Assembly: GCA_013388635.1 (NCBI GenBank)
Contig: JACAEX010000083.1
Coordinates: 1-34,305 of the forward strand
DNA length: 34,305 bases
Source: Syntrophaceae bacterium
GTDB lineage: Bacteria > Desulfobacterota > BSN033 > UBA1163
Direction: 5' to 3'
Shown here: piece by piece, positions 1-34,305 of the stretch
How the letters are laid out: every line of letters starts with the position of its first letter
How positions within the stretch are numbered: the stretch's first letter is position 1
Program-made: the position numbers and the translations under genes
Notes under the pieces: model-generated
Seen by the model: only the letters and a program-made list of their open reading frames with translations
Database searches by the model: none
What the model was told of the DNA's origin: nothing

Positions 1-128
1 CTTTTAGTGACCGAACTAGTATGGAACGAATCCTCTTTTCGGTCTTTACGCACGAGAACCTTAAACAACGAACAGCTACCCCATTTCCTTTGCTGACACA
101 AAATAATTGACATTACCCGCCCGCCTTC

Positions 129-1217
129 CTATTCTAAGGCGATCTCTTTTATGCGCTCGATAATCTTCATATAGTCATTGAATCCAATTCCATCGACAGA
201 GGTATCCTGTTTGAAGGTCATGCCATCGATGGCCGGGCCATGATGGATCAGGTGGTCGAGGACCCTTCTCTCCTGTTCAGGGGTGATCCTTTCAAAGATC
301 TCCGGTCTTCCTGCTGTCAGGGCCACCGCGGCCATCAGGGCATACCCTCCCCAATTCGAAATTCCGCACGAAATGAAATAATCGGTCTTCGTCCGAGAGC
401 AAAAGATGGTCTCCCTGTGGTTGGTCGAATGATCCCTAAAGACCTCCCATGGAATCCTTCCCGCTCCGATCTCATTCCCCCGGTCGCCGATCCCGATGCT
501 TTCTATGGGTAATCGCAATCTCTTCTGGACCTCGATGAGCAGATGCGTCTTAGCCGTGAACCGGGTGATGTCCTCAAGCCGGGAACTGAAACACCGGTTT
601 CTTGCGTGAGGAGGCAGAAGAGTCTCGAAATCCTTGAGAGGAGGTGGGCCCTGACGCTCTTGAGCAAGGAAGGAATGAAGGGTGTGGTTGGGCCCAACCC
701 TTTCGATGTAGATCAGGTGGGTGAGATCTTTTCCTAAGGGACCATCGAAGAAATCTTCAGCAAAGCGGAGAGAGATCGGGCTTTCAATCTCGTTGGGATC
801 CATTCTGGCGAGGGGGTCTTGATCTGTATGTTCAATGGGAAAGCAGATCAAAGGGATCTCCTTCGCAGAGATTTTCAGAATCTCCAACCCCGCTTTCAAT
901 GTGGGGAGAGTAAATTCGTCGGAGAGAAGGGAGACCTCCATCCCCAGACATTTCAATCCTTCGGCTAAGATCAGAGCGCCTGGTGGGCCATCGGTCTCTG
1001 CGGCTGGCGGCTTTCCCGCCGGGATGAAGAATCCGGTGATGATCACCACCTTGCGGCCCCTTGTTGCCAGCGAGAGAACAGCCCCTGCGAGATCAGAGTA
1101 GGGAACCATGGGAAGGTTGTCCCAGTGATAGCCGGGATGAGAGAGGAGGGAGGTGGGAAAGTTGATCACCTCCTCCATCATGAAGATTTTTTCATGGATG
1201 TGCTCTGGCAGAACCAT
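129..1217 (-). CDS. DUF4392 family protein (D-glutamate cyclase-like C-terminal domain)
   Basis: About 362 residues from the chosen ATG. The sequence resembles the DUF4392 family, whose characterised eukaryotic member converts D-glutamate to 5-oxo-D-proline. The clearest match is the glycine-rich segment GIGDRGNEIGAG in the C-terminal half, followed by a region with C-GIS-WGGYAL, both typical of this family; an early VVIITGFF strand followed by a Gly/Pro-rich loop also fits. There is no signal peptide, so it is probably cytoplasmic. The frame stays open to an ATG at 1280, but the codons between 1280 and 1217 read through a tract of intergenic word-repeat type, so I place the start at 1217. 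No strong ribosome binding site supports it, and ATG at 1181 is possible. It lies 72 bases downstream of nth on the same strand and may be co-transcribed. The family call is fairly sure; the substrate is inferred. Confidence 0.66.
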   Translation of the reverse strand: MVLPEHIHEKIFMMEEVINFPTSLLSHPGYHWDNLPMVPYSDLAGAVLSLATRGRKVVIITGFFIPAGKPPAAETDGPPGALILAEGLKCLGMEVSLLSDEFTLPTLKAGLEILKISAKEIPLICFPIEHTDQDPLARMDPNEIESPISLRFAEDFFDGPLGKDLTHLIYIERVGPNHTLHSFLAQERQGPPPLKDFETLLPPHARNRCFSSRLEDITRFTAKTHLLIEVQKRLRLPIESIGIGDRGNEIGAGRIPWEVFRDHSTNHRETIFCSRTKTDYFISCGISNWGGYALMAAVALTAGRPEIFERITPEQERRVLDHLIHHGPAIDGMTFKQDTSVDGIGFNDYMKIIERIKEIALE

Positions 1218-1289
1218 GTCTTTATAAATTCCAACCACCAAGCACCAATAACCAGATGAACTGGAATTATCAATATCCAAAATTTTTGC

Positions 1290-1940
1290 TTATTGGGATT
1301 TGATCTGGGACCCGTAGTCACACCACTTCCGAATTGCACATTTATCACAAAGGGGTTTCTTCGCGGTGCACGTCCTCCGGCCATGCCAGATGAGGAGGTT
1401 GGAGAAATCGGTCCACTCCTCCTTGGGAACGATCTCCATCAGGTCGAACTCAATTTTGACTGGGTCATCATTCCTCGTTAAACCGATCCTTTGGCTCACT
1501 CGATGAACGTGGGTATCCACTGCGATTCCAGGTATTCCATAAGCATTTCCCAGGATGACATTGGCCGTCTTTCTACCGACGCCCGGAAGGCTGACCAATT
1601 CCTCGAGGGTATCCGGTACCTTTCCCCCAAAACGGGAGACCAGTTCCTGGCAACACTTCTGAAGAGATCGGGCCTTATTCCGATAGAATCCCGTGGGCCG
1701 AATCTCCTCTTCGAGATCGGCCAAAGCCGCATCGGCATAGTCTTTTGCGGAGCGGTACTTTTTGAATAGATCGACTGTCACCTGATTCACCTTGGCGTCC
1801 GTACACTGAGCAGAGAGGATGGTAGCGACCAGAAGCTCCAGTGGGTTGGAGAACCTCAAAGCGATCTTAGAGTCGGGGATTTCTTTGGAGAGGATTCGGA
1901 TGATTTCCCTGACCCTCTTTTTCAAACGCTCTTTTTCCAT
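1290..1940 (-). CDS. nth: Endonuclease III (base excision repair DNA glycosylase/AP lyase)
   Basis: 216 residues. It removes oxidised pyrimidines from DNA and nicks the resulting abasic site. The helix-hairpin-helix LPGVGRKTANVILGNA carries the catalytic Lys, and VDTHVHRV supplies the conserved catalytic Asp. The C-terminus has the [4Fe-4S] loop with spacing C-x6-C-x2-C-x5-C (CTAKKPLCDKCAIRKWC). The frame is open up to 2036, but ATG at 1940 is preceded by AAAGGAGGATGGT, an excellent ribosome binding site, and starting there gives the usual family length; the 32 extra codons upstream look non-coding. It is upstream of the DUF4392 gene on the same strand. All key residues are present, so it should be functional. 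Confidence 0.95.
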   Translation of the reverse strand: MEKERLKKRVREIIRILSKEIPDSKIALRFSNPLELLVATILSAQCTDAKVNQVTVDLFKKYRSAKDYADAALADLEEEIRPTGFYRNKARSLQKCCQELVSRFGGKVPDTLEELVSLPGVGRKTANVILGNAYGIPGIAVDTHVHRVSQRIGLTRNDDPVKIEFDLMEIVPKEEWTDFSNLLIWHGRRTCTAKKPLCDKCAIRKWCDYGSQIKSQ

Positions 1941-2290
1941 ACCATCCTCCTTTTCTAAATTCGAGCAGAGAAGATCCCCTTCTGCATAGTTGCATAATTT
2001 CCGATCGATGTCCAGTCGATCACAGCCAAAGGACAATTTGGATCGGTATCACTATCAGACCCTGATTGAGAGATGGTCTTAGCCTATCGTAACCCTTATC
2101 TTTTCTTCGACTTGATGGAGGCGAAGGAAGTTGTACAGCGGTCGTTCAAAAATTGTCATTCCCGTTTTTGGCCAGCTGCGTCCATGCAAGAAAAAAATCT
2201 TTAGATTTTAATAGCTTAGGTAACATACAGGAGTTTGGTATAGAAAATGCTAATAAGTACTGTAAAGTCCCACATAAAAGGTGAAAAGCG
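1941..2290. other. Divergent intergenic region with no gene seen
   Basis: About 350 bases separate the starts of nth (minus) and the HTH gene (plus), so promoters for both should be here, but I see no convincing -35/-10 pair. Around 2155-2170 there is a GTCATTCCCG word, the edge sequence of the dispersed repeat seen complete at 10751-10844, which may be a decayed copy. No RNA gene or hairpin terminator is evident. Confidence 0.4.
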
Positions 2291-2485
2291 ATGCTAAACG
2301 AGAAAGAGGATATCGTGCTGACAACCCAAGAGGCTTGCCATTATCTTCGGATTTCGAGACCTACCTACCTGAGGTATCTTTATGTGGGGAAGATCAAAGG
2401 GGCCAAGGCAGGAAAGGGCTGGAAGGTTCTCAAGTCCGAATTGGATCGATTTCTGAGAGGGGAGAATAATCACCTCAATCCCTGA
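2291..2485 (+). CDS. Small excisionase/MerR-type helix-turn-helix protein
   Basis: 64 residues forming one winged HTH domain of the HTH_17/excisionase class: LTTQEACHYLRISRPTYLRY is the recognition region, followed by the wing and the usual end with W-V-K-SELDRFL. Such domains bind DNA in phage excisionases, BldC-like regulators and many stand-alone proteins. The ATG follows AAAGGTGAAAAGCG, an acceptable ribosome binding site. The next gene starts 15 bases downstream, so it is probably co-transcribed with the HEAT-repeat and HD-GYP genes and may regulate them. Nothing near it looks like a prophage, so I do not call it an excisionase. Domain call sure, role unknown. Confidence 0.85.
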   Translation: MLNEKEDIVLTTQEACHYLRISRPTYLRYLYVGKIKGAKAGKGWKVLKSELDRFLRGENNHLNP

Positions 2486-2499
2486 AGGAGGAGAGAAGG

Positions 2500-4215
2500 T
2501 TGGTGGCGAACGTTGAGGAGAAGGCGGATGTTTTTGAGGACAGACTGATCCAGGAGGGCGTCAAGTCCACCAAGGCCCTGATTCAAACGCTCCTTCAAAC
2601 GATGAAGGCCTACCGGCTCTATGACTCGAACCATCCTGTGCTGACGAAATATTTGGATCGGTTGAAGAAGGATTTTGATCACTATTTTGACGAATTCGAC
2701 TCCTTCTCTCTTCAGGTGGGAGAGCACAAGCTCTTCTACCTCGGAAAGGTGGTCTATGAAAGCGAGGATGTGAAGGAGAGTCTGGCCTTCCTCTTTTATA
2801 AAGACGGGATTCGTGAGATCCAGTTCTTCAGGGGCCTGCAATTCAAGGAGGTCGTCGATTTCCTGGAAATCGTGAGAAAGGCCGATTTTGTGAATCGCAT
2901 GGAGGACGATCTCGTCACCCTGATCTGGGAGAAGGATTTCTCTCATATTACGATCACCACCCTCGATGAATTCTTGGAGGAAGGGGCAAGCTTAGTTCCG
3001 GCCAGTATGGAGGATCTGGACAGGGGGCTGGAGTACAAACCCCCAGAGGCCGAGGCGGTTGAGGAGAAGGCCGAAGAGAAGGAGGCCGAAGAGGCTCATG
3101 TCGTGGAGGCAGAGGGTTTGAAAGAGGTTCTCAGCCCTCCTCCAGGCTATTCCTTGGTTCAGGCCTGCCAGCTCACGGCTGACGAGATAGAGGAGATCAG
3201 ACGAAAGGTCGAACGGGAGCATGAGCCCGATTACATCTCTGTCTTAATCGATAATCTCATCGAGATCCTCCTCCATCTCGGCGAAGATATGGATGCCTAT
3301 GAGAATATGATCTCCTACTTCGAGAGGACGATCGAGTCCTTCCTCGAACAGAAGGAAGTGGCCAAAGCGGTCATGATTCTGAATAGCCTCAGCGGTACCA
3401 TGGAATCGATCGCGCTGAAAGACAAGCAGATCTTTGCCGTCCGCCGCATTCTCGAGACGATGTCAGGAGCACGGCCCGTTCAATTTTTAGGAAAGATGAT
3501 GAAAAGCAACGGAGAGAAGGAATCCGAATCGATTACCCAGTACCTCCAGCTGCTGACGAGGCAGGCCGTTGACCCCCTCTGTCAACTGCTGATCGAGCTC
3601 GATTCAGCGAGGTGGAGAAGAACGGTTTCCGACCACCTCGCCGAGCTCTGCCGGCAGGATATCCAGCCTCTGTCCAAATTTCTGTCGAATCCCAACCCCT
3701 TTGCAATCTCCCAAATCCTCTACGTCCTTGGAAAGATAGGGCATCCGCAGACCGCCAAATATTTGAAGGGCTTGGTGACCCATGCCGATCCGCGGGTGAG
3801 GGAGGAGACCCTCCAGTTGCTCGGCAAATTGGGGGAGAAGGGAAAGGAGCTTGTCCTGAAGTTCTTGAACGATCCTTCACCCTCGATTAGAGCAAAGGCC
3901 TCGCTCATCCTGGCGAGGATCGTCAAGGAAGAAGCGGTCAAGCCGCTGCTCCAGATCGTCCTCTCTGAGGATTTCTACAAACGAGATCTCAATGAGAAGG
4001 CCTCCTTCTTCAGGGCCTTGAGCGAGACCGGCTCTAAAGAAGTGATCCCGATCTTGGAGAAGATCGCGAAGACGAAGAGATGGTTCCAGAAGGGGAAGTG
4101 GGATGAGATGAGGCTCTGTGCTGCGAACGCTTTAAAATTCATGGCGACCGGACAGGGAACCAACCCTTCCCAGGTCAAGGGCAAACCGAGGGGGATGGGT
4201 CCCTCACCCCAGTAA
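2500..4215 (+). CDS. HEAT-repeat protein with a sensor-like N-terminal domain
   Basis: About 571 residues. Residues ~20-160 form a globular alpha/beta region (LLQTMKAYRLYDSNHPVL, then FSLQVGEHKLFYLGKVVY) whose layout resembles the N-terminus of the HD-GYP protein encoded next. An acidic Glu/Ala-rich linker follows (~180-205). The C-terminal third contains HEAT-like repeats, for example YVLGKIGHPQTAKYLKGL, ADPRVREETLQLLGKLG and PSPSIRAKASLILARI, which usually form a protein-binding scaffold. There is no signal peptide or membrane segment. The start is TTG at 2500 or GTG at 2503, both after AAGGAGGAGAGAAGG. The gene lies 15 bases after the HTH gene and 18 before the HD-GYP gene, so a three-gene operon is likely. 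I infer a signalling adaptor; function is unknown. Confidence 0.82.
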   Translation: MVANVEEKADVFEDRLIQEGVKSTKALIQTLLQTMKAYRLYDSNHPVLTKYLDRLKKDFDHYFDEFDSFSLQVGEHKLFYLGKVVYESEDVKESLAFLFYKDGIREIQFFRGLQFKEVVDFLEIVRKADFVNRMEDDLVTLIWEKDFSHITITTLDEFLEEGASLVPASMEDLDRGLEYKPPEAEAVEEKAEEKEAEEAHVVEAEGLKEVLSPPPGYSLVQACQLTADEIEEIRRKVEREHEPDYISVLIDNLIEILLHLGEDMDAYENMISYFERTIESFLEQKEVAKAVMILNSLSGTMESIALKDKQIFAVRRILETMSGARPVQFLGKMMKSNGEKESESITQYLQLLTRQAVDPLCQLLIELDSARWRRTVSDHLAELCRQDIQPLSKFLSNPNPFAISQILYVLGKIGHPQTAKYLKGLVTHADPRVREETLQLLGKLGEKGKELVLKFLNDPSPSIRAKASLILARIVKEEAVKPLLQIVLSEDFYKRDLNEKASFFRALSETGSKEVIPILEKIAKTKRWFQKGKWDEMRLCAANALKFMATGQGTNPSQVKGKPRGMGPSPQ

Positions 4216-4233
4216 GGAGAAAAGACGAAGATC

Positions 4234-5724
4234 ATGGAAACGCCAGTCCAGGACCAGAGAAGAGCGAAGAGAACATCAGAGACCCCAGAGGCTGACCTCT
4301 CGAAACTGGGCAATAGCCTGATCACCAAATTTCATGTCCTGATGAGGATTTCCCAGATTTATGATTCCAAGAATGTGGCCCTCCACCAATTTGTTCAAGA
4401 ATCCCTCAAAGGCATTAACGACCTGATCGAGAGGGAAGGGACCCTCTCGGTCAAAATCCTGAAAGACGACGTCGTCCTCAATGACCAGCGGTTGCGTTAT
4501 TCGGTTGAGGGATTTACGAGTTTCAAATACCTGCTGACCCAGTGGAAAAAGAGATTGATCGGGGAGGTTGTTTTCAAGGATCTGCTCAATGAGACGACGC
4601 TCAAGGAGTTCATCTATGCTTTGATGAACCTGGAAGAAGGGAAGGAGGATAACGCTGCCCTCCTCACCCAACAACTGGTGGACAAGGGGATCCACTCCAT
4701 CGAGGCGAACTCCTTAGAGATCGTCGAAGGCGAAGAGGAGGAGGGCCTGGTTGTCTCCGAGAAGGAAGATCCTCATGAGGTGGCGAAGAAGGTATTCTTT
4801 GAGACGATCGGCACGATCAAAGAGGTGATCACTCACATCAAAGGAAAGCAGTACGCAGAAGTGAGGAAATTGAAACGCTTGGCCCAGAAGGCGGTGCACC
4901 TCGTCATGGAGGACGAGTCGATCCTCTTAGGGATGGCCACGATCAAGAACTATGATGAATATACGTTTAACCATTCCGTTAACGTCTGCATCTACTCCTT
5001 GGCCATGGGGAAACGACTGGGATTTTCGAAAAGGCTGATGACCGAATTGGGGATCACCGCACTTCTCCATGATCTCGGAAAGTCAAAAATCCCGAAAGAG
5101 GTGCTGAATAAACCTTCTCCCTTTGACGAGGGCGAATGGGGTTTGATGAAGAGACATCCCCTTTGGGGAGTGGAGATCCTCCTCAACCTGAAGCAGCTGG
5201 GCGAGATCAATCCCCGGATGGTGATCGGCATCTTCGAGCATCACCTGAGGAGCGATTTTTCCGGATATCCCAAACTCTTCCGGAAGAAGGAGGTGAGCCT
5301 CTTCGGACAGATCATACAGGTTGCGGACTCCTATGATGCGATGACCACGCCCACGAATTACAGAAAGGTCGCCTTCACTCCGGAACAGGCCCTGGCGATC
5401 ATGCTGAAGGAGAGGAATGCGCACTATGACCCCCTTCTCCTCAAGATCTTCATCAGCCTGGTCGGGATTTATCCCATCGGGTCTCTGGTGCTCCTCGACA
5501 CCCGGGAACTGGGGATTGTCTATAAGCCCAACCCAGATCCGAAATGGATGGATCGGCCCAAAGTGCTCCTCGTCTCCCGGGATGAAACAGGGGAAGGGAG
5601 GAAAGAGTTGGTGGACCTCACGGAGACCGACAGTAAAGGAAGGTTCAAACGAAGCATCGTCAAGACCCTGGATCCCCGTAAATACCATATCGACATCATC
5701 AAGTACTTCTTCACCCCAAAGTGA
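4234..5724 (+). CDS. HD-GYP domain protein (probable cyclic-di-GMP phosphodiesterase)
   Basis: 496 residues. HD-GYP proteins hydrolyse cyclic-di-GMP. The HD dyad is at H279-D280 (LLHDLGKSKIPKEVLNK) and the GYP signature at ~344-346 in HHLRSDFSGYP; IIQVADSYDAMTTPTNYRK follows as expected. The second motif departs from the usual HHExxDGxGYP: the Glu is Leu and the first Gly is Phe, so catalysis is not guaranteed. The first ~170 residues are a separate domain with no transmembrane segment (VLMRISQIYDSKN, TLSVKILKDDVVLN) that looks related to the N-terminus of the HEAT protein upstream. A ~90-residue tail follows the HD domain. The ATG lies 18 bases after the previous stop; the nearest AAGGAG is rather far upstream. 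Confidence 0.88.
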   Translation: METPVQDQRRAKRTSETPEADLSKLGNSLITKFHVLMRISQIYDSKNVALHQFVQESLKGINDLIEREGTLSVKILKDDVVLNDQRLRYSVEGFTSFKYLLTQWKKRLIGEVVFKDLLNETTLKEFIYALMNLEEGKEDNAALLTQQLVDKGIHSIEANSLEIVEGEEEEGLVVSEKEDPHEVAKKVFFETIGTIKEVITHIKGKQYAEVRKLKRLAQKAVHLVMEDESILLGMATIKNYDEYTFNHSVNVCIYSLAMGKRLGFSKRLMTELGITALLHDLGKSKIPKEVLNKPSPFDEGEWGLMKRHPLWGVEILLNLKQLGEINPRMVIGIFEHHLRSDFSGYPKLFRKKEVSLFGQIIQVADSYDAMTTPTNYRKVAFTPEQALAIMLKERNAHYDPLLLKIFISLVGIYPIGSLVLLDTRELGIVYKPNPDPKWMDRPKVLLVSRDETGEGRKELVDLTETDSKGRFKRSIVKTLDPRKYHIDIIKYFFTPK

Positions 5725-5742
5725 TCCCTCACGAACTCCCCA

Positions 5743-7107
5743 TCAATTCTTCCTGATCCCGTTGGCTGCCTTCTTTTTCGTGGGAGGAGGGGTCTCCCTG
5801 CATCGGGATCTTTTCCACTCCTCGCTCAGTCTTCGGATAATCTCCTCCTGTTGCCGGATGGCAAAGCTTGCATAACCCGGGTCCCTGCTTTCATAGGTCT
5901 TCTCGATAAAGGCGATCGATTTCTTTGCACTCCGTATCTGGGAGAGGATCATTTCACACTTCTTCAACCCCCAGCGGGCCTCGATCGAATCCCCCGGGTG
6001 AGGTGAGAACCAGAGATGGTTTTCGTACACATGACGGAACGTCACCGTGCGATCTCTTGAGATGGGGATCCGGATCGCCTCCATCTTCTCCCTCAGTCTG
6101 TCTCTGTCCAGCTGGTTTGACTCGATGATCTGATGGAGATGATCCATCAGGAGGGTGATCATTCCATCGCGGCCAGGAGTGCTGTAAATCTCCCAGAGAT
6201 TCGACCCTTCCGGGCATCTGCCTTTTCGGCATTGTCTGTTTCCCGCGAGTACGATGGGGATCCTCTCGCGGAGGAAACGAAGGATGGTTTCCATCACCCT
6301 CTCTGCCTTTTCCCAGGGGTCGTAGGCCCTGGGGTCGATCCTCCTGGACACAGCCTCGACAAAGTCGGCATCGCCCTCATAGAAATCGGAACCATACTGT
6401 TCTTCGGAGTAGAAGGGGTGGTCCTTGGCAGGGAGGTAGGTCCAGCGTCCTTTCTGGTAGATGGGCCATCGGAACTTGACCAGACCTGAGTAGATCGTGG
6501 ATTCCGGCCTCGGTGAGAGGAAACTCCTCTGGTTCATCTTCTGGAGCTTTGCGGGAACGGTTGCCTCCCAGGTCTGGAGCGGATGGGCATAGCTTCCGTC
6601 TAAGACGACATGGCTGATGATTCCCGAATGGGATTCTGTGATGAAGAAGACCGTTCCGGGTGTGATCGAGTCCGGTGCGATTCGGACCGGATAGGTGTCC
6701 AGGGGAAGGGTCCGGGTGGTGGTCTCCGACAGCATATGGAGAAGGGCCCTTCGGAATCTTTGATCCCTGTGCCATTCCGAATGGGTGGGAAGATTCTTCC
6801 AGTTGGTAGACCAGTGGCCGATCAGCTGGCCGTCCTTTGTGGTAGCGGCTGCAGGAAGATGGGCGATCCGGGCATAGATCCATCGGACTGCATAAGGGAC
6901 GTCTGCACAGTCGACCGGGATCTTGTAGCGGAGGAAGAAATCCTCGGTCAGGGTCGTCTCAACCCATCTGCCAAAGGCGTATTCATCCTCGACGCTCCAC
7001 CGCCTGTCCTCCACCCTCCACACCTGAGAACGGGATTCCTGCACCATTTCCCTGGCGAAACAGGGGAGGGAGAGGAAGAGGAGGAAAGGGATGATGAAAA
7101 GATGCAT
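5743..7107 (-). CDS. Secreted protein of unknown function, possible NlpC/P60-like papain-fold domain
   Basis: 454 residues starting with a cleavable signal peptide (MHLFIIPFLLFLSLPCFA). I do not recognise the family as a whole. Residues ~60-200 have an arrangement reminiscent of papain-like amidases: a Cys at a helix start (VDCADVPYAVRWIYARI), then ITPGTVFFITESHSGIISHVVLDG, which resembles the PGDLVFF...HVGI strand pair carrying the catalytic His. The C-terminal ~200 residues are charged and helical and end in a Lys-rich tail. The ATG has no ribosome binding site, and a TTGACA / TTAAAT pair (17-base spacer) places the predicted transcript start close to the ATG, suggesting leaderless translation. 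It is convergent with the HD-GYP gene and divergent from the kinase gene. Secretion is fairly sure; the enzymatic fold is inference. Confidence 0.7.
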   Translation of the reverse strand: MHLFIIPFLLFLSLPCFAREMVQESRSQVWRVEDRRWSVEDEYAFGRWVETTLTEDFFLRYKIPVDCADVPYAVRWIYARIAHLPAAATTKDGQLIGHWSTNWKNLPTHSEWHRDQRFRRALLHMLSETTTRTLPLDTYPVRIAPDSITPGTVFFITESHSGIISHVVLDGSYAHPLQTWEATVPAKLQKMNQRSFLSPRPESTIYSGLVKFRWPIYQKGRWTYLPAKDHPFYSEEQYGSDFYEGDADFVEAVSRRIDPRAYDPWEKAERVMETILRFLRERIPIVLAGNRQCRKGRCPEGSNLWEIYSTPGRDGMITLLMDHLHQIIESNQLDRDRLREKMEAIRIPISRDRTVTFRHVYENHLWFSPHPGDSIEARWGLKKCEMILSQIRSAKKSIAFIEKTYESRDPGYASFAIRQQEEIIRRLSEEWKRSRCRETPPPTKKKAANGIRKN

Positions 7108-7113
7108 TTTTTT

Positions 7114-7142
7114 ATTTAAAAGGATTTCTTCGAGATTGTCAA
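7114..7142 (-). promoter_or_regulatory. Candidate sigma70 promoter for the secreted-protein gene
   Basis: Read on the minus strand, TTGACA (7142-7137) and TTAAAT (7119-7114) are 17 bases apart. The ATG at 7107 is only seven bases past the -10 element, which would give a leaderless message; this fits the missing ribosome binding site. The same TTGACA-17-TTAAAT combination occurs upstream of the acyl-CoA dehydrogenase. Confidence 0.42.
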
Positions 7143-7164
7143 TCTGGCCAAAATAGGATATTTT
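7136..7164 (+). promoter_or_regulatory. Possible weak sigma70 promoter for the histidine kinase gene
   Basis: TTGTCA (7136-7141) and TATTTT (7159-7164) are separated by 17 bases and lie just upstream of the kinase start at 7186. It overlaps the minus-strand promoter of the divergent gene, so the two would compete. The -10 match is modest. Confidence 0.3.
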
Positions 7165-7185
7165 AGAAGAGGGAAGGAGCTTGGC

Positions 7186-8685
7186 ATGAGCCGGAAGATC
7201 CGGATCTTAATGGGAGAAGAAGATCCTGAGTTTTGCCAGATGATCGAGGATTCCCTCAAGGAATCGAGAGGCCTCTATGAGATCGAGAGGGTCTCTTCAG
7301 GAGAGGAGTGTCTGAAGAGACTCCAGAGCGAGAAGTTTGACATCCTGCTTCTGGATCATCTCCTTCCTGACGGAAAAGGCCTGGACTGGCTTCGTCGTTT
7401 TAACGAGATGGGGATCGGGATCCCCACCATCTTTGTGACGGCCACAGGGGATCCACAACTTTCCATCGAGGCGATGAAGGAGGGGGTCTTTGACTACATC
7501 AACCGATCGGCAGAGTGTGCGAAGGCCTTTCCTTTTGTGGTCAATCGCGCGATTGAAGGCTACAGCCTGATGGTGGAGAAGGTGAGGCTCCAGAAGGAGT
7601 TGATCGAGACGAAGAACTTTCTCGAATCGATCGTGGAAAAGGCTGGAGATGCCATTTCAGTCGTCGATCTGGAAGGAAGGGTTCTCTATTGGAATGAAGG
7701 GGCGGAGCGGATTTATGGATATCGGAGGGAGGAGGTGATGGGAGAGAGGTTTTCCGATTTTCTTTATCCGAAAGATGAGGCTTTACGAGCAGAGGAAGAG
7801 AGATTGATGGAAGGTTTGATGGCTCGGGTGAAGAAGGGAGAGGTGGTCCCCAATGTGGAAGTGAGACGATGGACAAAAGACGGACGAGAGATCATCACGA
7901 GCATGACACTCTCTCCCCTGAGAGATTCCGAAGGGAGGATCATCGGCGCCTCTCGTATCTGTAAAGACATCACCCATTTGAAGAAAGCAGAGGAACGGTT
8001 GATCTTAGCGGAGAGGTTGTCCTCCCTGGGAGAACTGACCGCAGGCGTTGCCCATGAGCTCCGGAATCCACTGGCAGGGATCAAGATCAATACGCAGCTC
8101 CTCCTTCGGAGGAACGACCTTCCCGAGATGGAAAGGCGACTCCTTGAAAGCAGTCAGGAGGGAATCGAAAAGATTCAAAAGATCGTGGATGGCATGCTCC
8201 ATTTCGCAAAACCCAAAGCCTCCCATTTTAGAGAGGAACAGATCAATGAGGTGGTGGAGAGCAGTCTGGCCATCCTCCAAACCAAGCTGAAGAAAGGGAA
8301 TATCTCCTCTGTCTTTCAGAAGGGGGAGGGCCTGCCCCGGGTGCGGATCGATCTCCACCAGATCCAGCAGGTCTTGATCAACCTCATGCTCAATGCGATC
8401 CAGGCCATGGATGGCGGAGGGACGCTGACCATCCGGACGTTTTCAGAAGATGGAGGAGGCGTTGGAGTTGAGATCAGGGACACCGGAGTCGGGATTTCCA
8501 AGTCCAATCTGAAGAAGATATTCGATCCCTTTTTTACAACGAAATCGGAGGGCACAGGACTGGGCCTCTCCATCAGCCTGAAGATCCTCAATAACCATGG
8601 CGCAACCGTGGATGTGGACAGCCAGGAAGGAAAAGGTTCGACCTTCACCATCCATTTTCCAATCAGGGGTGATCATGCGGTTTAA
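7186..8685 (+). CDS. Hybrid sensor: receiver-PAS-histidine kinase
   Basis: 499 residues with no membrane segment, so cytoplasmic. Residues 1-~125 are a receiver domain with acidic pocket E11/E12, phosphoacceptor D57 (LLLDHLLPDG) and switch Thr in FVTATG; the conserved Lys after beta-5 appears to be Arg (YINRSAE). A PAS domain follows (~140-260, ISVVDLEGRVLYWNEGAERIYGY). The HisKA H-box is AHELRNPL with H290, then an HATPase_c domain with N-box LMLNAIQAM, G1 DTGVGIS and G2 GTGLGLS. The kinase would pass phosphate to the NtrC-type regulator encoded immediately downstream, whose start overlaps this gene by 11 bases. The ribosome binding site is GGGAAGGAGC. The N-terminal receiver suggests control by an upstream kinase not seen here. 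Confidence 0.93.
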   Translation: MSRKIRILMGEEDPEFCQMIEDSLKESRGLYEIERVSSGEECLKRLQSEKFDILLLDHLLPDGKGLDWLRRFNEMGIGIPTIFVTATGDPQLSIEAMKEGVFDYINRSAECAKAFPFVVNRAIEGYSLMVEKVRLQKELIETKNFLESIVEKAGDAISVVDLEGRVLYWNEGAERIYGYRREEVMGERFSDFLYPKDEALRAEEERLMEGLMARVKKGEVVPNVEVRRWTKDGREIITSMTLSPLRDSEGRIIGASRICKDITHLKKAEERLILAERLSSLGELTAGVAHELRNPLAGIKINTQLLLRRNDLPEMERRLLESSQEGIEKIQKIVDGMLHFAKPKASHFREEQINEVVESSLAILQTKLKKGNISSVFQKGEGLPRVRIDLHQIQQVLINLMLNAIQAMDGGGTLTIRTFSEDGGGVGVEIRDTGVGISKSNLKKIFDPFFTTKSEGTGLGLSISLKILNNHGATVDVDSQEGKGSTFTIHFPIRGDHAV

Positions 8686-10048
8686 AGTCCTGGTGATCGA
8701 TGACGAGCTTATTCTGAGGAATTCCCTGGGGGTTGCCTTAAAGACATCGGGTTACGAGGTTCTTCCTGCAGGGACCGGAGAAGAGGGATTGGAGCTTTTT
8801 CGGAAGGAGAAGCCTGATCTCGTTCTATTGGATCACTGGTTGCCGGGGATCAATGGCGACGAAGTGCTCCGGCAGATAAGAGAGGAAGATCAGGAGATCC
8901 CTGTGATTGTGATGACAGCCCAAGGTTCCATCGAATTAGCTGTCAACTCGATGAAGATGGGGGCCTTCGATTTTCTGGTCAAACCCTTTGATCTGGATCA
9001 GATGGAATCCCTCGTGAGAAAGGGCCTCGACCGGGTTCGTTTGAAGAAAGAGGTGGAATGGCTTCGCGGCCAATATCAGGAGAGATTCCGCTCGGGAGGG
9101 ATTATCGGGGTGAGCCAGAAGATGAAAGGTGTTCTGGAATTGGCCGAAAAGGTGGCACAGAGTTCTGAAACGACGGTCTTGATCGAGGGAGAGACCGGAA
9201 CAGGGAAAGAACTCCTTGCCGAATATATCCATTTTTTAAGCCCGCGTTCCTCCTTTCCCTTTGTCCCGATCAATTGCGGAGCCATCCCCAAAGACCTCTT
9301 TGAGAGCGAGCTCTTCGGCTATGAAAAGGGGGCCTTCACCGGTGCGCTCGAAAGGGGAAAGACAGGCAGGGTGGAGGCCGCAGAAAAGGGGACCCTCTTT
9401 CTGGATGAGGTGGGAGAGCTTCCCCCTTCTGCACAGGTCAAGGTCCTGAGGGTCCTGGAAGACAAGGAATATTTCAGGGTCGGAGGGATTGAGAAGAAGA
9501 GGGCCGATGTCCGGATCATCGCAGCCACGAACAAGAATTTGGAGGAAGAGGTGAGGAAAGGAAATTTTCGGGAGGACCTCTATTTCAGGCTCAATGTGAT
9601 AGGGCTCTATATCCCTCCGTTGAGGGATCGAAAGGAGGACCTTCTCCCACTTTTCAAGTTCTTCATCGATCGGTTCAACGAGCAGTTCAAAAAAGGGTTC
9701 GTCAATATCTCTAAAGAAGCAGAAGAAAAGATCCTTTCTTACCCCTGGCATGGGAATGTCAGGGAACTTCGAAATGCTGTGGAACGGATCGTCCTTTTGG
9801 AGAAGGGCGATACCATTCTCGGGAGGCATCTCTCTTTCCTTAGCGGAAGAGAGGAGAGAGAGAAAGAGGAGCTTTCCTTCAAACCCTTCCTCCCACCCCA
9901 GGGGATCGTTCTCGATCAGGTGGAGAAGGAGTATATCCTTGAAGCATTAAGAATAAAGAAAGGGAATAAGAATCAGGCAGCAAAGATCCTCGGCATTACT
10001 CGCTCTGCCCTCCTCTACCGTATGGAAAAACATGGAATCAAAATATAA
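8675..10048 (+). CDS. NtrC-family sigma54-dependent response regulator
   Basis: 457 residues. It carries a receiver (D9/D10 pocket, phosphoacceptor D53 in LVLLDHWLPG, Thr in VMTAQG, Lys in VKPFD), an AAA+ domain with Walker A GETGTGKE (~172-179), the sigma54-contacting GAFTGA loop (~219-224), Walker B LFLDEVGELP and the arginine-finger region FREDLYFRLNVI, and a C-terminal Fis-type HTH (KGNKNQAAKILGITRSALLYRM). It should hydrolyse ATP to open sigma54 promoters. The frame is open upstream to 8597, but ATG 8675 follows AGGGGTGATC and starts directly at beta-strand 1 of the receiver. It is translationally coupled to the kinase before it. The sigma54 promoter at 10307-10322, with a dyad at 10080-10097, is a likely target. 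Confidence 0.95.
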   Translation: MRFKVLVIDDELILRNSLGVALKTSGYEVLPAGTGEEGLELFRKEKPDLVLLDHWLPGINGDEVLRQIREEDQEIPVIVMTAQGSIELAVNSMKMGAFDFLVKPFDLDQMESLVRKGLDRVRLKKEVEWLRGQYQERFRSGGIIGVSQKMKGVLELAEKVAQSSETTVLIEGETGTGKELLAEYIHFLSPRSSFPFVPINCGAIPKDLFESELFGYEKGAFTGALERGKTGRVEAAEKGTLFLDEVGELPPSAQVKVLRVLEDKEYFRVGGIEKKRADVRIIAATNKNLEEEVRKGNFREDLYFRLNVIGLYIPPLRDRKEDLLPLFKFFIDRFNEQFKKGFVNISKEAEEKILSYPWHGNVRELRNAVERIVLLEKGDTILGRHLSFLSGREEREKEELSFKPFLPPQGIVLDQVEKEYILEALRIKKGNKNQAAKILGITRSALLYRMEKHGIKI

Positions 10049-10079
10049 TCTTTGAAAGGAAGGGGAGGATTGTCCGATT

Positions 10080-10107
10080 TCAGACAGGGCTATCTGAGTT
10101 CAGACAG
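10080..10107 (+). promoter_or_regulatory. Putative enhancer-binding site (dyad plus extra half-site)
   Basis: TCAGACAG-GG-CTATCTGA (10080-10097) is an 18-base dyad with one mismatch between the arms. A second TTCAGACAG half-site at 10099-10107 repeats the first (10079-10087) with a 20-base period. It lies ~220 bases upstream of the -24/-12 promoter, a normal distance for an NtrC-type activator, and just behind the gene for one. Binding is inferred. Confidence 0.5.
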
Positions 10108-10306
10108 ATCAAGAATTCTTCAGTCATTTCGTCAGGCTATTTCCTTTCTACCCTTTTCTCCGTCTGTTTTCAAACCTACTTCCATTCGCTCGCTTTTGAA
10201 AAGTGAAGTGATGATCCCTTAGGAGCGATTTCTATGCCGAGTATAATTCCTTGAAGTGAAAGAAGAATTTTAAAGAAAGATCTTTCCTATCTTCGGCATG
10301 CATCAC

Positions 10307-10322
10307 TGGCACGCTCCTTGCT
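10307..10322 (+). promoter_or_regulatory. Sigma54 (-24/-12) promoter
   Basis: TGGCAC-GCTCC-TTGCT has both invariant elements (GG and GC) with exact spacing. The predicted transcript start is near 10332, only a few bases before the receiver gene's ATG at 10339. An upstream TTG at 10318 that is in frame with this gene is part of the -12 element and cannot be the start in this transcript. Confidence 0.85.
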
Positions 10323-10338
10323 GTTGCGTTCACTGGCG

Positions 10339-10695
10339 ATGAGAGTCTTGATCATTGAACAGGAGAAGACCATCCGACAATCCCTTTTCCATCTGATGGA
10401 GAATCATAAGGACTTTGAGGTCTTCTCTGCCCCTTCCTTTCAAGAAGGCCTTTCTCTTTTTCAAACCATGCCTTTTGATATCGTCCTTTGTGGAGATCGT
10501 CTTCCTGATGGAGATGGTTTGGAGATGCTGAAAGAGCTGGTTAAGAAGAATCCAAAGATCATCTCTGTCCTGATGACCGTTCACGGTGATGAGTTATTGA
10601 GAGAGAAAGCGATGAGGGCTGGGATTCGAGGTTATCTCGAAAAACCTTTTGATCTGAAACAACTCGAAGAGGCTATAGGGTTTAAACCCTTCTGA
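10339..10695 (+). CDS. Stand-alone atypical receiver protein (phosphoacceptor Asp replaced by Gly)
   Basis: 118 residues, a single receiver domain with no output domain. Aligned with the receiver of the kinase at 7186, FDIVLCGDRLPDGDGLEML places Gly52 where the phosphoacceptor Asp should be, with an Asp one position later. The acidic pocket, normally DD, is E7-Q8. The switch Thr (LMTVHGD) and the conserved Lys (LEKPFD) remain. It may therefore be a pseudo-receiver working by protein contact or another ligand rather than standard phosphorylation. ATG 10339 is preferred because the upstream TTG lies in the sigma54 promoter; there is no ribosome binding site and the leader would be about seven bases. 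A later start would remove beta-strand 1. Its expression is probably controlled by the NtrC-type protein upstream. Confidence 0.85.
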   Translation: MRVLIIEQEKTIRQSLFHLMENHKDFEVFSAPSFQEGLSLFQTMPFDIVLCGDRLPDGDGLEMLKELVKKNPKIISVLMTVHGDELLREKAMRAGIRGYLEKPFDLKQLEEAIGFKPF

Positions 10696-10750
10696 GATGA
10701 GAGAGGAAATCCGAATATCGAGATTTTAAACTTTAGGCAACCTTTAAAAA

Positions 10751-10844
10751 TGTCATTCCGGTGAAGGCCGGAATCCAGAACCTATTGAAATCACTGGACT
10801 CCTGCTGGAGTTTACCCCGTACTTAATACGGGGCAGGAGTGACG
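10751..10844. repeat. Dispersed intergenic palindromic repeat element
   Basis: The ~94-base unit starts TGTCATTCCGGTGAAGGCCGG and ends GGGCAGGAGTGACG, so its ends are imperfect inverted repeats. It contains an inner hairpin CCCCGTA-CTTAA-TACGGGG (10815-10833). Elements with GTCATTCC ends and nested hairpins are familiar multicopy intergenic repeats in proteobacteria. Only one full copy is visible here, with a possible fragment near 2155. Confidence 0.65.
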
Positions 10845-10890
10845 AATTTGGAATTATTAGAGGATCCCTTTATTCTATTTTGGACTTTGT

Positions 10891-10928
10891 GTTTGTTTCG
10901 AGTTTCGTGCTTCGAATTTAGAATTTCG
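10891..10928. repeat. Degenerate TTTCG word-repeat tract
   Basis: GTTTCGAGTTTCGTGCTTCGAATTT-type words repeat every 7-8 bases immediately before the rhodanese ribosome binding site. A related tract in opposite orientation is at 28808-28840. Confidence 0.55.
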
Positions 10929-10950
10929 TAATGAAAGGAGGTGAGAAGTG

Positions 10951-11385
10951 ATGAGGAAGAGGATTCTGGTTTGGATGTTGTCGTTTGTGCTCATCTTTTC
11001 GATGCTCAGTCTGGCCCTTGCTCAGCCGCCCGTGGTCAAGGAGATGGTGGCAAAGGCCAAGGCAGCGGTCAAAACGGTCTCCGCAGCTGATGTGAAGGCC
11101 GCCATCGATAAAAAGGAGAACGCGGTCATCCTCGATGTGAGAGATCCGAATGAGTACGCAGCAGGCCATCTTCCTGGAGCGATCAATGTCTCCAGGGGAA
11201 CGCTGGAGTTTGTGATCTGGACTAAGGTTCCGGATCAGAACGCCAAGATTTATGTCTACTGCAAGACAGCAGGACGATCGGCCTTGGCGACCAAGACCCT
11301 GAACGATTTGGGCTATAAGAATGCTGTGTTGATGGATGCCCAGTTTGAAGACTGGATCAAGGCCGGTTATCCTGTGGTGAGGTAG
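10951..11385 (+). CDS. Exported single-domain rhodanese (sulfurtransferase)
   Basis: 144 residues. An N-terminal signal peptide (MRKRILVWMLSFVLIFSMLSLALA) sends the protein to the periplasm. The rest is one rhodanese domain: VILDVRDPNEYAAGHLPGAINV, and the active-site loop YCKTAGRS with catalytic C104, which carries a persulfide. The ATG follows AAAGGAGGTGAGAAGTG; GTG three bases upstream is an alternative. It lies directly before a molybdopterin oxidoreductase locus of the polysulfide/thiosulfate reductase type, so it may deliver or accept sulfane sulfur for that complex; this link is inferred. A hairpin with a T-run just downstream suggests that part of its transcript ends before the oxidoreductase genes. 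Confidence 0.92.
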   Translation: MRKRILVWMLSFVLIFSMLSLALAQPPVVKEMVAKAKAAVKTVSAADVKAAIDKKENAVILDVRDPNEYAAGHLPGAINVSRGTLEFVIWTKVPDQNAKIYVYCKTAGRSALATKTLNDLGYKNAVLMDAQFEDWIKAGYPVVR

Positions 11386-11391
11386 TTTGGA

Positions 11392-11432
11392 GGGGGTGGG
11401 CATTTGAACTTGGGTGCCCATCTCCTATTTTT
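11392..11432 (+). terminator. Hairpin with T-run between rhodanese and oxidoreductase genes
   Basis: GGGGGTGGGCA (11392-11402) can pair with TGCCCATCTCC (11415-11425), including two G-U pairs, with a 12-base loop and TATTTTT directly after. It looks like an intrinsic terminator or attenuator. It also argues against the GTG at 11414, which lies at its loop, as the start of the next gene. Confidence 0.55.
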
Positions 11433-11449
11433 GGCCAGCGATGGGGAGA

Positions 11450-13642
11450 ATGGAACCAAAGGGTTTTGAGATTTCGAGGCGGGCTTTCCTAAAGGCGACT
11501 GCAGCCGGGGTCGGGATTCTTTCTTTGGGCCATGAGCTGCTTGACTTTGGGACGTGGGCACGTGGCCAGGCCGATTCGCCGGTTGTGCGCATCCCCACGC
11601 TCTGCAACGGCTGCGGGAACCGATGTGCCATATTCGCCTACGTAAAGAATGGTAGACTCTGGAAGATCGAGGGAAATCCTGAAGCCAATGGCAATCTTGG
11701 TGTGATCTGTCCGAAAGGCCATGGCTACCTTCACGAGCTCTACAATCCGAGTCGACTCAAAGGGCCTCTGAAGAGGGTTGGAGATCGTTTTGAACCGATC
11801 TCCTGGGACCAGGCTTACAAAGAGATCGCTCAAAAGATCAATCTCATTCTGATGGAGAATGGACCGCAGAGCATCTTCTGGGTCAACTATCCTCAGCCCA
11901 ATCATCTCTATGCCCTGAGGTTGATGCACGCCCTGGGCAGCCCCCATTACTTCACGCATGGGTCCACCTGCTATACGGCGAGAAATGCGGGCTGGGTCTA
12001 CACGGTCGGCGAGCTTCCCTCCAACGATCTTTCCGATTCTCGATACATCATGATCATCGGCCGCAACCCTGCGGGAGGGATCGACCTCGGGCAGATGAAG
12101 AGGATCGTGGAGGCGAAGGCCAAGGGTGCCAAGTTGGTGGTTGTGGATCCGAGGCATAGCGAAACGGCCATCCTTGCAGATGAATGGCTTCCGATCAAAC
12201 CAGGAACGGATCTGGCTCTGCTTCTGGCGATGATTCATGTGATGGTAAAAGAGGGGCTTTACGATAAGAGATTTGTGATGGAGAGAGCGGTTGGCTTTGA
12301 ACAGCTGGAAGACGAGATGGTCAACTATCCTCCAGAGTGGGCTGAGAGGATTTGTGAGATCCCGGCGAAGACGATCTTCAAGATCACCCGGGAGATGGCC
12401 CAGGCAAGGCCTCAGGCCCTGATCCATCGAGGCTACCACGGAGCGTTTGGGGCCCAATATCTCAACAGTTTTCAAACCGCTCGGGCTGCTGCCATTGCCA
12501 ACAGCCTCTTGGGCAACATTAATCGGAAAGGTGGGATCTACTTTCCAAAGACCGCCCAGTTAGGAGAGCTTCAACCGAAACATCCAGCCCCTGAGCTTCC
12601 GAAGGTGGGAAAGGCCGACGGGACCGGAGTTCCCGGCAGGTATCCCTTAGGAAGTTATGGAGATGGGATTGCCCATGCCATCCCTGAGCTGGCTTTGCGG
12701 GGTGAGTTGAAGGCAGGATTTGTCTACCATCATAATCCACTCCGAACCAATCCGAATCCCAAGCGGGTGATCGCCGGGTATAAGAAGCTCGATCTTTTGG
12801 TCGTCATCGACACCGTGCTTTCTGAGACGGCCTCGATCGCTCACTATGTTTTGCCCGAGTCGTTCTATCTGGAGCGGGATGAGGCTGTGGACACAAAACA
12901 CAGTGGCAAACGAGCCCAGGTCAGTATCCAGCAGCAGGTGGTCAAACCGATGTATGATACAAGGCCTGGGACCCAGATCATCATCGAGCTGGCGAGGCAC
13001 CTGGGGGTAGGAAGGTATTTCAATTTCGACATCGAGGAGGCCAACCGTCTGAGGCTGAAGCCCCTGGGCGTGACGTTAGAGGAGTTAAAGGCGAAAGGGA
13101 TTCTCTTCGTGGGCAAGGAGTGGAAGGAGGGGTTCGATAAACTCCAGACCCCCTCCGGAAAAGTTGAAATCTATTCAAAGACCTTGGAACAGCTTGGATT
13201 CCCGGCCATTCCTCGATGGGAAGATCCCTTCGTCTCTCCAGATCCGAATGACCCCCACTCCTTCCGATTGCTCCATGGAAAGCAGGCGATTCACACCCAT
13301 TCCATGACCGCAAACCAGCCTGTGCTGATGGCTCTCAGTCATCGCTACGACATGATCCGCCTCTGGATGAATCAGGAGAGGGGGGAGCGACTGGGGCTGA
13401 AAGATGGAGATTGGGTTCAGATCAAGTCCATGGTCGGAGAGGGAAGGATTCGAGTCCGGCTGACCCAAGGCATCCATCCCTCCTGCGTCTGGCTTCCAAG
13501 CGGTTACGGAATTTTTTCAAAACATTTAAAAACAGCTTATGATATTGGCCTTTCCTATAACGATTTTCTTCCAACCTATTTTGATCCGACGGTAGGGCAT
13601 GTGATGGCCTCGGAGATCATCGTGAAGGTGAGCAAAGCATAA
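11450..13642 (+). CDS. Molybdopterin oxidoreductase catalytic subunit, polysulfide/thiosulfate reductase-like
   Basis: 730 residues from ATG 11450 (ATG 11441 and GTG 11414 are in-frame alternatives). The N-terminus has a Tat signal, SRRAFLKA followed by a hydrophobic stretch, so it is exported folded with its cofactor. The [4Fe-4S] ligands are CNGCGNRC and a later CPKG. GSTCYTARNAGW contains the probable molybdenum-ligand Cys. The C-terminal molydop-binding domain includes HSMTANQPVLMALS and DGDWVQIKS. The set of four-cluster ferredoxin, TorD, NrfD anchor and neighbouring rhodanese favours reduction (or oxidation) of a sulfur compound such as polysulfide, thiosulfate or tetrathionate; the substrate cannot be fixed from sequence. 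The stop codon lies at the start of an intergenic word-repeat tract. Confidence 0.9.
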   Translation: MEPKGFEISRRAFLKATAAGVGILSLGHELLDFGTWARGQADSPVVRIPTLCNGCGNRCAIFAYVKNGRLWKIEGNPEANGNLGVICPKGHGYLHELYNPSRLKGPLKRVGDRFEPISWDQAYKEIAQKINLILMENGPQSIFWVNYPQPNHLYALRLMHALGSPHYFTHGSTCYTARNAGWVYTVGELPSNDLSDSRYIMIIGRNPAGGIDLGQMKRIVEAKAKGAKLVVVDPRHSETAILADEWLPIKPGTDLALLLAMIHVMVKEGLYDKRFVMERAVGFEQLEDEMVNYPPEWAERICEIPAKTIFKITREMAQARPQALIHRGYHGAFGAQYLNSFQTARAAAIANSLLGNINRKGGIYFPKTAQLGELQPKHPAPELPKVGKADGTGVPGRYPLGSYGDGIAHAIPELALRGELKAGFVYHHNPLRTNPNPKRVIAGYKKLDLLVVIDTVLSETASIAHYVLPESFYLERDEAVDTKHSGKRAQVSIQQQVVKPMYDTRPGTQIIIELARHLGVGRYFNFDIEEANRLRLKPLGVTLEELKAKGILFVGKEWKEGFDKLQTPSGKVEIYSKTLEQLGFPAIPRWEDPFVSPDPNDPHSFRLLHGKQAIHTHSMTANQPVLMALSHRYDMIRLWMNQERGERLGLKDGDWVQIKSMVGEGRIRVRLTQGIHPSCVWLPSGYGIFSKHLKTAYDIGLSYNDFLPTYFDPTVGHVMASEIIVKVSKA

Positions 13643-13722
13643 CGCATAGGGCACAGAGCAAAGCGTAAAGAATTGGGTTTAGATCTAAAATCTGAAATAT
13701 GAGATTTGCAATTTGAAATTTA
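13639..13722. repeat. Intergenic degenerate word repeats
   Basis: A CATAACGCATAGGGCACAGAGCAAAGCG tract (13639-13666, given here only as its words GCATA, GCAAAGCG) is followed by AAATCTGAAATATGAGATTTG-type A/T words to 13722. These fill the gap between the molybdopterin subunit and ferredoxin genes; no promoter is clear in it. Confidence 0.5.
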
Positions 13723-13733
13723 CGGTGTGAGTG

Positions 13734-14273
13734 ATGGCTCGATACGGAATGGTCATCGATGAGACGAAGTGCGTGGGTTGCCATGCGTGCCGGGTGGCCT
13801 GCCATAACCAGAACAATCTCGATGAGAAAGAGGCCTATAATCACCTGGAGGAGCGGGAGTACGGGAGCTTTCCCAACTACACGCGTGAATTCATGCCTGT
13901 CCAGTGCCAGCACTGCGATAATCCTCCCTGCGTGAAGGTCTGTCCCACAGGGGCCTCCCATAAGAGAAAGGACGGGGTGGTTCTGGTCGACAAGGATAGA
14001 TGCATCGGCTGCAAATATTGTATTGCGGCCTGTCCTTACAATGTGAGGATTATCAAGAAAGAGGGCTACATCGAGAAGTGTCGGTTCTGCATCGAATTTG
14101 TTGAAAAAGGGGGAACGCCAGCCTGTGTGACAACTTGTATGACCGGGGTCCGGATGTTTGGTGACCTCGACGATCCAAACAGTGAGATTTCGAAGCTCAT
14201 CATCAAACATAAGCTGAAGCAGTTTAAGGCAGAGCTGAACACCAAGCCCAGGATTTACTACAGGAAAGGATGA
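13734..14273 (+). CDS. Four-cluster [4Fe-4S] ferredoxin subunit (PhsB/PsrB/TtrB type)
   Basis: 179 residues. Four cysteine groups are visible: CVGCHACRVAC, CQHCDNPPCVKVCPTG, CIGCKYCIAACPY and CRFC...CVTTC, the pattern of electron-transfer subunits that link the molybdopterin subunit to an NrfD-type membrane protein. It has no signal of its own and would be carried out with the Tat-exported partner. ATG 13734 is chosen over GTG 13731; the upstream GGTGTGAGTG is a weak ribosome binding site. Its stop overlaps the start of the torD-like gene (ATGA), indicating coupled translation. Confidence 0.95.
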   Translation: MARYGMVIDETKCVGCHACRVACHNQNNLDEKEAYNHLEEREYGSFPNYTREFMPVQCQHCDNPPCVKVCPTGASHKRKDGVVLVDKDRCIGCKYCIAACPYNVRIIKKEGYIEKCRFCIEFVEKGGTPACVTTCMTGVRMFGDLDDPNSEISKLIIKHKLKQFKAELNTKPRIYYRKG

Positions 14274-14926
14274 CGGAGATGTTCAGGGAGGAAAAGGAGT
14301 CTGTTTCCAGAATCCTATCATGCCTTCTTTCTTCTCCGGATGAAGGGATGGCGGAAGAGATCTATCGGGGCACCCTCTACTCATTCTTTAGACCTCAGGT
14401 CCAGTCGTGGGGAGGAGAGATTGGGATTCTGAAAGGGTTTCGGGATGGCGAAGCTCCGGAAGTCCTTTCAAAGAACCTGAAGAAGGAATATGATCGCCTC
14501 TTTTCCGACTTTGGAAGTGAGAAGATCTCGCTCGTTGAATCCTTTTATAAACCCTGGACCCAGGATCCTGACTGTTCCCTTTCCTTTGCAGCTGAAAAAG
14601 GTCTGATAATGGGAGATTCCGCTCTCCACCTCTCCGCTCTCTATCAGAAATGCGGCCTGGAAATCGGAGAGGGATTTCAGGGGATGCCCGATCATCTGAT
14701 CCTTGAATTGGAATTCTTAGGCTATCTTTATCGGTGGGCGAGCGACAGGGAGATCAAGATGTTCATCAAGGATCATCTCGACTGGATCCCCCTTCTTAAG
14801 GTAGAGTTGGAGAGGGCTTCGGCCCATCCCTTTTATCGGACTGTCCTTGAGGTGCTGGATCTGTTTCTCAGGACCGAAAGGAGGAGATTGGAGAAGGAGA
14901 GCGATGGAGAGGAGAAGATTTGTTGA
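14270..14926 (+). CDS. TorD-family molybdoenzyme chaperone
   Basis: 218 residues, all-helical. TorD/DmsD proteins bind the Tat signal of a molybdoenzyme and hold it until the cofactor is inserted. Family marks are EYDRLFSDFG, ESFYKPW and MPDHLILELEFLGYLY. It overlaps the ferredoxin gene by ATGA and the following lipoprotein gene by 23 bases, so it belongs to this operon and its client is almost certainly the molybdopterin subunit at 11450. Confidence 0.9.
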   Translation: MTEMFREEKESVSRILSCLLSSPDEGMAEEIYRGTLYSFFRPQVQSWGGEIGILKGFRDGEAPEVLSKNLKKEYDRLFSDFGSEKISLVESFYKPWTQDPDCSLSFAAEKGLIMGDSALHLSALYQKCGLEIGEGFQGMPDHLILELEFLGYLYRWASDREIKMFIKDHLDWIPLLKVELERASAHPFYRTVLEVLDLFLRTERRRLEKESDGEEKIC

Positions 14927-15161
14927 GAACTTCGTGATGGCCGTGACGCTGGCAGGATTACTCCTGCTAACCGGTTGTGCGAAGAAGGAAAGAGAGGCAG
15001 GATTTGGAAATCAGGACAGGCTCTGGCAACTGATCCGTGCCGAAAGCAAGACCGAGGAACCTGTGGATCTGGTATACGCTAAAGACACACCGGTCCTCTA
15101 CCGGGACGCCTCAATGGGAAAGGCTGACCCCTCTTTCGTTCCCAAGATCGGAGGAGGCTGA
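14904..15161 (+). CDS. Small lipoprotein of unknown function in the oxidoreductase operon
   Basis: 85 residues. MERRRFVENF is followed by a hydrophobic segment and the lipobox LLTG-C25, so the mature protein is a ~60-residue lipoprotein. The mature part is polar, with no domain I recognise (DRLWQLIRAESKT, DTPVLYRDASMGKADPSF). The frame is open to 14847, but ATG 14904 follows GGAGAAGGAGAGCG and puts the lipobox at the right distance. It sits between the chaperone and NrfD genes, where an additional subunit that tethers or stabilises the complex at the membrane is plausible but unproven. Confidence 0.82.
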   Translation: MERRRFVENFVMAVTLAGLLLLTGCAKKEREAGFGNQDRLWQLIRAESKTEEPVDLVYAKDTPVLYRDASMGKADPSFVPKIGGG

Positions 15162-15172
15162 AGCTAAAGAGG

Positions 15173-15191
15173 GATTCGTCGTTGACGAATC
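15173..15191 (+). other. Intercistronic perfect hairpin
   Basis: GATTCGTC-GTT-GACGAATC is a perfect eight-base-pair stem with a three-base loop between the lipoprotein stop and the NrfD gene. No T-run follows, so RNA stabilisation or processing is more likely than termination. Confidence 0.5.
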
Positions 15192-15239
15192 AGGACGGAA
15201 CGGTTTTTACGCACACGTGCTCTTAGCAGGGGGTTTATC

Positions 15240-16229
15240 ATGGAAGGACAGATACAGGTGATCTGGGGTTGGATCGTGGCCGTCGACCTCTTCGCAGCGG
15301 GATTGAGCGCAGGGGCCTTCATCATCTCTGCAACGGCCTACTTCCTCGGCAAGGATAGGTACGAGCCCATGACGAGGATCGGTGCGTATATCGCCCCTTT
15401 CCCTGTGATCGTCGGAATCCTCTGTCTTATCTTCGACCTCGAGAGGCCTCATCTCTTCTGGAGATTGTTCCTGACCTTTCAACCCAACTCGGTGATGTCG
15501 TTCGGATCATGGCTTCTTCTCTTCTTTTCGATATTTAGCCTGGCGCACTTCTACCTCTGGCTCCCGGAGCGGTTCGATTATTTGAGGATCGTTTCTGCCA
15601 TCCGATCAAACCGATTTCTGAGCCGGTTTAAGGGCGACAATCTCGCAAATATACGGGGACTGGTTGCGGGATTTGGCATCCCCATTTCCATTGGAGTGGG
15701 GATCTACACGGGCGTGCTTTTGGGCGCCCTCACCGCCAGGCCATTCTGGAATAACCCGATGCTTCCGATGCTCTTCTTGATCTCCGCTATGATGACAGGA
15801 TCTGCGGCGATCTGTTTTGTAGGCTGTTTCGTTAAGGGATTTCGAGGGATGAGCCGGGAGAACGTGAACACGAATAAGTTCATGATCCATTCCATCGACT
15901 TCACCCTTATGGTCTTTTCGATCATCGCTGTCTTTCTCTTCATCCTCGGTCTGTACGTATCGCCCAGAAGCTCGGTTGCCGCAGTCCACCTGATCATGGG
16001 AGGGGAATTCACGTTTCTCTTCTGGTTCTTCGTGGTGGGGATAGGGATCCTCGTCCCCCTCTCCCTCGAGATCTATGAATTGATCCCCCACTACATTCAA
16101 CAGGTGGAACTGAGGGAGCACAATCCCTGGATCTCGGGCCTCATCACCACCTCTGTCCTCGTCGGTGGTTTCGCCATGCGATATATCGTCATCTATGCAG
16201 GCCAGATGGCAAGGATCATCACCTCTTAA
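15240..16229 (+). CDS. NrfD/PsrC-type membrane anchor and quinone-interacting subunit
   Basis: 329 residues with about eight to nine hydrophobic helices. The family pattern is visible: an N-terminal WGWIVAVDLFAAGLSAGAFI helix (shown as its 20-residue core), then DLERPHLFWR after helix two and GVLLGALTARPFWNNPMLPM mid-protein. These proteins exchange electrons between quinones and a periplasmic ferredoxin subunit. ATG follows AGGGGGTTTATC. It is the last gene of the sulfur-type oxidoreductase operon and is convergent with comEC; the gap after it holds only a weak GATTCT/AGAATC dyad at 16231-16251. Confidence 0.93.
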   Translation: MEGQIQVIWGWIVAVDLFAAGLSAGAFIISATAYFLGKDRYEPMTRIGAYIAPFPVIVGILCLIFDLERPHLFWRLFLTFQPNSVMSFGSWLLLFFSIFSLAHFYLWLPERFDYLRIVSAIRSNRFLSRFKGDNLANIRGLVAGFGIPISIGVGIYTGVLLGALTARPFWNNPMLPMLFLISAMMTGSAAICFVGCFVKGFRGMSRENVNTNKFMIHSIDFTLMVFSIIAVFLFILGLYVSPRSSVAAVHLIMGGEFTFLFWFFVVGIGILVPLSLEIYELIPHYIQQVELREHNPWISGLITTSVLVGGFAMRYIVIYAGQMARIITS

Positions 16230-16319
16230 AGATTCTTCCAAGGTGAGAATCAGGATTTGTGCTGAAGGAGGATGGCGAGGAAAATTGCTCGGAATTTGCT
16301 GCTTATGGATCCTTGGTCT

Positions 16320-18782
16320 TTAAGATTGGCCTCTGACAAATGTCTTGATCTCAATCTTCTCTCCGTCTGTCATGATCGTGATCGCACCGTGCTGATCTGT
16401 TCGATAAATCTTCGTTCCCAGTTCTTCGTACCTTTTTAATACCTCTGGATGGGGAAGCCTTCCAATAGGATGCCCGGCCACACTGAGAACGGCATGGGTG
16501 GGCTTGACCCGACGGAGAAAATCGAGGCTACTGGATGAAGGGCTTCCATGGTGGGGTATCTTCAGAACGTCGGCACTGAGCGCGTGGCCCTTTCTCAGCA
16601 TCCGGTCTTCTGCTTCCTTTTCAATATCACCTGTCAGTAGAATCCTGATATTCTTAAACTGAGTCATCATGACCAGCGAGTGGTTATTTAGGAGGGAGGA
16701 GTCTGGATAGCCCTCATAGGATCTGTTTGTCCGGGATGGGTTGAGGAAGGAGATCCGGACCCCATTCATCATCTGGGGAGGACTGTCTTCATCCATGAAA
16801 AACCTCTGGACCCTTCTCCTGGACAGGGTCTCTTCCAATTGCCGATAATACTCTGAATCCACACGCAGGCCGCTCTCCCAGAATTGGCCGATGGAGAAGT
16901 GAGAGGCGATGAAGTTCAACCCCTTCAAATGGTCCGGGTCAGGATGAGTGAGGACGAGGAAGTCGATCCTGCGGATCTTCTTATTCCAAAGAAGGGGTGC
17001 GATCACATTCTTTCCGATATCGAAGCGATCCTGATGCAGACCGCCTCCGTCGACCAGCATCCTTTTGCCTCCTGGAAATTGGAGAAGGATGGAATCCCCG
17101 TGCCCCACGTCGATAAAGGTGATGCTGAGATTCTTCTGAAACAGGCCCTTCACATTCCAGAAAGCGATATCGAGGAGGAAGACGAGGCAGCCCGCCACAA
17201 ACAGGTATCGGACCGCTCTTTTTCGGAGATGGACGACGGAGAAGAGGAGAAGGTAGAAGAGAAGGATTTCAAAAGGTGTTGGCGTCGGGACGAAGAAGGA
17301 GGCAAACGGAAGGGAGGCAAAGGAGGCCACGGTTCTGAGCAGCATCGAGGTGATAAGATCATTGAGGTGAGTCAGAAGGGCGGCCAGCGGGTAGAAGAAG
17401 AAGGAGAGGAGGGCAGCGGTCAGGCTGATGGGGACGACGATGAAGCCGACCCAGGGGATGAAGAAGAGGTTGGTCAGAAATCCAATAGGAGAAATTCTGT
17501 TGAAATGGAGTGAGACAAAGGGTGCTGTTCCCAAGATGGCCACAGCCGTGGTGAGGAGGGAAAGGCCGACATACTTCAAGATCGTCCGTCTTCGGGAGGT
17601 CTTTTGGGGAAATGGAATCCCTTCTTCTCCCAGAAATCGAAGAAGACGGGGGACCAGGTAGAGGATGGAGAGGACCGCGAGGAAGGAGAGTTGAAAGGAG
17701 ACATCGAAAAGGGAAGGGGGCGAGAAGAGGAGGATGAGAAAGGCGGCCAGGGTCAGGGTGTGGAGGAGGTGTCGCTGCCGATCGAAAAGGATCGAGAGAA
17801 AGAAAGTGATCACCATGATCGTAGCCCGGAGCACAGAGATCCCGCCTCCTGCGATGAAGGTATAGAGGAGGATGCAGGGGATGGTGAGAGCAGCCGCCAA
17901 TTTCTTGACAGAGAGGGAGAGGAGAAGAAACTCGGAACGTTTCAGGACCCAGATCAGCAAGGAGAAAGAGAGCAGGGCCACGATCCCGAGATGGTCGCCG
18001 GAGATGGCTAAGAGATGGGCGATTCCTGTGGCGACGAAATGTTCTTTCACATCGTCGGGGATGTCTCCCTGTTCTCCTAAGACAAGGGCTTTGAAGATGC
18101 TCGAAGATGGGAAACCGGCCTCCCTCTCAAAAAAGGTTCGGATCCGATCCCTCCAATGCTCGATCCGCAGAATGAATGGATTTTTTAGCCCCTCGCCGAT
18201 CCTGACCCAGCTCTTCTCACCCGACAGAAACCCAAGGGTATGAACCCGTTCAAAGGCAAGATGGCGTTCATAGGAGAATCCGCCCGGGTTTTGAAATCCT
18301 CGGGGTCGATAGAGTCTGCACAGGACTCGAAGCCGATCGCCCACCCGGAAAGATCCGGTTTCGTCCTTACAGATAAGAAGGAGGTTACCTTCGACAGGGA
18401 TGTGACGGTTGGATAAGATCACCTTCTCGGATCGGATGAGGAGTTGAGTTCCTCCCGGGGTCCGCCGAAAGGGGCGATCGATCGTCCCCTCCAGTGAGAG
18501 GCGATCAACGCCGATGAATCTCGAGATGTGCGACATCGTACGTTTTGGATGGAGATAGGAGTGGATGAAGAAGATGCCAAAAAAGAAGAAGAGGGCGAGG
18601 GTGACCCAAGAGGCTGATGCCATCTTCTTCATCCCCGCGAGCAGGGCCCATAAGGCGAAAAAAACGATCAGGAGGATGAAGTACTTTTGAGCGGAGAGGG
18701 AGATGTCGAAATGGCCTACATAGAGGCCAAGGGCATAAGCGACAAAGATGGGAATTAGGGGAAGGCGAAGGGGCTTGCTCAT
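16320..18782 (-). CDS. comEC: ComEC/Rec2 family DNA-uptake channel protein
   Basis: 820 residues, full length for the family. An N-terminal membrane part with an OB-like soluble segment is followed by the Competence domain, recognisable by HLLAISGDHLGI near residue 260, and more membrane helices. The C-terminus is a metallo-beta-lactamase-like domain: TFIDVGHGDSILLQF (~555), LTHPDPDHLKGL (~612) and KIPHHGSPSSSS. It forms the inner-membrane channel for single-stranded DNA in natural transformation; no other competence genes are in the window. The start is ATG 18782 with a poor ribosome binding site. It follows the acyl-CoA dehydrogenase by 41 bases on the same strand and probably shares its promoter. 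Confidence 0.95.
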   Translation of the reverse strand: MSKPLRLPLIPIFVAYALGLYVGHFDISLSAQKYFILLIVFFALWALLAGMKKMASASWVTLALFFFFGIFFIHSYLHPKRTMSHISRFIGVDRLSLEGTIDRPFRRTPGGTQLLIRSEKVILSNRHIPVEGNLLLICKDETGSFRVGDRLRVLCRLYRPRGFQNPGGFSYERHLAFERVHTLGFLSGEKSWVRIGEGLKNPFILRIEHWRDRIRTFFEREAGFPSSSIFKALVLGEQGDIPDDVKEHFVATGIAHLLAISGDHLGIVALLSFSLLIWVLKRSEFLLLSLSVKKLAAALTIPCILLYTFIAGGGISVLRATIMVITFFLSILFDRQRHLLHTLTLAAFLILLFSPPSLFDVSFQLSFLAVLSILYLVPRLLRFLGEEGIPFPQKTSRRRTILKYVGLSLLTTAVAILGTAPFVSLHFNRISPIGFLTNLFFIPWVGFIVVPISLTAALLSFFFYPLAALLTHLNDLITSMLLRTVASFASLPFASFFVPTPTPFEILLFYLLLFSVVHLRKRAVRYLFVAGCLVFLLDIAFWNVKGLFQKNLSITFIDVGHGDSILLQFPGGKRMLVDGGGLHQDRFDIGKNVIAPLLWNKKIRRIDFLVLTHPDPDHLKGLNFIASHFSIGQFWESGLRVDSEYYRQLEETLSRRRVQRFFMDEDSPPQMMNGVRISFLNPSRTNRSYEGYPDSSLLNNHSLVMMTQFKNIRILLTGDIEKEAEDRMLRKGHALSADVLKIPHHGSPSSSSLDFLRRVKPTHAVLSVAGHPIGRLPHPEVLKRYEELGTKIYRTDQHGAITIMTDGEKIEIKTFVRGQS

Positions 18783-18823
18783 CTTCGCCCCGTTTGGGCT
18801 TGTTGACCAGTGCGTGAAGAGGA

Positions 18824-19966
18824 TTAACCCTTTAACAATTGTTGGACGATAAACAGCCGCTCTGCCTGATTTGGCTTTCCATAAATCTGGGTCACCTTAG
18901 CGTCTCGCATCATCCGCTCCACAGGGTAGTCTTTCATATACCCGTATCCCCCTAAGATCTGGACCGCATCGGTCGTCACCCTCATCGCAACCTCGGAGGC
19001 GAAACACTTTGTGATGGCGGAGAGCTTTTCCAAACCCTCGACGCCGGCGTCGATTTGAGCAGCGGTGTCGTAAACCAGAGATCGGGCCGCTTCGATTTGT
19101 GTGGCCATATCTGCGATCATGAATTGAATCGCCTGAAAAGAGGAGATCGGTTTTTTGAACTGGATTCTTTCGTTGGCATAGCGAAGGGCATAATCGAGCG
19201 CTCCCTGGGCGATCCCCACAGCCAGCGCTCCCACTGCCGGTCTTGCTCGATGGAGGGTATGCCCTGCAATCATCCACCCTTCGCCTTCCTCTCCCAGACG
19301 GTTCTCTTGGGGGATCCGGCAGTTTTCAAAGATCACGTCGGTCGTCACCGAACCCCTCATTCCGATCTTCTCCTCTCTCTTGCCGAATCGGAGGCCAGGG
19401 GTCCCATCCTCTACCACAAAGGCGGAGATCCCCTTTGCTCCGAGAGCAGGATCGGTGACGGCGAAGACGGAGTAAAGGTGGGCGATGCTCCCATGGGTGA
19501 TGAAAGATTTTCGTCCGTTGAGCACGTAGTCCTTTCCCTCTTTTTTTGCGGTTGTGGTGAGGGAGGCGAGATCAGGGCCTGCGCCTGCTTCGGTTAAAGC
19601 CAGGGTGGTGAGGTGGTTCTTCTCGGAGATCTGAGTGAAATAGGTTTCCTTCTGGGATGGGTTTCCTCTCCACCAGATGGGCAGCGTACCCACCCCATGC
19701 GCCAGGATGAGCAGGGAGGAGGAGCCGGAGACCTTTGCAATCTCTTCGATGACAGAGGAGAAGGAGGTGATGTTCCCATCGGTCCCACCATACTCCTCAG
19801 GAAGGAGGATGGAGAGGAGGCCCTGTTTTCCGAAGGCATCGACCAGTTCCCAGGGGAATTCGCCAGTGGCGTCGATCGCTGCGGCTAGGGGCTGGACAAC
19901 CTTTTGAGCAGCTTTTGCTGCGGCTGCCCTGATCATTTCTCTCTCTTTTTCAATTTCACCCATCAT
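18824..19966 (-). CDS. Acyl-CoA dehydrogenase family protein with altered active site
   Basis: 380 residues, the usual length. FAD-dependent family marks are LTEAGAGPDL (usually G-S-D), the R-RPAVGALAVGIAQGALDYA helix and QILGGYGYMKDYPVERMMRD. Where most members have IYEGT with the catalytic Glu, this protein has IYGKPNQAERL, so the usual base is absent; the alternative Glu position of isovaleryl-CoA dehydrogenase also appears to be Ala. It may use another base, act on an unusual substrate, or not be a simple dehydrogenase. The ATG (19966, or 19963) follows AAGGATACG. A TTGACA-17-TTAAAT promoter lies upstream. No electron-transfer flavoprotein gene is nearby. Confidence 0.88.
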   Translation of the reverse strand: MMGEIEKEREMIRAAAAKAAQKVVQPLAAAIDATGEFPWELVDAFGKQGLLSILLPEEYGGTDGNITSFSSVIEEIAKVSGSSSLLILAHGVGTLPIWWRGNPSQKETYFTQISEKNHLTTLALTEAGAGPDLASLTTTAKKEGKDYVLNGRKSFITHGSIAHLYSVFAVTDPALGAKGISAFVVEDGTPGLRFGKREEKIGMRGSVTTDVIFENCRIPQENRLGEEGEGWMIAGHTLHRARPAVGALAVGIAQGALDYALRYANERIQFKKPISSFQAIQFMIADMATQIEAARSLVYDTAAQIDAGVEGLEKLSAITKCFASEVAMRVTTDAVQILGGYGYMKDYPVERMMRDAKVTQIYGKPNQAERLFIVQQLLKG

Positions 19967-20011
19967 CGTATCCTTGTTGAAGAAAGATTAGTAGTTGGTC
20001 CGTCGAACCCA

Positions 20012-20040
20012 ATTTAAATAAAGCTGGGCCTCTTTGTCAA
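20012..20040 (-). promoter_or_regulatory. Sigma70 promoter for the acyl-CoA dehydrogenase-comEC unit
   Basis: On the minus strand TTGACA (20040-20035) and TTAAAT (20017-20012) are 17 bases apart, about 45 bases before the gene start. The -35 matches consensus; the -10 matches four of six. Confidence 0.55.
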
Positions 20041-20050
20041 GAAAAAAGGT

Positions 20051-20078
20051 TTGACTTTGAAGAAAATCGTAATATAAT
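20051..20078 (+). promoter_or_regulatory. Sigma70 promoter for the rpsU-rpoD cluster
   Basis: TTGACT (20051-20056) and TATAAT (20073-20078) are separated by 16 bases and sit 40 bases before rpsU. It is divergent from the acyl-CoA dehydrogenase promoter. Confidence 0.7.
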
Positions 20079-20118
20079 TAATTGTTTAAAATAAGTCAGG
20101 AAAGGAGGGGAACGATGA

Positions 20119-20322
20119 ATGCCAGGGGTAAAGATCAAGGAGAACGAGTCCTTCGAGAATGCCCTCAGACGGTTCAAGAAGCAGGTTGAGAAGACAGGGA
20201 TCCTCTCAGAGATCCGGAAGAGGGAGCATTACGAGAAGCCCAGCATCAAGAGAAAAAAGAAGATGCTGGCCGCGAAGAAGAGGGCCATGAAGAGGATGCG
20301 AAAAATGATGGAGAGGGGATAA
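20119..20322 (+). CDS. rpsU: 30S ribosomal protein S21
   Basis: 67 residues, very basic, with the typical [19 protein letters not shown] opening and Lys/Arg-rich C-terminus. S21 helps 30S subunits base-pair with mRNA leaders during initiation. The ribosome binding site AAAGGAGGGG precedes ATG 20119; the ATG at 20115 is in another frame. It heads the rpsU-yqeY-mutS2-dnaG-rpoD cluster, an extended form of the classic rpsU-dnaG-rpoD arrangement. Confidence 0.97.
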
Positions 20323-20325
20323 GGG

Positions 20326-20772
20326 ATGGGCTTAGAAGAGAGATTGGTCGATGAGATGAAGGAGGCGATGAAGTCGAACGATAAACTTCGCCTTTCCACC
20401 ATCCGGATGATACGGACCGCGGTGAAGAATAAAGAGATCGAACAGAGAAAGAAACTGGATGACGAGACGATTCTGAGGGTGATTCAGGGGATGGTGAGGA
20501 AGGGAGAGGAGTCCATTGAGCAATTTAAACGAGGGGGAAGGAGCGACTTAGTGGAAAAGGAGACGAAAGAGATAGAGATTTTGAAATCCTTTTTGCCCCA
20601 ACCCCTGAGCCAGGAAGAGATCGTCAAGATCATCGATCAAACGATCGAAGAGACCAAGGCCTCATCCTTAAAGGACATGGGGAAGGTGATGAAATCCGTC
20701 ATGTCAAAGTTAGGGGGCCGAGCCGAAGGAGCGTTGATCAATCAATTGGTCAAGGAGAGGCTCTCCCCTTAA
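20326..20772 (+). CDS. yqeY: GatB/YqeY domain protein
   Basis: 148 residues. The protein consists of the helical YqeY domain also found at the tail of the amidotransferase subunit GatB; stand-alone members are thought to bind tRNA, but their role is not settled. It shows LRLSTIRMIRTAVKNKEIE, a central Q-GMVRKGEESIEQFK segment and FLPQPLS. The start lies three bases after rpsU, behind GGAGAGGGGATAAGGG, so the two are co-translated. YqeY commonly sits between rpsU and dnaG. Confidence 0.95.
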   Translation: MGLEERLVDEMKEAMKSNDKLRLSTIRMIRTAVKNKEIEQRKKLDDETILRVIQGMVRKGEESIEQFKRGGRSDLVEKETKEIEILKSFLPQPLSQEEIVKIIDQTIEETKASSLKDMGKVMKSVMSKLGGRAEGALINQLVKERLSP

Positions 20773-20820
20773 CTTTTCCTCCTGTTCGGTCTTCCCTCTG
20801 ATCATGGATCATGCTTTTTT

Positions 20821-23184
20821 ATGGATGATCGCTCTCTTAAGGCATTAGAATACGACCACGTATTGGAGAGATTGAAATCGTTCTCCATCTCCCCTCTGGG
20901 CCGAAGGCGTTGTGAGGCCCTCAGACCCTCAAGAGACCTTTCCTGGATCGAGTCGAGATTGGCCGAGGTGATGGAGATGAAAGGAATCCTCGAGACCCTG
21001 GGCGATCTTCCGATTCGAGGGCTGAAAGATATTGGGGAGATTCTTAAGAAGTTGGAGATCGAAGGGGCTGTTCTCGATGTCCAGGAGCTTCTCGATCTCC
21101 ATAACCAGATCAGACTATGTGAAGGGCTCAGGCGGTTCTTTCTTAAATCGAAGACCGGTGAGCCTGCCCGCCTTCGTGAAAAAGTCTCCAGATTCTCCTC
21201 ATTAAAAGTTCTGGAAAGAGAGATCCTCCGGGCCATCCATCCCAAAGGTGAAATCTTGGATCGGGCCAGTTCTGCCCTTTCAGAGATCAGGCTTCGGCTC
21301 TCGGCGGTACGGGAGCGGGCCAAGGGGGTGCTCGAGCATCTTCTCCACCAGGAGGAGCTCCAGCCGATCTTTCAGGAGCAGTTCATCACGCTGAGAAATG
21401 GGAGATATGTCCTTCTGATCAAGTCCGATTTCAAACACCGGCTGGAAGGCATCATCCATGATCAATCCCAAAGCCGGATGAGCTTCTTTTTAGAGCCCTT
21501 TCAGGTCGTTGGACTCAACAACGAGATCAACGTCCTCATGGCTGAGGAGAAGGAGGAGGAGTATCGGATATTGGCAGACCTTTCCGAGAAGGCAAGAAGT
21601 GAGAGGCAGAACCTTTGGCGAGACCTCGACATCCTGGGAGAACTGGATCTGCTTTATGCCATGGCAAGGTTCTCCATCCTTCTCAAGGGCGTCAAGCCCA
21701 TTTTGAATGAGAAGGGCAGGATCGACATGATGGAGGCGAGGAATCCCATCCTCGTGCTTCAGAGGGAAGATCAGGTCGTTCCCATCCACCTGCGAATGGG
21801 AGACGGGGTGAGGTGCCTCATCCTCAGCGGAGCGAATGCGGGTGGCAAGACCGTGGCCTTAAAGACATTGGGACTTCTGACATTGATGGCTCAATCGGGT
21901 CTTCCGATCCCGGTTGCAGAGGGGAGCGAGGTAGCGGTCTTCCAGGCCGTCTTTGCCGTGATCGGAGATGAGCAGAATGTGGAGGAGAACCTGAGCACGT
22001 TCTCGAGTCACCTCCTTCACCTGAATCAAATCGTGAGAGAGGCAGGGCCTGGTTCCCTCCTCCTCTTGGATGAACTGGGCGTGGGGACCCATGCCTCAGA
22101 GGGATGCGCCCTGGCCATGGGCTTCCTGGACCGTTTCATGGAAAGCGGGGCCTCGGTCGTTGTGACCACCCACTTCGATCGTCTCAAGGTCTATGGATAC
22201 CTCCACCGAGAGGTGGAGAATGTAGCAGTGGAGTTCGATGAGGAGAGTTTGGAGCCGAAATATACCCTCGCCTATGGCTCATCTGGGATGAGCAATGCCT
22301 TTTTGGTCGCCGAGAAATTGGGCGTCTCCAGGGATGTCCTCGAAATGGCCCGTCAGTACCTCGAAGGAAGTGAACGGGATCTGGGCCGGACCCTTGAGGA
22401 GCTGGAGAGGTTGAAGGCCGATGAGAGGAAGCTCCAGCAGAGGTTGCTTGCGATGAACGAAGAGGTCGGTCTGGAGCGCCAGAGGCTGAAAGGGCTGATC
22501 GAAAAGATAAGGATGAGAAGAGAGGAGATCCTTTCCAGGGCAGAGGAACGAGTAAGAAAAGCGGTTCAGAGGGCGGAAGAGGAGTTGAAGGAATGGGTCC
22601 GTCAGAAGAAGGAGAGACCGCTTCCGAATCGCCGCCAGTTGCCGGGTTACCGTAAAGAGCTCAAAGAGATAAAAGAGAGATTCATCCCTCCGATCAAAAA
22701 GGCAAAAGGTCAGGGGATGCAGGCTGGCTTTAAGGCCGGGGAACGTGTTAAAATTCTTAGCTTGCGGACCCAGGGAATTCTGGTGGGCATTGACGAGCCG
22801 CTCAACCAGGTGGAGGTGATGACCGAGAGAGCGAAGGTGAAGACAACGCTTTCGGACATCATCAAGGTGGCGGAGGGGGATGAGGTGAAAGGGTTCCAGA
22901 TCCCCAAGTTTCAGCCCTTGTCGCAGGGAGAGGGCCAGGGAGTTCCGGTCGAGCTCAAAGTCATTGGTCTGACTGTGGAGGACGCCCTTCCAAAGGTCGA
23001 TAAATTCATCGATCAGGCCCTTCTGCACGGATTGGAAAAGATCCATATTATCCACGGGGTTGGCTCTGGAAGGCTTCGAGATGCCATTGGGAAATATTTA
23101 CAGGGACACCGGGCGGTCAAGCATTTTTCCCCTGGGGAAGGGACGAGAGGGGGCAGAGGAATCACCGTTGTAGAGTTGAGGTAG
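20821..23184 (+). CDS. mutS2: MutS2 family ATPase with Smr domain
   Basis: 787 residues. Order: N-terminal core helices, MutS-type ATPase (Walker A GANAGGKT, 337-344; STFSSHL; Walker B LLLLDELGVGTHASEG; TTHFDRLK), a long charged coiled coil (~510-620), and a C-terminal Smr domain (~710-787) with HGVGSGRLR. MutS2 lacks the mismatch-reading domain and acts in recombination control or ribosome rescue. The usual GAGTDP loop is GVGTHA, and the Smr LDLRG motif is LKVIG, losing the Asp tied to nuclease activity. The ATG at 20821 has no obvious ribosome binding site. It lies between yqeY and dnaG; the dnaG start follows within five bases. Confidence 0.95.
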   Translation: MDDRSLKALEYDHVLERLKSFSISPLGRRRCEALRPSRDLSWIESRLAEVMEMKGILETLGDLPIRGLKDIGEILKKLEIEGAVLDVQELLDLHNQIRLCEGLRRFFLKSKTGEPARLREKVSRFSSLKVLEREILRAIHPKGEILDRASSALSEIRLRLSAVRERAKGVLEHLLHQEELQPIFQEQFITLRNGRYVLLIKSDFKHRLEGIIHDQSQSRMSFFLEPFQVVGLNNEINVLMAEEKEEEYRILADLSEKARSERQNLWRDLDILGELDLLYAMARFSILLKGVKPILNEKGRIDMMEARNPILVLQREDQVVPIHLRMGDGVRCLILSGANAGGKTVALKTLGLLTLMAQSGLPIPVAEGSEVAVFQAVFAVIGDEQNVEENLSTFSSHLLHLNQIVREAGPGSLLLLDELGVGTHASEGCALAMGFLDRFMESGASVVVTTHFDRLKVYGYLHREVENVAVEFDEESLEPKYTLAYGSSGMSNAFLVAEKLGVSRDVLEMARQYLEGSERDLGRTLEELERLKADERKLQQRLLAMNEEVGLERQRLKGLIEKIRMRREEILSRAEERVRKAVQRAEEELKEWVRQKKERPLPNRRQLPGYRKELKEIKERFIPPIKKAKGQGMQAGFKAGERVKILSLRTQGILVGIDEPLNQVEVMTERAKVKTTLSDIIKVAEGDEVKGFQIPKFQPLSQGEGQGVPVELKVIGLTVEDALPKVDKFIDQALLHGLEKIHIIHGVGSGRLRDAIGKYLQGHRAVKHFSPGEGTRGGRGITVVELR

Positions 23185-23188
23185 TGGG

Positions 23189-24964
23189 GTGGTGAGCGCC
23201 TTTTTCTTAGAAGAGAAGGTTTCAGAGATCCGGGAACGGGCCAACATTTTGGACGTTGTCTCAGATTATGTCACCCTCAAGAAGTCCGGGAAGAACTACC
23301 GGGGGCTGTGCCCTTTCCATTCGGAAAAGTCCCCTTCCTTTACGGTCAATGAGGAGAAGCAGATCTTCCACTGTTTCGGTTGCGGAGCCGGAGGAGATGT
23401 CTTCACATTTTTGATGAAGGCCGGACAGTTTTCATTTCCCCAGGCCGTGGAGGAACTGGCCAAGCGTTATGGGGTGAAACTTCCTTCCCGGGAGCTCTCC
23501 CCTGCAAAAAAGAAGGACCTGGCCAAAAGGGAGCTCCTCTTTCAAATCAACCAGATCGCATCAGATTATTTTCATGATCTCCTCCTCCGGCGGCGGGAAG
23601 GGGAGGAGGGAAGGAGGTATCTGTCTAGGAGGGGGATTGGCGAGGGGATCATCAAGGAGCACCGATTGGGCTATTCTCTCGATCACTGGGATGGTTTGAC
23701 CCAGCACCTTCGGGAGAAGAAGGTTCCTCTTGAACTGGCATGGGAGTTGGGATTGATCTTTCCCAAGAAGAGGGAGGGTTGGTACGATGCATTTCGGGGA
23801 AGGGTCCTCTTCCCCATCTTCGACCTCCACCAGAGGGTGGTCGGATTTGGCGGGAGACTGATCCGGGATGGGGAGCCGAAATATCTCAATTCTCCCGAAT
23901 CCACCATCTACCACAAGGCAGAACTGCTCTATGGTCTTCAGGTGGCCAAGGGATACATTCCTCAGATGGATTGTGTTATAATGGTCGAGGGCTATTTTGA
24001 CCTTTTAACCCTCCACCAGTACGGACTGAGATATAGTGTGGCCACCTTGGGCACGGCGCTGACACCGCAGCATGTTCGCTTCTTAAAGAGATATACGAAG
24101 AATTTCATCACTGTCTTTGATGCTGACGAGGCGGGGATCCGCGCCAGTCTGCGCGCGCTTCCGCTCTTTTTAGAAGAGGAGGTCTCGGGAAGGATGCTCC
24201 TCCTTCCCGAGGGCGAAGACCCGGATGGGTTTCTGAGGAAGGGGAACTTAGAGGAGTTCCAGAAAAGAGTTCGTGAGGCAGTTCCCTTGATCGATTTTTT
24301 CTTCGAGCGGTTGACGAAGACCCATGATATCGGGTCGATCGAGGGCAAGGTTAGAGTGGCAGAGGAGGGCATGGCCCTTCTTGCAAAAATCCCCAACCAG
24401 ATTCGAAGAAACTTTTATACCCGGGCGCTGGCTGAACGGCTGGATCTTCCGGAATCATTATTGACGGAGAGGACCCGCTCCCCCAAGGATCAACCGGCAA
24501 CAAAGGGAGGATTGGCGAAGGTGGGTGCGGAGAGGCCTTTTCCAAAGGCAGAGGAGACGGTCGTCCGTTTAATGATCCACCATCCCGAACTGATCCCTGT
24601 GATCAGAGAGGAGGGGGTTTTGGGAGAGTTTGAAAGTCCGGTCCTGCAGAAGATGGGCCAGAATCTCGAAGGGCTTCATCAGAGAAGAGGGAGGCTCGAT
24701 CTGGGTGAGGCGCTGGACTCTCTTGAGGAAGATCTGAAGAGGAGGCTCTGCGAATTTGCGGTTCAGGAGAGCGACCTTGAGACCGGAGACAGGGAGAAGA
24801 TACTGAGGGACTGCATCCAGAAGATTCGCAGAAGGAGGTTGAAGAGGGAGGAGGGTGAGATCCTCGGGAAGATCAGAGAGGCCGAGAAGCAGACAGGAGA
24901 AAAGGGACTGGAGGCCCTTCTCCTAAGACGGCAGGAGCTGACGAGGAGGGGAAGGAGCCTTTAG
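23189..24964 (+). CDS. dnaG: DNA primase
   Basis: 591 residues. It synthesises RNA primers for replication. The N-terminal zinc finger is CHC2-type with C41, H44, C62 and C65. The core has the primase signature YLNSPES, and the Toprim acid motifs are in MVEGYFDLL and FDADEAG. A C-terminal helicase-binding region follows (~450-591). The start is GTG 23189 or GTG 23192, only a few bases after mutS2, with a weak ribosome binding site, suggesting coupling. It precedes rpoD, as in most bacteria. Confidence 0.97.
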   Translation: MVSAFFLEEKVSEIRERANILDVVSDYVTLKKSGKNYRGLCPFHSEKSPSFTVNEEKQIFHCFGCGAGGDVFTFLMKAGQFSFPQAVEELAKRYGVKLPSRELSPAKKKDLAKRELLFQINQIASDYFHDLLLRRREGEEGRRYLSRRGIGEGIIKEHRLGYSLDHWDGLTQHLREKKVPLELAWELGLIFPKKREGWYDAFRGRVLFPIFDLHQRVVGFGGRLIRDGEPKYLNSPESTIYHKAELLYGLQVAKGYIPQMDCVIMVEGYFDLLTLHQYGLRYSVATLGTALTPQHVRFLKRYTKNFITVFDADEAGIRASLRALPLFLEEEVSGRMLLLPEGEDPDGFLRKGNLEEFQKRVREAVPLIDFFFERLTKTHDIGSIEGKVRVAEEGMALLAKIPNQIRRNFYTRALAERLDLPESLLTERTRSPKDQPATKGGLAKVGAERPFPKAEETVVRLMIHHPELIPVIREEGVLGEFESPVLQKMGQNLEGLHQRRGRLDLGEALDSLEEDLKRRLCEFAVQESDLETGDREKILRDCIQKIRRRRLKREEGEILGKIREAEKQTGEKGLEALLLRRQELTRRGRSL

Positions 24965-25007
24965 GAACGAATCGATCATTAAATGTAAGAAATGAAGGAA
25001 GGGGTCG

Positions 25008-26744
25008 ATGAGGAAAGAAGCGAAGATGGAAGAGGTCGAGCAACTGATCTCCATGGAGGAAGGGGAGAAGGGATTTCTATCGTTCGACGAGGTGGCCGGG
25101 ATCCCTGCCAATGATATCGTCTCCTCTGACCAGATCGACGATGTCCTGATGATGTTCGATGAGATGGACATCGACATGGTGGATGATCTTCAAGGGTTGA
25201 AGATGGCGGAGGGGAAGGGTCTGGAGAAGGAGGAAGAGGAGGTCGATGAGTTCGAGGTGGAGACCTTTGGGAGGGCGACCGATCCCGTTCGGATGTATCT
25301 CCGCGAGATGGGATCGGTCGCCCTCCTCACCCGAGAAGGAGAGGTTGAGATTGCGAAGAGAATCGAAAGCGGTAAGAGAGAAGTCCTGAGGGTCGTCCTC
25401 GACTGTCCCATGGCCGTCAAAGAGGTGATCAACCTCGGCAGCGCAATCCGAGCCGGGAAGGTGGAGATTCGAGAGGTGACCAACGAGATTGATGAGGAGG
25501 AGACCAGCCCTGAGGAGGAGCAGGTCCAGAAAAAGAAGATCCTGGATCTGATCGAGCGGATCCGGCGACTTGATGAAGGGCTTCAGCGACTTCAGAAAAA
25601 GAGGAAGGGGTCAAGGAGCAAGGTTCAGGAGCAGGTGAGGGAGAGGAAGAAGGCGGAGATCTTAGAATGCTTTCGGCAGATGAATTTACGGGATACCCAG
25701 ATTAATAAGATCGTGCAGAAGATGAAACAGATGTTGGTCCGTGTGGAAAAGGGGGAGAGCGAGATCAAGAGGATCGAAGAGCGATGGGGGATTTCGGTTC
25801 GGGAGGCCCGGGACTATCTGAGGAGATTGAGGGAAAAGCGGTTGCACGAGAAGAGCCTCCTGCGGAGCCGGGGGTTGAGCAGGGCTGATCTCCAGGAGAT
25901 CGATCGGGCCGCGAGGCTCGCACAGAAAAAGATTGCTCGTGCGGAAGCGGAGTGCGGCCAGAGCGCCGAAAGGCTGAAGGCTGCGGTGAAGGCGATCCTC
26001 GAAGGGGAGGAAAAGGCCAGGGAGGCCAAGTGCGAACTGGTGAAGGCCAACCTCAGATTAGTCGTCTCCATTGCCAAGAAGTATTCCAATCGAGGCCTTC
26101 AATTCTTGGATCTGATCCAGGAAGGGAACATCGGCTTGATGAAGGCGGTGGACAAATTCGAATATCAGAGGGGTTATAAGTTTAGCACCTATGCGACCTG
26201 GTGGATTCGTCAGGCGATCACCCGGGCCATCGCGGATCAGGCCCGAACCATTCGAATCCCTGTTCACATGATCGAGACGATCAATAAGCTGATCCGCACC
26301 TCCCGATACCTCGTTCAAGAGATCGGGCGGGAGCCCACGCCTGAGGAGATTGCTGAAAAGATGGAGATGCCCTTGGATAAGGTGAGAAAGGTGTTGAAGA
26401 TCGCCAAGGAACCGATTTCACTTGAGACGCCCATCGGCGAAGAGGAAGACAGCCATCTGGGGGATTTCATCGAGGACAAGGCGATCCTGTCACCCCAGGA
26501 TGCAGTGATCAGCGGCAATCTCTCGGAGCAGACCCGGAAGGTCCTTTCCACTCTCACCCCGAGGGAGGAGAAGGTTTTGAGGATGCGATTTGGCATCGGA
26601 GAGAAGTATGACCACACCCTGGAGGAGGTGGGACAGGATTTCGATGTCACGCGCGAAAGGATCCGACAGATTGAGGCAAAGGCGTTGAGGAAGTTACGAC
26701 ATCCCTCTCGGGCCAGAAGGTTGAAAAGCTTTCTCGAGGCCTGA
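25008..26744 (+). CDS. rpoD: RNA polymerase primary sigma factor (sigma70)
   Basis: 578 residues. Region 1.1 is acidic (~1-75). Region 1.2 starts at [11 protein letters not shown], followed by a long charged non-conserved helical region. Regions 2.1-2.4 run through [20 protein letters not shown] (core-binding) and [15 protein letters not shown] (-10 recognition). Region 3 contains [13 protein letters not shown], and region 4.2 ([20 protein letters not shown]) reads the -35. The ATG follows AAGGAAGGGGTCG. All conserved regions are intact, so it is the housekeeping sigma factor. Confidence 0.98.
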
Positions 26745-26748
26745 ACTT

Positions 26749-26830
26749 TGGTTCATTGGGTTTATTTAGTTTTTCTGGTCTGTTTGGTTGACCAAAGAAA
26801 CTAAAGAAACTGAAAAAACCAGAGAAACCA
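26749..26830. repeat. Degenerate TTTGGTT/AACCAAA word-repeat tract after rpoD
   Basis: TTGGTTCATTGGGTTTATTT-like words run on one side and ACCAAAGAAACTAAAGAAAC-like words on the other, meeting at TTTGGT-TG-ACCAAA (26784-26797 region). It can fold into a long imperfect hairpin and could help end the rpoD transcript, but it lacks a clean T-run. Confidence 0.5.
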
Positions 26831-26838
26831 AGAGAGGG

Positions 26839-26866
26839 TTGACACCCCTGGTGGATCAACTATAAT
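26839..26866 (+). promoter_or_regulatory. Consensus sigma70 promoter of the tRNA gene
   Basis: TTGACA (26839-26844) and TATAAT (26861-26866) match consensus exactly, with a 16-base spacer. The predicted start is a few bases before the tRNA 5' end. Confidence 0.85.
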
Positions 26867-26877
26867 GAAGGAGATAA

Positions 26878-26950
26878 GGGCCCATAGCTCAGCTGGAAGA
26901 GCCACCGGCTCATAACCGGTAGGTCCCTGGTTCGAACCCAGGTGGGCCCA
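26878..26950 (+). tRNA. tRNA with CAT anticodon (elongator Met, or Ile2 after lysidine modification)
   Basis: A full cloverleaf is visible: acceptor GGGCCCA/TGGGCCC, D-stem GCTC/GAGC, anticodon stem ACCGG/CCGGT with loop CTCATAA (anticodon CAT at 26911-26913), T-stem CCTGG/CCAGG with loop TTCGAAC. The 3' end is ACCT, so CCA is not fully encoded. It is not the initiator tRNA, because position 1 pairs with 72 and the anticodon stem lacks three G-C pairs next to the loop. Met versus Ile2 identity cannot be settled by eye. Confidence 0.93.
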
Positions 26951-27020
26951 CCTGAAAAGAAGGTGGCGGAGGTGGAGAACTCTTTTGAAATAATGTGGAA
27001 GATGCCCGGGGAGCCTGGAG

Positions 27021-27064
27021 ACAAAAAGAGTGCACTCCCCACGGTGCACTCTTTTTGTTTTTAT
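27021..27064 (+). terminator. Strong intrinsic terminator after the tRNA
   Basis: ACAAAAAGAGTGCAC (27021-27035) pairs perfectly with GTGCACTCTTTTTGT (27044-27058) over fifteen base pairs, with an eight-base loop and TTTTT following. The A-rich left arm makes it potentially usable in both directions. It separates the tRNA from the zinc-ribbon gene. Confidence 0.9.
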
Positions 27065-27102
27065 TCCATAAGGGTATGTCCCATGGGTGGCAGGAGGTGA
27101 CC

Positions 27103-27822
27103 TTGAAGGAACAGTTGGAACTCCTCTGGGAACTTCAGAGAATCGATCTCAGCCTGAAGAAGATCAGGGAGGAGAGGGAGAGATTTCCCAGAGAGATTAA
27201 GAAGCTGGATGAAAGAGAGAACATCGAAAAAGAGAAGATCCAGAAGGAGCGCGAGAAGATTGAGGCATTAGAAAAAGAGCGTAGACAGAAGGAGAGACAC
27301 CTCAGTTCAGAACAGGAAAAGATCAAGCGGGCAGAGGGAAGGATGTTCGAGGTGAAGACGAACAAGGAGTATCAGGCGCTCCTCAGTGAGATCGAGGCGA
27401 TTAAGGAGGCCAGCAGCCGACAGGAGGAGGAGATCCTCCAAATCCTGGAAGAGATTGACGAGCTCAAGAAAGACCTCTCGAAACGCGAAAAGGAAGTGAC
27501 CGCAACCATCGAGAAGATCGAGAAGGAGAAGAGAAAGATTCAGGAGAAGATGGAGCAAGACGATGGACTCTGGAAGGAGCAGAAGGAGCGGAGGGAGGCC
27601 CTTTCAAAACAACTCAAGTCAGACCTTTTTAAGCTCTATGATACCCTGAAGGAGAAACGACAGGGGATCGGTGTGGTCAACGTCAAAAAAGAGACGTGTC
27701 AGGGTTGTTTTGTGAACATTCCTCCCCAGATGTTTATCGAGGTCCAAAAGAATAATTCCCTGATCCGATGTCCGAATTGTAATCGCATTCTTTACTGGGA
27801 AGGAGACCGGAAGAGCAAATGA
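27103..27822 (+). CDS. Coiled-coil protein with C-terminal C4 zinc ribbon
   Basis: 239 residues. A long charged coiled coil (~10-185) is followed by a zinc ribbon with ligands in CQGCFVNIP and CPNCNRILYW. This is the widespread C4-type zinc-ribbon/coiled-coil family, thought to bind nucleic acid but of unsettled function. The frame is open back to 26995, but that part reads through the terminator; TTG 27103 lies six bases after AGGAGGTGA, the best ribosome binding site here, and starts at the normal family N-terminus (KEQLELLWELQRIDL). ATG 27076 is the alternative. Its stop overlaps the RNase HI start (ATGA), so the two are coupled. Confidence 0.88.
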   Translation: MKEQLELLWELQRIDLSLKKIREERERFPREIKKLDERENIEKEKIQKEREKIEALEKERRQKERHLSSEQEKIKRAEGRMFEVKTNKEYQALLSEIEAIKEASSRQEEEILQILEEIDELKKDLSKREKEVTATIEKIEKEKRKIQEKMEQDDGLWKEQKERREALSKQLKSDLFKLYDTLKEKRQGIGVVNVKKETCQGCFVNIPPQMFIEVQKNNSLIRCPNCNRILYWEGDRKSK

Positions 27823-28313
27823 TCGATGTGAAAGAGCGGGGTTCTGCGGAGAAGGATCTTCAGCTGATCCTTTATATCGACGGAGCCTCGAAAGGCAACC
27901 CAGGAGAAGCAGGAGCCGGGGTCTGGATGACGGATGGATCAGGAAGGAAATTGATGGAGATAAGCCGGTATCTGGGCCATAAGACCAATAACGAGGCGGA
28001 GTACTGGGCTCTTCTTTTGGGGTTGAGGGAGGCAAAGCGATTGGGCGGAAGGTCTGTTCGCATCCTTACTGATTCGGAATTGATCGAGAGGCAGGTGAGG
28101 GGGCTCTACCGGGTGAAGAGTACGAACTTAAAGGGTCTCCATAGAGCGGTGACTCAGGAATTGAAGGAATTTTCATCATCTGAGATCAGATCCATTCCGA
28201 GAGAAGAGAACCGGGAGGCAGATCGTTTGGCCAATCGGGCGATTGAGAGAAGGATTGTAAAGAAGAAGGGAGAAGGGGGGATTCGAAGGGGAAGAGATGG
28301 CCGCTCCTCTTAA
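27819..28313 (+). CDS. rnhA: Ribonuclease HI-type protein
   Basis: 164 residues. It cleaves RNA in RNA-DNA hybrids. The catalytic acids fit D21 (YIDGASKGNPG), E61 (NNEAEYWAL), D85 (LTDSEL) and D136 (ENREADRLAN). It lacks the basic protrusion of the E. coli enzyme and resembles the shorter RNase HI form. It overlaps the zinc-ribbon gene by four bases. The last ~12 codons, a Gly/Arg-rich tail beyond the conserved fold, are also the 5' strand of RNase P RNA helix P1. Confidence 0.9.
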   Translation: MIDVKERGSAEKDLQLILYIDGASKGNPGEAGAGVWMTDGSGRKLMEISRYLGHKTNNEAEYWALLLGLREAKRLGGRSVRILTDSELIERQVRGLYRVKSTNLKGLHRAVTQELKEFSSSEIRSIPREENREADRLANRAIERRIVKKKGEGGIRRGRDGRSS

Positions 28314-28738
28314 GAGCCCATCACCGGGTCTTGAGAGGGGAGGAAAGTCCGAGCTCCAGAGGGCAGGGTGGTCCGTAACACGGACTGCCCCGCCTCGTAA
28401 GGGGCGGGGTAAGGAAAGTGCCACAGAAAAGATACCGTTCCGACGAAAGTCGGAATAAGGGTGAAAAGGCGAGGTAAGAGCTCACCAGTACCCCGAGCGA
28501 TCGGGGTAGCTTGGTAAACCCCACCCGGAGCAAGACCAAATAGGTCCCGCTCTCCGCCAAAGGCGGAGCGAGAAGGGCCCATTCGAATCTGTTCGGACAA
28601 CAAGTAGGACAGAGGCGGGACGGGTCAGGTCGCTTGAGGCTCTGAGCAATCAGAGTCCCAGATAAATGGCCATCGTTCCGATCCTGCTGAAGGCAGGAGA
28701 GGGATACAGAACTCGGCTTATGGTCCCCTTCGATCCCC
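28277..28738 (+). ncRNA. rnpB: RNase P RNA (bacterial type A)
   Basis: The catalytic RNA that matures tRNA 5' ends. Conserved blocks are GAGGAAAGTCCGAGCTCC and AGGGCAGGGTG-like sequence near 28340-28370, AGGGTGAAAAGGCGAGGTAA (28456-28475), AAACCCCACCCGGAGCAAG near 28515, CAAATAGG, and ATACAGAACTCGGCTTAT near 28705-28721. The ends are set by helix P1: 28277-28292 pairs with 28724-28738 over fifteen pairs with one bulged T, followed by a T-run that would terminate transcription. The 5' end therefore lies inside the last codons of rnhA. It is longer than typical because variable loops hold extra hairpins (28390-28410, 28492-28510, 28550-28570). Confidence 0.92.
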
Positions 28739-28807
28739 TTTTTCTTGTGCCGTTGTAGGACAGGGTGATTAACGCCGATGAGGGAATCATGAGATTTGAG
28801 GTTTTTA

Positions 28808-28937
28808 GATTCGAAGCATGAAACCCGAAACGAATTCAAATGGCCAGAACTGGAAAATCAAAAAGCCTTTCTTTTGAAAGTTTGATCATTTGGATTTAGA
28901 GGTTTGTTTCGATATTCGCCTGCCTGCGGCAGGCAGG
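28808..28937. repeat. Intergenic word repeats carrying a palindromic unit
   Basis: An inverted relative of the TTTCG word tract at 10891 (GATTCGAAGCATGAAACCCG, 28808-28827) leads to TTTCGATATTCG, a perfect hairpin CCTGCCTG-CGG-CAGGCAGG (28919-28937), then AATTTCGG. The hairpin looks inserted into the word tract. The region 28739-28960 has no gene. Confidence 0.55.
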
Positions 28938-28960
28938 AATTTCGGATTTAAACAATTTGT

Positions 28961-29533
28961 ATGAAACTTTGTGTTGAACATCGATGGTGGGTAGGCGGGC
29001 TTGCCCTTTTCTTGATATTGGCCCTTCCTATTTCTGCCTTCTGTGAAGAGGCTTCAATCAAAGGGGTGAGGGTAAAGGGATCGGATGGGGTTTGGAAGGT
29101 GGGGTTTCATGTGGAGAACTGCTTTACCGAAAGGATGGAGGAGGCCATCAAGTCAGGGATCAAAACGGTCTTCACCTTCTATCTTCATCTCTATCAGAAG
29201 AGAGCATGGTGGAGGGATCGGAAGATGGGATCAGCCCAGTTCCGTCACACCATCCAGTATGACCCCATTCGAGGAGAGTACAGCGTGATCATGGAAGAGA
29301 ATGGCTCGTCTCGGGTGACATCCGATCTTGAGGAGGCGAAGCACTGGATGGCCAAGGTGGAGGAAGTGGAGATCCGACCCTCCTCCAAGCTTGAGCCCAA
29401 GGCAGCCGCGGAACTCCGGATCAAGGCTGAGCTGGACCCGGTTAAACTCCCCTTTCATCTGGAGTACCTCTTCTTTTTTGTGTCCCTGTGGGATTTCGAG
29501 ACCAAATGGCACGTGGAGTCCCTCTCCCGTTAA
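28961..29533 (+). CDS. DUF4390 exported protein
   Basis: 190 residues with a signal peptide or N-terminal anchor (GGLALFLILALPISAFC, ~12-28). The remainder matches the DUF4390 family, whose genes commonly lie directly before NtrY-like kinases in deltaproteobacteria, as here. It shows FTFYLHLYQKRAWWRDRKMG and a closing PFHLEYLFFFVSLWDFETKW (the last ~25 residues). The function is unknown; a periplasmic partner of the kinase is a reasonable inference. ATG has only a weak ribosome binding site. Just after its stop is a CTCCCCTTTCGTAAGGGGGG hairpin of intergenic-repeat type. Confidence 0.85.
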   Translation: MKLCVEHRWWVGGLALFLILALPISAFCEEASIKGVRVKGSDGVWKVGFHVENCFTERMEEAIKSGIKTVFTFYLHLYQKRAWWRDRKMGSAQFRHTIQYDPIRGEYSVIMEENGSSRVTSDLEEAKHWMAKVEEVEIRPSSKLEPKAAAELRIKAELDPVKLPFHLEYLFFFVSLWDFETKWHVESLSR

Positions 29534-29589
29534 ATCTCCCCTTTCGTAAGGGGGGATGGGGGGATCGGAGCAATCAAGAGAGCGGCCCG

Positions 29590-31764
29590 ATGAGGAAAAA
29601 AGAACTTACCCCAGAAGAAAGAAGACGGCGAAATGAGCTTGTCATCATCGGGATCATTTCGGTTTTGATCGTCATCCTCACCACCGTTGAGATGAAAATT
29701 CCCCAGGTGGGAGGCAACATCCCCGTTGCCAATAATATCATCATCTTCAGCCTGATCAATATCAACATCATCCTGATCCTTCTGCTCATCTTTTTAGTCA
29801 TCCGAAATCTGGTGAAGTTGATTCTCGAACGGAGAAGAAAGATTCTGGGAGCGAAGCTCAGGACCAAATTGGTGGTCGCCTTTGCCAGCCTTTCTCTCGC
29901 TCCGACCGTCCTGCTCTTCCTTGTGGCTGTGGGGTTCATCACCAGCAGCGTTGAATACTGGTTCAAAGCTCCGGTGGAACAATCTCTTCAAGGCGCCTTA
30001 GAGGTGGCCCAGGCCTATTATCGAGATTTCGCAAATAGCACGGTCCTTTCCGCTCAGCAGATCGGTAGGCATCTGTCCAGGCGGGGGATCCTCGAGGATC
30101 CCCCGGGAATCGGGTGGTTGAGGAAAGAGCTTGAAGCGAAACGGCAGGAGTACCACCTCAGCACAGTCGAGATTTTTTTGAGAGGGGAGAAGGATACGAT
30201 CCGGGTGGAGGACCCTTCTCTGAAATCGATCTTTCTCCGGCCTCCTCAGGATCTGCTGGAGTCCGGATTTTCAGGGAAGGAGGTTTCGAGAACCCTTTCG
30301 GTGGGAGAGGGGGAAGTGATCGCGGGGATTGCGCCGATTTTCAATTCCTCGGAAAGGGGAGAGGTTGTTGGCGTGGTGGCCGCTTCGTTATTTATCCCCA
30401 AGAGTCTTACGGGTAAGATGCGTGAGATCTCCGAGGCCTTTGTGGAATACAAGCAATTGAAGATTTTGAAGAAGCCGATCAAGTCGAGCTATATGATGGC
30501 CCTTTTCATGGTCACCCTTCTCATCCTCTTCCTGGCCACGTGGGTTGGCTTCTACCTGGCGAAGGAGATCACCGTCCCCATCAAGGACCTGGCTGAGGCG
30601 ACCCATCGGATTGCCACAGGTGACCTCAACTTTCGAATCCAGATGAAGGCCACCGATGAGATCGGAACCCTGGTTCAGTCCTTCAATCAGATGACCGAGG
30701 ATCTCCAGGTGAGCCGCTTCGAGTTGGAACAGCGGCGAAAGTATATGGAGACTGTCCTGAAGAACGTGACCGCCGGGGTGGTCTCCATCGATGAGGCAGG
30801 GACCGTGACGACGATCAACACTTCGGCTGAACAGATGCTGGAGATCAAAGGAGAGGCGGTTCTCGGAAGGAAGTTCTCCGAGGTGCTGACCAAGGAGCAC
30901 CTGGAACAGATCGAAGGGCTTCTGAGCGAACTGAAGTCTTCGCAGAAGGATTTCATCCAGAAGCAGATGACCGTGAAGATAGGGGGAAAATCCCTGTCCC
31001 TTCTAATCAATTTGGCGACCCTGAGGGATGAGGAGGGAAGATTCCTTGGTGTGGTCGCCGTCTTCGATGATCTCACCGAGCTGATCAAGGCCCAGAGGAT
31101 GGCTGCCTGGAGAGAGGTGGCCCGGAGGATCGCGCATGAGATCAAGAACCCGCTCACCCCGATTCAACTCTCAGCCCAACGGCTGAGAAAAAGATACCTG
31201 GAGAAGCTTCAAGAAGACGGCGCCGTCTTCGACGAATGCACCCGGACGATTGTCAAGCAGGTTGAAGAACTGAAGGCGATGGTCAATGAATTTTCTAACT
31301 TTGCTCGAATGCCGGCCTCTCAGCCCACCCCCAACCATCTCAACGAGATCGTCCAGGAGACCCTGGTCCTCTTCAGGGAAGCCCATAAAGATGTCCGTTT
31401 TGAGTTCATCCCCCAAGACCTTCCTATCTTAAATATCGACCGGGATCAGATCAAACGGGTGATGATCAATCTGATCAAGAACAGTCTTGCCGCGGTGGGA
31501 GAGGATGGCGAGATCAGGATCCAGACCAGTTACGATCCGAGACTGCAGACGGTACGCCTCGAGGTGAGTGACAACGGCTGTGGCATTCCCGATGAAGATA
31601 AAGGAAGGCTTTTCGAACCCTATTTCTCTACCAAAAAGAGCGGGACCGGGCTGGGCCTGGCCATTGTCAACGCCATCATCGCCGATCACAACGGATACAT
31701 CCGGGTTCGAGATAACGAACCGAAAGGGACGTCGTTCCTCATCGAATTGCCTGTCCGTGTTTAA
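29590..31764 (+). CDS. NtrY-like membrane sensor histidine kinase
   Basis: 724 residues. Two to three N-terminal helices (VIIGIISVLIVILTTV, IIIFSLININIILILLLIFL, then VVAFASLSLAPTVLLFLVAV), a ~200-residue extracytoplasmic sensor, a fourth helix (MALFMVTLLILFLATWVGFY), HAMP (VPIKDLAEATHRIATGDLNF), PAS, HisKA with H516 in AHEIKNPLTPIQLSAQRLRK, and HATPase_c (NLIKNSLAAV, DNGCGIP, GTGLGLAIV). The frame is open upstream to 29488, but those codons translate the end of the DUF4390 gene region and a repeat (a PFRKGGWGD-type string), so ATG 29590 is used. The NtrX-type response regulator that usually follows is absent; the next genes are smpB and ssrA. Confidence 0.92.
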   Translation: MRKKELTPEERRRRNELVIIGIISVLIVILTTVEMKIPQVGGNIPVANNIIIFSLININIILILLLIFLVIRNLVKLILERRRKILGAKLRTKLVVAFASLSLAPTVLLFLVAVGFITSSVEYWFKAPVEQSLQGALEVAQAYYRDFANSTVLSAQQIGRHLSRRGILEDPPGIGWLRKELEAKRQEYHLSTVEIFLRGEKDTIRVEDPSLKSIFLRPPQDLLESGFSGKEVSRTLSVGEGEVIAGIAPIFNSSERGEVVGVVAASLFIPKSLTGKMREISEAFVEYKQLKILKKPIKSSYMMALFMVTLLILFLATWVGFYLAKEITVPIKDLAEATHRIATGDLNFRIQMKATDEIGTLVQSFNQMTEDLQVSRFELEQRRKYMETVLKNVTAGVVSIDEAGTVTTINTSAEQMLEIKGEAVLGRKFSEVLTKEHLEQIEGLLSELKSSQKDFIQKQMTVKIGGKSLSLLINLATLRDEEGRFLGVVAVFDDLTELIKAQRMAAWREVARRIAHEIKNPLTPIQLSAQRLRKRYLEKLQEDGAVFDECTRTIVKQVEELKAMVNEFSNFARMPASQPTPNHLNEIVQETLVLFREAHKDVRFEFIPQDLPILNIDRDQIKRVMINLIKNSLAAVGEDGEIRIQTSYDPRLQTVRLEVSDNGCGIPDEDKGRLFEPYFSTKKSGTGLGLAIVNAIIADHNGYIRVRDNEPKGTSFLIELPVRV

Positions 31765-31770
31765 AAGACC

Positions 31771-31936
31771 GCAAAGCGCATGGCGCATAGCGTCAAGGGG
31801 CTCCCTTTACGGGAGAGGGCCTTGGGCGGAGTGGATCATTTATCATTGATTTAATTCACTCAATTCGCTAAAATTAATTAGGGTTTTGATTTGCAACTTG
31901 TTTTTCTTCTGCTCTTTGCGCGATGCGCCGTGCAGG
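31771..31936. repeat. Inverted pair of GCGCATAGCG-type word repeats flanking the smpB promoter region
   Basis: GCAAAGCGCATGGCGCATAG (31771-31790) is matched by an inverted relative at 31912-31936 (CTCTTTGCGCGATGCGCCGTG region). Between them lies a CTCCCTTTACGGGAG hairpin (31801-31815) and an AT-rich segment with the candidate smpB promoter. Confidence 0.5.
31846..31874 (+). promoter_or_regulatory. Candidate sigma70 promoter for smpB-ssrA
   Basis: TTGATT (31846-31851) and TAAAAT (31869-31874) are 17 bases apart in an AT-rich stretch, about 70 bases before smpB. Confidence 0.45.
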
Positions 31937-31947
31937 TATTTTAAGAG

Positions 31948-32409
31948 ATGGCTGAAAAACTGATCTGCCAGAACCGGAAGGCCTGGCATAACTATTTTAT
32001 CGATGACAAGTACGAAGCCGGGATCTCCCTGCTGGGAACAGAGGTGAAGTCCCTCCGGGAGGGGAGGGCTAACCTCAGCGATAGCTATGGGAAGATCAAG
32101 AACGGGGAGGTCTTTCTCATCGATGCCCATATCAGCCCTTACAGCCATGGCAATCGATTGAATCACGATCCGCTCAGGCCGAGAAAGCTCCTCCTCCACA
32201 AAAGGGAGATCCGGCGCCTCATCGGAAAAGTCCAGGAGAAGGGATTTACGCTCATCCCCCTCCGCCTCTACTTTTCTGATGGAAAGGCCAAGGTGGAGTT
32301 GGGTTTGGCAAAGGGAAAGAAGCTCTTTGATAAGCGAGAGACGCTTAAACGAAAGACGATGGAAAGGGATATGGAAAGGGGGCGAAAAGGGTTCGACGGG
32401 GATCGTTGA
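31948..32409 (+). CDS. smpB: SsrA-binding protein SmpB
   Basis: 153 residues. SmpB binds tmRNA and brings it to stalled ribosomes. Marks are [47 protein letters not shown] and [11 protein letters not shown], with a basic C-terminal tail that enters the empty mRNA channel. The ribosome binding site is weak (TAAGAG). The last eleven codons ([10 protein letters not shown] end) are also the 5' end of ssrA, an overlap of 32 bases. Confidence 0.97.
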
Positions 32410-32733
32410 CGTCAGGGCTGCATGCCGAGGTCCCATTGGCTCGTTAAACAAATGGGGTTTAAACATAATCGCAGCCAACTACGATTATGCCCTGGCTGCC
32501 TAAGCGCGGCCAGCGTCCCTTCCGTTCTCTCCTGTAGGGCGGAATGTGGATGTCAGAAAAACAGGATAGTTCCTCTCCGACGCTTATAGGAGGGGAGCGA
32601 ATCTTTATAAGCTAGTTCTTCCAGAATCCTGTCTGTGGGAGGTTGGGAGGACGAATTCAAAACACAGACTATGTATGTAGATGCTCTGGCCGAAGGTTCT
32701 CGGACGCGGGTTCGATTCCCGCCGCCTCCACCA
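32378..32733 (+). ncRNA. ssrA: Transfer-messenger RNA (tmRNA)
   Basis: 356 bases. The acceptor pairs GGGGGCG (5') with CGCCTCC (3') and keeps the G3-U wobble used by alanyl-tRNA synthetase; the 3' CCA is encoded. GGGTTCGACGGGG and GCATGCCGAGG near the 5' end and GGTTCGATTCCCGCC in the T-arm are diagnostic. The resume codon is GCA at 32471 after ATAATC, and the tag reads AANYDYALAA, ending at TAA 32501-32503. The region after the tag should hold the pseudoknots. The 5' end lies inside smpB. Confidence 0.96.
32700..32733 (+). other. Possible integrase attachment site (ssrA 3' end)
   Basis: The T-arm/acceptor end of ssrA is a classic target of tyrosine recombinases. Directly after it the composition becomes AT-rich and a tyrosine recombinase gene lies ~1.2 kb away. 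The second attachment copy would be beyond the window, so this is inference. Confidence 0.4.
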
Positions 32734-32742
32734 ATTATTAGA

Positions 32743-32772
32743 GCAAAAGCCCCAATAATCATGGGGCTTTGC
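32743..32772 (+). terminator. Intrinsic terminator after ssrA
   Basis: AAAGCCCC (32746-32753) pairs with GGGGCTTT (32763-32770) around a nine-base loop, with an outer GC/GC pair after a bulge. The following GCCATTTTGT is only moderately T-rich. Confidence 0.65.
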
Positions 32773-32795
32773 CATTTTGTCAAAGACAAAAATAC

Positions 32796-32831
32796 ACTAT
32801 CCAGATACTATCCACAAAGGAATTCACAAAG
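32796..32831. repeat. Short tandem direct repeats next to ssrA
   Basis: ACTATCCA occurs at 32796 and 32807, and CACAAAG at 32813 and 32825, that is, two pairs with ~11-12 base spacing. Such helical-phase repeats near an attachment site resemble integrase arm-type sites, but no experiment-like evidence is visible. The gap 32773-32925 has no other feature I can support. Confidence 0.35.
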
Positions 32832-32925
32832 TATTTTACAGCGGTCTTTTTTTTTGCACTGACTTTAGCTTTAACCTAATCGGGGGGCATAAATCTTAAA
32901 CTTTCATTGTCGAGGAGGTTACCAG

Positions 32926-33894
32926 ATGTCTTCAGCCCGAATATTTGGCGGAAGATGGGAAGTAGTTACGCCTTTAGATGAGGGTGGGCAGTCTTATGTA
33001 TATAAAGTTAGAGATCGTAATGGAGAGTTTACCGAGGAACTCATCCTAAAGAGGCTTAAAAACCTTAAACGATTGGATCGATTCGAGCGCGAAATAAAGT
33101 CTTGCCAACAACTGTCACACTCAGGAATAGCACCAATACTTGCCTACTCATTTGACGATCCCCCATTCTTTGTCACTAAGTTTTACGAAGGTGGACCATT
33201 AACAACTCATGCTCCATTTCCTCCGATCCAGGCCCTCGACCTTTTCATTCAACTCTGTAATATAGTCTCCTATGCACACAAAAAAGGCGTAATTCACAGA
33301 GACCTAAAACCTGATAATATCGTCCTTAATCGGGATAGATCTCCTGTAATCATTGACTTTGGGTTATGTTATCTACAAGAGGAAGATCAAAGGATCACGG
33401 CTACAATGGAACAGGTTGGTTCTCGATTCTACATTGCCCCAGAGCTTGAACAGGGACATTTAGAGAAAGTGACATATAGAGTTGATTCTTATGCCTTGGG
33501 GAAGATACTCTATTTCCTTCTCGCAGGAAGAAATATTGCCAGAGAGGCCTTTCGCGGAGATAATGATCTCACAAAAGTATGCAACAATGAGCAGCTCAAT
33601 TATGTTTCAGACCGTATCTTAGCTTATGCTGTCGTAGAGAATCCAGATGATCGGAAATCGGTTGCCGAATTGGGGAGAGAAGCGAGAGACGTGAGACGAT
33701 TGATTATTGAACATTATTATCCAGGCACAGAGGGATCATTATGTCGTTTTTGTGGTGAGGGGCATTATGGAAAGTTTACTAAGTCAACGATCAGACTTAG
33801 AGAGCCAGGAATAGAGCATTCTGTGGACTTTTATGTTCTCGTTTGTGACAAGTGCAGAAACGTTGAATGGTTTCGTTTCCCAGAGGGTCGTTAG
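32926..33894 (+). CDS. Ser/Thr protein kinase with C-terminal zinc-ribbon-like module
   Basis: 322 residues. A complete Hanks-type kinase domain: Gly-rich loop LDEGGQSYVYKV, ATP Lys K42 (LILKRLK), catalytic loop H124-R125-D126 (HRDLKPDNIVL), DFG 144-146 and APE-like IAPELE. All catalytic residues are present. After the kinase (~residue 260) come CxxC at 273/276 and CxxC at 307/310, spaced like a zinc ribbon. There is no membrane segment, so it is cytoplasmic. The ATG follows GAGGAGGTTACCAG. Codon use and composition are clearly AT-richer than the rest of the window, and it lies between ssrA and an integrase, so it is probably island cargo. A phage-defence or stress role is possible but not shown. 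Confidence 0.9.
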   Translation: MSSARIFGGRWEVVTPLDEGGQSYVYKVRDRNGEFTEELILKRLKNLKRLDRFEREIKSCQQLSHSGIAPILAYSFDDPPFFVTKFYEGGPLTTHAPFPPIQALDLFIQLCNIVSYAHKKGVIHRDLKPDNIVLNRDRSPVIIDFGLCYLQEEDQRITATMEQVGSRFYIAPELEQGHLEKVTYRVDSYALGKILYFLLAGRNIAREAFRGDNDLTKVCNNEQLNYVSDRILAYAVVENPDDRKSVAELGREARDVRRLIIEHYYPGTEGSLCRFCGEGHYGKFTKSTIRLREPGIEHSVDFYVLVCDKCRNVEWFRFPEGR

Positions 33895-33912
33895 ATTATT
33901 CTTAGCGCCTCG

Positions 33913-34305
33913 TCATTTCTTTCTCAACACTTCTTTAAGCCCTTCAGTATTCATTTTTGCGTATCGCTTCGTCATAGCTGATCTGGTATGACCCAGGAAC
34001 TCTTGAACCCGATCCATTCCTACTCTGTTCACCGCCTCAGTCGCCGAGGAATGACGAGTTCCTTGGTAGAAAGAAATTTTTATACCCATCTCTGAAGTAA
34101 TCCTGTTCCAAAGTTTCCTCGCATATGATTCTGAGTATGGTCGCCCGTTTCTTTGAAACACAAAAGGGCATTGTATCGACTCTCCATTTGGGCCTCTCAT
34201 AATAAATGGAGGGATTTTTTGTATAGCCTCTTTTACTTCATTGTCAAGAGGGAGGATTTTGATCCTTTTGGATTTCGTTGTTTCTCTTAATTCATTAAGA
34301 GAAAA
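33913..34305 (-). CDS. Tyrosine recombinase/integrase, C-terminal part (continues past the window edge)
   Basis: About 130 C-terminal residues are present; the frame stays open to the window edge. TKSKRIKILPLD is the beta-hairpin with the catalytic Lys, YQGTRHSSAT is box II (the usual first His appears to be Gln, the Arg is kept), LGHTRSAMTKRYAKM has the His and the nucleophilic Tyr. The first catalytic Arg would be outside the window. It points toward ssrA and is AT-rich like the kinase gene. An internal ATG at 34200 is not the start, since conserved catalytic sequence lies upstream of it. Confidence 0.9.
   Translation of the reverse strand, partial: FSLNELRETTKSKRIKILPLDNEVKEAIQKIPPFIMRGPNGESIQCPFVFQRNGRPYSESYARKLWNRITSEMGIKISFYQGTRHSSATEAVNRVGMDRVQEFLGHTRSAMTKRYAKMNTEGLKEVLRKK

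Follow-up and report, generated by a model that had tools for sequence, protein, structure and literature searches.

A conserved sigma54-type control region precedes a pseudo-receiver gene and a putative sulfur-respiratory operon in a Syntrophaceae bacterium

We consider it likely that the region between the NtrC-type activator gene and the receiver gene in this stretch of DNA contains the enhancer and the promoter for a respiratory operon dependent on sigma54. This operon would be under a dedicated two-component system, and its first product would modulate its own control. What the sequence and its conservation show is the promoter and the operators, the order of the genes, that the receiver has lost its phosphoacceptor, and that it co-occurs with the activator. 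The control region is of an ordinary kind and unusually well conserved, and it has two uncommon passengers. Tentatively, we suggest that the operon may bring its own brake, a pseudo-receiver antikinase that acts on the kinase-activator pair, as well as an undescribed Tat selenoprotein with a penultimate Sec behind a glycine hinge.

The window (that is, the whole stretch of 34,305 nucleotides that was analysed) is contig C41 of a 3.4-Mb genome, G000, which consists of 106 contigs and is 95% complete. Among the relatives that have a name, the nearest are 'Deltaproteobacteria', 'Syntrophaceae' and 'Syntrophobacterales' bacteria assembled from metagenomes. The window also contains an RNase P RNA (28284-28736), a tmRNA (32378-32733) and a tRNA (26878-26950). 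The features of the locus are collected in Table 1.

Table 1. Features of the two-component system, the control region and the operon, in order of their position in the window.
Feature	Position	Strand	Basis
Sensor histidine kinase: N-terminal receiver, PAS, HisKA, HATPase	7186..8685	+	Pfam; orthologues 73-80% in relatives; alignment
NtrC-type sigma54 activator: canonical receiver (DD, D, T, K), AAA+ with GAFTGA, Fis-type HTH	8675..10048	+	Pfam, alignment
Operator 1, 16-bp palindrome TGTCCGATTTCAGACA	10071-10086	+	Position conserved in relatives
Operator 2, 16-bp palindrome TATCTGAGTTCAGACA; distance to operator 1, 20 bp	10091-10106	+	Position conserved in relatives
Operator 3, weaker, CGTCTGTTTTCAAACC, 2 mismatches to TGTYTGNNNNCARACA	10161-10176	+	Conserved 69-71 bp spacing in most relatives
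Sigma54 -24/-12 promoter TGGCACGCTCCTTGCT	10307-10322	+	Exact, conserved in relatives
Single-domain pseudo-receiver, 118 aa	10339..10695	+	Pfam PF00072, alignment, structure model
Repeat element, ends GTCATTCC ... GGAGTGAC, between receiver and rhodanese	10752..10843	+	Absent at that place in relatives
Exported rhodanese-like protein, strong Shine-Dalgarno AAAGGAGGTGA	10951..11385	+	Pfam PF00581
Molybdopterin oxidoreductase, PsrA/PhsA-like catalytic subunit	11414..13642	+	Domain families; best solved relative 2vpw, E 5.8e-105
4Fe-4S ferredoxin subunit (PsrB/NrfC-like)	13731..14273	+	Domain families
TorD/NarJ-type chaperone	14270..14926	+	PF02613
Small Tat-signal lipoprotein, predicted selenoprotein: ...GGG-UGA(15159-15161)-Ser-TAA	14904..15167	+	GG-UGA-AGY-stop in 10/10 loci
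SECIS-like hairpin GATTCGTC-GTT-GACGAATC, loop 19 nt past UGA	15173..15191	+	Covarying, conserved
NrfD/PsrC-like membrane subunit; ends the operon, followed by a gene on the other strand	15240..16229	+	Domain families

The initial annotation of this DNA had pointed to an exact TGGCAC-N5-TTGC at 10307-10321, and this site is borne out: it is the sole exact match to that pattern in the window, with its GG and GC 10 bp apart, and a -24/-12 box lies directly upstream of the receiver start in all 13 comparable loci. Twelve of these loci match 9/9 core positions and one matches 8/9. When the upstream regions are shuffled with their dinucleotides preserved, no more than 0.15% of the shuffles have a box in their final 60 nt. 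Few stretches are strictly conserved when 11 upstream regions are aligned, and the box is one of them. Furthermore, TGGCAC-N5-TTGCW has 14 exact matches genome-wide, compared with 0 for a control with the reversed pattern, and therefore -24/-12 sites of this kind are not a product of chance.

The C of the -12 element is 17 nt away from the start codon in nine loci, 14, 16 and 18 nt in three, and 35 nt in G002; between the -12 element and the start codon (10322-10339 in the window, together with the corresponding stretch in relatives) the sequence varies and the distance is near-constant. Transcripts from sigma54 promoters usually start 12 nt past the C of the -12 element. The predicted transcript start is at about 10333, 6 nt ahead of the ATG of the receiver gene, which would leave a leader of 6 nt and no Shine-Dalgarno sequence. 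The idea that such a near-leaderless start is unique was dropped, since two of the nine other exact sites in the genome sit 12-13 nt before an ATG (L175, L177); it is thus a habit of the lineage. At another exact site (G000:C68:41672-42099, L176) a 229-aa receiver protein with a canonical acidic pair starts 62 nt past the -24/-12 site.

The three operators are situated between 139 and 229 bp ahead of the -24 element; their unit is a 16-bp palindrome with the consensus TGTYTG-N4-CARACA. An 18-base dyad, TCAGACAGGGCTATCTGA (10080-10097), and an additional half-site had been described here before. The repeats are real, although the dyad is the wrong unit, being composed of the right half of operator 1 and the left half of operator 2; the two tandem palindromes had thus been seen in part, and the third operator at 10161-10176 had been missed. 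Operators 1 and 2 are the only matches to TGTYTGANNTCARACA with at most one mismatch in the 3.4-Mb genome. Note that this pattern has been drawn partly from this very locus, so that the independent evidence for the operators is their conservation. Aligning the region across relatives, a check that the initial annotation had suggested, reveals that not only the promoter box but, in most relatives, also the operators and their spacing are conserved: the starts of operators 1 and 2 are 19 bp apart (20 in the window), and operator 3 follows another 69-71 bp on (about 70 bp downstream of operator 2 in the window). A clear third operator is missing in G002 and JACAEW, and in G020 and G001 the sequence at this place is truncated or masked. 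In G012 the operator spacing is kept although the receiver and the operon are about 20 kb away from the activator gene, which argues that it is the promoter that the operators accompany, rather than the end of the activator gene. A broad operator pattern (at most one mismatch) gave 22/28 in G000 and 15/20 for a reversed control; since this is only weakly above the control, no wider regulon can be claimed. One tandem pair near a gene start, C14:5687/5707, was set aside: it consists of TGTCTGCCGTCAGGCAGGCC twice, as a perfect tandem duplication, with no -24/-12 box shown there.

The two genes upstream, which overlap by 11 bp, encode a receiver-PAS kinase and an NtrC-type activator, and judging by their Pfam domains they are just as they had been described. 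Orthologues of the activator occur in 12 relatives with 78-83% identity. Its receiver is canonical in all of them according to the alignment, and with the receiver Asp, the GAFTGA motif in the AAA+ domain and the Fis-type HTH the protein has the domain features of an NtrC-type enhancer-binding protein. The N-terminal receiver of the kinase (7186-7560) retains its Asp; the usual Lys and one part of the acidic pair are gone from it, and this holds in every relative. The activator gene of G004 (L064:8473-9790) and the kinase gene of G005 (L052:9593-11088) are split over two frames, due to either real decay or an assembly error.

A sigma54 domain family is present in 21 of the 23 genomes of the class; we found these families neither in the G000 assembly nor in G005. 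However, G000 is also without orthologues of the rpoN neighbours lptB, hpf and a kdsD-like gene (in a comparison with the relative G006:C99, L203). Since the whole adjoining lptB-rpoN-hpf block is missing, and since 21 of the 23 genomes do have a sigma54 gene, we take the absence of rpoN from G000, which speaks against the sigma54 reading, as a probable assembly gap.

The receiver had been regarded as the only downstream gene within reach of the promoter. This view did not hold, since a respiratory operon comes next. In nearly every relative (also in L082 and L088) the receiver gene is the first, followed by genes for a rhodanese, a PsrA/PhsA-like molybdoenzyme, a ferredoxin, a TorD/NarJ-type chaperone, a lipoprotein and NrfD. 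Both ends of the gap between receiver and rhodanese are covered in 10 relatives, and in 8 of them it measures 6-35 bp (the others being 87 bp in G013 and 20 bp in the shortest-stop reading of G016); AAAGGAGGTGA precedes the rhodanese gene in relatives as well. Because the gap is short in most relatives, the receiver gene belongs to the operon. The same gap measures 255 bp in the window, since the repeat element (10752-10843) and further sequence are inserted there, an insertion that the relatives do not have. A simple scan of this insert found no plus-strand terminator; the insertion could weaken read-through to the rhodanese gene in the window. Sequences related to the end of the repeat element are found in related genomes close to other genes of the operon (L051, L055, L082).

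The nearest solved relative of the molybdoenzyme is the Thermus reductase 2vpw, and its best NCBIfam model is PhsA, with a score below the equivalog cut-off of that model. The subunit set of PsrABC/PhsABC, that is, a catalytic subunit, a ferredoxin and NrfD, is present. We infer that the substrate is probably a sulfur compound, as in reductases of the polysulfide or thiosulfate type. The locus shares with PsrABC/PhsABC the three types of subunits as well as the nearest solved structure, 2vpw, and differs in that a single sigma54 operon adds an exported rhodanese, a small predicted-Sec lipoprotein and a pseudo-receiver. A literature search on polysulfide reductase, rhodanese and sigma54 jointly returned nothing. 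A sigma54-dependent two-component system that adjoins the sulfur-metabolism operon under its control is known from Acidithiobacillus caldus (TspS-TspR/sox-II; PMC6335251), and, in a comparison of the operator frame only, the TspR operator TGTCCCAAATGGGACA (PMC6335251) shares TGTC-N8-GACA with operator 1. On the other hand, the operon controlled by TspS-TspR is the oxidative sox operon, and no pseudo-receiver is described for that system.

Judged by its sequence, the product of the 10339 gene is a conserved pseudo-receiver. In the window it has Gly52 at the phosphoacceptor position and Glu7-Gln8 in place of the acidic pair, with Thr80 and Lys102 kept; in all 11 aligned orthologues there is a Gly at the phosphoacceptor position (VLCG), and the acidic pair is replaced by Glu-Gln, Glu-Lys or Glu-Asn. 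Since both the phosphoacceptor Asp and the acidic pair have been lost in all orthologues, an action that is based on phosphoryl transfer, for example as a phosphate sink, is excluded by known chemistry. A structure model (pLDDT 90.8) has the receiver fold. It matches 1zy2, the receiver of NtrC1 (Z 19.8, rmsd 1.5 over 115 residues), a match that shows the fold alone and does not tell pseudo-receivers from other receivers. Like the aspartate-less receivers and pseudo-receivers described before (PMC4395418, PMC12632262), the protein combines the receiver fold with a loss of key phosphorylation residues. Unlike them, it is free-standing and is encoded by the first gene of the putative target operon of its own regulators; furthermore, while they often lose the Pro at D+4 and the Gly at D+8, here the Pro is kept and so, nearly always, is the Gly. 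An origin of the pseudo-receiver by duplication of the activator or kinase receiver was dropped, as the protein is 34% identical to the former (rank 9 in the genome) and 30% to the latter, and other paralogues are closer. Since it is not especially similar to the receiver of the activator, its binding to the same kinase is conjectural.

Next, we asked which genes the pseudo-receiver goes with. Among 23 genomes of the class there are orthologues of the activator in 13 and of the receiver in 12, and the receiver never occurs without the activator (Fisher p about 1e-5, a value uncorrected for kinship, which inflates the counts in such a set of few metagenome-assembled genomes). G005 has the activator, a kinase gene in two frames and neither receiver nor enzyme. 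In G002 the activator, the receiver, the promoter and operators 1 and 2 are kept, there is no enzyme, and a convergent gene follows behind the receiver. Conversely, the enzyme operon of G003 stands behind an unrelated gene, and activator, receiver, operators and -24/-12 box are all missing. Because of the dissociations in G002 and G003, the receiver can be said to follow the regulators rather than the enzyme; each of these exceptions is one, possibly incomplete, genome.

In the reading that we prefer, the kinase would phosphorylate the activator, which would bind to the two tandem palindromes and to the third one and from there drive RNA polymerase-sigma54 at the promoter. The transcript would begin about 6 nt before the receiver gene and run through the genes of the rhodanese, the Psr/Phs-type molybdoenzyme, the ferredoxin, the chaperone, the small lipoprotein and NrfD. 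As the operon turns on, the unphosphorylated pseudo-receiver would then bind to the kinase (or to the activator) and damp the signal, as FixT and Osp do. Who binds what in this scheme, as well as the co-transcription of the genes in the window itself, is predicted from the sequence and its conservation; for the activator and the operators, the prediction draws on their being conserved and lost together.

FixT inhibits the autophosphorylation of FixL without being phosphorylated; it has no acidic pair and is induced by the system that it inhibits (PMC7078487). Osp, which is also without an acidic pair and is also controlled by the system that it inhibits, acts on CckA in the same way (PMC9430884). 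The protein studied here is likewise a single-domain receiver without the acidic pair, and its gene is in the putative target operon of its own system, as judged from the promoter and the operators. Our best guess, on which we would put roughly even confidence, is therefore by analogy that it may be an antikinase similar to FixT and Osp that binds to this kinase and gives negative feedback. There are differences to both precedents. The FixL-FixJ-FixT system of Caulobacter and Sinorhizobium (PMC7078487) also has a system-induced single-domain receiver which misses the acidic pair and is not phosphorylated (as is predicted here), whereas FixJ is a NarL-type regulator and the activator here is of the NtrC type. 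Moreover, the FixT of Caulobacter has a 4-Cys Fe-S motif and the pseudo-receiver has one invariant Cys, and for this reason we do not file it as a FixT, just as a protein that may work alike. Osp of Rhodobacter sphaeroides (PMC9430884) resembles it as a receiver-like single-domain protein that is without catalytic residues and under the control of its own system, a control that is presumed here. However, Osp keeps the Asp and is without the Lys, while the pseudo-receiver is without the Asp and keeps the Lys, and the kinase and the output are others.

The evidence given so far bears on four other explanations. That the -24/-12 match and the operators are there by chance and that transcription of the operon starts at a sigma70-type promoter would be conceivable given that weaker matches are common (23 sites with at most two mismatches in the 34-kb window); the exact match, its conservation in 13/13 loci, the constant distance to the start codon and the excess over the reversed control make this extremely improbable, and a simple scan of the region found no plus-strand sigma70-like site. 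The initial annotation had seen in the locus a closed cascade, in which the activator has no other target than a stand-alone receiver, and this receiver could act back on the kinase; it might do so as a phosphate sink or a competitor. The long gap behind the receiver in the window fits this idea, and so does G002, which looks receiver-only since the enzyme genes are missing there and a convergent gene comes next. Nevertheless, the rhodanese and Psr/Phs genes lie close behind the receiver in nearly all relatives, and a phosphate sink needs an Asp where all orthologues have a Gly, so that we consider such a cascade very unlikely. The activator, the sigma54 control and the conserved operators and promoter remain from it, the receiver as the only output does not, given the respiratory operon in relatives, and an induced receiver that acts back on the kinase may stand in a modified, non-phosphorylated form with FixT and Osp as precedents.

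Potentially, the pseudo-receiver could also serve the enzyme, with a receiver fold just by coincidence; it would then be a partner of the reductase in assembly, targeting or redox reactions. It is, after all, encoded by the first gene of the operon and is linked to the rhodanese in all relatives but one; with a receiver but no enzyme in G002 and an enzyme operon but no receiver in G003 (one genome each, where gaps in metagenome-assembled genomes are possible), we hold this to be somewhat unlikely. A little less plausible still is that, rather than inhibiting the kinase, the protein competes at the dimer interface of the activator receiver, or senses sulfide or redox state through Cys51 beside the vacated phosphorylation site. 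Cys51 is the sole invariant Cys in the 11 orthologues, yet only 1 of 40 other receivers sampled has a Cys at this position, and redox-switched pseudo-receivers are known (RitR, HP1021; PMC12632262). On the other hand, Cys51 sits in strand 3, where it is probably buried, and its invariance may be structural.

Apart from the pseudo-receiver with its putative antikinase role, the other uncommon passenger is the lipoprotein gene of 85 codons between the chaperone and NrfD genes. Its sequence makes us quite confident that it encodes a real selenoprotein, a predicted new family with a penultimate Sec. The gene ends with GG-UGA-AGC/AGT-stop in 10/10 loci, including the divergent copy of G010, and the second stop is TAA, TGA or TAG. 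It is followed by a SECIS-like hairpin of 7-8 bp, the loop of which lies 16-19 nt past the UGA and has a G in the first two loop positions, again in 10/10 loci. The published bacterial SECIS model has a loop of 3-9 nt, a G in the first two loop positions, a distance of 16-37 nt from the UGA and an MFE of at most -7.5. All ten hairpins agree with it in loop, G and spacing, and most agree in energy, with a few short ones at -5.9 to -6.8. Both sides of the stem change at two pairs, and 95.8% of the cells are paired compared with at most 51% when slid, a modest covariation signal from nine related sequences. We were not able to find the hairpin motif anywhere else among the loci compared. The genome carries a tRNA-Sec (L244:605-695, minus strand) and a SelA gene (L244:3034-4482, minus strand), both on contig C20. 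Scans with Pfam and NCBIfam found no family for the lipoprotein, and no Cys homologues of it were seen among the loci compared. UGA makes up 43% of the stops in the genome. Less probably, the UGA of the lipoprotein gene is a normal stop with an unrelated hairpin behind it. As a selenoprotein, the lipoprotein could use its Sec tail as a swinging sulfur carrier between the rhodanese and the reductase; the penultimate Cys arm of DsrC offers a comparison.

In summary, the locus is a clean natural case in which comparative genomics suffices to read the lost phosphorylation site of a pseudo-receiver together with its promoter and its partner system, and this in a sigma54 setting, compared with the alphaproteobacterial setting of earlier cases. 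The near-constant predicted leader of 6 nt behind the -24/-12 box would offer an easy test case for a sigma54 message that is nearly leaderless. If the antikinase reading is true, feedback by non-phosphorylated receivers would be wider than FixT and Osp. If the selenoprotein is real, the prokaryotic selenoproteome would gain a family, and selenium chemistry would have a place in the dissimilatory sulfur reduction of uncultured Desulfobacterota-like bacteria.

Follow-up and report, generated by a model that had tools for sequence, protein, structure and literature searches.

A soluble Ser/Thr kinase with a predicted C-terminal zinc ribbon at the edge of an ssrA island in a Syntrophaceae bacterium

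The stretch of DNA analysed here (34,305 nucleotides, hereafter the window) is the entire contig C41 of a 3.42-Mb genome of 106 contigs. Near its end, a gene at positions 32926-33894 of the forward strand encodes a soluble Ser/Thr kinase of 322 amino acids. We propose, with about even confidence, that this protein is a cytosolic Hanks-type kinase with a zinc ribbon, carried as cargo on an island, at its attL edge, and that it halts growth upon encounter with a phage or a rival element. Taken more broadly, a role as defence or inter-element cargo is the most likely one for this kinase.

Results

Kinase gene and catalytic domain

The open reading frame of the kinase is real; it starts with an ATG, and a ribosome-binding site, GAGGAGGT, can be read upstream of it (32912-32919, forward strand). 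The kinase domain covers about residues 5-252 and matches the Pfam family Pkinase (PF00069) over residues 13-209, scoring 101 bits (cut-off 31.7). The domain comprises K42 in LKR, E54/E56 in RFERE, HRDLKPDN at 124-131, DFG at 144-146, APE at 171-173 and DSYALG at 187-192, and it aligns, with matching catalytic motifs, to bacterial kinases of solved structure, 4eqm and StkP among them. According to its Pfam fold match and its catalytic motifs, the protein is a Hanks-type Ser/Thr kinase, and it is expected to be active. An earlier note, made from the sequence alone, had attributed every catalytic residue to it. The lysine, the glutamate, HRD, DFG and APE are indeed present, but D18 (R in the homologue described below) stands where the ATP loop would have its first glycine, GG at 20-21 being kept, so that this claim was slightly overstated.

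Among solved structures, the closest to the kinase domain are the kinases of the PknB/StkP type. Whereas these exhibit a membrane segment and PASTA repeats, the window kinase has neither, and the predicted zinc ribbon takes their place. The highest Kyte-Doolittle mean over 19 residues is 1.16, which indicates that there is no membrane segment and agrees with the earlier description of a soluble kinase lacking a membrane anchor and sensor repeats. The activation loop is of the TxT type, presumably equivalent to that of PknB, and its residues T158 and T160 are common to the kinase and its homologue.

Predicted C-terminal zinc ribbon

The C-terminal region, residues 262-322 (33709-33891, forward strand), contains the cysteines C273, C276, C307 and C310 in a CxxC-x30-CxxC arrangement, as the earlier note had seen. 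We read this tail as a zinc ribbon, which would bind zinc. All four cysteines are invariant in the homologue, two members being compared. As a rarity control, we took the 28 other kinase loci from the genomes of relatives; 3 were truncated and left out, and none of the remaining 25 ORFs, whose C-terminus is visible, has a CxxC pair within its last 90 residues.

The ribbon modelled alone with AlphaFold2 from a two-sequence input shows three strands with a mean pLDDT of 77.5 and blocks at 79-90 across model residues 11-60; the model of the whole kinase, from a two-row alignment, was unusable (mean pLDDT 41.6). Structural comparison of the ribbon model gave weak matches, the best being an RNA polymerase I subunit and NrdR (Z 3.6), followed by chains of RPB9, TFIIS, ZPR1 and MqsA (Z 2.6-3.3), all of which we take to be zinc-ribbon or zinc-binding proteins. 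A chain of the RAZR:GP77 complex, which may be either of the two molecules, also matched (Z 3.1) and serves as a lead only; a literature search on this complex gave no paper. Foldseek with the ribbon model returned nothing at E<=0.001 in the PDB or BFVD. In sequence searches, the ribbon has no Pfam match above the cut-off, and TerY_C (PF15616) in particular is not matched by the C-terminus. The ribbon alone found no plasmid match below E 0.6 and no phage match below E 2, no PHROG, and just two chance chains among the PDB sequences (E about 5).

Distribution and surroundings of the homologue

Among 99 genomes of relatives, the window's own included, one further full-length homologue was found (G068:C4), with 56% identity over residues 4-318. 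Its contig is JAFGNJ010000029.1, from the metagenome-assembled genome Deltaproteobacteria bacterium isolate Zod_Metabat.542 (G068), and the alignment with the window kinase indicates that all the catalytic motifs are kept. The earlier note had proposed a profile search for the same fusion. A profile of the C-terminal half matched 2 of the 395 genomes of the phylum, namely the window's own and G068, and one of the ten genomes of the class of G068. When public genome contigs were searched, the kinase protein gave no homologue and the two-row profile gave one match, on the same G068 contig. No homologue was found in viral contigs, and of the 564 plasmid and 32 phage records, those listed are kinase-domain matches under 60% identity. 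As just two members are known, gene-neighbour statistics are impossible.

In G068, a gene for a DUF559-like nuclease (PF04480, 27.8 bits) adjoins the kinase gene, 128 bp upstream. Farther upstream are a PIN protein and a Fic/Doc-like gene, the latter recognised by sequence reading, and a tRNA-Val lies downstream, of which no second copy was found beside the homologue. The G068 kinase exhibits a GC3 of 0.385 versus 0.80-0.86 for yebC, ruvC and ruvB, and its contig contains no integrase resembling those used as queries. We also observed an AT-rich orphan of 370 residues (L032:10170-11282, GC3 0.32), situated upstream of both the DUF559-like gene and the kinase homologue, with no match in Pfam, NCBIfam or PADLOC.

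An island integrated in ssrA

Upstream of the kinase gene lies ssrA, which encodes tmRNA (32378-32733, forward strand, by ARAGORN) and is the integration site of the island. The stop codon of smpB lies within ssrA, giving an overlap of 32 nt (32378-32409), and a similar overlap is present in relatives. A single further near copy of the ssrA 3' end exists in the genome. It lies on contig C89 and shares an identical stretch of 25 bp, TTCGATTCCCGCCGCCTCCACCAAT, which forms the att core on the attL side (32711-32735, forward strand) and on the attR side (C89:2481-2505). A terminator-like hairpin follows on the island side of the core (32746-32770, forward strand; 1 found versus 1.6 expected from shuffles). 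If it is the terminator of ssrA, the island may supply this terminator.

Beside each core there is a paired repeat with a period of 11 bp, ACTATCCANATACTATCCA; in C41 it follows the end of ssrA at a distance of 62 nt, and in C89 (C89:2403-2421) it precedes the core by 59 nt. The copy in the window (32796-32814, forward strand) is a putative arm-type site of the integrase, which can be written as a 19-mer with one free base, ACTATCCAGATACTATCCA. At up to 2 mismatches, this 19-mer occurs in exactly two places in the genome, and its reversed control in none, a pattern consistent with arm-type sites of the integrase at the two ends of a single element. If this is right, the recognisable geometry of such sites could help to find other islands.

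A tyrosine integrase, of which the C-terminal 130 residues are present, is encoded on the reverse strand (33913-34305; PF00589, 40.1 bits against a cut-off of 27.1); it is fragmentary because the contig ends there. The kinase and integrase genes are convergent and separated by 18 bp, counted to the integrase stop codon. The earlier note had suggested looking at the genes beyond the window edge; these are found on C89, where the other end of the island comprises an XRE fragment, two ORFs without a Pfam match over the cut-off, and a PemK/MazF-like protein (PF02452, 28.6 bits, cut-off 23.1). A Y1 (IS200-like) transposase, split into two overlapping frames (L046:2592-3556, on C89), lies just outside the attR copy.

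The kinase gene has a GC content of 42% and a GC3 of 0.36, and a GC3 of 0.34-0.38 is common to the kinase, the integrase (0.38) and three ORFs of the C89 end. The GC3 of the host is 0.65-0.73 for four genes of the window and 0.51-0.62 for three genes beyond attR. The middle of the island is absent from the assembly, the final 100 bases of C41 have no match other than themselves, giving no assembly overlap with C89, and the sequence beyond attR has no similarity to the ssrA-downstream regions of over 100 bases from eight relatives. With both island ends found and a low GC3 shared by their genes, the view of the kinase as mobile cargo, which the earlier note had based on composition and position, is strongly supported: from the sequence, the kinase would be cargo of an island integrated in ssrA, C41 and C89 being joined by inference.

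Regions downstream of ssrA in relatives

We recovered smpB in 15 of the 17 genomes of the family and examined ten ssrA-downstream stretches, eight of which extend more than 100 bases beyond ssrA. In our scans, five of these eight exhibit neither a period repeat nor a recombinase match. Paired repeats of other sequence with the same 11-bp period were observed 61-63 nt after ssrA in two genomes, G006 (L086:9013-9033) and G007 (L090:6050-6068), and may represent arm sites of integrases that are related but differ in specificity. Three of nine sequences, the window included, have a period-11 run of at least 8; for each sequence, 0.05-0.5% of its shuffles contain such a run. In G009, a serine recombinase (PF00239, PF07508) lies beside ssrA and a PD-(D/E)XK protein (PF22558) farther along.

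In G006, the region downstream of ssrA holds a BREX locus comprising BrxF, BrxC, PglX, BrxH, PglZ and a Schlafen AlbA_2 protein. A metalloprotease-like gene, recognised by sequence reading, lies within about 1.2 kb of ssrA in G001 and about 28 kb from it in G006; this shift indicates an insertion in G006 that includes a defence system. In the three pieces of G006 searched, neither a further copy of the core (up to 3 mismatches allowed) nor a second arm pair was found, so the BREX locus is best described as adjacent to ssrA, with integration in ssrA not established there. If the proposed reading is right, the ssrA gene of this little-studied family would be a site where defence cargo occurs. 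The G006 locus also encodes a soluble Ser/Thr kinase of 286 residues, between PglX and BrxH (L097:3571-4428, reverse strand, G006:C62), whose kinase domain is 27% identical to that of the window kinase. The cited part of a 2026 BREX survey (PMC12839542) attributes Ser/Thr kinase modules to type 2 PglW.

Discussion

Relation to known kinases

With regard to domain layout, the closest parallel is the TerY-P triad, composed of a VWA protein, a PP2C phosphatase and a kinase with a C-terminal zinc ribbon, which is linked to restriction and defence loci (PMC11090510). According to the sections of that paper used here, some triads accompany CoCoNuT restriction systems, nucleic acid is the proposed ligand of the ribbon, a metal-sensing switch is hypothesised, and a related kinase that has an OB fold where the ribbon would be is stated to act in a stand-alone defence module. 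The window kinase shares the order of a Ser/Thr kinase domain followed by a predicted C-terminal zinc ribbon, and this architecture is therefore already known. The suggestion in the earlier note of an undescribed fusion holds, in this respect, at most for the stand-alone form. No VWA or PP2C gene is present from ssrA to the contig end or among the neighbours of the homologue that were read, the 370- and 198-residue neighbours having been scanned as well. We compared the window kinase with one candidate TerY-P kinase, encoded beside a VWA-TerY_C gene in G233. The candidate differs from the window kinase in its divergent motifs, SDLS and DID in place of HRDLKPDN and DFG, and in a further region after its cysteine cluster; the best BLASTP E value between the two, 3.9, is not significant. 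Given the lack of VWA and PP2C neighbours and of BLAST similarity to this candidate, the stand-alone kinase looks, from its sequence, like a separate rare variant of the kinase/zinc-ribbon layout. A literature search combining zinc ribbon with bacterial kinase terms gave no paper, and a broader one brought up the TerY-P kinases.

Several PADLOC models match the kinase domain, the best being PD-T4-6, a single-gene defence kinase (138 bits, kinase domain only). The best-scoring PADLOC matches end near residues 202-218, and no PADLOC model matches the C-terminal 128 residues alone. As the BREX-embedded kinase of G006 scores up to 159 bits, the PD-T4-6 models are broad and do not discriminate. Both PD-T4-6 and the window kinase consist of a single kinase gene, but a PD-T4-6 of S. 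thermophilus, as described in part of its report, exhibits repeated beta modules where the window kinase exhibits the predicted ribbon (PMC11514479). By description alone, Stk2 of staphylococci is also similar, being a eukaryote-like Ser/Thr kinase present in few strains; it is activated by a phage protein and kills the infected cell, thereby aborting the infection (PMC6532042, in part).

Proposed function and alternatives

In the proposed mechanism, a tyrosine integrase would have placed the island in the 3' end of ssrA, with the kinase gene at the attL edge. The ribbon may dock on a phage or host protein or on nucleic acid, serving as a trigger or as a substrate guide. The kinase would then autophosphorylate the T158/T160 loop and phosphorylate host proteins, so that growth would stop and the phage or rival element would fail, as reported for staphylococcal Stk2. 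The position of the gene and its company, namely the MazF-like gene at the far end, the BREX locus of G006, the serine recombinase and PD-(D/E)XK protein of G009 and the nuclease and toxin neighbours of the homologue, suggest such a defence role, and the reading also draws on the rarity of the kinase, on the Stk2 precedent and on the defence-carrying elements held by the tmRNA locus of E. coli (PMC10121019, in part). A narrower and more doubtful version of the proposal is that of a stand-alone single-gene immune kinase, separate from both TerY-P and PD-T4-6, in which the ribbon would itself be the sensor, turning on the kinase in response to nucleic acid or to a product of the phage, with ssrA islands exchanging defence cargo across this family. 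If true, this would be a one-protein defence kinase with a built-in sensing part, simpler than the TerY-P triads for learning what zinc ribbons on immune kinases recognise. A housekeeping kinase was considered and rejected on account of the composition, the position at the att site and the absence from the other genomes of the family.

The TerY-P layout, for which a metal-sensing switch is hypothesised (PMC11090510, in part), would be in line with a kinase that regulates growth or the stress response, or with a signalling switch that senses metal or redox state; either would be fitness cargo, as proposed for the TerY-P triads, with a benefit unrelated to phage. This is unlikely in our view, as no VWA or PP2C gene adjoins the kinase or its homologue and BLAST similarity to the candidate from G233 is lacking. 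Decidedly unlikely is a role in regulating the island itself, in which the kinase would phosphorylate the integrase, an XRE regulator or a host factor and control excision, maintenance or transfer, with no part in defence. The location between attL and the integrase, so close to the integrase stop codon, and the XRE fragment at the other island end are compatible with this role, but the convergent orientation allows no shared operon, the ssrA elements of relatives differ in content, and the contig of the homologue carries no integrase similar to the queries.

Toxin-type genes occur both at the far end of the island and around the homologue, and could instead point to a toxin-like kinase, of the addiction or toxin-antitoxin type, with its antitoxin elsewhere on the island; as no small partner gene adjoins the kinase in either genome, we consider this improbable. 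Rarity within the phylum would be in line with a neutral passenger or a decaying gene with no present function. Nevertheless, the frame is intact, the ribosome-binding site is good, and the catalytic motifs and four cysteines are kept across 56% identity between genomes of different families, which makes a passenger highly improbable.

As for the island that carries the kinase, the vcr islands of Dehalococcoides are similar in their integration at the 3' end of ssrA, in the direct repeat left and in their low GC content; they differ in using a serine recombinase, whereas the window island has a tyrosine integrase fragment (PMC3146451, in the part cited). The large serine recombinase beside ssrA in G009 (L083:7833-9401), the 3' end of which overlaps the end of ssrA, recalls DsiB of the Dehalococcoides ssrA islands as described there (PMC3146451).
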